DNA of 35,811 nt from the NCBI GenBank assembly GCA_028821405.1, contig JAPPGK010000002.1, positions 1-35,811 on the forward strand. Direction: 5' to 3'. A program made the translations under genes and the position numbers. How positions within the stretch are numbered: the stretch's first letter is position 1; each line of letters opens with the position of its first letter. The notes below the pieces were generated by a model that saw only the letters and a program-made list of their open reading frames with translations, was not told the origin of the DNA and made no database searches. Source of the DNA: Gammaproteobacteria bacterium. Its GTDB lineage: Bacteria > Pseudomonadota > Gammaproteobacteria > Pseudomonadales > Azotimanducaceae. Shown piece after piece: positions 1 through 35,811 of this stretch.

Positions 1-1
1 C

Positions 2-670
2 AGCGACGTCATCACCCTCGCCCACGAACTGGGCCACGCGTTCCACTCCTGGGTCATGCGCGACCTTCCCGACAGCCAGCGGCGCTACGGAATGTCCATT
101 GCCGAGACCGCCAGCACCTTCGGCGAGACCATCGTCCGCGATGCCCTGCTGCGCCGGGCCGAAAGCCCGACCGCCGCGCTCGACATCGTCTGGGAGGAAG
201 CGGCCGCCCTGGTAACGTTCATCCTCAACATCCCGACGCGGTTCGAGTTCGAGCGGAATTTCTACGACGCACGGGCCGAGCGTCCGCTAAGCCATAAGGA
301 ACTCAAGGCAATGATGAGCGCCGCCTGGGAGAAGTGGTACGGCGAGGGCATCGCAGAAGGCGACCCGTTGTTCTGGGCGAGCAAGCTGCACTTCTATATT
401 TCCGGATTGAGCTTCTACAACTTCCCGTACCTGTTCGGCTACCTGTTCAGCCTCGGCGTCTACGCGCGCCGCGAGGCGTTCGGAGACGAGTTCTTTGCCC
501 GCTACCAGGCGCTGCTAATGGACACCGGCCGAATGACCACGGAAGACCTCGCTGCCAAGCACCTCAACGTCGATCTCACGCAGCCGGACTTCTGGCGCGA
601 CACGCTGGCCATGATCGAGCCGCGCATCGACCACTTCGAGGCGCTGGTGAACACAAGGACGCAGTCATGA
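2..670 (+). CDS. M3 family oligoendopeptidase (PepF-like), C-terminal part
   Basis: The reading frame is open from base 2, so the gene enters from outside the window; 222 residues are visible. The fragment starts just before the zinc-binding motif HELGH (fragment residues 8-12) followed by AFHSW, and the third ligand is expected in the segment SIAETAST about 25 residues later. This is the layout of M3 metallopeptidases of the thimet/PepF group, which cleave short peptides, usually in the cytoplasm. The rest is the helical C-terminal part of the catalytic domain. The stop codon overlaps the start of the next gene (ATGA at 667-670), so the two are probably co-transcribed. The family call is firm; the subgroup is less certain because the N-terminal half is missing. 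Confidence 0.9.
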   Translation, partial: SDVITLAHELGHAFHSWVMRDLPDSQRRYGMSIAETASTFGETIVRDALLRRAESPTAALDIVWEEAAALVTFILNIPTRFEFERNFYDARAERPLSHKELKAMMSAAWEKWYGEGIAEGDPLFWASKLHFYISGLSFYNFPYLFGYLFSLGVYARREAFGDEFFARYQALLMDTGRMTTEDLAAKHLNVDLTQPDFWRDTLAMIEPRIDHFEALVNTRTQS

Positions 671-3207
671 AACGATCGACGTTCGGGGCCATCTCGGTAT
701 GGCTCGCCCTTGCCGCCGCGGGCGCTGAGGAGGAGTACCTGTCGCCGGAACTGCGCACGAAGGTCGAGGACCTGAAGGCGGCCGTCGAGGCGGAACCGAG
801 CACCGTCGCCACCGCCAGGGAGCGCGCCCAGACGCTCTGGGAGTGGTTGAACGCCTATTCCCTGACCGGGCGCTACATGCCCGTCAACGCCACCGCCACC
901 GTGTCGGGGATACTCGCCTACGACCGGGTCGGGGGGTTCGGCGGACTCGACAACACCGTTCGGGAACTCGCGATCCTCGATGGCGACCCGGCCGCGCTCG
1001 GCACCCTTTCCGCCGACACCGGCCCATACGAGGTGCGCAGCTACGCGACAATCCGTCAGACGTACACGGTGGGAACGCGCGACATCCTGCCGGGCGGCGG
1101 GTTCGTCGTCACCCGCCACTTCATGGCCAACTTCGGCCGTTTCCAAACCGAGGACCCGGCGGCGGACAACTACATCTCGATCGCGTCGTCCAATCCGAAC
1201 GTGCGCTTCTCGCGTTCGACGGTACCGCTCGGCGGAATGCACGGCGGCTTCCGCAGGGCCATCGACACGTTGGCGTTCCGGGTCGCTTCCGGACGCTTGA
1301 CCCAAGACGACACGGTGACCATCACCTACGGCGACACGACCGGCGGCGGCCGGGGCTTGCTGATGCCCGACTTCTCGAGCGATCGCATGCCGTTGCCCTT
1401 GTATCTCGTGTTCGATGCATCGGACCTCTTGATCAGCCTGCCCATCCAACCCATCCGGGTCGTCGGGTCAAGTGCCGCCGGCGTGCATGGATTCGCGCCG
1501 TCGGTCGTCGCAGTCGGCGAACCTTTCGAGCTCTCGGTTCGCGCCGAGGACCGCTACTACAACCGCGCCAAGACACCGGTTCCAGGATGGGAGGTCTTCG
1601 TCAACGGCGACAAGTACGCGGATATCGAGGCGAACGGCGAGGCCATCCAGGTCCTCCGCGGGCTGAGTTTCGATACACCGGGGGTCTATCGATTCTCGTT
1701 CCGCGCCAAGGACGGCATGATCGAAGGGACCGCCAACCCGATCCTCGTGGAAGAATCCCCGACAAGGCGGATCTACTGGGGCGACACCCACGGCCACTCC
1801 GGTTTCGCCGAGGGCATCGGCACCCCGGACCGGTTCATGGTCTGGGCCCGGGAGGACGCGCGGCTCGACTACGTCACCCATTCCGAGCACGACATCTGGA
1901 TGGATGACTTCGAATGGAACGTACTCGCCGACAACGTACGGCGCTACTCGACGGAGGGCGAGTTCATTGCCTTCCTCGGCTACGAATGGACGGTCCGGAA
2001 CTTCCAGGGCGGGCATCACAACGTGCTGTTCCGGACCCCCGATGAACGTCGGCGCATCCCGGCCCAGGAGTTCGGCACCCTGTCGCTGCTCTACCAGGGC
2101 CTGCGCAACCACCACGATCCCGAAGACGTGGTGGTGATACCCCATGCCCACCAGTCCGGCGACTACCGGCTGAACGACCCGTTGCTGGAGCCGTTGGTCG
2201 AGATCATGTCCCAGCACGGCACGTTCGAGTGGTTCGGACGGATGTATCTGAACCACGGCCACCAGGTGGGCTTCACCGCCGCCAGCGACAACCATCTGAG
2301 CCAACCGGGCTACACCGCGCCCACACCCGGTGGGCTGTCCCAGGCGGGCGGCCTCGGCGCCCTGCGTGCCGAAGCGCTTACCCGCGATGCGCTGTTCGAC
2401 GCGATGCGCAATCTCGCCACCTACGCCACCAGCGGGGAGCGCATCATCCTCGACGTGACACTCAACGGTGGCGAAATGGGCACCCGGGTCCCGTTCGCGC
2501 AAAAACGAGTGGTCACGGGGCGGGTGATCGGCACCGCGCCCATCGACACCATCACCCTGGTGAACAACGATCTCGCCATCTGGGAGGGGGACTACCTGAC
2601 CGACCGCTCCGGTGCGGACGTCGCCGACGGGGAATTCCACCTCATCTTCGAGTCCGATTCGGTTCCCTACCATCCCAACGACAACCCGCGCGGTTGGCGA
2701 TGGTGGCGGGGCACCGTCCACGTCGAGGACGCAACCGTTGCCGGTGCCCAAGGCATGGATTTCCATACCACCACCGCCCACCGGCTCGAGGTGACCGAAA
2801 CCGGCATCGAGTTCGCAACCTATACCCGGGGCGACACCAGTTCGATCAAGCTCGACCTGGCCGACGTCCGGCGGGCGGCGAAGTTGACCCTGAACCTCGA
2901 TGCCGGGCGCGAGTTCGGCGGCGGCCCCCCGCGGCTCCGTCCCCACCAGGAGGTACCGGCTACGCAGATCGTGCTTGAACTGCGCAACCTGGATCGCGGT
3001 ACCGTGTCCCGGACAATTCCCTTCGATGGCTACCTGGATACCGTCACGCTGCGCCGGCCGGTGACGGACGGCGTGATGGACGTCGCCTTCGAGATCGAAG
3101 ACACGGGCGAACGTCATGGCGACTACTACTACGTGCGGGTCAAACAGGCGAACGACGCGGTGGCCTGGTCGAGCCCGATCTGGGTCGGCGGGTTCCCGAA
3201 GCGGTAG
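667..3207 (+). CDS. Secreted DUF3604 domain protein
   Basis: 846 residues. The start ATG overlaps the upstream stop (ATGA) and gives a good signal peptide: basic MKR, a hydrophobic stretch, then a likely cleavage after AGA near residue 20. The C-terminal two thirds match the DUF3604 family, with the PHP-like metal motif GDTHGHS (His375, His377), SEHD (residues 406-409), PHAHQSGDY and ASDNHLS. DUF3604 proteins are exported, of uncharacterised activity, and resemble metal-dependent PHP phosphoesterases. An earlier in-frame start at 334 exists but would run through the M3 gene and lose the signal peptide. The substrate is unknown; co-transcription with the peptidase is likely from the overlap. 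Confidence 0.85.
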   Translation: MKRSTFGAISVWLALAAAGAEEEYLSPELRTKVEDLKAAVEAEPSTVATARERAQTLWEWLNAYSLTGRYMPVNATATVSGILAYDRVGGFGGLDNTVRELAILDGDPAALGTLSADTGPYEVRSYATIRQTYTVGTRDILPGGGFVVTRHFMANFGRFQTEDPAADNYISIASSNPNVRFSRSTVPLGGMHGGFRRAIDTLAFRVASGRLTQDDTVTITYGDTTGGGRGLLMPDFSSDRMPLPLYLVFDASDLLISLPIQPIRVVGSSAAGVHGFAPSVVAVGEPFELSVRAEDRYYNRAKTPVPGWEVFVNGDKYADIEANGEAIQVLRGLSFDTPGVYRFSFRAKDGMIEGTANPILVEESPTRRIYWGDTHGHSGFAEGIGTPDRFMVWAREDARLDYVTHSEHDIWMDDFEWNVLADNVRRYSTEGEFIAFLGYEWTVRNFQGGHHNVLFRTPDERRRIPAQEFGTLSLLYQGLRNHHDPEDVVVIPHAHQSGDYRLNDPLLEPLVEIMSQHGTFEWFGRMYLNHGHQVGFTAASDNHLSQPGYTAPTPGGLSQAGGLGALRAEALTRDALFDAMRNLATYATSGERIILDVTLNGGEMGTRVPFAQKRVVTGRVIGTAPIDTITLVNNDLAIWEGDYLTDRSGADVADGEFHLIFESDSVPYHPNDNPRGWRWWRGTVHVEDATVAGAQGMDFHTTTAHRLEVTETGIEFATYTRGDTSSIKLDLADVRRAAKLTLNLDAGREFGGGPPRLRPHQEVPATQIVLELRNLDRGTVSRTIPFDGYLDTVTLRRPVTDGVMDVAFEIEDTGERHGDYYYVRVKQANDAVAWSSPIWVGGFPKR

Positions 3208-3218
3208 CGGGGTTGACG

Positions 3219-3626
3219 ATGTCATTCGAATTGCACGAGAAGCTGGCCGCGGATTGCGAAGTCCTGGGCGACCTGGACCTGTGTGCGGCGCTTCTGATGC
3301 GCGACGACCGGTTCCCCTGGGTGATCCTCGTGCCGCGCATCGCGGGGCTGCGCGACCTCCACGATCTGCCAAGGGACCGGGCGCTTGACCTGTTTGGCGA
3401 GATCACGGCGGTGTCCAGAGCATTGGTCGACCAGTACGAGGCGGAGAAGATCAACGTCGCGGCACTCGGCAACCAAGTTCCGCAGCTTCACGTTCACGTG
3501 ATCGGCCGCTATACGCATGACGAGGCGTGGCCCGGCCCGGTGTGGAACGTGGGTCCAGCCCGGGATGTCGACACGTTCGACGTCCGGGCGCGCGCCGTCG
3601 TACTTCGCGATGCACTCGGGTTGTAG
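3219..3626 (+). CDS. HIT domain protein
   Basis: 135 residues, a normal size for a single-domain HIT (histidine triad) protein, a superfamily of nucleotide hydrolases and transferases. The signature is QLHVHVIGRY, with His91 and His93; the first triad position is Gln89 instead of His. I recall a proteobacterial subfamily with the same QLHVHVI form followed by the AWPGPVW motif, which is present here too, so the Gln is probably a subfamily trait rather than decay. The start is ATG at 3219; a TTG two codons upstream (3213) is possible. The gene begins 11 bases after the DUF3604 stop. The substrate cannot be predicted. Confidence 0.88.
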   Translation: MSFELHEKLAADCEVLGDLDLCAALLMRDDRFPWVILVPRIAGLRDLHDLPRDRALDLFGEITAVSRALVDQYEAEKINVAALGNQVPQLHVHVIGRYTHDEAWPGPVWNVGPARDVDTFDVRARAVVLRDALGL

Positions 3627-3671
3627 CGCCGATGGGCGAGCGCTAGCCCCGGACATTCCAGAACTCCCCGC

Positions 3672-5615
3672 ATGAGGGGGACCGAGACCCTCGCGGATCT
3701 GCCGCCGATCCGCGCACGGCGGATATTGCAGCTCGCGCTCAAGTGCTGGCCTTTCATCCGGCCGATGTTCAAGCACCTCCTGCTGCTTCTCGGCAACGCG
3801 GCGCTCGTTTCCCTCGCCCTGCTCGCCCTCGGGCTGCTCGGGACGGATCTTTTCAACAACAAGATCCTGGTGGGCGACAAGCTCCAGCCGCTCCAGGCCC
3901 AACTGCTGTTCGTGGACGAATCGTTCGTCCTCGGCGATATCGCCGACAACGTGAACGAGCGCGAGGTCCTGACCGAATCTCAGCGCAAGACCGTCAGGAC
4001 GCGCGCGATGATCTGGGCCGCGGGGCTTCTCGTGGTGGTCGCCCCCCTGGTCGGGGGTCTCGTCTACTACAACATCTGGATCTGGCAGATGATCAACCAG
4101 AATCTCCGCGTGGCGATGATCGCCAAGGCGGAGCACCTGTCGTTGAAGTACCACAGCCAGTCCCGGGTGGGCGATGCCATCTTCCGCATCTACCAGGACA
4201 GCGCGACGATCACGAGCCTTGTCCAGGAGACCTTCGTCGGCCCCGCCGCCGCGCTCTACAACATCGTCCTCGCCTTGGCCTTCCTGTGTTTCTTCGAGCC
4301 GAGGATCGCGCTTGCCGCCGTCTTCGCAATGGTACCCATGATCCTGGCCGCGGCTTGGGCGACCCGGCTTCTCCGCGAACGTGCGCTGGCGAACCGGGTC
4401 GCCTTCAGCAACCTCACGTCCAGACTCCAGGAAATCATGATCGCGCTGCGGGTCGTCAAGGCGAACAAGGGCGAGGGACGGGTTCTCGAGCGTTTCGACA
4501 AGGACTCGCACCGTGCGCTGGATGCCGCGTTCAGCCTGCGCATGACCATTGCGGTGCTGGAGGTCGCGGTGACCGCCATCGCCGCCTTGGTGACCATCGG
4601 GGCCGAGTACGTGATCGTCTACTGGGTACTCGGCGAGCGGGAGACGTTTCTCGGTGCCGCCGCGGTGACGGTGATCGGCTTCGCCGTGTGGAATCTCGGT
4701 GCGTTCGAGGACGCACGCGAGAGACTCGGCGGCGCGCTGTTCGGGGCCACCGGGCTCGTCGGCGCCTGGGCCCGCCTTCAGGATCTCTTCATCGGCCTCG
4801 AACGAGCGTTCTACCTGCTGGATCTCGAAGCGGACATCGTCGATCCGGACCACCCCGCTCCCTTCCCGGAACCCCTCGAGTCGGTGACCTGGCAGAACGT
4901 CCATTTCGCCTACGATCCGGCCCTGCCCGTGCTGCAAGGCGTCGATCTCGTGGCCCGGTCGGGAACGATCACCGCGATCGTGGGTGGCAGCGGCGCGGGC
5001 AAGTCGACCCTCGTGTCGCTGTTGCTGCGGCTCTACGACCCGGACCGGGGACGAGTCCTGATCAACGACACGGATTTGAGACGCCTCCGGGTCGATGACA
5101 TCCGCGAGGGCGTGGCCATCGCGTTGCAGCGCAACGTGCTGTTCGCCGGAACCGTCGCCGACAATATCGGCTACGCGGCCCGGCGCCCGAAGCGAGCCGA
5201 CATCGAAGCGGCTGCCCGGGTGGCCTCGGCCGATGGATTCATCCGCGAACTCGCCAACGGCTACGACACGGAACTGGGCGAACGGGGCGGAAAACTCTCG
5301 TCCGGCCAGCGGCAGCGCCTGTCCTTGGCTCGAGCCATCGTCAGGAATACGCCGATCCTCATCCTAGACGAGCCGACCGCCGCCCTCGATGCCGAGACCG
5401 AAGTCGAGGTCATGCGCAACCTTAGAGGATGGGGCAGGGACAAGGTGGTGTTCTTGATCACGCATCGTGTTTCCACCATTCGCAACGCGGATCAGATCGT
5501 ATTCCTAGAGCAGGGTCGGCCGGTCGAGGTCGGGGATCACGAATCGCTGCGCTTGGCCGACGGTCGCTACCGCAGCTTCGTCGACGCCGCGGTGGGGGAA
5601 TCGATCCGTGTCTGA
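3672..5615 (+). CDS. ABC exporter half-transporter A (permease-ATPase fusion)
   Basis: 647 residues. The N-terminal ~330 residues hold several membrane segments (for example about 33-56 and 113-139) of the type I exporter fold. The C-terminal nucleotide-binding domain has Walker A GGSGAGKST (about 438-446), signature LSSGQ (from 542), Walker B ILILDEPTAALD and H-loop LITHRVST. It overlaps the next gene, a second half-transporter, by 8 bases (GTGTCTGA), so the two are translationally coupled and almost certainly form a heterodimer in the inner membrane. Both subunits keep the catalytic Glu after Walker B, so neither ATPase site is obviously dead from that residue. The substrate is unknown; neighbours give no clue. 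Confidence 0.92.
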   Translation: MRGTETLADLPPIRARRILQLALKCWPFIRPMFKHLLLLLGNAALVSLALLALGLLGTDLFNNKILVGDKLQPLQAQLLFVDESFVLGDIADNVNEREVLTESQRKTVRTRAMIWAAGLLVVVAPLVGGLVYYNIWIWQMINQNLRVAMIAKAEHLSLKYHSQSRVGDAIFRIYQDSATITSLVQETFVGPAAALYNIVLALAFLCFFEPRIALAAVFAMVPMILAAAWATRLLRERALANRVAFSNLTSRLQEIMIALRVVKANKGEGRVLERFDKDSHRALDAAFSLRMTIAVLEVAVTAIAALVTIGAEYVIVYWVLGERETFLGAAAVTVIGFAVWNLGAFEDARERLGGALFGATGLVGAWARLQDLFIGLERAFYLLDLEADIVDPDHPAPFPEPLESVTWQNVHFAYDPALPVLQGVDLVARSGTITAIVGGSGAGKSTLVSLLLRLYDPDRGRVLINDTDLRRLRVDDIREGVAIALQRNVLFAGTVADNIGYAARRPKRADIEAAARVASADGFIRELANGYDTELGERGGKLSSGQRQRLSLARAIVRNTPILILDEPTAALDAETEVEVMRNLRGWGRDKVVFLITHRVSTIRNADQIVFLEQGRPVEVGDHESLRLADGRYRSFVDAAVGESIRV

Positions 5616-7641
5616 AGGCGCGGCGGCCGAGACCGCCAACGTTGTCGACCGGTTTGTCGGCGAACACCACCACGACGACCGTATCGACGTCGACACCGAG
5701 ATCTCGTCTGCCCAGGCGACGAGGCTGCTCTGGCGCTGCCTCAAGCTGCTCGGCTGCGCGAAATCGCTGTTCGCCGCCAAGTTCGCGCTTCAGGTGGGCA
5801 CCCTGTGCTTCCAACTGCTGACCCCGTGGATCGCGAAGATCGTGATCGACAACGTGATCCTCCAGAAACCCATCGGCGCAACCGACGTGCCCTATCCCCC
5901 GTTCATGCAGCCCATCGTCGCCTTCCTCGATGGCATGACGCCCTTGGAGATCATGTTCGCCCTGGCCATGGGCTACCTCGCGGGCCTCATCCTCATCGGG
6001 ATGCGGGCGGGGGAGGTGTCCGTCGGACTGTTCGGCAGTTCGTTCACCGGTCAGGACGAGACGGCTGCGGCAGAGAACAAGATCAGCGGCGCGTATAGCG
6101 AGTCGGGGGGTCTGTGGGGGCTCGCGGAATACGCGGTCGGGGTGCGGCTGAGCCAACGTCTCGCCAACGAACTCCGAACACGGCTGTTCCAACGTCTCAC
6201 TCGGCTGCCGATGGCGGTACTCGCCGAGAAACGAACCGGCGATTCGCTCTACCGGGTGCTCTACGACACCGCGAGCATCCCGTGGGCGGCCTTGGACCCG
6301 ACCCTGACCCTAGGCACCGCCATCCTGACCGGCGCGGCTAACATGGTCCTCATCGGGTACTCTTACGAAGCCACCGCGCCGCAGCTTGTCTGGCTCGCCT
6401 GGGCGGTGCTGCCGCTGGTGTTCGCGGTGACGTTCCCGGCGTCGAACATCATGCGCCGGATCAACCAGACCAAGCGCTCGGCGGGTTCCGCCACGACCAA
6501 CGCCATGGAGGAGACGGTGGCGAGCATCGATGCGGTGCAGAGCCTCGGTGGCATGCGGGCCGAAGCCGAGAAATTCGCCAGCCGAAGTCTCGAGTCGTAC
6601 TTCAGGGAGCGGGTTGCCTTCGTCGTCGGCCTGCTGCTCTTCATCGGCGCAGCCGTTGCCGTGGTCGCCATCGGACTCTGGGTGGTGATCATCGTCACCG
6701 ACGGCATCATCGAGGGGCGCATGTCCCCGGGAGACTTCGGGGTCCTGTTCGGCATGTTCTTCGGGATCGTCTTCGTTCCCATCGAGATCGGCTCGTTCTG
6801 GCTCAATCTGCAGACCAAACTGGCGCCGGCGCGGCGCATCTTCTTCTTCATCGACTACGAGTCCGACGACGACCACACCGGCACCGCGCTGGCCCGCATC
6901 ACCCAGGGCGTCGACATCGAGCACGTCGACTACGCCTACCCCGACGGCAGGACGGCGCTCGCCGACGTGTCGCTCGCGATGCGATTGGGCGAGACCATCG
7001 CCATCGTGGGTCCGTCCGGCGCCGGCAAGACGACCTTGGGTTGCTTGATCCCAGGCTTCCTCACACCCACCCGGGGTCGAGTGCTGATCGACGGTCAAGA
7101 CCTCGCCACGCTCGACATCGACGCCGTGCGCAGCCATGTGGCCTACGTGTTCCAGGAGCAGTCGCTGCTCGCCGAGAGCATTCGCGAGAACCTGCTCCTG
7201 GCCAACAGCGACGCAACCGAACGGCAAATGCTCGACGCGCTCGAACTCGCCGGATGCATGCCGTTCGTGCGCGAAATGCCGGACGGGATCGACACCCCCC
7301 TCGGTCTATCGGGCAACACCCTTTCGGTCGGCCAGCAGCAACGCCTGTGCATCGCCCGGGGGCTCGTTCGCGACACGAGGATTCTGATCCTCGACGAGCC
7401 CACTTCGGCCTTGGATCCGGAAACCGAGAAGGCCTTGTTCGACGCCATGGACCGGATCGCCGAGGGTCGGCTCCTGATCGTCATCGCCCATCGGCTGTCC
7501 ACGATCCGCCGCGCGGACCGCATTGCCTTTCTCGACGACGGCGTGCTCGTCGAGACCGGCACCCACGACGAACTCATGCAACGCGACGCCGGCGCGTACC
7601 GCCGTTTCGTGGAACTGCAATCACGGGACGCCGGACCGTAG
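5608..7641 (+). CDS. ABC exporter half-transporter B (permease-ATPase fusion)
   Basis: 677 residues, GTG start inside the end of the partner gene. It has a soluble N-terminal extension with a His/Asp-rich stretch (GEHHHDDRID) before the membrane domain, then the ATPase domain with Walker A GPSGAGKTT (about 467-475), signature LSVGQ (from 572), Walker B ILILDEPTSALD and H-loop VIAHRLST. The signature differs from the canonical LSGGQ at one position, as in the partner (LSSGQ). A long insertion around residues 130-175 separates the first two membrane segments. The TAG stop is the first part of a dispersed palindromic repeat that starts here. Confidence 0.92.
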   Translation: MSEGAAAETANVVDRFVGEHHHDDRIDVDTEISSAQATRLLWRCLKLLGCAKSLFAAKFALQVGTLCFQLLTPWIAKIVIDNVILQKPIGATDVPYPPFMQPIVAFLDGMTPLEIMFALAMGYLAGLILIGMRAGEVSVGLFGSSFTGQDETAAAENKISGAYSESGGLWGLAEYAVGVRLSQRLANELRTRLFQRLTRLPMAVLAEKRTGDSLYRVLYDTASIPWAALDPTLTLGTAILTGAANMVLIGYSYEATAPQLVWLAWAVLPLVFAVTFPASNIMRRINQTKRSAGSATTNAMEETVASIDAVQSLGGMRAEAEKFASRSLESYFRERVAFVVGLLLFIGAAVAVVAIGLWVVIIVTDGIIEGRMSPGDFGVLFGMFFGIVFVPIEIGSFWLNLQTKLAPARRIFFFIDYESDDDHTGTALARITQGVDIEHVDYAYPDGRTALADVSLAMRLGETIAIVGPSGAGKTTLGCLIPGFLTPTRGRVLIDGQDLATLDIDAVRSHVAYVFQEQSLLAESIRENLLLANSDATERQMLDALELAGCMPFVREMPDGIDTPLGLSGNTLSVGQQQRLCIARGLVRDTRILILDEPTSALDPETEKALFDAMDRIAEGRLLIVIAHRLSTIRRADRIAFLDDGVLVETGTHDELMQRDAGAYRRFVELQSRDAGP

Positions 7642-7672
7642 GGGCGCACCTTGCGGTCGCCCGGTTCGTGGC
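7636..7672 (+). repeat. Dispersed palindromic (REP-like) repeat, copy a
   Basis: It starts at the stop codon of the ABC exporter gene: CCG-TAG-GGGCGCACC-TTGC-GGTCGCCC. GGGCGcACC (7642-7650) pairs with GGTCGCCC (7655-7662) with one bulged C. Related copies lie at 13535-13592, 17013-17110, 21478-21519, 25073-25116 and 28020-28128. There is no T-run, so it is not a classical terminator, but the hairpin sits exactly at the gene end. Confidence 0.7.
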
Positions 7673-7692
7673 ACGGCCCGGCTATGGGGTGC

Positions 7693-7747
7693 TTCATGGA
7701 ACATCCAACCAGGGGATCGTAGTGACCCGCGGCGAGTGTTCCATGAA
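7693..7747. repeat. 11-bp inverted repeat between convergent genes
   Basis: TTCATGGAACA (7693-7703) and TGTTCCATGAA (7737-7747) are perfect reverse complements separated by 33 bases. They lie between the ends of the exporter operon and the glutathione S-transferase gene, so a bidirectional stop or RNA-stability hairpin is possible. There is no T-run. Confidence 0.5.
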
Positions 7748-7766
7748 CGACGGCGTGGCTGGAGGA

Positions 7767-7787
7767 CGGCTCTTGGGGCGCTACGGG
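7767..7787 (-). repeat. Short repeat CCGTAGCGCCCCAA at the GST gene end
   Basis: On the minus strand the sequence CCGTAGCGCCCCAAGAGCCG contains the TAG stop of the glutathione S-transferase gene. Nearly the same sequence, CCGTAGCGCCCCAAAGCCG, occurs at 21362-21380 on the plus strand. Both resemble the start of the GTAGGGGCG repeat family and may be a subtype. Confidence 0.5.
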
Positions 7788-8404
7788 ATCGGAATCTCGC
7801 CCGCGTCGAACGGCACGTTCCAGCCCTTCCGCACCGCTGGCCGGGCGGCGATTGCGAGGTACCAGCGCTTGAGATACGGGTAGTCAGCCCAGTCGATTCG
7901 ATGCCAGGGCCAGCGCGCGATCCAAGGCCATGTCGCGACGTCGGCGATGGAATAGTCTCCCGCCAGGTATTCCCATCCAACGAGGCGCTGGTCGAGCACG
8001 CCGTATAGCCGTTTCGCCTCGTCGCCGTAGCGCTTCTCCGCGTAGTCCGACTTGCCCGCGTTGAACTGCAGAAAGTGGTTCGCCTGACCGAGCATGGGGC
8101 CGACACCGCCCATCTGCAGCATCAGCCACTCGAGGGTCGTCCAGCGGTCCGCGCCGCCAAGACGCCCGGTCCTGTCGGCCAGGTAAAGGAGGATGGCACC
8201 GGATTCCATCAGCGAACGGCCCGTCTCCCGGTCGATGATTGCCGGAATCTTGTTGTTCGGACTGATGGCCAGGAATTGCGGCGCGAACTGCTCGTCCTTG
8301 CCGATGTTCACCGGGTGGGCGACGTAGTCGAGGCCGAGTTCCTCCAAGGCGATGGAAACCTTGCGGCCGTTCGGGGTCGGCCAGGTATAGAGGTCGACGG
8401 TCAT
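7781..8404 (-). CDS. Glutathione S-transferase (YfcG/YghU/Ure2-like)
   Basis: 207 residues. The N-terminal thioredoxin-like domain begins with LYTWPTPNGRKVSIALEELG and has the glutathione-site segment SPNNKIPAI followed by the cis-Pro region and ESGAILLYLAD. The C-terminal half is the all-helical GST domain. The TPNGRKV motif is typical of the Nu-class YfcG/YghU/Ure2 group, which acts as a glutathione-dependent disulfide reductase or peroxidase in the cytoplasm. The ATG overlaps the stop of the DUF4340 gene (ATGA on the minus strand at 8401-8404), so it is the last gene of the ABC/GldG operon; a functional link is not evident. Confidence 0.9.
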   Translation of the reverse strand: MTVDLYTWPTPNGRKVSIALEELGLDYVAHPVNIGKDEQFAPQFLAISPNNKIPAIIDRETGRSLMESGAILLYLADRTGRLGGADRWTTLEWLMLQMGGVGPMLGQANHFLQFNAGKSDYAEKRYGDEAKRLYGVLDQRLVGWEYLAGDYSIADVATWPWIARWPWHRIDWADYPYLKRWYLAIAARPAVRKGWNVPFDAGEIPIP

Positions 8405-9528
8405 CCGTTTTCGGAAGTCGCCTCGGAGTCCTCCGTGGCGTCGGCTTCCTCGACCGCGGACGGTTCCGCTGTATCGGTCTCCGCCTGCGCCTCCGGTTCG
8501 GTTGAGGTCTCGGTTTCCGCCGACGCATCGGACCCATCGTCGGCATCGTCTTCCGGCGGGTCCGGTGCAAGATCCGACAACGGCTTGTTCATCTGTTCGG
8601 CGATGTACTTGGAGAGCTCGTAGGCGCCCGGCACGCGATCCGATACCGCCACATACTTCTCGCCGTCCTCCAGGGCGAACACCGTAAGGGTCTGTTCGCC
8701 GTCGTCGTCGGCGATGGCAAAGGTCATCGTTGCCGACTCCGGCAACGTCGCCTCGGTGACACCCGTGACGGAGAGCCCAGAGAACCGTCCCGCGAAGGTC
8801 GACGCCTTGCCCTGATCGAGTTCCGTGCCGTCGGCCGATACCCAGCCGCCCTCTTCGTCCTTTCTGAGTTCGAATCCGGCAACGGGTTCGGCGGGTGCCT
8901 CCTCGTCGGCGGAATCGTCGTCCGACTCCGGGTCCGGCTGCGCCGGGGGCACGGGATCGCCCGGCAATCGCCGCAGCGCGGCCACGTCGCCCTTGGGGCG
9001 CAACAACGAGCGGTCGATCCAGTCGGCGGCCTTGACGCCCGCCTCGTAGTTGGAGAACCCGATGGCATAGATCTCGTCCTCCCCGGCGCGCCGCGCATGG
9101 GTCTTGCGATGGCCCGGCGACGTCCCGAGGTAGATGTCGGCGAGGACGTCCTCGCCGGACTTTAGGACGACGTGGCGTTGGTGGTTGTCCTCGGTGACTT
9201 CGAATCGTTCGCGCGTGGACGCCGTGTTGGCCACCGGCCAACTGCCGCCCGCATCGGCGAATCCTTCCAGCACCGAGTCCACCTTGAATTCCGAGGCCGG
9301 CACGCCCCCCGGCAACTGCCAGGCCCCGTCGACCTTGGCGAGGTCCACCGAACCGTCGCTGTTGGAAACACGCAAGCTGTCGACCATGTCCGCGTCGAAC
9401 TTGAGAAAAGGTTCCGGCGCCTCGATCCCGCCGCTCCTGGCGGCGAGCAGTACACCGACGACGACCACCTGGATCGCCAGGAGGGCGCTTAGCGTGGTCT
9501 TGTTGACGATGCCTTTCGCGCGGTTCAT
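8401..9528 (-). CDS. DUF4340 domain protein with acidic tail
   Basis: 375 residues. One membrane anchor near the N-terminus (about residues 11-31) is followed by DUF4340-type repeats on the periplasmic side, with the segments FKFDADMVDSLRVSN-like and WQLPGG. The last ~50 residues are a low-complexity tail rich in Glu, Asp, Ala, Ser and Thr. DUF4340 proteins are regularly encoded next to GldG-like ABC components, as here; their job is unknown. ATGA overlaps link it to the permease-GldG gene upstream (9525-9528) and the GST gene downstream. One residue stretch around 190-220 is also strongly acidic, so the protein is probably partly disordered. Confidence 0.85.
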   Translation of the reverse strand: MNRAKGIVNKTTLSALLAIQVVVVGVLLAARSGGIEAPEPFLKFDADMVDSLRVSNSDGSVDLAKVDGAWQLPGGVPASEFKVDSVLEGFADAGGSWPVANTASTRERFEVTEDNHQRHVVLKSGEDVLADIYLGTSPGHRKTHARRAGEDEIYAIGFSNYEAGVKAADWIDRSLLRPKGDVAALRRLPGDPVPPAQPDPESDDDSADEEAPAEPVAGFELRKDEEGGWVSADGTELDQGKASTFAGRFSGLSVTGVTEATLPESATMTFAIADDDGEQTLTVFALEDGEKYVAVSDRVPGAYELSKYIAEQMNKPLSDLAPDPPEDDADDGSDASAETETSTEPEAQAETDTAEPSAVEEADATEDSEATSENG

Positions 9529-12482
9529 GACAATGCCTCCAACTGGGCCTCATAGGCGTTGCGGCGCACCAGCCTGCGCTGGCGGCTCAAGCCAAACACC
9601 AGAGCGAGTCCGGCAAGCGCCAGGGCGTAGTTGACGTATTCCCAAACCCGCTGCTGGTCCGTCTCCATCGGCTCCAGCGTTCGATTGAAGTGACCCCGGG
9701 CCCGGATGCCGAGCAGCGAGCGGTCCTCCACCGCCCAGTCGACCAGGTTCGCCATGAGCTGGCTCGAGTTCCCGTAGATCATCCCGTCCGCCGATCCGAT
9801 CATGCGCACGGTCTGATCGGCCACGAACGACGCCGAACCGATGAGCACGAGCCGTGCCGACTCCGGCGACCGGTCGATCACGGAAGTCACGGTGCCGAGG
9901 GTGTCGGTTTCTTCTTCACCGTCCTCGTCAGCGGCGGCTTCCCCTGCCTCGGTTTGATCGATTTCGGGTTCCGGCGAAGGGTCTTCAGCCAGCGGGGACG
10001 GCTCGCCTTCGGCGAGTGGGGATACTTCGAAGAACGACTCGAAGCGCCCCTCCAACATCACCGCGAGCGTATTCGCGCCCTGCTCGCCCTCGGGCGTGTA
10101 GGTCACCTCGCCCGTCAGGTCGAGATCCGGCGTCAGTTCGGTGGACGTCGACCGCCAACTGGCCGTCGAACTCGTCATCAAGGGCGTGACCGTGCGCTCT
10201 GCGTTGGCCTCCTCGTCGACGTCGATCGGCGACGCCCAGGCCATCGTCACCTGGGGAACCGCCGCGGTAAAGGCCACGTCCGGGTTCAAGGCGTCACCCC
10301 TTAGGTCGATGAAATAGGGATATGCGCGCATCTGCACGTCCCGGAAACTGAAGCCAGCCACCCTGCGCACCACCGGAACCGGGAACGCCACGTTCTTCGT
10401 ATCCATGACAAAGGACGGGTCGAGGGTCAGGCCATGGTGCGCGAGCCAGTCGTCGAGCCCGGAGGCCAACGGCGTTGCCGCAATTGAATTGGGCGGCACC
10501 ATCGTCGTACGGAAAGCACCGCCGGCGACAACCACCGTGCCGCCTCGCATCAGGAACTGGTCGATCGCGAACACGGCCTTGTCGTCGAGGCCCGAGGGAT
10601 CCACGACCATGAGCACATCCACCGACGCATCGGCCTCGCCGCTCGGAAGATCCACGCTCTGTACGCTGAAGTCGGCGTCGAGAATCTCGCGCAAACCCTG
10701 GTATTCGTTGCCGGGCGGTTGCTGCATCTGCATCTGCTGTTGCATGTAGGGCGGCAGTCCCTGCGGCGCCGACAGCCCCACCGTCTTCAAGAGGCCCACC
10801 GCGTAGCGTTTCAATCCCTCCTCGATGCCGCGGCGCAGGCCTTCGGCGTCGAGACCCTCCGGGATCGGCATCTGAATGAGCGTCTCGCCGTCGGTGAGGG
10901 TCAGGTAGAAGTAGAAGGTGTTGATGTCGAACAGGCTCGCCGCCATCGGCCGAAAGCCGTAGTCGGCGGCGATCTGGCGTGCCACCTCGCCGCCCGCGGC
11001 ATCGGGATCGACAATCTCCGAAGTCAGCTTGCCGCCCGACTCCGCCTGCATTTCGAGCAGCACCACGTCGAGATCGCCCCGCAACGTGCGCAATGCTTCC
11101 GGCAGCCGCTCATCGGCGGAGATGTACCCGGTGAACTTCACCGGCTCGATGACGTTGTCGAAAACGCTGCCGCCGCCCTGGAAGCCGTAGAGCACCTTCT
11201 TGATGCTGCGCGTGATGTCGAACTCGGGATTCTTGAGCCGGACATCGAGATCCGTCTCGCCGTGGACCTTCACCTCGATCAGGTCGCTAAAGGTCAGCAC
11301 CTCGTATTCGTCGCCGTACTGGACCAACACATCGAAGTACGAATTGACCAGACTGGACTGATATCGGTCGGCAACTTGGAACGGTACCGCGCGGATGCCG
11401 TACTTGGTATTCGCCTCGTCCTCCTTCTCCGGGTCTTCGGCGGGGTCGACTAGCTCGACGCGGACCATATCGCCACCCGCGACGCCGTATTCGGTGAGCA
11501 GGTTCTTGAGCTGCGGTCCCAGCGGACCCAGCAGCGGATGGGTCTTGGTGCTGAAATAGCCACGGATGAGCAGCGGTTCGCGCAGTTCGCGCAGGTAGCT
11601 CTTGGTGGCTTCGGAGATGGAGTATTGATCACCCTGGGTGGCATCCCAGCGCAGGAAGCCGACAGGCGACAGCCACAGGTTGGCGACCAGGAAGTTCGCC
11701 GCCACCAGCGCCACGACGATGCGGCGTTCGTTGTGCCGTCGACTAGCCGCGTCGGACGCCCAGCCCTGGGCGTCCACGGCATGAACGTTCAATGCCAGGA
11801 ACACGGCCGTCACCGAGAGATAGAAGTAGAGATCCCTCAAGTCAAGCACGCCCCGGGTGATGGACTCGAACCGGGAACCGGCGCCCACGTTGCGCAGCAC
11901 GTCACCCACGGTGCTCCCGAAGAGCTCCGTGATCGTCGGCGTTCCCACCACGTAGAAGGCCGCGCAACCGAAGGCGGCGAGGATCAAGGCGACGATCTGG
12001 TTCTCGGTCTTGGCGCTGACGAAGAGGCCAATGGCGAGGTAGGCCGCCCCCAGCAAGGCCGCCGCGAGGTACCCGGCGAGAACCGGACCCCAGTCCAGGT
12101 CGCCAAGCATGGCCACCGTCACCGGCAGGGGCAGGGTGAGGGCAAGTGCGATCGCCAGCAGTACCCAGCAAGCCAGAAACTTGCCCACCACGAATTCCGT
12201 GCTGGTCGCCGGCACCGTCACGACGAGTTCCAGCGTGCCCGTCCGCCGTTCGTCGCTCCACATGCGCATGGTCAACGCCGCCGCGAGGAAAACGAGCAAC
12301 ACCGGCAGCCACTCGAACATGGGCCGCACGTCGGCGATGTTGCGCGCGAAGAACGCTTCGACCCAGAAGAACACGAACAAGGTCACGCCAAGGAAGGCGG
12401 CGAGGAACAGGTACGCGATGGGGGACGAGAAGAAGTGCGCCAGTTCCTTGCCGGCGATTCTTTGAACCGTGTCAACTCGCAT
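9525..12482 (-). CDS. ABC-2 permease fused to GldG-like domain
   Basis: 985 residues. The first ~250 residues are an ABC-2 type permease with about six membrane segments; the motif WSDERRTGTLELVVTVPA is typical of the GldF/NosY group. From about 255 follows a GldG-like (ABC_transp_aux) extracytoplasmic region, starting at LRWDATQGDQYSIS and containing the gatase-like segment MVVDPSGLDDKAVFAIDQFL. A final membrane helix lies near the C-terminus (VNYALALAGLALVFGLS), followed by a basic tail. GldF and GldG are usually separate proteins; here they form one chain. I chose ATG at 12482, which overlaps the ATPase gene by 11 bases; an upstream start at 12509 is less likely. In flavobacteria Gld proteins serve gliding, but in proteobacteria the role is unknown. 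Confidence 0.9.
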   Translation of the reverse strand: MRVDTVQRIAGKELAHFFSSPIAYLFLAAFLGVTLFVFFWVEAFFARNIADVRPMFEWLPVLLVFLAAALTMRMWSDERRTGTLELVVTVPATSTEFVVGKFLACWVLLAIALALTLPLPVTVAMLGDLDWGPVLAGYLAAALLGAAYLAIGLFVSAKTENQIVALILAAFGCAAFYVVGTPTITELFGSTVGDVLRNVGAGSRFESITRGVLDLRDLYFYLSVTAVFLALNVHAVDAQGWASDAASRRHNERRIVVALVAANFLVANLWLSPVGFLRWDATQGDQYSISEATKSYLRELREPLLIRGYFSTKTHPLLGPLGPQLKNLLTEYGVAGGDMVRVELVDPAEDPEKEDEANTKYGIRAVPFQVADRYQSSLVNSYFDVLVQYGDEYEVLTFSDLIEVKVHGETDLDVRLKNPEFDITRSIKKVLYGFQGGGSVFDNVIEPVKFTGYISADERLPEALRTLRGDLDVVLLEMQAESGGKLTSEIVDPDAAGGEVARQIAADYGFRPMAASLFDINTFYFYLTLTDGETLIQMPIPEGLDAEGLRRGIEEGLKRYAVGLLKTVGLSAPQGLPPYMQQQMQMQQPPGNEYQGLREILDADFSVQSVDLPSGEADASVDVLMVVDPSGLDDKAVFAIDQFLMRGGTVVVAGGAFRTTMVPPNSIAATPLASGLDDWLAHHGLTLDPSFVMDTKNVAFPVPVVRRVAGFSFRDVQMRAYPYFIDLRGDALNPDVAFTAAVPQVTMAWASPIDVDEEANAERTVTPLMTSSTASWRSTSTELTPDLDLTGEVTYTPEGEQGANTLAVMLEGRFESFFEVSPLAEGEPSPLAEDPSPEPEIDQTEAGEAAADEDGEEETDTLGTVTSVIDRSPESARLVLIGSASFVADQTVRMIGSADGMIYGNSSQLMANLVDWAVEDRSLLGIRARGHFNRTLEPMETDQQRVWEYVNYALALAGLALVFGLSRQRRLVRRNAYEAQLEALS

Positions 12483-13386
12483 CGCCAGCCTCCCCGCCGG
12501 TCCCGGCACTCACTTCCCGGAACACCGTCTCCAGATCGCGCTTCTCCGGCGCTAGGCCGTGCACGGCAATACCCGCGTCGACAAGCCGCCGGGCCGTCTC
12601 CGCCCGGCTCGCGTCGTCTGCAACGCCATCCAACGCATAGCCGCCGTCGCGTTCACCGACCGTCGCGAGACCGTCAAGCGCCGTCGCGATGTCGCCCCGC
12701 GTGGCATCGGTTTGCAGCACCATGCGTTCGCTGAGCTTGAGCGACGTCATTCGTTCGTCCAACGCGAGCTTGCCCGCGCGCAAGATCATCACCCGGTCGC
12801 AGACCGCATCGACCTCCTGCATGATGTGGGTCGATAGGATCACCGTCGCGTTCTCCGCCAAGCGTCGGATCAGGTCGCGCATCTGTTGCGTCTGCCCGGG
12901 GTCGAGGCCGTTGGTCGGCTCGTCGAGGATCAATAGGGGCGGCTTATGGACGATGGCCTGGGCGACGCCTACGCGTTGCTGATAACCCCGGGACAGGGTT
13001 CCGATCAGGTCGAAGGCCCGGTCGCCAAGATCGGTAGCCGCGATCACCTCCTTGAGCGCTGCGGGCCGATCCTCGACATGGCGAAGCCCCGCCACGTAGT
13101 CGAGGTACTCCACCACCGTCATCTCCGGGTAGACCGGGCAGTTCTCGGGCAGGTAGCCGATCCGCTGCTGCACGGCCGCCGGCGCGTCGACCACGTCGTG
13201 GCCATCAACCGCCACTCGGCCGGCACTGGGCTCGAGATAGCCCGTCAGCATCTTCATGATCGTCGTTTTGCCGGCGCCGTTGTGCCCCAACAAACCAACG
13301 ATCTCCCCGCCGCCGATGGAGAAACTCACGGCATCCACCGCCAACGTCTCCCCGTACCGGCGCGTCAAGTCCTCGGCGTCGATCAC
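12472..13386 (-). CDS. ABC transporter ATPase (GldA-like)
   Basis: 304 residues from a GTG start at 13386, preceded by GGGAGGAG a few bases upstream; this gives the family N-terminus (VIDAEDLTRRYG). An in-frame start at 13515 would add 43 residues with no homology pattern. Walker A GHNGAGKTT (34-42), signature LSRGYQQRVGVAQA (from 131; LSRGY instead of LSGGQ, common in this group) and Walker B LLILDEPTNGLD (from 151) are intact. A C-terminal ~80-residue extension is typical of ABC-2 export ATPases. It is the first gene of the operon ATPase, permease-GldG, DUF4340, GST and would energise the fused permease. Confidence 0.92.
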   Translation of the reverse strand: MIDAEDLTRRYGETLAVDAVSFSIGGGEIVGLLGHNGAGKTTIMKMLTGYLEPSAGRVAVDGHDVVDAPAAVQQRIGYLPENCPVYPEMTVVEYLDYVAGLRHVEDRPAALKEVIAATDLGDRAFDLIGTLSRGYQQRVGVAQAIVHKPPLLILDEPTNGLDPGQTQQMRDLIRRLAENATVILSTHIMQEVDAVCDRVMILRAGKLALDERMTSLKLSERMVLQTDATRGDIATALDGLATVGERDGGYALDGVADDASRAETARRLVDAGIAVHGLAPEKRDLETVFREVSAGTGGEAGDAS

Positions 13387-13534
13387 CGAACTCCTCCCGT
13401 CACAGTCATGTTGTCGTTGCCAAGGCACACCGGCCATCGGCGCACCGGCAAAGCGGCGGTAAGATACAAAGACGAATGGCGACTTTCTACCCCACCCTCG
13501 AACGGGTTTGACCACGGGAAGCCTCCCGAATTCC

Positions 13535-13592
13535 CACTAAGGGCAACCGCAGGGGTCCGTTCGGGCGAGGGCAAGGGTCGCCTACGGGTTCC
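13535..13592 (-). repeat. Dispersed palindromic repeat, intergenic copy g
   Basis: Read on the minus strand, CCCGTAGGCGACCCTTGCCCTCGCCCG and then ACCCCTGCGGTTGCCC resemble the GTAGGGGCGACC...GGTCGCCC repeats at other gene ends. This copy lies in the 254-bp gap between the divergent ATPase and SDR genes, so it must be compatible with, or lie outside, their promoters. I see no clear promoter in the gap. Confidence 0.5.
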
Positions 13593-13640
13593 GGAGCGGG
13601 TGATAGACTGGCTGATCATGCATTTGGCCAAGGCACCCCC

Positions 13641-14495
13641 GTGCACGACCTAGCCGGAAAGACCGCCTTCATCACCGGCGGCGCGAGCGGCATCGGCCTC
13701 GCCATTGCCCGATCGCTTTCGACCGCGGGCATGAAGGTCGTGGTCGCCGACATCGAGCGGGACGCGCTCGGCCGCGTTCAAGGCGATTTCGAAGCCCGCA
13801 ACGCCGAGTTCCTGACCCTCGAGGTCGACGTCACGGACCGCGACGCCATGGAAGCGGCGGCCGTTGCGACCGAATCGCGCTTCGGCAATGTTCACGTGGT
13901 CTGCAACAACGCCGGTGTGGCCCTCGGCGGTCCCGTCGACGAGATGACCTACGACGACTGGGACTGGATACTCGGCGTCAACCTCATGGGCGTCGTCAAT
14001 GGCATCCGAACCTTCGTCGACCGTCTGAAAGCCCACGGCGAGGGGGGCCACTTCGTGAACACCGCATCCATGGCGGGGCACGTTTCGATTCCGGGCCTCT
14101 CGGTCTATACCGCGAGCAAGTTCGCCGTGGTGGGCATTTCCGAGACGATGCGCGCCGATCTCGTGGCCCACAATATCGGCGTCTCGGTACTGTGCCCCGG
14201 CATGGTCGACACGAACATCCTGGACTCGGGCCGCAATCGCCCGAAAGAGTTTTCGGGCACCCGGCACTGGGAGGAAACCCTCGGCGACGAAGAGCGCGAC
14301 GCCATCAACGAGAACGTCCGCGCCAGCATGATCGAACCCGCCCTGGTCGGCGACATGGTCCTCCACGCGATCCGAACCGACGAGTTCTACGTCTTCACGC
14401 ATCCCGGCATCGAACCCATGGTCGAGATGCGCGGCACCGAGATCGCCGACGCGTTCGCCCGGTGGCGGGAGTATTGCGAAGCGCGGGATATCTGA
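13641..14495 (+). CDS. Short-chain dehydrogenase/reductase (SDR)
   Basis: 284 residues, GTG start with AAGG seven bases upstream. Classical SDR layout: cofactor motif TGGASGIG near residue 13, Asp of the ADIE segment that favours NAD(H), CNNAGVA, and the catalytic Ser in NTASMAG with YTASK (Tyr and Lys of the active site). The C-terminal part PGMVDTNILDSGRNRP is typical of the family. It precedes a MaoC-type hydratase by 46 bases in the same direction, which hints at a shared role in acyl-CoA or ketone metabolism. The substrate cannot be told from sequence. Confidence 0.9.
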   Translation: MHDLAGKTAFITGGASGIGLAIARSLSTAGMKVVVADIERDALGRVQGDFEARNAEFLTLEVDVTDRDAMEAAAVATESRFGNVHVVCNNAGVALGGPVDEMTYDDWDWILGVNLMGVVNGIRTFVDRLKAHGEGGHFVNTASMAGHVSIPGLSVYTASKFAVVGISETMRADLVAHNIGVSVLCPGMVDTNILDSGRNRPKEFSGTRHWEETLGDEERDAINENVRASMIEPALVGDMVLHAIRTDEFYVFTHPGIEPMVEMRGTEIADAFARWREYCEARDI

Positions 14496-14541
14496 CCCGC
14501 ACCCCAACCCGTTGAACGGCAAGTCTCGGAGAACCCAAGCA

Positions 14542-15063
14542 ATGGCACGCGGCGTCAAACAGGTGGGAGGGCAACGCTACCGGGAGACATTCGGGCGCTA
14601 CCTGGAGGAGTTCGACGTCGGCGACATCTACGAGCACCGACCCGGCAAGACGGTCACCGAGTACGAGAACCACCTGTTCACCCTGCTGACCCTCAACACC
14701 CACCCTCTGCACTTCGACGCCGAATACGGCAAGGCCACCGAGTTCGGTCGCAACCTGGTCGTCAGCACCTATACGCTGTCGCTCCTCATCGGGATGAGCG
14801 TCACCGACTTGAGCCAGAAGGCGATCGCCAACCTAGGCATGGACGAGGTCAAATTCACCGCGCCGGTATTCGCGGGCGACACCCTCTACAGCGAGTCCGA
14901 AGTTCTCGCCAAACGGGAATCGAAGTCGAGACCCGGCCAAGGCGTTGTCACCGTGCGCACCGTCGGCCGCAACCAGGACGGTGTCGAAGTGTGCAGCTTC
15001 GTCCGCAACGTGCTCGTTCCGGCCGAAGGGCATGCGGTGGAAGACCGAATCGAGAACTACTAG
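14542..15063 (+). CDS. MaoC family dehydratase
   Basis: 173 residues from ATG 14542, with GGAG ten bases upstream; a TTG at 14512 is an alternative. The hot-dog fold is recognisable: RYLEEFDVGDIYEHRPGKTV at the start, then the hydratase motif around TLNTHPLHFDAEYGKATEFG (Asp/His pair for water addition) and GDTLYSESEVL with the C-terminal RNVLVP. Members add water to enoyl-CoA-type substrates, in some cases mesaconyl-CoA. It sits between an SDR and an S9 peptidase in one direction, 8 bases before the peptidase start, so it is likely part of that transcript. Confidence 0.88.
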   Translation: MARGVKQVGGQRYRETFGRYLEEFDVGDIYEHRPGKTVTEYENHLFTLLTLNTHPLHFDAEYGKATEFGRNLVVSTYTLSLLIGMSVTDLSQKAIANLGMDEVKFTAPVFAGDTLYSESEVLAKRESKSRPGQGVVTVRTVGRNQDGVEVCSFVRNVLVPAEGHAVEDRIENY

Positions 15064-15071
15064 CGATCCCA

Positions 15072-17018
15072 ATGATGTACCGTCGACCTTTCCTCTGCCT
15101 TCTCATTCTCGCCGGCTGCACGACGATGGATCCCTCGCGCCGAGATACACAACCTGCCCCACCTCCCGGCGGCAACCTGGTCGTCGACGGGGTGCCCGCC
15201 GTCCCCGCAGACGTACTCGCGAGCCTCGAGGCGTATCGGAACGCGCGTTCGGCAAGCCTTCTCGGATGGGTCGGCGACGGCGTACTCATCGCGACCCGGT
15301 TCGGCAACACCACCCAGCTCCATCGCGTGGACACGCCGCTCGGCATGCGTCGCCAGATCACCTTCTTCCCGGAACCCGTGGCGGGGGCATCGGTGAATCC
15401 CGACCCGGGCCGCAACGGCTTCGTCTACCTGAAGGACACGGGCGGCTCGGAGTTCTACCAGATGTTCTGGTACGACAGCGCGACCGCCGACTCGCTGCTG
15501 TTGGGCGACGGCAAGTCCCGGTACATGGGCGTGTCCTTCTCGCCGACGGGCCAATGGCTCGGTTACTCGACGACCGAGCGCAACGGCACGGATTGGGATC
15601 TGCACGCCCAGGACCTGCGCGGCAGACACACCGTGCTCCAGGAAGGCGAAGGCGTCGGTTGGACCATCGAGGACTGGTCCGCCGACGAGGGCAAGGTGCT
15701 CGTCAGCCGGTACATCTCCGTCAACGAGTCCCGCCTCTACGAGATCGACGTGGCCACCGGCCACCGCCGACGCCTGCTTCCCGATGTCACGGCGGCATTC
15801 GGCGGCATCCGCTACGGTCCGGGCGCAAACGCCTATTTCACGTCGGACATGAACGGTGAGTTCAGACGGCTCCACCGACTCGACCTCGACACCGGCACCA
15901 TCACGGTACTGACGGAAGACGCCCATTGGGACGTGGAGTCCTTTGCCCTATCGCGTGACCGCAAGCGGATGGCCTACGTCCTGAACGAAGACGGTGTTAG
16001 CCGGTTGTTCGCGACCCGGCTGCCCGACGGCGGCTTCATCGCGCTCCCCGCGTTGCCACGGGGAATCATCTCCGGCTTGCGCTTTCACCCGGACAACCAC
16101 CGCCTGGGGTTCACGGTGCGCGACGCGAAGGCACCTTCGGATGCATTCAGCGTCGATTTCCGCACCCGCCAACTCACTCGCTGGACACGCAGCGAACTGG
16201 GCGGGATCGAGGCCAAGCGATTGGTGGAACCCGAGCTGATCCACTACCCGAGCTTCGATGGACGGTCGATCCCCGCGTTCGTGTACCGGCCGCACGGCCC
16301 CGGGCCCCACCCGGTGATCGTGAGCATTCACGGTGGCCCGGAGGGCCAGGCCCGGCCGTCCTTCGCCGCCAATACACAGTACTACCTGCACGAACTCGGC
16401 AGCGCCGTGATCTACCCCAACGTGCGGGGCTCCCGCGGCTACGGCAAGACCTACCTCAAGCTCGACAACGGTCGTCGGCGCGAGGACTCGGTCCGCGACA
16501 TCGGTGCGCTCCTGGACTGGATCGCCGCAGTGCCCGACCTCGACGCGAGCCGCGTTGCCGTGACCGGAGGATCCTACGGGGGCTACATGGTGCTGGCCTC
16601 GGTGGTGCACTACGGTGATCGCCTGCGCGCCGGCGTCGAACGCGTCGGCATCAGCAACTTCGTGACCTTTCTCGAGAACACCCAGCCCTATCGCCGGGAT
16701 CTGCGCCGTGTCGAATACGGCGACGAGCGCGACCCGGCGATGCGCGCCTTCCTGACCTCGATCTCGCCGCTCACCCACGTGGATAGCATCAAGACGCCCC
16801 TGCTGATCTCGCAAGGCCTGAACGACCCGCGCGTGCCGGCCAGCGAGTCCGAACAGATCGTCAGCGCCTTGAAGGAAGCCGACATCCCGGTCTGGTACGT
16901 GCTCGCCAAGGACGAAGGCCACGGGTTTCGGAAGAAGTCGAACCGCGACTATCTCGGTGCGGTCACGGCGATGTTCCTGAAGCGCCACCTGCTCGGCCAC
17001 GACGAAGCCGCGCCGTAG
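15072..17018 (+). CDS. S9 family peptidase, predicted lipoprotein
   Basis: 648 residues. The N-terminus has a short basic, hydrophobic leader ending in a lipobox, LILAGC, with Cys16, so it is probably anchored to a membrane on the outside of the cytoplasm. Residues ~50-400 form a beta-propeller (WD40-like repeats such as YDSATADSLLLGDGKSRYMG). The C-terminal alpha/beta hydrolase domain has the triad Ser501 (GGSYGGYM), Asp585 (LNDPRVPAS) and His617 (DEGHGFRK), as in acylaminoacyl peptidase/S9C enzymes that cleave short peptides. ATG at 15072 and 15075 are both possible starts. The TAG stop belongs to a palindromic repeat that begins there. Confidence 0.92.
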   Translation: MMYRRPFLCLLILAGCTTMDPSRRDTQPAPPPGGNLVVDGVPAVPADVLASLEAYRNARSASLLGWVGDGVLIATRFGNTTQLHRVDTPLGMRRQITFFPEPVAGASVNPDPGRNGFVYLKDTGGSEFYQMFWYDSATADSLLLGDGKSRYMGVSFSPTGQWLGYSTTERNGTDWDLHAQDLRGRHTVLQEGEGVGWTIEDWSADEGKVLVSRYISVNESRLYEIDVATGHRRRLLPDVTAAFGGIRYGPGANAYFTSDMNGEFRRLHRLDLDTGTITVLTEDAHWDVESFALSRDRKRMAYVLNEDGVSRLFATRLPDGGFIALPALPRGIISGLRFHPDNHRLGFTVRDAKAPSDAFSVDFRTRQLTRWTRSELGGIEAKRLVEPELIHYPSFDGRSIPAFVYRPHGPGPHPVIVSIHGGPEGQARPSFAANTQYYLHELGSAVIYPNVRGSRGYGKTYLKLDNGRRREDSVRDIGALLDWIAAVPDLDASRVAVTGGSYGGYMVLASVVHYGDRLRAGVERVGISNFVTFLENTQPYRRDLRRVEYGDERDPAMRAFLTSISPLTHVDSIKTPLLISQGLNDPRVPASESEQIVSALKEADIPVWYVLAKDEGHGFRKKSNRDYLGAVTAMFLKRHLLGHDEAAP

Positions 17019-17110
17019 GGGCGAGGCCATCGCGCCCATGGGGCACGCCGTCGCCCGTGTCCGCGGGAGAACGGCCCTGGCCCGCCAATACGGGCGACCG
17101 CAGGCAGGAC
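17013..17110 (+). repeat. Dispersed palindromic repeat, copy b (degenerate, double)
   Basis: CCGTAGGGGCGAGG supplies the TAG stop of the S9 peptidase gene; GGGCG (17019-17023) can pair with CGCCC (17033-17037). A second, inverted part, GCCAATACGGGCGACCGCAGG, lies at 17084-17104 and corresponds to the CCAATGCGGGCGACC edge of the copy at 21478-21519. The 165-bp gap to the next gene holds nothing else I can name except its ribosome-binding site AAAGGAAAC. Confidence 0.55.
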
Positions 17111-17183
17111 CGGTGGACACGCGGGTATCGGTGCAACAGACTTCCTCGCCTCTGGGTCAACCACATCGCCAAAAGGAAACAAC

Positions 17184-18350
17184 ATGTCCAATCCCGTCGC
17201 ACCTTCGGACGGACCCGTCGCCGTTACCGGGAGCGGTGGCTATATCGGCTCCCATATCGTTCTGGATTTGGTCCGATCAGGCTACACGGTACGCGCCTGC
17301 GTGCGCGACGCGGGCAACCTCGCCAACACCGCACACCTGGCTGCCATGAACCGGACCAGTCCCGGTACGGTCACCCTGCACGCCTGCGACATGACGGTAC
17401 CGGGCGCCTACGACGAGGCCTTCGCCGGATGTTCTGCCGTGTTCCACGCCGCCGCCGAGATGGGCAACCTCCAAGGTTCGACACCGCAGAAGGTCTATGA
17501 CGGCGGCCTCGTCGCGACCCGACTGGTTGTCGACTCCGTCAAGTCGGCGGGCACCGTGAAGCGGCTGGTCTATACGAGCTCCTTCGCAGCCGTGGGCCAT
17601 CCGGCCCCGGAAGGCCACGTCTACACCGAAGACTCCTGGGCCGACATGAACCAGGAGAGTCGCCGGGAAGGGTCCGAATGGAACATGGCCACCGTCGCCC
17701 GCAGCCGCGAGGTCGCCTACGCAATGACCAAGGTCGAAACGGAACGATACGTCTACGACCAAGGCGACAAACACGGCTTCGAGGCGTTTGGCGTCTGCCC
17801 CTGCCATGTCATCGGCCCCCTGCTCGCGGCTTCCCATCAACGTCCCTGGGCCTGGCAAACCCGGATCGGCGACATGCTCGAGGGGTACGGTCACCCGCGG
17901 ATGTTCTGGAACATCGTCGATGTCCGGGACGTGGCGAGGGCGCAGCGCCTGATCGCCGAGTGCCCCGTGAACAAGAACGGCGAACGCTACAACCTGGTGG
18001 CCACGGACGAGTCGGGCTTGATCCCCCAACAGGAAGTCCAGGCGATCCTGCGTCGCCTCTATCCGGGCATCGGCATCGGCGGCAACTACCGCGAGGGACC
18101 GGCCCGGCGCGGTCCCGTTGCTGTGCTGGAGAAGGTCGTCACCCAACTCGGCCTCAAACCGCACACGGCCGAGGAGGCGATCCGCGACAACGCCGATTCG
18201 CTCCTGACATGGGGCCTCGTGACGACCCGGCCAGGCGAGGACAACTGGCAACGCGACGGCAACGACCTCGGCCTCAAGTCGAAGTGGAACCCCCACCTGT
18301 ACCCGGCCATCGACCCCGCGCTTCGCAAGCAGTTGGCGGAAGAAGCCTAA
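17184..18350 (+). CDS. NAD(P)-dependent epimerase/reductase (extended SDR), paralogue 1
   Basis: 388 residues. Nucleotide motif TGSGGYIGSH at about 15-24, and catalytic Tyr and Lys in YAMTK (VAYAMTKVETERY). The family is that of dihydroflavonol-4-reductase/cinnamoyl-CoA-reductase-like enzymes, which reduce carbonyls or act on 3-beta-hydroxysteroids; the bacterial role is not settled. A clear AAGGA-type ribosome-binding site precedes the ATG. A paralogue lies at 28416-29495 on the other strand and shares the segments DGPVAVTG, EVYDG-like, VKRLVYTSSFAA and WNIVDVRD, so this looks like an old duplication. This copy has about 30 extra C-terminal residues. Confidence 0.9.
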   Translation: MSNPVAPSDGPVAVTGSGGYIGSHIVLDLVRSGYTVRACVRDAGNLANTAHLAAMNRTSPGTVTLHACDMTVPGAYDEAFAGCSAVFHAAAEMGNLQGSTPQKVYDGGLVATRLVVDSVKSAGTVKRLVYTSSFAAVGHPAPEGHVYTEDSWADMNQESRREGSEWNMATVARSREVAYAMTKVETERYVYDQGDKHGFEAFGVCPCHVIGPLLAASHQRPWAWQTRIGDMLEGYGHPRMFWNIVDVRDVARAQRLIAECPVNKNGERYNLVATDESGLIPQQEVQAILRRLYPGIGIGGNYREGPARRGPVAVLEKVVTQLGLKPHTAEEAIRDNADSLLTWGLVTTRPGEDNWQRDGNDLGLKSKWNPHLYPAIDPALRKQLAEEA

Positions 18351-18492
18351 ACCCAGCCGCCACGAGCAAAAAGCGGATCGCACGAGGTCGAAACACCACC
18401 GGAGAACGCCTCTACTACCTGACTTGGGGACCAAAACAAGGTCGGCGCCAACATCGCCGACGATGTGCAGGGGCGGGATGCTCCGCGGGGGG

Positions 18493-18954
18493 TCAGCTGG
18501 CGCCCGGCGGCGTGGCGCGTTCCACCGTTCCTTTGTGTTCTTCTTGATCCTCCACCATGAAACTCCCCGTCGCCTCGACGACCACCTCGTCGGTGTCTGT
18601 GCGGATCACGCGCCCCTGAAGCACTACCAGGCGTCCCTTGCGACGTACCTGCCGGCCTTCCAACGCAACGCGGATCCCCACCGGCAACGCCGCGCGGTAG
18701 CGAACTTCGGCCTTTGCGGTGTAGCAGCGTTCACCGCGCAGGAAAACGTAGTTGGCCATGACGTCGTCAAGCAGGCTGAAAAGGATGCCGCCGTGAGTGA
18801 CGCCGTCGTAGCCGACATGCGCTTCGCCGGGCGTGAATTCCGCCCGGCAGACGTCGCCGTCGAGACGGAAGCGGACGTTGAGCCCGATGGGATTGCCGTT
18901 GCCGCAGACGAAGCAGCGGTTGGCGGTGGAGGCGAGTGGATTCACGGACTGCAT
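18493..18954 (-). CDS. PaaI-type acyl-CoA thioesterase
   Basis: 153 residues, hot-dog fold. The N-terminal motif CFVCGNGNPIGLN is characteristic of a PaaI subfamily, and the active-site helix region is VGYDGVTHGGILFSLLDDVMANYVF, with the HGG(x) motif and a downstream acidic residue that activates water. These enzymes hydrolyse acyl- or aryl-CoA thioesters in the cytoplasm. It is divergent from the Nudix gene, with a MITE-like element inserted between the two. It converges with the extended SDR gene across a 142-bp gap in which I see no feature. Confidence 0.88.
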   Translation of the reverse strand: MQSVNPLASTANRCFVCGNGNPIGLNVRFRLDGDVCRAEFTPGEAHVGYDGVTHGGILFSLLDDVMANYVFLRGERCYTAKAEVRYRAALPVGIRVALEGRQVRRKGRLVVLQGRVIRTDTDEVVVEATGSFMVEDQEEHKGTVERATPPGAS

Positions 18955-19022
18955 CTAGACGGGGAAACAAGGCTGACAGTAGCACAGCGAAGTCGTTCCT
19001 AGACCCGATGCCGGCGTCCTAG

Positions 19023-19161
19023 GGAAGGTCTGAACAAGACCTTCCCTAGCGCGGCACAGGGATGTGCCGCCAAATTCGATGGCGTAAGCCATTGAATTTG
19101 CGAGCGAAACTATTTGTTTCGCTACTGTTCAAGTCCAGGGACGGACTTGAACAGAGGTTTC
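19023..19161 (+). mobile_element. MITE-like element of five hairpins, copy 1
   Basis: 139 bp flanked on both sides by CTAG (19019-19022, 19162-19165). The whole element is a string of hairpins: 13-bp arms 19019-19031/19037-19049 (which include the flanking CTAG), 8-bp 19051-19058/19063-19070, 12-bp 19072-19083/19088-19099 (one G-T pair), 8-bp 19103-19110/19116-19123, 12-bp 19125-19136/19143-19154. The ends GGAAGGTCTGAACAAG and GAAACCTCTGTTCAAG are imperfect inverted repeats (11 of 16). The end sequence and CTAG flank recall IS5-family termini and their YTAR target duplication. An identical inverted copy lies at 35439-35577. No protein is encoded, so any movement needs a transposase elsewhere. 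Confidence 0.8.
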
Positions 19162-19219
19162 CTAGCAAGCGATGCGACGTCCCTTGACCATCTCGCCGGG
19201 AACGTTCCAAATAGGAGCG

Positions 19220-19810
19220 ATGCTCGACTTGGACCGCATCCGGCGCCGCCTCGCGTCGCAACAATCCCACGCCCCCGTTCCCGCCGACGCCCGCCAAGCC
19301 GCCGTGGCGGTGATACTGCGCGAACGCAACGGCATGGCGGAAGTGTTGTTCATCAAACGCGCGGTCAAAGACGGCGATCCGTGGTCCGGGCACATGGCGT
19401 TTCCCGGGGGCCACAAGGACCCTGGGGATGTCGATCTCCTCGCCGCCGCCGTCCGCGAGACCGACGAGGAGATCGGCCTCGACATCTCCCGGGCGCCCGT
19501 GATCTGCTCGCTGCCCCCGCAGCGACCGATGAGCGTTCGGCGGGCGATGCTGGTCGCCCCGTTCGTGTTCGAGATCGATGGCGATCCGCCGTTCGCCCCC
19601 AACCACGAAGTGGCCGACGTCGTGTGGACGCCCGTCGAACCCATGTTCACGGGCGAAAACCACGCCGTGGAAAGTCCGGACGGCGGGGTCATGCGTTTCA
19701 ACGGCTTTCGGCTGACCGAGAATCACTTCGTCTGGGGCATGACCTACCGTATGGTGCAGACGTTCTTCGAAGCCGTCGATCCCGGCTACCAGCGCCGCCC
19801 CGAGTGGTGA
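19220..19810 (+). CDS. Nudix CoA pyrophosphatase (NudL-like)
   Basis: 196 residues. The CoA-specific segment LFIKRAVKDGDPWSGHMAFPGG precedes the Nudix box, GHKDPGDVDLLAAAVRETDEEIGL in outline, with the essential REx2EE core (RETDEE). The acidic residue at the first Glu position is Asp, as I recall for NudL. The enzyme splits CoA into phosphopantetheine and 3',5'-ADP. AGGAG lies only two bases before the chosen ATG; an alternative ATG at 19172 would add 16 residues and starts 7 bases after the MITE flank, so the insertion may have replaced the original upstream region. Confidence 0.88.
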   Translation: MLDLDRIRRRLASQQSHAPVPADARQAAVAVILRERNGMAEVLFIKRAVKDGDPWSGHMAFPGGHKDPGDVDLLAAAVRETDEEIGLDISRAPVICSLPPQRPMSVRRAMLVAPFVFEIDGDPPFAPNHEVADVVWTPVEPMFTGENHAVESPDGGVMRFNGFRLTENHFVWGMTYRMVQTFFEAVDPGYQRRPEW

Positions 19811-19864
19811 TGCCCCGACCCGCCAGGAAGACCGACGCCTTGAGTACGACATCGAAGTCCACCG

Positions 19865-21313
19865 TCATGGTGCTGCCGGCAGTTGATGGTAGTCCGCGAT
19901 AGCGAGGCCGGCCGCGACGCTGGTGAACGGGTCGTGGTCCACGACCCGGCCCGGGAAGAATCCATCGAGCAGGCGATGCACGGCGGGAATCAAAGACGAG
20001 CCGCCGGTGCGCAGTACGATGTCGATCGCCGAACGCGGCAGGCTCGCGCGCGCAAGCGTCGCTTCGATGCCCTGCTCGACGAGTCCAAGCATGTCGGCGA
20101 TCATCGCTTCGAACCGGTGGCGCGACAGGCGAACGTCCACGTCGATCTCCGGGATGTCGAGCACGGCTTCGTCCACATGCGACAAGATCGCCTTGAAGTC
20201 CTTGATCGCCTGGAACACCACGTACCCCAGGTTCTGTTCGATCAGTTCCCGCAATCGGCGGAACTTGATGCGACCCGGGCCGCCGTGGTCGATGCAGTCC
20301 TGCACAGCGGTGGTGTAGCGATTCTGGTTGAGAAGATAGGTGACCGGCCAGTTGACCAGGAACTCCTCGTATTCGTCGAATGGAAACGACGTGTCGATGA
20401 CGCCGTATTCGCCCCGGCGGCGCCAGCGTTCCCCCTTGCCGAGAAGCGGGAACAAGAGCTCCCGGAACAGGCGCTGGTCGATGTGGTCGCCGCCCAAGCC
20501 GATCCCGTGGGTGTCGACCACGCGGAAGCGGTTTCCGGGGGTTCGTTCGAGAATGCAGAAGTCCAGCGTGCCACCGCCGAAGTCGACCGTCAGCAGGTGG
20601 TCGCCGACGGCATCGGGATTGGCGTGCAGGAAACTCACGGCGGCGGCGATGGGTTCGGGATAGAACCTGGGCTTCTCGATCCCCGCGTAGCGATACGCCT
20701 CGCCGAGCCGGGATAGGGCAAGCTGGTTGCGATGTTCGTCCCGGCCTTCGAAGTTCACCGGATGGCCCACGCAGCCGTGGTCGAGCTCGCCCGCCTCCGC
20801 CGACAGCGCCTTGCACATCCGGAGCAGTATCGGCGTTACCAGCGCGACCAGGCGGAACGGGTGGTCGAAGACCATGAGCCGGCGCACATCGGCCTTGCCG
20901 AGCAAGCGCTTGGTGCCCCGGAACAGGCGTCCCCGCATGCCGGTATCCGTCATGGCGTCGCCGTACACGTCCATCGTCAACGTCTCGCCCGGATTGCGCG
21001 ATCCGGCACCGGCGACACCGACGGCCAGCATCGCCTTGCCGATGACCTCCGGTACCAATTCGACCTTGCGCCCGGTGTTGTCGTCGATGTAGCGGTCGAT
21101 GGCGTCCTGACCGGTCAGGGTCTGTAGGTCTCGGTCGATGTAGGTCGCCGAGGGCATGATTTCGGCGTCGTGTTCGGCGGCAGCAGACGAAACGGCGTGG
21201 TGCGCTTCGAGGGGGGCCAAGGCCACTTCGTCGCCGTCGAAAACGGCTGCCACCGAGTTGCTCGTGCCGAAGTCGATCCCGACACCGACCCGTCTGGCAC
21301 GTTTGGAGCTCAA
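19865..21313 (-). CDS. Hsp70 family protein (YegD-like)
   Basis: 482 residues from a TTG start at 21313; no ATG or GTG lies in frame near the fold start, so the start is uncertain. The actin-like ATPase motifs are present: phosphate-1 GIDFGTSNS at the N-terminus, phosphate-2 LTVDFGGGTLDF and adenosine motif LRTGGSSLIPAV. The substrate-binding domain of DnaK is absent, which matches the short YegD group of atypical Hsp70 proteins of unknown function. It converges with the Nudix gene (54-bp gap) and lies 199 bp downstream of msrA on the same strand; that gap holds two repeat copies. Confidence 0.85.
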   Translation of the reverse strand: MSSKRARRVGVGIDFGTSNSVAAVFDGDEVALAPLEAHHAVSSAAAEHDAEIMPSATYIDRDLQTLTGQDAIDRYIDDNTGRKVELVPEVIGKAMLAVGVAGAGSRNPGETLTMDVYGDAMTDTGMRGRLFRGTKRLLGKADVRRLMVFDHPFRLVALVTPILLRMCKALSAEAGELDHGCVGHPVNFEGRDEHRNQLALSRLGEAYRYAGIEKPRFYPEPIAAAVSFLHANPDAVGDHLLTVDFGGGTLDFCILERTPGNRFRVVDTHGIGLGGDHIDQRLFRELLFPLLGKGERWRRRGEYGVIDTSFPFDEYEEFLVNWPVTYLLNQNRYTTAVQDCIDHGGPGRIKFRRLRELIEQNLGYVVFQAIKDFKAILSHVDEAVLDIPEIDVDVRLSRHRFEAMIADMLGLVEQGIEATLARASLPRSAIDIVLRTGGSSLIPAVHRLLDGFFPGRVVDHDPFTSVAAGLAIADYHQLPAAP

Positions 21314-21361
21314 GACGCGCTTACGACCGGCACGACAACACCAGGGTTCGGGAACAACGAA

Positions 21362-21400
21362 CCGTAGCGCCCCAAAGCCGGGGCGGCCGCGTCCGCGGGA
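21362..21400 (+). repeat. CCGTAGCGCCCCAA repeat with GC hairpin
   Basis: CCGTAGCGCCCCAAAGCCGGGGCGG matches the sequence at the GST gene end (7767-7787, opposite strand). CGCCCC (21368-21373) can pair with GGGGCG (21380-21385). It lies between msrA and the Hsp70-like gene with no gene ending on this strand. Confidence 0.45.
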
Positions 21401-21477
21401 CGCGCCTTGGCCATTTGCTGTGCGCCCCGACACGCCGCTTGCGGCGCGCCGCCTCCGCCTCCGGCCCAGCCATGCCG

Positions 21478-21512
21478 ACCTACCCCAATGCGGGCGACCA
21501 CAAGGGGTCGCC

Positions 21513-21519
<7 letters not shown>
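21478..21519 (-). repeat. Dispersed palindromic repeat, best copy (c)
   Basis: On the minus strand CGGTAGGGCGACCCCTTGTGGTCGCCCGCATTGGGG in outline, with perfect 8-bp arms GGGCGACC/GGTCGCCC (21492-21499 and 21506-21513). The TAG stop codon of msrA (21515-21513) is the start of the repeat; its last base is the first base of the hairpin. This is the cleanest copy in the window. Confidence 0.75.
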
Positions 21520-22181
<662 letters not shown>

Positions 22182-22244
22182 TCGCGTCCCCGTTTCGTTC
22201 GACCGCCCCCAAGCATACCCGAACCCCCGGATGGCCAAATGCCG

Positions 22245-23984
22245 ATGCGCTACACTTCACCCGTGGAACGCAAAACCGACACAAGATCGATGCATGTACT
22301 TGGCGCCGTGTCGCTCGCCTGCCTTCTCGGCACGGGCTGCGCGAGTGTGCCCGACGCGCCGACGCTCTCCTATGACGACCTCGCCGAGCAGACCCACGGA
22401 ACCACCGTCGATGCCCACGATATAACGCGGATCAGGCAAGCGTTCCTGGCGACTCCCGACTTCGATGAACGCATGCGGGGCATCACGCGGCTCGAAGACC
22501 AAGTGAACATCCTACTGCCCGCTGAACAACCGCTCCGCCTCGGTCCCGTCGGTTCCGCGATCCTCGACCACTACCCCGCAAGCCTCAGCGGCCATCGCGC
22601 ACTCGCCGTTTTCTATCGCCACGTGGGTTTGCCCGAGCAGGCGGCCATACACGACCGGTGGATCGAAGCGATCGCGCGGGCAATCGAGTCCGGTGGCAAC
22701 GGCAGCCTGGACGAACCCTTCCCCGCGCTATCGCCCAACGAAGCCGACGCCTACTTGCGGGTAAAGGGCCTGACGCCGGTCGGTTCCACCTACCGCGAGG
22801 CGCCCGACCATCCACTCATGTTGTGGATCGCCGCGTCCCGCGAGAACCAACCGCTCGACAACGTGTTCTTCGACCTCACGCCCCTCTACGCCGCGATCGC
22901 GTCGTCGGTCAGCCGCAAGCCCGCGACCGTGTTTCCGGTCGGTCCACCCGAGACCTGCGAAACGCTTGGAATCTGCGACGAGTTCAGCCCGTCGGCGTTC
23001 ATTGGCGTACTGGCCCGGGGCAACGATCCCGCCGCCCTGATGTTCATGGGTTGGAAGGGCGCACGGCACATTGACGACGTCATGCGCGCGCTTTATTTCG
23101 CGGCGCGGGGCGGAAACGCCATGGCGAACGGATTGCTCGCGCGATTGTGGCGCAACACCGCAATCAACGCTTCGAGTGAGCGCGAGAGGTACTTTCGACG
23201 CGCCGAGCAGGAATTCCAGGTAGCGATCGGTGCCGGTTTCGACGACGCCATGTTCGATCTCGGCACGCTCTATGTCGGAGAGGCGTACGGCAGCAGCAGG
23301 ATCGCGGACGGACTGGCGTTGATCAGGCGATCGGCGGAACTCGACAACACCGATGCCCTCGCCTTCCTGGGTTGGGGGCACGTCGTCGGCGATTTCGTCG
23401 AGCGCGACCACCAACTCGCGGAACAGTATTTCCTGCGTGCCGCAGCGCTAAACGGGGAAGGAAAGCTGGCCTATGCACGGTTCCTCATGCACCCGGATGT
23501 CGAACAGGGGTTCAACAAGCGCGCCTTCCAGTGGATACGACAGGTCGCCAAGGACGACAACGCGGACGCGATGGTGCTGATCGGGGATCTCTACGCCCGG
23601 GGTCTGCACGTCGGCAAGAGCTTCCGTCGCGCCCAGTCATGGTTCAAGAACGCGGTGAAGGCCGCGCCGGACGACCCCTACCTGGTGAACGAAGTCGCGT
23701 GGCGCCTGGCTGTCACCCACCTGCCGAAACTTCGCGACGAACGCTACGCGCTCGAGATCATGGAGCGGATTATGGAAGCCAGCGAGGAAGCGCGCCGCAA
23801 CCCCGCCTACCTCGACACCTGGGCAGCCGCCTACGCAGCCAACGGCGACTTCGAACGGGCGATCGCGGTACAGCAGGAAGCCATCGAGGTCGCACAAGCC
23901 ACCTCCGACGACGACCTCCCCATCCTGCTCGAGCATCTCGAAGCGTTCCGCGCCGGCGAAGAGATCAGCGAGCAAGTTCCTTAA
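22245..23984 (+). CDS. TPR/Sel1-like repeat lipoprotein
   Basis: 579 residues from ATG 22245; ATG 22239, GTG 22263 and ATG 22290 are alternatives. The first basic stretch (VERKTDTR) and hydrophobic [12 protein letters not shown] suggest a lipoprotein signal with Cys near residue 34, although GTGC is not an ideal lipobox. The middle and C-terminal parts contain Sel1/TPR-type helical repeats (for example [58 protein letters not shown]). Such repeats mediate protein contacts; no enzyme motif is seen. It lies 32 bases before mnmH in the same direction and may share its transcript. Function unknown. Confidence 0.75.
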
Positions 23985-24016
23985 AGGCCTTGTGCAGCGG
24001 CCCCTCGCCGAGCGAA

Positions 24017-25078
24017 ATGTCACTGCCCGCCATCCACGACCATGCGCGGATTCTTCGCGAAGGATGTCCGCTGATCGATGTGCGTTCGCCCACGGAGTTC
24101 CGCCGCGGTGCCGTACCCGGGGCAGTGAATCTGCCGATCCTCGACGACGACGAGCGTGACGCCGTCGGCAAGACCTACAAGCAGCGCGGTAGCGAAGCGG
24201 CCATTGCCCTCGGTCACCAGCTCGTTTCCGGCGCGACCAAGGCGAGGCGGGTCGCGGCTTGGCAGGACTTCGCGGGCGCGCATCCCGATGCCGCGATCAC
24301 CTGCTGGCGTGGCGGTCTGCGGTCGGCAATCGCGCAACAGTGGCTCGCGGACGCCGGCACCGACCTGGCGCGTGTCGCGGGCGGCTTCAAGGCCCTGCGG
24401 CATTCCTGCCTCGAGACGATTCAGTCGGCGGGTGCGTCGCGCCGGTTCGTCCTCGTCGGCGGCCGGACCGGTTCCGGCAAGACCCGGGTCGTGCGAGCGG
24501 TACCCGCCCATGTGGATCTCGAGGCCCATGCCAACCATCGTGGTTCCGCCTTCGGGGGAATGCCCACGCCCCAGCCGACGCCCGTGACGTTCGAGAATGC
24601 GCTCGCGGTGGCGCTGCTCAAACAGCCGCCGAACGCGATCATCGCGCTGGAAGACGAGAGTCGAACCATCGGCCGGCTCGCGCTACCCGAAGCGCTCTAC
24701 AACGCGATGCAGCAGGCGCCGATCGCGCTCCTCACCGTCGACGACGACGTCCGCATTGCCAACATCTACGAGGAATACGTGGTCGATGCGGACGATCCGC
24801 AACACCACCTGACCGCCGGACTGTCACGCATCGAGCGCCGACTAGGCGGCGTGCGATACCGGGAGATCGCCGCCCTGATGGATGCCGCCTTCAAAGCCGA
24901 TGCGGCTCGCCGTCGCAACGCGCACCGCGAATGGATCAAGCGCCTGCTCGAGTACTACTACGACCCCATGTACGACTATCAGCTAGCGGGCAAGAAGGAT
25001 CGCATCGTGATGCGGGGCGATGCGGGCGAGATTGCGGATCACTTGAGAGCTTGCAGCGGAGCAACGACGTTTCCGTAG
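24017..25078 (+). CDS. mnmH: tRNA 2-selenouridine synthase
   Basis: 353 residues (also called SelU/YbbB). The N-terminal rhodanese domain has DVRSPTEFRRGAVPGAVNLP and the catalytic CWRGGLRS with Cys96. The C-terminal domain carries the P-loop GGRTGSGKT (148-156) and the conserved HANHRGSAFG. The enzyme replaces sulfur by selenium in 2-thiouridine at the tRNA wobble position, through a geranylated intermediate, and needs selenophosphate from SelD, which is not in this window. The TAG stop is the first part of a palindromic repeat. Confidence 0.95.
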   Translation: MSLPAIHDHARILREGCPLIDVRSPTEFRRGAVPGAVNLPILDDDERDAVGKTYKQRGSEAAIALGHQLVSGATKARRVAAWQDFAGAHPDAAITCWRGGLRSAIAQQWLADAGTDLARVAGGFKALRHSCLETIQSAGASRRFVLVGGRTGSGKTRVVRAVPAHVDLEAHANHRGSAFGGMPTPQPTPVTFENALAVALLKQPPNAIIALEDESRTIGRLALPEALYNAMQQAPIALLTVDDDVRIANIYEEYVVDADDPQHHLTAGLSRIERRLGGVRYREIAALMDAAFKADAARRRNAHREWIKRLLEYYYDPMYDYQLAGKKDRIVMRGDAGEIADHLRACSGATTFP

Positions 25079-25116
25079 GGGGACACCCCTGCGGCGTCCC
25101 GACCCCGCCATGCGCC
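25073..25116 (+). repeat. Dispersed palindromic repeat, copy d
   Basis: CCGTAGGGGGACACCCCTGCGGCGTCCCG contains the mnmH stop TAG (25076-25078). GGGAC (25080-25084) pairs with GTCCC (25096-25100). It is diverged from copies a and c but keeps the position directly on the stop codon. Confidence 0.6.
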
Positions 25117-25142
25117 GGCGTCGATTGCCGCTGCGGGTGCAC

Positions 25143-25808
25143 CTACACGAACGTCGCCAACTCGTCCAGCGGGTACTTGCCGATATCGGGCACTTCCGCC
25201 TCCGGGCTCGGATAGCCGGCCACGAGCAGCAGGAACGGTCGTTCGTGCGACGGACGGTCCAGCAAGGTATTCAGGAACCGCATCGGGCTCGGTGTATGGG
25301 TCAGCGTGGCAACGCCGGCATTGTGCAGGGCGGCGATGAGGATACCCGTTGCGATGCCGACGGACTCCGCGGTGTAGTAGTTCTTCAGGCGATCGCCCTT
25401 GGCGTCGAAGTTGAACCGGCGCAGGAAGATCGCGATCAGCACCGGCGCCGTCGTCAGGAACGGCTTGTCGGCGTCGGTACCCAAGGGTTCCAGGGCTTCG
25501 AGCCATTCCTTGGATGCACGGCGGGAGTAGAACTCGCGCTCCTCCTTCTCGGCGGCCTCGCGGATCGCCGCCTTCTTGGCGGCATCCGAAACCACGACGA
25601 AGTGCCAAGGCTGCCGGTTGGCACCGCTGGGCGCGCTTCCCGCCGTAACGAGTGCCTGTTCGATGACCTCGCGGGGAATCGGACGCGAATCGAAGTGACG
25701 TACGGTGCGGCGCCGGCGCATCAGCGTGCAGAACGCCGCCGCGCGTTCGCACATCTCCGCATGCCCACGCTCGGTGAACTCCAACGGCACGAAACCGGCC
25801 GCGGTCAC
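25143..25808 (-). CDS. Nitroreductase-family flavoenzyme, iodotyrosine deiodinase (IYD)-like
   Basis: 221 residues, GTG start overlapping the upstream crotonase stop (GTGA). FMN-binding features of the family are [24 protein letters not shown] and a C-terminal [11 protein letters not shown]. The substrate-lid region matches iodotyrosine deiodinase closely: Glu90 and Tyr94 in EEREFY and Lys115 (TDADK), with the same spacing (4 and 21 residues) as the Glu-Tyr-Lys set that grips the halotyrosine zwitterion in human IYD (157/161/182, from memory). IYD reductively removes iodide or bromide from halotyrosines with reduced FMN. Its physiological substrate in bacteria is unknown. Co-transcription with the crotonase gene is likely. 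Confidence 0.88.
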
Positions 25809-26632
25809 GACGACCGGTCCTTGTTCAGCTGATAGTGCTCGAAGGCCCGCTCCACCATAGGCCGCCGCCGGCCCTCAGGGACCTTGAGGGCGTATCCGGG
25901 ATCCCGCTCGCCCTCCGCCGATGCCATGTGCATGAGGTGAGCGGCCGTGATATGGGCCTGGAACCCTTGGGTATCCTGCATCTGGTTCACGGCCAGTTTG
26001 ATCATGCGCAGTTGGAAGGGATCGTTCTTGGCAACGCGTTCCGCGTAGGCCAAGACCTCATCGTGCAGGCGTTGTGTCGGAAACACCCGGTTGACGAGGC
26101 CCAACGCCATCGCCTCCCGGGCATCGATGAACCGGGACTCGAAGAGCAATTCCTTGGCCTGGCGGGGATGCATGTCCCAAGGCACCGAGAAGAACTGGAA
26201 GTTCGAGCCCAGGAACATGGCATCCTCGGCGGCATAGACGATGTCCATGGCGCTCGCGATGATCCAGCCGCCGTAGATGCAGTAGCCCTGAACGCCCGCA
26301 ATCGTGGGTTTGGGGACGTTGCGCCAACGCATCGTCTTGTCGACGAACTGCTCTCTCGACCGATCGAATCGGCCGCGCAAGCCCGCCTCAATGGGTCGTT
26401 CCCGTCGGTCCGCCATCTCGTCCGGGGTACCGAGATCATGACCGCCCGAGAAGTGCTCGCCCGCGCCGAACAGGACGATCGCGTGGACCTCGTCATCGTC
26501 CCCCGCCTCACGGAATGCGTCATCGAGTTCCTCCAACAGGCGCCGGCTCTGGGCATTGCGGTAGCGCGGTCGGTTGGTTGCGATGCGCGCAACATTGTTG
26601 ACGACCTCGTAGGTGATGTCGTGGTAGCTCAT
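25805..26632 (-). CDS. Crotonase-fold protein (enoyl-CoA hydratase/isomerase family)
   Basis: 275 residues. The oxyanion-hole segments are [11 protein letters not shown] (about 58-68) and [14 protein letters not shown] (113-126). The two acidic residues of true enoyl-CoA hydratases are not seen: the GCELA position reads GWIIA and the PEI segment reads LGSNFQF. So it may be an isomerase, hydrolase or other crotonase variant rather than a hydratase. It overlaps the IYD-like gene by four bases. No ribosome-binding site is obvious. The 153-bp gap behind it, up to the alpha/beta hydrolase gene end, shows nothing I can name. Confidence 0.87.
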
Positions 26633-26785
26633 CGTCGATTCCTAACAGGCCGTCGAACTTGGGCGGCGTCAGCCGCGGCGATCAAAAGGATGATAGGGCG
26701 GCTCGGGCCGGGGCAAAAGCCGGTCCCGCCAGGCAACGGACTTCCTAGCGTCGGCAATCCGGTGAAAGACGTACCCCAACCGCGC

Positions 26786-27658
26786 TCAGGACAACGACTC
26801 ACCCACGAAACTCTCGATCACGGCGATGCACTCGTCCAACTGGTCGTGATGCGTCCAATGGCCGGCATCGTCCACCTCCTTGAGCGTCACGTTCGCGAAG
26901 TGGCGCAACGTATCGTCGTGGCCGATTCGATGCGGATATCCCTGACGGGAGTTGACGATCAGAACCGGACACTCGATCCGTTGCCACAGGGCCACCAGGT
27001 CGCCGTTGGGGATGTCGTAGGGGCGCGGCGTACGGGTGTAGTTGTCGAATTTCCAGGTGTAGGTCCCATCCTCGTTTAAGTTGCTGCCATGGATCGTGAG
27101 GTGGCGGGCCTGGTCCGGAGACAGGTGCGGGTTCGTCTCCTGCATGCGATGGTAGGCATCTTCGAGCGACGGATAGCGACGCGGCACCCGCGCTGCCAGC
27201 GAGTAGTTGGCGTCGATCCATTCACGTAGACGCTTGCCCGGTGCGCCGGCGTCCATGGGATAGAGTCCGACGCCTTCGATGATCACCAGCCGCGCAACCG
27301 ACTCCGGGAACGTGCCCGCGTAGATCGAGGCGATCGTACCGCCCAAGGAGTGCGCCACGACCGTAACGGGATCAAGCCGTTGCTGGCGTACCAATTGGGC
27401 GATGTCCTGGACATACTCCAGGTAGGAATAGGGACTGCCGAGGGTCCACTCCGAGTCGCCGTGGCCGCGCAGATCCGGTGCCACCACGTGGAATTCGTCG
27501 CGCAGGGGCTGGGCCAGCCAATCCCAGGAGTGACAGTGGTCATGGACGCCGTGGATCAAGAGCATGTCCGGCGCACCGTCGTTTCCCCAATCCAGGTAGT
27601 GCAACCGAAGGCGTTGGGAGAAATAGCTATGGGAGGTCGGGTTCTCGCGCTCGGCCAT
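26786..27658 (-). CDS. Alpha/beta hydrolase
   Basis: 290 residues from ATG 27658 (a TTG seven codons upstream is an alternative). Motifs: LLIHGVHDHCHSWDWL (oxyanion loop), DLRGHGDSEW, nucleophile elbow VAHSLGGT, and the catalytic His in DDAGHWTHHDQ. The expected acid is not obvious around LIVNSRQGYPHR. The sequence is of the epoxide-hydrolase/esterase/C-C hydrolase kind; substrate unknown. The neighbours (crotonases, ferredoxin, SDR, IYD-like enzyme) suggest a catabolic setting. Upstream lies a 464-bp gene-free region with a regulated promoter that points away from this gene. Confidence 0.87.
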   Translation of the reverse strand: MAERENPTSHSYFSQRLRLHYLDWGNDGAPDMLLIHGVHDHCHSWDWLAQPLRDEFHVVAPDLRGHGDSEWTLGSPYSYLEYVQDIAQLVRQQRLDPVTVVAHSLGGTIASIYAGTFPESVARLVIIEGVGLYPMDAGAPGKRLREWIDANYSLAARVPRRYPSLEDAYHRMQETNPHLSPDQARHLTIHGSNLNEDGTYTWKFDNYTRTPRPYDIPNGDLVALWQRIECPVLIVNSRQGYPHRIGHDDTLRHFANVTLKEVDDAGHWTHHDQLDECIAVIESFVGESLS

Positions 27659-27721
27659 TGGGAGACGAATGGCGTTCAAGATGCTGCCGACGATTCTAGC
27701 TTCGTCTCCCGCCAGCTTGTA

Positions 27722-27753
27722 GCGGTCCGCAGTCCGTCAGTCCATCGGACCGC
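27722..27753. repeat. 8-bp inverted repeat upstream of the hydrolase gene
   Basis: GCGGTCCG (27722-27729) and CGGACCGC (27746-27753) are perfect reverse complements with a 16-base spacer, 64 bases upstream of the alpha/beta hydrolase start. It may be an operator or a leader hairpin. Confidence 0.4.
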
Positions 27754-27846
27754 CAGCGCCGTCGCCGCGGTGGAACCGGTGAGATTCGTCGTCGGCGACG
27801 GAAACGCCCCGAAACGGTGCGTTTTCGGCGCGAAAAAAAGTTGCAC

Positions 27847-27882
27847 GTTACCTATTGACACGGGTGTTACCTCAGGTAACAT
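27847..27882 (+). promoter_or_regulatory. Operator-controlled promoter, plus strand
   Basis: A consensus -35 box TTGACA (27855-27860) is followed after 16 bases by TAACAT (27877-27882), 4 of 6 of the -10 consensus. The spacer and -10 box are covered by a perfect 17-bp palindrome TGTTACCTCAGGTAACA (27865-27881), and a further half-site GTTACCT (27847-27853) overlaps the upstream side of the -35 box, 19 bp from the palindrome. This is the layout of a repressor-controlled promoter. No gene in this direction starts before 29620; the next gene downstream is on the other strand. Confidence 0.6.
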
Positions 27883-27888
27883 TGGGCC

Positions 27889-27992
27889 TCAAGAACTGGC
27901 TCCGGTGCTGCCGCTGGAGCCAGGCGCAAGACCCCTCCCCCTAGTAGGCTGCGCCGAGGTCACAATCCCAAGACCTCGCCAGCCTACGCTTT
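27889..27992 (+). ncRNA. Candidate small RNA with two strong hairpins
   Basis: Expected transcription from the promoter at 27855-27882 would start near 27889 and enter two hairpins: CTGGCTCC/GGAGCCAG (27896-27903, 27916-27923) and a long one with 8+7 bp, GTAGGCTG/CAGCCTAC (27944-27951, 27980-27987) enclosing CGAGGTC/GACCTCG (27955-27961, 27972-27978) with a 10-base loop. A short T-rich stretch (GCTTTGCC) follows, too weak for a sure terminator. No convincing reading frame is present. This is an inference from promoter plus structure, with no family match. Confidence 0.35.
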
Positions 27993-28019
27993 GCCCGAAT
28001 CGCATCAGAAGTCGATTGT

Positions 28020-28128
28020 CCCCATCGCAAGGACGCGTAGGGGACGCCACTGCGGGCCTGGTGGTCCGCCGTCGCCCCGGCACGGACGACCGCGCGCCCG
28101 TTGGGTCGCAATGGGGTCGCGCCTACAG
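28020..28128 (-). repeat. Degenerate dispersed repeats at the ferredoxin gene end (copies e and f)
   Basis: On the minus strand CTGTAGGCGCGACCCCATTGCGACCC includes the TAG stop of the ferredoxin gene (28125-28123). A further related stretch in the other direction, CGTAGGGGACGCCACTGCGG, is at 28037-28056. Both are diverged forms of the GTAGGGGCGACC family. Confidence 0.5.
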
Positions 28129-28410
28129 GTCCAATTCCAGCTCGGGTGTCAACGATCCGGCACAGCAGATCATCACCGCACCGTTGTCCCGTTCCTCGTC
28201 GCTCAGGACGAAGTCGCGGTGCTCGGGCTTCCCCGACACGACTCGCTGCCAGCAGGCCCCGCAGATGCCAACGCCGCAGGCATAGGGGACCTGCACGTCC
28301 TCTTGGAGGAGTTCGAAGAGGATGGATCCGCCTTTCGGGACGAAAACGCGCTTTCCCGAACGAGCAAGCTTTACCGTGAAGCCCTCCCCAACGGCCGTCT
28401 CGACTGCCAT
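28123..28410 (-). CDS. 2Fe-2S ferredoxin
   Basis: 95 residues, a complete plant-type ferredoxin. Cluster ligands are Cys45, Cys50, Cys53 (ACGVGICGACW) and Cys82 or Cys83 (MICCAGS), the CX4CX2C...C arrangement. Such small ferredoxins pass electrons to oxygenases, P450s or reductases; the single-domain form without a reductase resembles electron carriers or oxygenase-reductase C-terminal domains. It starts 5 bases after the end of the extended SDR gene, so the two form a transcription unit. The electron donor and acceptor are not in the window. Confidence 0.9.
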   Translation of the reverse strand: MAVETAVGEGFTVKLARSGKRVFVPKGGSILFELLQEDVQVPYACGVGICGACWQRVVSGKPEHRDFVLSDEERDNGAVMICCAGSLTPELELDL

Positions 28411-28415
28411 GCCCG

Positions 28416-29495
28416 TTACTTCAGTTTCGGCACGACGAGGCCGAGGTCGATCATCGTCTCTCCCGTGGTGCGCAGCGTATCCTCGATGGCGTGGGTCTCA
28501 AGGCCCAGTTCCTCCCGGGCCTTGTCGCAGTGGGCACGGGGCGCGTCGTAGGGCGCGCCGTATTTCTCGACCATCGCCTCATATTCGGGCGTCACGCCGC
28601 CGACGTCGATGTGCGGGAAGAGCGCCTGTAGGTGATCGTGCAGTTGCATGGCGGTGATCTCGCCGGAGTCGTCCGTGGCGCAAAGCATGTAGCGCGAGCC
28701 GTTCCCGCACACGTCGGACTCGATCATGAGTGCCTGCGACTCGCCGCAGTCGCGCACATCGACGATGTTCCAGAGCGCCTGCCAGCCGCGTTGGCACGGA
28801 TGGCCGGCGAGCATGCGGCCCAGGAAGAACTGCCAAGAGCCCCGCAATTCGTGAACCGGGCTCAACAACGGCCCGAGGACGACACATGGACACACCGAGA
28901 TGGCATCGAAGCGACCGTCCTGGGCGGCCAGGCGGTTTGCGAGGCGCTCGCATTCCACCTTCGCCATGGAATAGCCGACCTCGCCTTTCTGAACCAGGTT
29001 CTCGGTGTTCCAGTTCCTGTCGTTCTCGCGGTTGTCGGACGCCCAGTCCGCCTCGGTGTAACGATAGCCAGCCGGCGACGGGTGGCCGATGGCAGCGAAG
29101 GAACTGGTGTAGACCAGCCGCTTGACCGAACCGGAGTTCTTGACGGAGGCAACGATGTTGTGGACGCCGTTGATGGCGCCGTCGTAGACCTCTTGCGGGT
29201 TGTTGGCGCCGCCGTAACCCATGGGCGTGCCGACGTGCAGCACGGCACTGCAGTCCGCGAACGGCGCGTCGTAGCTGCCTTCCTCTAAGAGGTTCGCCTC
29301 GTGCAAGGTCACGGTGCCGGGGTGCTCCTCGTTCAGGGCGAGCAGGAACTCCGTCTTGTCGGGGTTAGAGAGGTCGGTGACGCAGGCACGAACGTCGTAA
29401 CCCCGTTTCAGGAGCGCGATGACGGTGTGCGCACCGATGTAGCCCGAGGCACCCGTGACGGCGACCGGACCGTCGTTCGATGTGACGGATGGCAT
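28416..29495 (-). CDS. NAD(P)-dependent epimerase/reductase (extended SDR), paralogue 2
   Basis: 359 residues from ATG 29495, which has GGGGGAGA just upstream. Cofactor motif TGASGYIGAH, catalytic YSMAK (VGYSMAKVECER), and the shared family segments VKRLVYTSSFAA and WNIVDVRD. It is a paralogue of the gene at 17184-18350 and likewise resembles dihydroflavonol-reductase/cinnamoyl-CoA-reductase-type enzymes. Unlike that copy, it is followed within 5 bases by a ferredoxin gene. It diverges from the crotonase gene at 29620. The substrate is unknown. Confidence 0.9.
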   Translation of the reverse strand: MPSVTSNDGPVAVTGASGYIGAHTVIALLKRGYDVRACVTDLSNPDKTEFLLALNEEHPGTVTLHEANLLEEGSYDAPFADCSAVLHVGTPMGYGGANNPQEVYDGAINGVHNIVASVKNSGSVKRLVYTSSFAAIGHPSPAGYRYTEADWASDNRENDRNWNTENLVQKGEVGYSMAKVECERLANRLAAQDGRFDAISVCPCVVLGPLLSPVHELRGSWQFFLGRMLAGHPCQRGWQALWNIVDVRDCGESQALMIESDVCGNGSRYMLCATDDSGEITAMQLHDHLQALFPHIDVGGVTPEYEAMVEKYGAPYDAPRAHCDKAREELGLETHAIEDTLRTTGETMIDLGLVVPKLK

Positions 29496-29561
29496 ATGTC
29501 TCCCCCTCGACTCGGACAAACGCGCAAGTGTAAGGCAGCCGAAGTGGCAACGCCCGCCGCA

Positions 29562-29581
29562 CTTGCCGCTTGTGCGGCAAG
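29562..29581. repeat. 8-bp palindrome in a divergent promoter region
   Basis: CTTGCCGC (29562-29569), loop TTGT, GCGGCAAG (29574-29581). It sits in the 124-bp gap between two divergent genes (extended SDR and crotonase), a typical place for an operator. An overlapping alternative pairing, GCCGCAC/GTGCGGC, is also possible. Confidence 0.4.
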
Positions 29582-29619
29582 GGCAGAAACTCCCACGGTG
29601 TCGCACGATTGAAAGCGCC

Positions 29620-30420
29620 ATGTCCGCCGGCAACCACCAATACGACAATCTCAAACTCGCGAAGGACGGCCACGTCGCGGTCGTGACCTTCAACCGTCCC
29701 CACAAGGCCAACGCCCTCGACCACGCCCACCTGGTCGACATTGAAGCCGTGGCGCTGTCGTTCCGCGACGATGCCGAGACCCGGGTCGTGATCTTCACCG
29801 GCGAGGGCAACCACTTCTCGTCTGGCGCGGATCTCGACGGTGGTGGCCCGGTTGCGGCCAATCTCCTACAACGCCGACGCCTGGCCCGGATCGGCGAGCG
29901 GGCAACGTTGGCGGTCTACGACATGGACCAGATCACGATCGCCGCCTGGAACGGCGCCGCCATGGGCGGCGGGGCCGTACTCGCGACCGCCATGGATCTA
30001 CGAATCGGCTCGGACGACTGCTTCATGCAGTATCCCGAGATCGACATCGGCGTGAACCTGATGTGGAAGGGGCTGCCACTCATCACGCACATCGCGGGAC
30101 CGTCCCGGACCAAGCGCCTGGTCATCGGCGGCGAGCGCATCCACGCCCGGGAGCTGCTTGAGTGGGGTGTCCTCGATGCCCTGGTGGCGCGCGCGGACCT
30201 GATGGAAACCGCCCGGGAATGGGCGAATCGCTATGTCGGGAAGTCGCCGATAGCGGCCCAGATGATCAAGCGCAGCGTCAACGCCCTGGTCTCCGCCTTC
30301 GACAACGCCGTAATGCACATGGATGTGGACCAGAACCTGCTATCGGCCATGACCGAAGACCGCAGGGCGGCCATCGAGGCCTATCGGGCGGGCCAAGAGC
30401 CGGAATTCAAGGGCGACTAG
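29620..30420 (+). CDS. Enoyl-CoA hydratase/isomerase family protein
   Basis: 266 residues. Oxyanion segments GEGNHFSSGADLDG (61-74) and WNGAAMGGGAVLA (110-122). Of the two hydratase acids, the second is kept (Glu140 in YPEIDIG) while the first is Val120 (GAVLA where GCELA is usual), as in several crotonase isomerases. The reaction on an acyl-CoA is likely but not certain to be hydration. The gene converges with the acyltransferase gene (131-bp gap without clear features). Confidence 0.88.
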   Translation: MSAGNHQYDNLKLAKDGHVAVVTFNRPHKANALDHAHLVDIEAVALSFRDDAETRVVIFTGEGNHFSSGADLDGGGPVAANLLQRRRLARIGERATLAVYDMDQITIAAWNGAAMGGGAVLATAMDLRIGSDDCFMQYPEIDIGVNLMWKGLPLITHIAGPSRTKRLVIGGERIHARELLEWGVLDALVARADLMETAREWANRYVGKSPIAAQMIKRSVNALVSAFDNAVMHMDVDQNLLSAMTEDRRAAIEAYRAGQEPEFKGD

Positions 30421-30551
30421 ACGGCTCGTAGCGGCCCCATTTGCACACGAACCGGCACCAAGGGTCGAACGACCGGTACAGAGTTCAGCGCCACATCGTT
30501 CGGCTGTTATCCGAGTGATCGCTCTGCTTCGATGCAACGCCTTTTGCGGCG

Positions 30552-31352
30552 CTAGTCCCGCCATCGTTTGTGCGACCAGAGCCAGTCTGCCGGTGCCCGG
30601 TCAATATCCGCCTGGAGATTGGCGACGTAGCCCTCCACGATCGATCGACGATCATGCGGCGGGTCGGCGATCTTCTCGATCCGACAGTGGTAGCGTCCCG
30701 GACGCACACGTTGGCACGACAGGTAGTAGACCGGCCATCTCAAGGCCTTGGCCAGTCGTTCGGGGCCGGCGAAGAACGCGGTCTCGCGACCACAGAACTC
30801 CACGGTGTGACGGTCGCGCCCGCCCGGCCGCTGGTCCGCCACCAAGGTCCACACCGGGCGTTCGCGTCGGCGTTTCAGCAACTCCCGACGCATGTCCTTG
30901 ACCGGGACCAGCGTGACGCCGAAACGCGCCGCCACGGCCAGGAGGTGTTCCCGCACCGCCGGCGTGTGCGGTGGCTTGTAGACGATGGCGACCGGTGCCT
31001 CGACCTGGCTGGCCAGCGCGGTGACAGCCCAGATCAGGTTGCCGTGGTGCGCCATGAGCAAGAGCGCGTTGCCTTCATCGAGGACCTCCGTCCCCTCGAA
31101 TGTCACGCGCTCCCCCAGTTCCGTCGCGTCCATGCCCAGGGATCGCACCACCTCCACCGACGCTTGGCAGAAGCCGCTGTAGAACTCGCGCACGAGCCTT
31201 GCCGTATCGTCGTCGGGGAAGGCCCGCCGCAGGTTGTCCTCCACGACCTTTCGGCGATAGGTCGAACGCATCAAGGGTTCAACGAGGCGAACGCCGCCGT
31301 GCAACCGAGCTAGCGGCCAGCGACTGGTGGTTCTTAGGATCGAATCGAGCAT
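30552..31352 (-). CDS. LpxL/LpxM-like lysophospholipid acyltransferase
   Basis: 266 residues. The family is that of lipid A acyltransferases at the inner membrane: N-terminal YRRKVVEDNLRRAFPD, then the active-site region AHHGNLIWAV (101-110), and later FFAGPERLAKALRWPVYYLSC and the C-terminal WLWSHKRWRD typical of HtrB. The catalytic motif should be HX4(D/E); here His102 is followed five residues later by Ile107, and nothing acidic replaces it (the usual HHGNWEW is HHGNLIW). So catalysis may be changed or lost. GGAG precedes the ATG. It diverges from the Gfo/Idh/MocA gene. Confidence 0.87.
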   Translation of the reverse strand: MLDSILRTTSRWPLARLHGGVRLVEPLMRSTYRRKVVEDNLRRAFPDDDTARLVREFYSGFCQASVEVVRSLGMDATELGERVTFEGTEVLDEGNALLLMAHHGNLIWAVTALASQVEAPVAIVYKPPHTPAVREHLLAVAARFGVTLVPVKDMRRELLKRRRERPVWTLVADQRPGGRDRHTVEFCGRETAFFAGPERLAKALRWPVYYLSCQRVRPGRYHCRIEKIADPPHDRRSIVEGYVANLQADIDRAPADWLWSHKRWRD

Positions 31353-31477
31353 CGATCTCCAATTCAGTACGATCCTGCGTTCGGGCTACCATAGTCCGAC
31401 ACGCCAACGACGCAAGTACCCCGTGAAGCTTCGGTGACAGTCGGACACGGTCCTTGCACATCCGCTTGGAGAAGCGC

Positions 31478-32467
31478 ATGACTGAATTGTGTTTCGGAAC
31501 GCTCGGGGCGGCGAACATCACGCCCCAGGCCTTGCTCGCCCCCGCGAGCCGCAACGACGACGTGTCCGTGGTCGCCATCGCGGCACGCGACCGATCCCGG
31601 GCCCAGGCAATGGCGGATCGGGGCCACATCGAGCACGTCGTCGACGACTACCAGGCAGTGATCGACCATCCCGATGTCAACGTGATCTACAACCCGCTCC
31701 CGATCAGCCATCACCGCGAATGGACGTTGAAGGCACTGGCCGCCGGCAAGCCGGTCCTGTGCGAGAAGTCGTTCTCGATGAACGAGGCCGAGGCAGTCGA
31801 AATGGCGGAGGCCGCGGATCGGGCCGACCTGCTCTTGATCGAAGCATTCCACTACCGCTACCACCCCGTGTTTCTACGCACATTGGAGATCTACCAATCC
31901 GGCGTGATCGGCGACTTGGTCCGGGTTTCCGGCTTGTTCCACGTCGGCGGCGAACGCGGCGTCCCGGCGTCCAACATACGCATGATCTACGCCACGGGGG
32001 GCGGCGCCACGATGGACATGGGCTGCTACCCGATGTCCTGGGTGCGCCACCTGACCGGCGAAGAACCCGAGGTCGTCTCCGCCAGGGCCGTGCAGGGGCC
32101 ACCCGACGTGGACTTGAGCCTGGTGACCGAGCTCAAGTTCCCAAGCGGTGCCACCGGCAGCACGTCGGGTTCCATGAAGGGCGAGCCCTACCGGGCCGAA
32201 CTTCACGTCGAGGGGACGAAGGGCACGCTCATGGTGGACAACCCGCTGGTGCCCCACATGGGGCACGAGATCAGGCTGACACTCGATGGCGAGACAACGA
32301 CCGAGACCCTCACCAAGCGCACGACCTACGACTACCAACTCGACGCCTTCGTACGGGCGCTCCGAACCGGCGAGCGTTTGCCCACCGACGCCCACGATGC
32401 CATCAAGCAGATGCACTTCATCGACAACGCCTATCGCGCGGCGGGGATGAAGGTCCGCGGAACTTGA
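31478..32467 (+). CDS. Gfo/Idh/MocA family oxidoreductase
   Basis: 329 residues from ATG 31478, which has GGAG six bases upstream. The N-terminal Rossmann domain has GTLGAANI and the conserved [10 protein letters not shown] (the Lys of EK is a catalytic residue), with EAFHYRYHP and the C-terminal domain following, including [17 protein letters not shown]. Members oxidise sugars, inositols or trans-dihydrodiols with NAD(P); the substrate is not predictable. It lies 10 bases before dapD in the same direction, perhaps co-transcribed, although no shared pathway is known. Confidence 0.9.
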
Positions 32468-32477
32468 CGGGAAGACC

Positions 32478-33314
32478 ATGAACGACATCGAGAACACCAT
32501 CAACGCGGCCTGGGAGCGCCGCGACGAAATCGGTTTCGACACCGTTGGACCCGTCCGCGATGCCGTCGCCGCAGCCCTGGACGCGCTCGACGCGGGTAGC
32601 GCCCGGGTCGCGGAGAAAGTCGGCGACGCGTGGGTCGTCAATCAGTGGCTAAAGAAAGCCGTGCTGCTCAGTTTCCTGTTGAACGATATGGAACCCATCA
32701 GTTGCGGTCCCGGCGGCGCGCCCTGGTGGGACAAGGTGCCCTCGAAATTCGCCGGCTGGGACGAGGCACGTTTCCGGGCCGCCGGCTTCCGCGCCGTCCC
32801 TTCGGCCATCGTCCGTCATTCCGCCTATATCGCCCCGTCCGTCGTGCTGATGCCAAGTTTCGTGAACCTCGGCGCCTACGTGGACAGCGGCACCATGATC
32901 GACACCTGGGCGACCGTGGGGTCCTGCGCCCAGATCGGCAAGGATTGCCACATCTCCGGCGGCGCCGGCATCGGCGGCGTCCTGGAACCGTTGCAGGCGG
33001 AACCCGTGATCATCGAAGACAACTGCTTCGTGGGCGCCCGCTCGGAAGTCGTCGAGGGCGTCATCGTCGAAGAGGGCGCGGTGCTCGGCATGGGCGTCTT
33101 CATCGGCGCTTCCACCAAGATCGTCGATCGCGAATCCGGTGAGAGCGTCACCGGTCGTGTCCCCGCCTATTCGGTCGTGGTGGCCGGATCGTTGCCCAGC
33201 CCCGCCTTCGGCTCGCCCCGGCCGAGACCGAACATCTACTGCGCCGTCATCATCAAACGGGTGGACGAACGCACCCGGTCGAAGACGTCGATCAACGAAC
33301 TGCTCCGGGATTGA
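32478..33314 (+). CDS. dapD: 2,3,4,5-tetrahydropyridine-2,6-dicarboxylate N-succinyltransferase
   Basis: 278 residues, the usual length. The enzyme adds succinyl from succinyl-CoA to tetrahydrodipicolinate in the lysine and diaminopimelate pathway. Recognisable parts are the N-terminal helical domain ending in FLLNDMEPI, the left-handed beta-helix with hexapeptide repeats ([57 protein letters not shown]) and the C-terminal [14 protein letters not shown]. The succinylase route implied by dapD is common in proteobacteria. An imperfect inverted repeat follows the stop (CGAAATCG...CGATTTCG, 33320-33349) and a strong promoter begins 45 bases downstream. Confidence 0.95.
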
Positions 33315-33358
33315 GAGCGACGAAATCGCGGAACCGGGATCGATTTCGCGAAAACCCG

Positions 33359-33386
33359 TTGACACCTGCCATTTCGAATCTATAAT
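33359..33386 (+). promoter_or_regulatory. Consensus sigma-70 promoter with GC-rich discriminator
   Basis: TTGACA (33359-33364), 16-base spacer, TATAAT (33381-33386): both boxes are perfect matches to the consensus. The stretch after the -10 box is CGCGCGCCC, like the GC-rich discriminator of stringently controlled stable-RNA promoters. It is the strongest promoter visible in the window and is followed by an intrinsic terminator at about 33624-33664 but no convincing protein gene. Confidence 0.85.
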
Positions 33387-33392
33387 CGCGCG

Positions 33393-33664
33393 CCCTTGAC
33401 GAATTACCAACCCTCTTGCAGGCGGTATACATGACTTCCACACAAGCAGGACATCGCTTAGGGCGCCTACCGGGCGCGGCGGAGCCATTGCCTGTACCGC
33501 CGCAGTTCGTGGACTGCGGCAACCGCCTCGTGGATAGCCTCTTGGGCAAAGGGAGAGCGAACTTGCGCTGACTTTCCGGACATGTCCTGGAAGACGGCGA
33601 ATTGACCAGCCTTCCAGGGAAACAACAAAGCCCTGGTCGGTTTAACGAACAGGGCTTTTTGTTG
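33393..33664 (+). ncRNA. Candidate non-coding RNA, about 270 nt
   Basis: The unit runs from the promoter at 33359-33386 to the terminator ending near 33664. Inside are two perfect hairpins, GCCGCAGT/ACTGCGGC (33499-33506, 33513-33520) and CCTGGAAG/CTTCCAGG (33586-33593, 33611-33618), plus the terminator stem. It does not match tmRNA, RNase P RNA, SRP RNA, 6S RNA or 5S rRNA as far as I can see. A 46-codon reading frame (33431-33571) exists, with a weak ribosome-binding site AGGCGG, no recognisable homology and more A/T-ending codons than neighbouring genes, so a short peptide is less likely. It lies upstream of the tRNA-like RNA. Confidence 0.5.
33624..33664 (+). terminator. Intrinsic terminator
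   Basis: AACAAAGCCCTG (33624-33635) and CAGGGCTTTTTGTT (33650-33663) form a stem with a 14-base loop followed by a run of five T. The A-rich and T-rich flanks make it work in both directions. It is the only classical intrinsic terminator I found in the window. Confidence 0.88.
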
Positions 33665-33687
33665 TACGGAGAGAAAGTGAATCGAGT

Positions 33688-33735
33688 CGCGACGAGCTCT
33701 CGTCGCGGCGGTGGCGGGAAATCCCGTCCGACGAG
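33688..33735 (+). other. Mutually exclusive hairpins downstream of the terminator
   Basis: CGCGACGAG (33688-33696) can pair with CTCGTCGCG (33699-33707), and the same middle segment CTCGTCG (33699-33705) can pair instead with CGACGAG (33729-33735), enclosing a small hairpin CGGGAAATCCCG. Two competing pairings that share one arm are typical of switches, but here no gene is directly downstream. A similar element CGGGATCGAAGTCCCG follows at 33765-33780; both hairpins are followed by TCCGRCG, so they may be a diverged tandem repeat. Confidence 0.4.
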
Positions 33736-33846
33736 GGTTGGGCGGCGTGCGGCGTTCCATGGTTCGGGATCGAAGTCCCGTCCGGCGCACTCACGCTACC
33801 CATCGCACGGTGTGTACCGAGCGTACTGTGCGCACCCAACCATGGC

Positions 33847-33916
33847 TTGGAATTAGCTCAGTGGCAGAGCTCCGGTAAATAGACTGGCAGCGCCGGTTCG
33901 ATTCCGGCATTCCAAA
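33847..33916 (+). ncRNA. tRNA-like RNA with aberrant anticodon arm
   Basis: A cloverleaf fits nearly completely: acceptor TTGGAAT/ATTCCAA (7 of 7 pairs), T8 and A9, D stem GCTC/GAGC with loop AGTGGCA (A14, G18, G19 kept), T stem GCCGG/CCGGC with the canonical loop TTCGATT. The anticodon arm is abnormal: stem CCGGT/ACTGG with a six-base loop AAATAG, lacking U33 and any plausible anticodon. The length is 70 bases, no CCA is encoded, and it starts with U. It is therefore not a normal decoding tRNA. It lies 345 bases upstream of a slipin gene. Comparative genomics has proposed a tRNA-like RNA as the partner of SPFH proteins in RNA-repair systems. A decayed tRNA gene is the alternative. Confidence 0.75.
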
Positions 33917-33918
33917 AA

Positions 33919-33981
33919 CGGCCTGGAAAGCCGCACGGCTGATAACCGTGATAAACGCTGGTGACGTGCGTTAATCGTCAC
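33919..33981 (+). other. Second cloverleaf-like array with an Ile(GAU)-type anticodon arm
   Basis: Directly after the tRNA-like body come a D-arm-like hairpin CGGC-CTGGAAA-GCCG (33919-33933), an anticodon-arm-like hairpin CACGG-CTGATAA-CCGTG (33934-33950; seven-base loop with U33 and anticodon GAT) and a third hairpin, either AACGC/GCGTT (33954-33958, 33968-33972) or GTGACG/CGTCAC (33961-33966, 33976-33981). There is no matching acceptor stem, so it is not a tRNA gene by itself; it may be the continuation of the tRNA-like RNA. Confidence 0.4.
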
Positions 33982-33984
33982 AGG

Positions 33985-34250
33985 GCGCGTCCGTTCCCGG
34001 CGCTTTCGGCAAGCGCGTGAGCGAATGCAAGGAAGCGCAGCAGCGACGTAGCCGGTCGGCGGGTCGGCGCCGAGAGTATCGGACCGACACGCCGACCGAT
34101 CCGGCGCATCGCCCGCTGGGATCGCCGAACGCCAATTCTTCGGAGTTGGCAGCCGGTGACGCCCGTGCGCGGTGCGTTCGATCGGTCGGTACCGCCGATC
34201 CGCAACGACGTTGTGGGAACGGACGCATTAATTCAGCGAAAAGGGAAAAG
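33985..34250 (+). promoter_or_regulatory. Structured leader of the slipin gene
   Basis: Several strong hairpins crowd this gene-free stretch: GCGCTTTCGGCAAGCGC (about 34000-34016); a long one with 9-bp arms CGGTCGGCG/CGCCGACCG (34053-34061, 34090-34098) and further inner pairing GTCGG/CCGAC; an 8-bp stem GCCAATTC/GAGTTGGC closed by an ultra-stable TTCG tetraloop (34131-34150); and GATCGG...CCGATC around an inner CGGTACCG (34181-34201). A good ribosome-binding site, AAAAGGAG, follows 8 bases before the slipin ATG. I see no clear -10/-35 pair here, so the slipin may be read from the upstream RNA genes or from an alternative sigma factor. Confidence 0.5.
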
Positions 34251-34261
34251 GAGAACGCGAA

Positions 34262-35431
34262 ATGTTGTTCTATCGAAAATTCATCGTGCGCAAGCACGAA
34301 CGCGGGCTCCTGTTCAAGGACGGGGACTTCGTCCGCTTCCTGGAACCGGGGATCTACCGCTTCCACGAGTGGCGCAAGCGCCACGAGGTGGAGTGCTTCG
34401 ACCTGACCGAGCCGGCTTTCGTGCACCGCTTGGGCGACTATTTCGTCGACGCCATGAGCGAAGACGTGGCGCGCCTGTTCACGGTCGTCGAAACCGGTCC
34501 CGCCGAGGTCGCCGTGGTCTACTGCAACGAACGCGTTGCCGAAATCGTCCAACCGGCCGAGCGCAAGCTCTACTGGAAGGGTCCCGTTGCGATCCGCGTG
34601 GAACGCTTCGACCTCGATCGGCGTCTCGCCATTGACGCGAAACTCGCCAAGCGGCTCTTGGCGGTGCCGGGTCTGGCTTCCGATAATCTCGCCGGTTTGC
34701 GTCTGCCCGGTCGTGGCGCGATTTTCTCGCGGGAGATCGCCCACGGGCACGTCGGCCTGCTCTACGTCGACGGCGAACTCACTGGGTCGCTGGGACCCGG
34801 CTTGCACGCCTTCTGGACGTATGGTCCGAGCGTTGCGATCGAGGTCGTGGACCTGCGCGTGAAAACGCTGGAGGTCCAAGGCCAGGAGATCCTGACCCGC
34901 GACAAGGTGAGCCTGCGCATCAACCTGACGGCAACCTACCGGTTCGAGGACGCCGAGAAGGCCGTTGGCGCCACCAAGGATCCGCTGGACCACCTCTACA
35001 AGGAGATCCAGTTCGGTCTGCGCGCCGCGGTCGGCACCCGCACGCTGGATGCGTTGCTGGAGGACAAGTCGGCCATCGACCGCGCAGTCGCTGATCGGGT
35101 CGGTCCGAAGTTCGCCGAGATCGGCATCGTCGTGGAAAGCGTCGGCGTCAAGGACATCATCCTGCCGGGCGATATGAAGGAACTGCTCGGCCGCGTGGTG
35201 GAAGCCGAGAAGGCGGCCCAGGCCAACGTGATCCGCCGTCGCGAGGAAACCAACGCCACGCGTTCGCTCCTCAACACGGCCAAGGTCATGGAGAGCAACG
35301 CCGTCGCGCTGCGTCTCAAGGAGTTGGAGACGCTCGAGAAGGTCACCGAGAAGGTCGGCAACCTGTCGGTCTACGGCGGCCTCGATGGTGTCCTGAACGA
35401 GCTTCGGAGCCTGTCGGACTTGCGGCGCTAG
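34262..35431 (+). CDS. Slipin family (SPFH/Band-7) protein
   Basis: 389 residues. The SPFH/Band-7 domain spans about 155-330, with the hallmark run EILTRDKVSLRINLTATYRF and a helical, coiled-coil C-terminus (about 300-375, AEKAAQANVIRRREETNATR). There is no N-terminal membrane helix, unlike stomatin. The N-terminal half carries three related segments of about 41 residues (8-48, 77-118, 158-198), each with a basic or acidic beta-strand unit, a LLF/VVY/LLY core and a closing FDL or VDL. SPFH proteins form oligomeric scaffolds. It follows the tRNA-like RNA, as in proposed RtcB RNA-repair systems; no ligase or RtcR is in the window. Confidence 0.88.
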   Translation: MLFYRKFIVRKHERGLLFKDGDFVRFLEPGIYRFHEWRKRHEVECFDLTEPAFVHRLGDYFVDAMSEDVARLFTVVETGPAEVAVVYCNERVAEIVQPAERKLYWKGPVAIRVERFDLDRRLAIDAKLAKRLLAVPGLASDNLAGLRLPGRGAIFSREIAHGHVGLLYVDGELTGSLGPGLHAFWTYGPSVAIEVVDLRVKTLEVQGQEILTRDKVSLRINLTATYRFEDAEKAVGATKDPLDHLYKEIQFGLRAAVGTRTLDALLEDKSAIDRAVADRVGPKFAEIGIVVESVGVKDIILPGDMKELLGRVVEAEKAAQANVIRRREETNATRSLLNTAKVMESNAVALRLKELETLEKVTEKVGNLSVYGGLDGVLNELRSLSDLRR

Positions 35432-35438
35432 CCGCTAG

Positions 35439-35577
35439 GAAACCTCTGTTCAAGTCCGTCCCTGGACTTGAACAGTAGCGAAACAAATAGTTTCGCTCGC
35501 AAATTCAATGGCTTACGCCATCGAATTTGGCGGCACATCCCTGTGCCGCGCTAGGGAAGGTCTTGTTCAGACCTTCC
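35439..35577 (-). mobile_element. MITE-like element of five hairpins, copy 2
   Basis: The exact reverse complement of the element at 19023-19161, 139 bp, again flanked by CTAG (35435-35438 and 35578-35581). Sequence outside the CTAG flanks is not shared between the copies, which defines the element ends. It starts 3 bases after the slipin stop region, so it could also act as a 3' structure of the slipin message. The 85-codon reading frame that begins inside it (35508) is not a gene. Confidence 0.8.
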
Positions 35578-35689
35578 CTAGGTCCGACGGGGTGCTGAGG
35601 CGGCTTGGGCTGGGGCAGGATCCGACGACCATGGGTCGGCGGATTCTGTGGCGTCGTTCGGCTGAAGCAGTGGGTTCGGACCGTGGTCG

Positions 35690-35811
35690 GGGGGGGGGGG
35701 GGGGGGGCCCCCCCCCCCCCCCCACGCGGGGCGCGGGGGGCGGCGGGGGGGGATATGGTGGTTGAAAAACCAACACCAACGGGGGGGGAGGGGGGGGGGC
35801 GGGGGGGGGGG
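35690..35811. other. Low-complexity contig end, probably artefact
   Basis: Runs of G, then C, then mostly G with rare other bases (for example GGTGGTTGAAAAACCAACACC in a G background). Such poly-G ends are typical of two-colour sequencing with lost signal and of failed assembly next to a repeat; the MITE copy 110 bases away may have stopped the assembly. No gene should be called in 35590-35811. Confidence 0.85.

Follow-up and report, generated by a model that had tools for sequence, protein, structure and literature searches.

SPFH/Band-7 proteins with a cognate tRNA-like RNA were reportedly proposed by Burroughs and Aravind in 2016 as scaffolds or cofactors in RtcB-type repair systems. The window, that is, the whole 35,811-nt stretch of DNA analysed here, resembles such a system in that its SPFH gene, which encodes a slipin, is preceded by a conserved tRNA-like RNA, in that repair enzymes are encoded in the genome, and in that rtcR, rtcB and RlaP genes adjoin the pair in other lineages. 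It differs in that no repair gene is adjacent in the window and no RtcR match was obtained, and in that a larger conserved RNA encloses the tRNA-like one. The window is also unlike an RtcR-controlled rtc operon since its genome gave no PF06956 match and no sigma-54 site lies within 900 nt upstream. According to excerpts of its description (PMC7790460), the RtcR-rtcBA system with Ro60 (Rsr) and the Y RNA YrlA shares with our locus an RNA-repair setting that includes a non-coding RNA bearing a tRNA-like domain, whereas the window genome has no TROVE, RtcA or RtcR match. The TrcR regulon of Anabaena, in the portions of the report available (PMC10272220), likewise couples RtcB, the slipin alr0740 and spare tRNAs under translational stress, although the Anabaena genes are unlinked and controlled by a repressor. 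A more distant comparison is human major vault protein (MVP), which excerpts of a structural report (PMC13347060) describe as having nine three-stranded repeats, an SPFH-like shoulder and a cap helix. The predicted slipin may be similar in its N-terminal beta repeats, SPFH domain and long helices, all in one soluble chain, and in its association with a non-coding RNA; it is unlike the excerpted MVP in having three beta units rather than nine, five-stranded rather than three-stranded units, and approximately half the length.

Our data suggest that a conserved structured RNA of approximately 500 nt, which includes the tRNA-like domain, may be cognate to a slipin ring that takes part in tRNA repair, a reading to which we give about an even chance. 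Comparison of relatives defines the parts of this RNA (a 5' module, an L-shaped tRNA-like domain and a 3' domain) and indicates which of them are under selection.

The tRNA-like domain and its family

We found that ARAGORN makes a single tRNA call in the window, at positions 33847-33916 of the forward strand, to which it assigns no type; it reports no tmRNA within the window, and we rejected tmRNA identity. The Rfam tRNA model (RF00005) covers the same positions over its full length and scores 49.1 bits, where the cut-off is 29 (E = 9.9e-8 for the 35.8 kb). The preliminary description had claimed a tRNA body with perfect acceptor, D and T stems, and this was confirmed: the acceptor stem (33847-33853/33909-33915) forms 7/7 pairs, the D stem (33856-33859/33867-33870) 4/4 and the T stem (33892-33896/33904-33908) 5/5, and T8, A9 and the T-loop TTCGATT can be read from the sequence. 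The anticodon stem (33872-33876/33883-33887) forms 5/5 pairs, one of them G-U. Direct reading also bears out the reported oddities, which are a six-base anticodon loop (AAATAG) without U33 and the absence of CCA after the acceptor, as well as the spacing of 345 bases between the end of the domain and the start of the SPFH/Band-7 open reading frame (34262..35431, forward strand, 389 aa; Pfam Band_7, E = 8e-30).

Judged as an ordinary tRNA, the domain has the cloverleaf body and, family-wide, the tertiary contacts, and it does not have the seven-base U33 loop or an encoded CCA; we consider it unlikely to act as one. Its score is the second lowest among the 36 tRNA matches of the genome. Since its identity to 30 of the 35 resident tRNA genes is at most 50/70 positions and all 30 encode CCA, the window RNA is no recent decayed copy of those 30, an origin that would have told against the preliminary description. 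The 415-nt leader from the start of the tRNA-like domain to slipin folds with a z score of -8.1. Its minimum-energy fold contains no cloverleaf, the tRNA-like domain being partly paired with the next hairpin region, and the hairpins 3' of the domain form once that domain is removed from folding.

We assembled 67 tRNA-like RNAs (63 distinct) located just 3' of a conserved 5' module, one or two in each of 52 sources and 201 to 554 nt upstream of slipin. Standard pairs occupy 94.4% of their base-pair cells compared to a shuffled mean of 64.9%, a value that 0/500 shuffles reach, though the RNAs came from a tRNA finder (ARAGORN) biased toward stem pairing and represent only loci with both an ARAGORN tRNA and the module. 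When the partner strand is shifted by 1 to 3 columns, pairing falls to 32-44%. Two of five measures were weaker: 10 of 500 shuffles reached the observed number of covarying pairs, and 5 of 500 the observed pair types. Compensatory changes among the 63 distinct sequences affect 7/7 acceptor, 5/5 anticodon and 4/5 T-stem pairs. The conserved cloverleaf expected by the preliminary description is therefore present, and covariation, which it had proposed seeking in all four arms, is found in three of them, the D stem being invariant across the 67 RNAs. The tertiary pair 15-48 is kept in 62/67 (G-C in 48, A-U in 7 and U-A in 7), where the best of 10,000 shuffles gave 48. Together, the stem covariation and the kept 15-48 pair indicate, at the level of sequence comparison, that the L shape is under selection and the anticodon is not.

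The anticodon loop is variable. It has six bases in 21 RNAs, seven in 45 and eight in one; U33 is present in 27/45 seven-base loops, which carry 17 different triplets, and absent from the other 18. A CUNNNAA loop occurs in 13/67, and UUCG lies within the loop in 8/67, every one a Pseudomonas locus. CCA stands at the called end of 6/67 and is missing from 61/67. With such patterns a decoding role is very unlikely, and the RNA is unlikely to be bait for one particular anticodon nuclease. The patterns also weaken the earlier suggestion of a decoy mimicking damaged tRNA, since the body is intact and conserved, the loop is variable, and some loops hold UUCG.

The larger RNA

The tRNA-like RNA belongs, as a single domain, to a larger non-coding region that is itself conserved. 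A 5' module (33736..33841, forward strand) is closed by a helix read from the sequence as GGTTGGG/CCCAACC, part of which the consensus fold pairs otherwise. Its core (33753..33827, forward strand) is described by a covariance model, R1, with two helices, the hairpin H1 (33765-33768/33777-33780) and the main helix H2 (33785-33790/33810-33815). R1 was seeded with 32 of 37 hand-picked modules. It matches 69/81 sources at E up to 1 and 61 at E of 0.01 or less (1.17 Mb), one match per source; 32 of the 69 matches are those that built the model. H2 is 96.9% paired in the first 32 loci, with 6/7 pairs covarying; across all 69 matches (63 distinct) 95.7% of cells are paired and 5/7 pairs show compensatory changes, figures that lean toward the model since the sequences were aligned to R1 itself. 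All 69 matches lie upstream of slipin on the same strand, 68 of them at approximately 320 to 650 nt and one outlier (L028) at 1.4 kb. No match was found in 12/81 sources, in some of which the contig begins too near slipin. The window genome holds one R1 match, the window's own.

Downstream of the tRNA-like domain, several elements precede slipin on the forward strand. Directly 3' of the domain, a short hairpin, CGGC/GCCG (33919..33933), appears in the fold computed without that domain. Hairpins resembling it were seen by eye in other clades. An alignment of 14 window-clade loci revealed a hairpin resembling an anticodon arm, CACGG-CTGATAA-CCGTG (33934..33950), with a C-U-N-N-N-A-A loop in 12/14 loci and one stem pair that is AU in 12 and GC in two; it forms in the fold lacking the tRNA-like domain and is absent from the full 415-nt leader fold. 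The next hairpin, GTGACG/CGTCAC (33961..33981), has one pair that is GC in 12 and AU in two of the 14. The 3' domain (33987..34226), identified by the consensus fold and by relatives, spans approximately 240 nt and is closed by a 12-base-pair helix between GCGTCCGTTCCC (33987-33998) and GGGAACGGACGC (34215-34226), one pair of which is UA in 11 and CG in three loci (n = 14). For the ungapped closing helix, most single loci gave no clear gain over shuffles (33.8 for the window against 33.4 and 43.4 in two runs), and support for it comes from its same position in relatives and from paired changes between them. The consensus fold of the 14 loci contains 128 pairs, 32 of which have at least one compensatory change.

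At curated thresholds, no Rfam family other than tRNA matches the larger RNA. A loose threshold added five matches to tRNA in the surrounding RNA, all below family cut-offs, and in nine other loci gave tRNAs and one FMN riboswitch only. Titles and abstract openings in the literature searched contained no description of the larger RNA; Burroughs and Aravind 2016 lay outside this comparison, and we regard the novelty of the larger RNA as provisional.

Slipin, its neighbours and the repair genes

AlphaFold2 models slipin (mean pLDDT 80.8, pTM 0.58) with three five-strand beta units (residues 4-47, 73-117 and 154-197), an SPFH core and long helices. The three units are alike by hhalign profile comparison (76, 94 and 88%). 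No membrane segment was seen at the N terminus in an alignment of 34 proteins (L015, L045, L119 and L120 left out). We take slipin to be a soluble SPFH protein and, by analogy with others of the group, it probably forms a ring or cage. Foldseek placed stomatin first (E = 3.6e-15 over 228 columns), followed by major vault protein chains (E = 4.5e-11 and weaker) over 437-486 columns including gaps; the other SPFH chains listed reach at most 273 columns. Superposition of the predicted fold on vault protein is poor (TM 0.35-0.45, rmsd 16-19 Å), and a sequence-profile search of the PDB matched stomatin, QmcA, HflK/C and flotillin and no vault protein. Phage records contained no slipin match, and PADLOC gave no match.

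We confirmed at least 576 slipin relatives among 84,980 species genomes and analysed the best 80 of the 576 loci, which are hence the closer relatives. Upstream sequence was sufficient in 76 of these 80 loci, and 74/76 contain a tRNA-like RNA, an R1 module or both. The module is present in 67/76 and an ARAGORN tRNA lies 150-600 nt upstream in 57/76; 17/76 have the 5' module with no ARAGORN tRNA. We also searched a class sample of 185 genomes, nine of which, the window's own included, encode slipin at E up to 1e-50. Two of the other eight are records already in our set (L121 = L028 and L122 = L016), leaving six new genomes. Four of the six carry one to three ARAGORN tRNA-like RNAs approximately 190 to 380 nt upstream of slipin, and the remaining two have no ARAGORN tRNA there. 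R1 found no match at E 0.01 in the six (best 0.13, in L119), so the module as modelled is confined to closer relatives; with stricter filters it matched 2/185 genomes, both of which carry slipin. Given the 17/76 loci among the best 80 of 576 and the R1 and ARAGORN misses in these distant genomes, neither RNA part is universal.

The gene neighbourhoods separate three settings for slipin: an RtcR operon, a tRNA array, or a stand-alone position. Both rtcR and rtcB lie within 9 kb in 30 of the best 80 (of 576) loci, flanking the RNA and slipin, a count that omits matches below 45% identity (one rtcR in L038 and one rtcB in L018). All 30 have a sigma-54 site upstream of slipin, compared to 0/51 other sources, the window included. 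RlaP, according to Pfam an RNA repair pathway DNA polymerase beta family protein, follows in 17 of the best 80 (of 576) loci, all 17 with rtcR. Among the 50 loci of this set whose sequence extends 5 kb or more to either side, rtcR and rtcB occur together in 24 and rtcB in 32; at least three other tRNA genes stand beside seven, five of which have rtcB and none rtcR. Another 16/50 have none of rtcR, rtcB or a tRNA array, and the window's closest relatives are found here: 0/8 window-clade loci with that much flanking sequence have rtcB or rtcR within 9 kb. Ten proteins encoded near slipin, in the window and in five relatives, were scanned, and none is a known repair protein; among them are dapD, a PhyH oxygenase, a peptidase, a TonB receptor and a tRNA synthetase. 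In the window lineage the slipin/RNA pair stands alone.

The window genome nonetheless encodes a single RtcB, in the middle of contig C36 (E = 5e-133), and RlaP on contig C64 (E = 4e-78). RtcR (PF06956), RtcA and TROVE (PF05731) gave no match in this assembly, which is rated 97.6% complete. No RNA ligase gene occurs in the slipin neighbourhood, RtcB being on another contig. The preliminary description had placed the ligase and RtcR beyond the broken contig end. Since RtcB is mid-contig on C36 and RtcR is unmatched, and with no rtcB or rtcR at the eight window-clade loci, the assembled sequence argues against this: an rtc operon with this RtcB should not lie beyond the contig end, unless the assembly lacks a part. 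The repair-pair reading of the preliminary description thus held in part. The pair is conserved and in other lineages is bracketed by rtcR and rtcB, but no repair gene adjoins it here.

Control region and possible roles of the RNA

Upstream of the RNA, we identified a perfect sigma-70 promoter, TTGACA-16-TATAAT (33359..33386, forward strand; 12/12 consensus matches), followed by the GC-rich CGCGCGCC. A similar promoter was found by pattern in 15/16 loci, the window included, picked after reading. In L016 and L020, which lie outside this pattern test, no promoter is visible by eye. A small open frame of 46 codons (33431..33571, forward strand), found by pattern, ends in CGC-UGA-C and could encode a leader peptide. 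CGY-TGA-C, the motif searched for, precedes the terminator in 12/12 window-clade loci, at the end of a frame that stays open for 40-77 codons. Differences among ten pairs from five close relatives (87/85/62 by codon position) gave no third-position excess of the kind expected under leader-peptide selection. Attenuator-like segments followed by T5 (33586..33660, forward strand) were recognized by eye in 12 window-clade loci: CCTGGAAG (33586-33593), CCTTCCAGGG (33610-33619), GCCCTGG (33630-33636) and CAGGGC (33650-33655). The four segments could pair alternatively, and they are nearly invariant, so covariation is uninformative. A terminator scan with an 8-base loop limit did not list a terminator at 33586-33660. 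Promoter, small frame and terminator were also found by pattern in the four Granulosicoccaceae-type loci tested. The resemblance of this region to transcription attenuation is offered as an idea. A search for a leader common to slipin, rtcB and rlaP found none.

Under our hypothesis, the RNA would serve a slipin assembly as structural cofactor or docking element in a tRNA-repair or tRNA-stress pathway. Once it is transcribed, a partner, which may be slipin, a processing enzyme or the repair enzymes, would bind its L-shaped body and read it as tRNA, and the anticodon of the tRNA-like domain would play no decoding part. In the window genome, the strong sigma-70 promoter and the terminator 5' of the RNA may replace RtcR control, and RtcB and RlaP would be supplied from elsewhere in the genome. 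That the RNA is cognate to slipin is suggested by the stem covariation, the 15-48 pair, the linkage with slipin in 74/76 loci (among the best 80 of 576) and its recurrence in 4/6 distant genomes. A role in repair is suggested by rtcR and rtcB in 30 of those 80 loci, by the RlaP neighbours and by RtcB and RlaP in the window genome. The Anabaena regulon, which in the excerpted report (PMC10272220) joins rtcB, slipin and a tRNA operon, supports the cognate-RNA reading. Against it stand the absence of one or the other RNA part from some loci, the reduced leader of E. coli, the lack of a cloverleaf at minimum energy, the poor vault superposition with no vault protein among the PDB sequence matches, and the deletion of PaFlo8, the SPFH protein encoded in the rtc locus of P. 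aeruginosa, which we take as the orthologue from its locus position. The accessible part of the source reports no phenotype for this deletion (PMC13086221), and the terms tRNA and ncRNA are absent from its main text.

The main rival to the cognate-RNA reading is that the RNA is chiefly a cis-regulatory leader of slipin, whose folding or processing gates transcription or translation, with the attenuator as a second switch in the window clade. We think this possible though improbable as the main function, and the two roles can coexist. A leader would be expected to lie where every R1 match lies, upstream of slipin and on its strand, and a terminator-like motif stands in front of the RNA in all 16 loci examined by pattern (window-clade and Granulosicoccaceae-type). 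Alternative folds can be computed for the leader, and T-runs follow the 3' closing helix in L007-L009, L016, L018, L020 and L033, though not in the window. A kept tertiary pair and tandem copies seem, however, more than a leader needs, the small frame lacks signs of coding constraint, and no covariation is seen among the attenuator segments. An unlikely role is that of a decoy, sponge or sentinel for tRNA-cleaving toxins, whose cleavage would spare tRNAs or yield an end sensed by RtcR. The CUNNNAA loops, the many triplets of the U33 loops and the additional anticodon-arm-like hairpin of the window clade would suit such a target, and RtcR responds to tRNA fragments according to excerpts of PMC7790460. 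Six-base loops in 21/67, the frequent lack of U33 and the UUCG loops would not, the body rather than the loop is the conserved part, and RtcR is unmatched in the window genome. An origin as an ordinary tRNA, spare or decaying, that lies near slipin by chance seems hardly credible: some orthologous loci do lie inside tRNA arrays, but compensatory changes occur throughout, the resemblance to the 30 compared residents is low, and most copies lack the CCA that all of those residents encode.

A bolder form of the cognate-RNA reading seems doubtful to us. It pictures a vault-like ribonucleoprotein in which a cytosolic slipin ring or half-cage is bound by an RNA whose displayed tRNA parts gather tRNA-handling enzymes or damaged tRNAs; the window lineage would have left the rtc operon, with termination and read-through in a ribosome-sensitive leader replacing RtcR. 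Two points keep our estimate low, the description of vault repeats as three-stranded and the poor superposition. Should a slipin assembly have this RNA as its structural partner, bacterial RNA repair would connect with vault particles.

Tractable hosts for the pair exist, since a related slipin with its leader is present in 1624/5426 complete E. coli genomes; an RlaP gene, counted separately, is present in 1622/5426. The E. coli leader gave a weak partial R1 match only and no ARAGORN tRNA. It contains a sigma-54 motif and, by eye, a reduced module and a T-arm-like hairpin only. In the E. coli record, the related slipin is followed by RlaP, between rluF and lysC, and slipin also adjoins RlaP in a Citrobacter record.

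Slipin loci in tRNA arrays and beside RNA repair genes

At nine related slipin loci (L015, L017, L018, L021, L035, L038, L042, L049, and L070), the slipin gene and its tRNA-like RNA lie within tRNA gene arrays that hold 8 to 19 other tRNA genes each, and rtcB is present at six of these nine. The Anabaena regulon of rtcB, slipin alr0740, and a tRNA operon comprises unlinked genes under a repressor (PMC10272220); the tRNA-array loci are its counterpart, but physically linked. Close to the array of L018, positions 5051-5644 give a weak RtcB-like match (31%) that might represent a second RtcB family.

In E. coli and Citrobacter records (L126 and L127), rluF and lysC flank slipin and RlaP, an RNA repair pathway DNA polymerase beta family protein. 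Among 5426 complete genomes of E. coli, 1624 carry this leader together with slipin. In Citrobacter, rtcR adjoins the slipin/RlaP pair.

Additional RNA elements and complementarity to 16S rRNA

Several Pseudomonas loci (L047, L048, L059, L064, L065, L071, L078, L080, and L081) carry tandem pairs of tRNA-like RNAs, which abut or overlap by a few bases. By eye, we also saw a second, smaller element 5' of the cloverleaf in L052, L062, L043, L057, and L077 that resembles a minihelix built of an acceptor stem and a T arm, with the D and anticodon arms missing.

The linker before slipin contains a AAAGGAGGTGAT(CC)-like stretch in L015, L016, L017, L018, L020, and L021, where it precedes slipin or a small frame and is complementary to the 3' end of 16S rRNA. 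Within the conserved RNA element 5' of the tRNA-like RNA, CGGTGTGTAC (window 33808-33817; also in relatives L002-L014) is complementary to the sequence GTACACACCG in the decoding region of 16S rRNA. This complementarity may be due to chance since Pseudomonas and most beta-proteobacterial loci have a different sequence at this site.

Sequences 3' of slipin

Approximately 1.5 to 2 kb 3' of slipin, two loci of the window's close relatives contain an isoleucine-tRNA ligase gene on the opposite strand (L002 11326-14511 and L014 10686-13835, both minus strand). The proteins tested in two further loci of this clade, L005 and L006, gave no family match. In the window, long G and C runs, read from the sequence, occupy the contig end (35690-35811) and are likely an assembly artefact. 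Directly 3' of slipin is a palindrome-rich repeat (35445-35590) with another copy at 19018-19155. It is a member of a dispersed repeat family, since a search of the window's genome gave 38 matches, 29 of them almost full-length with 96-100% identity.
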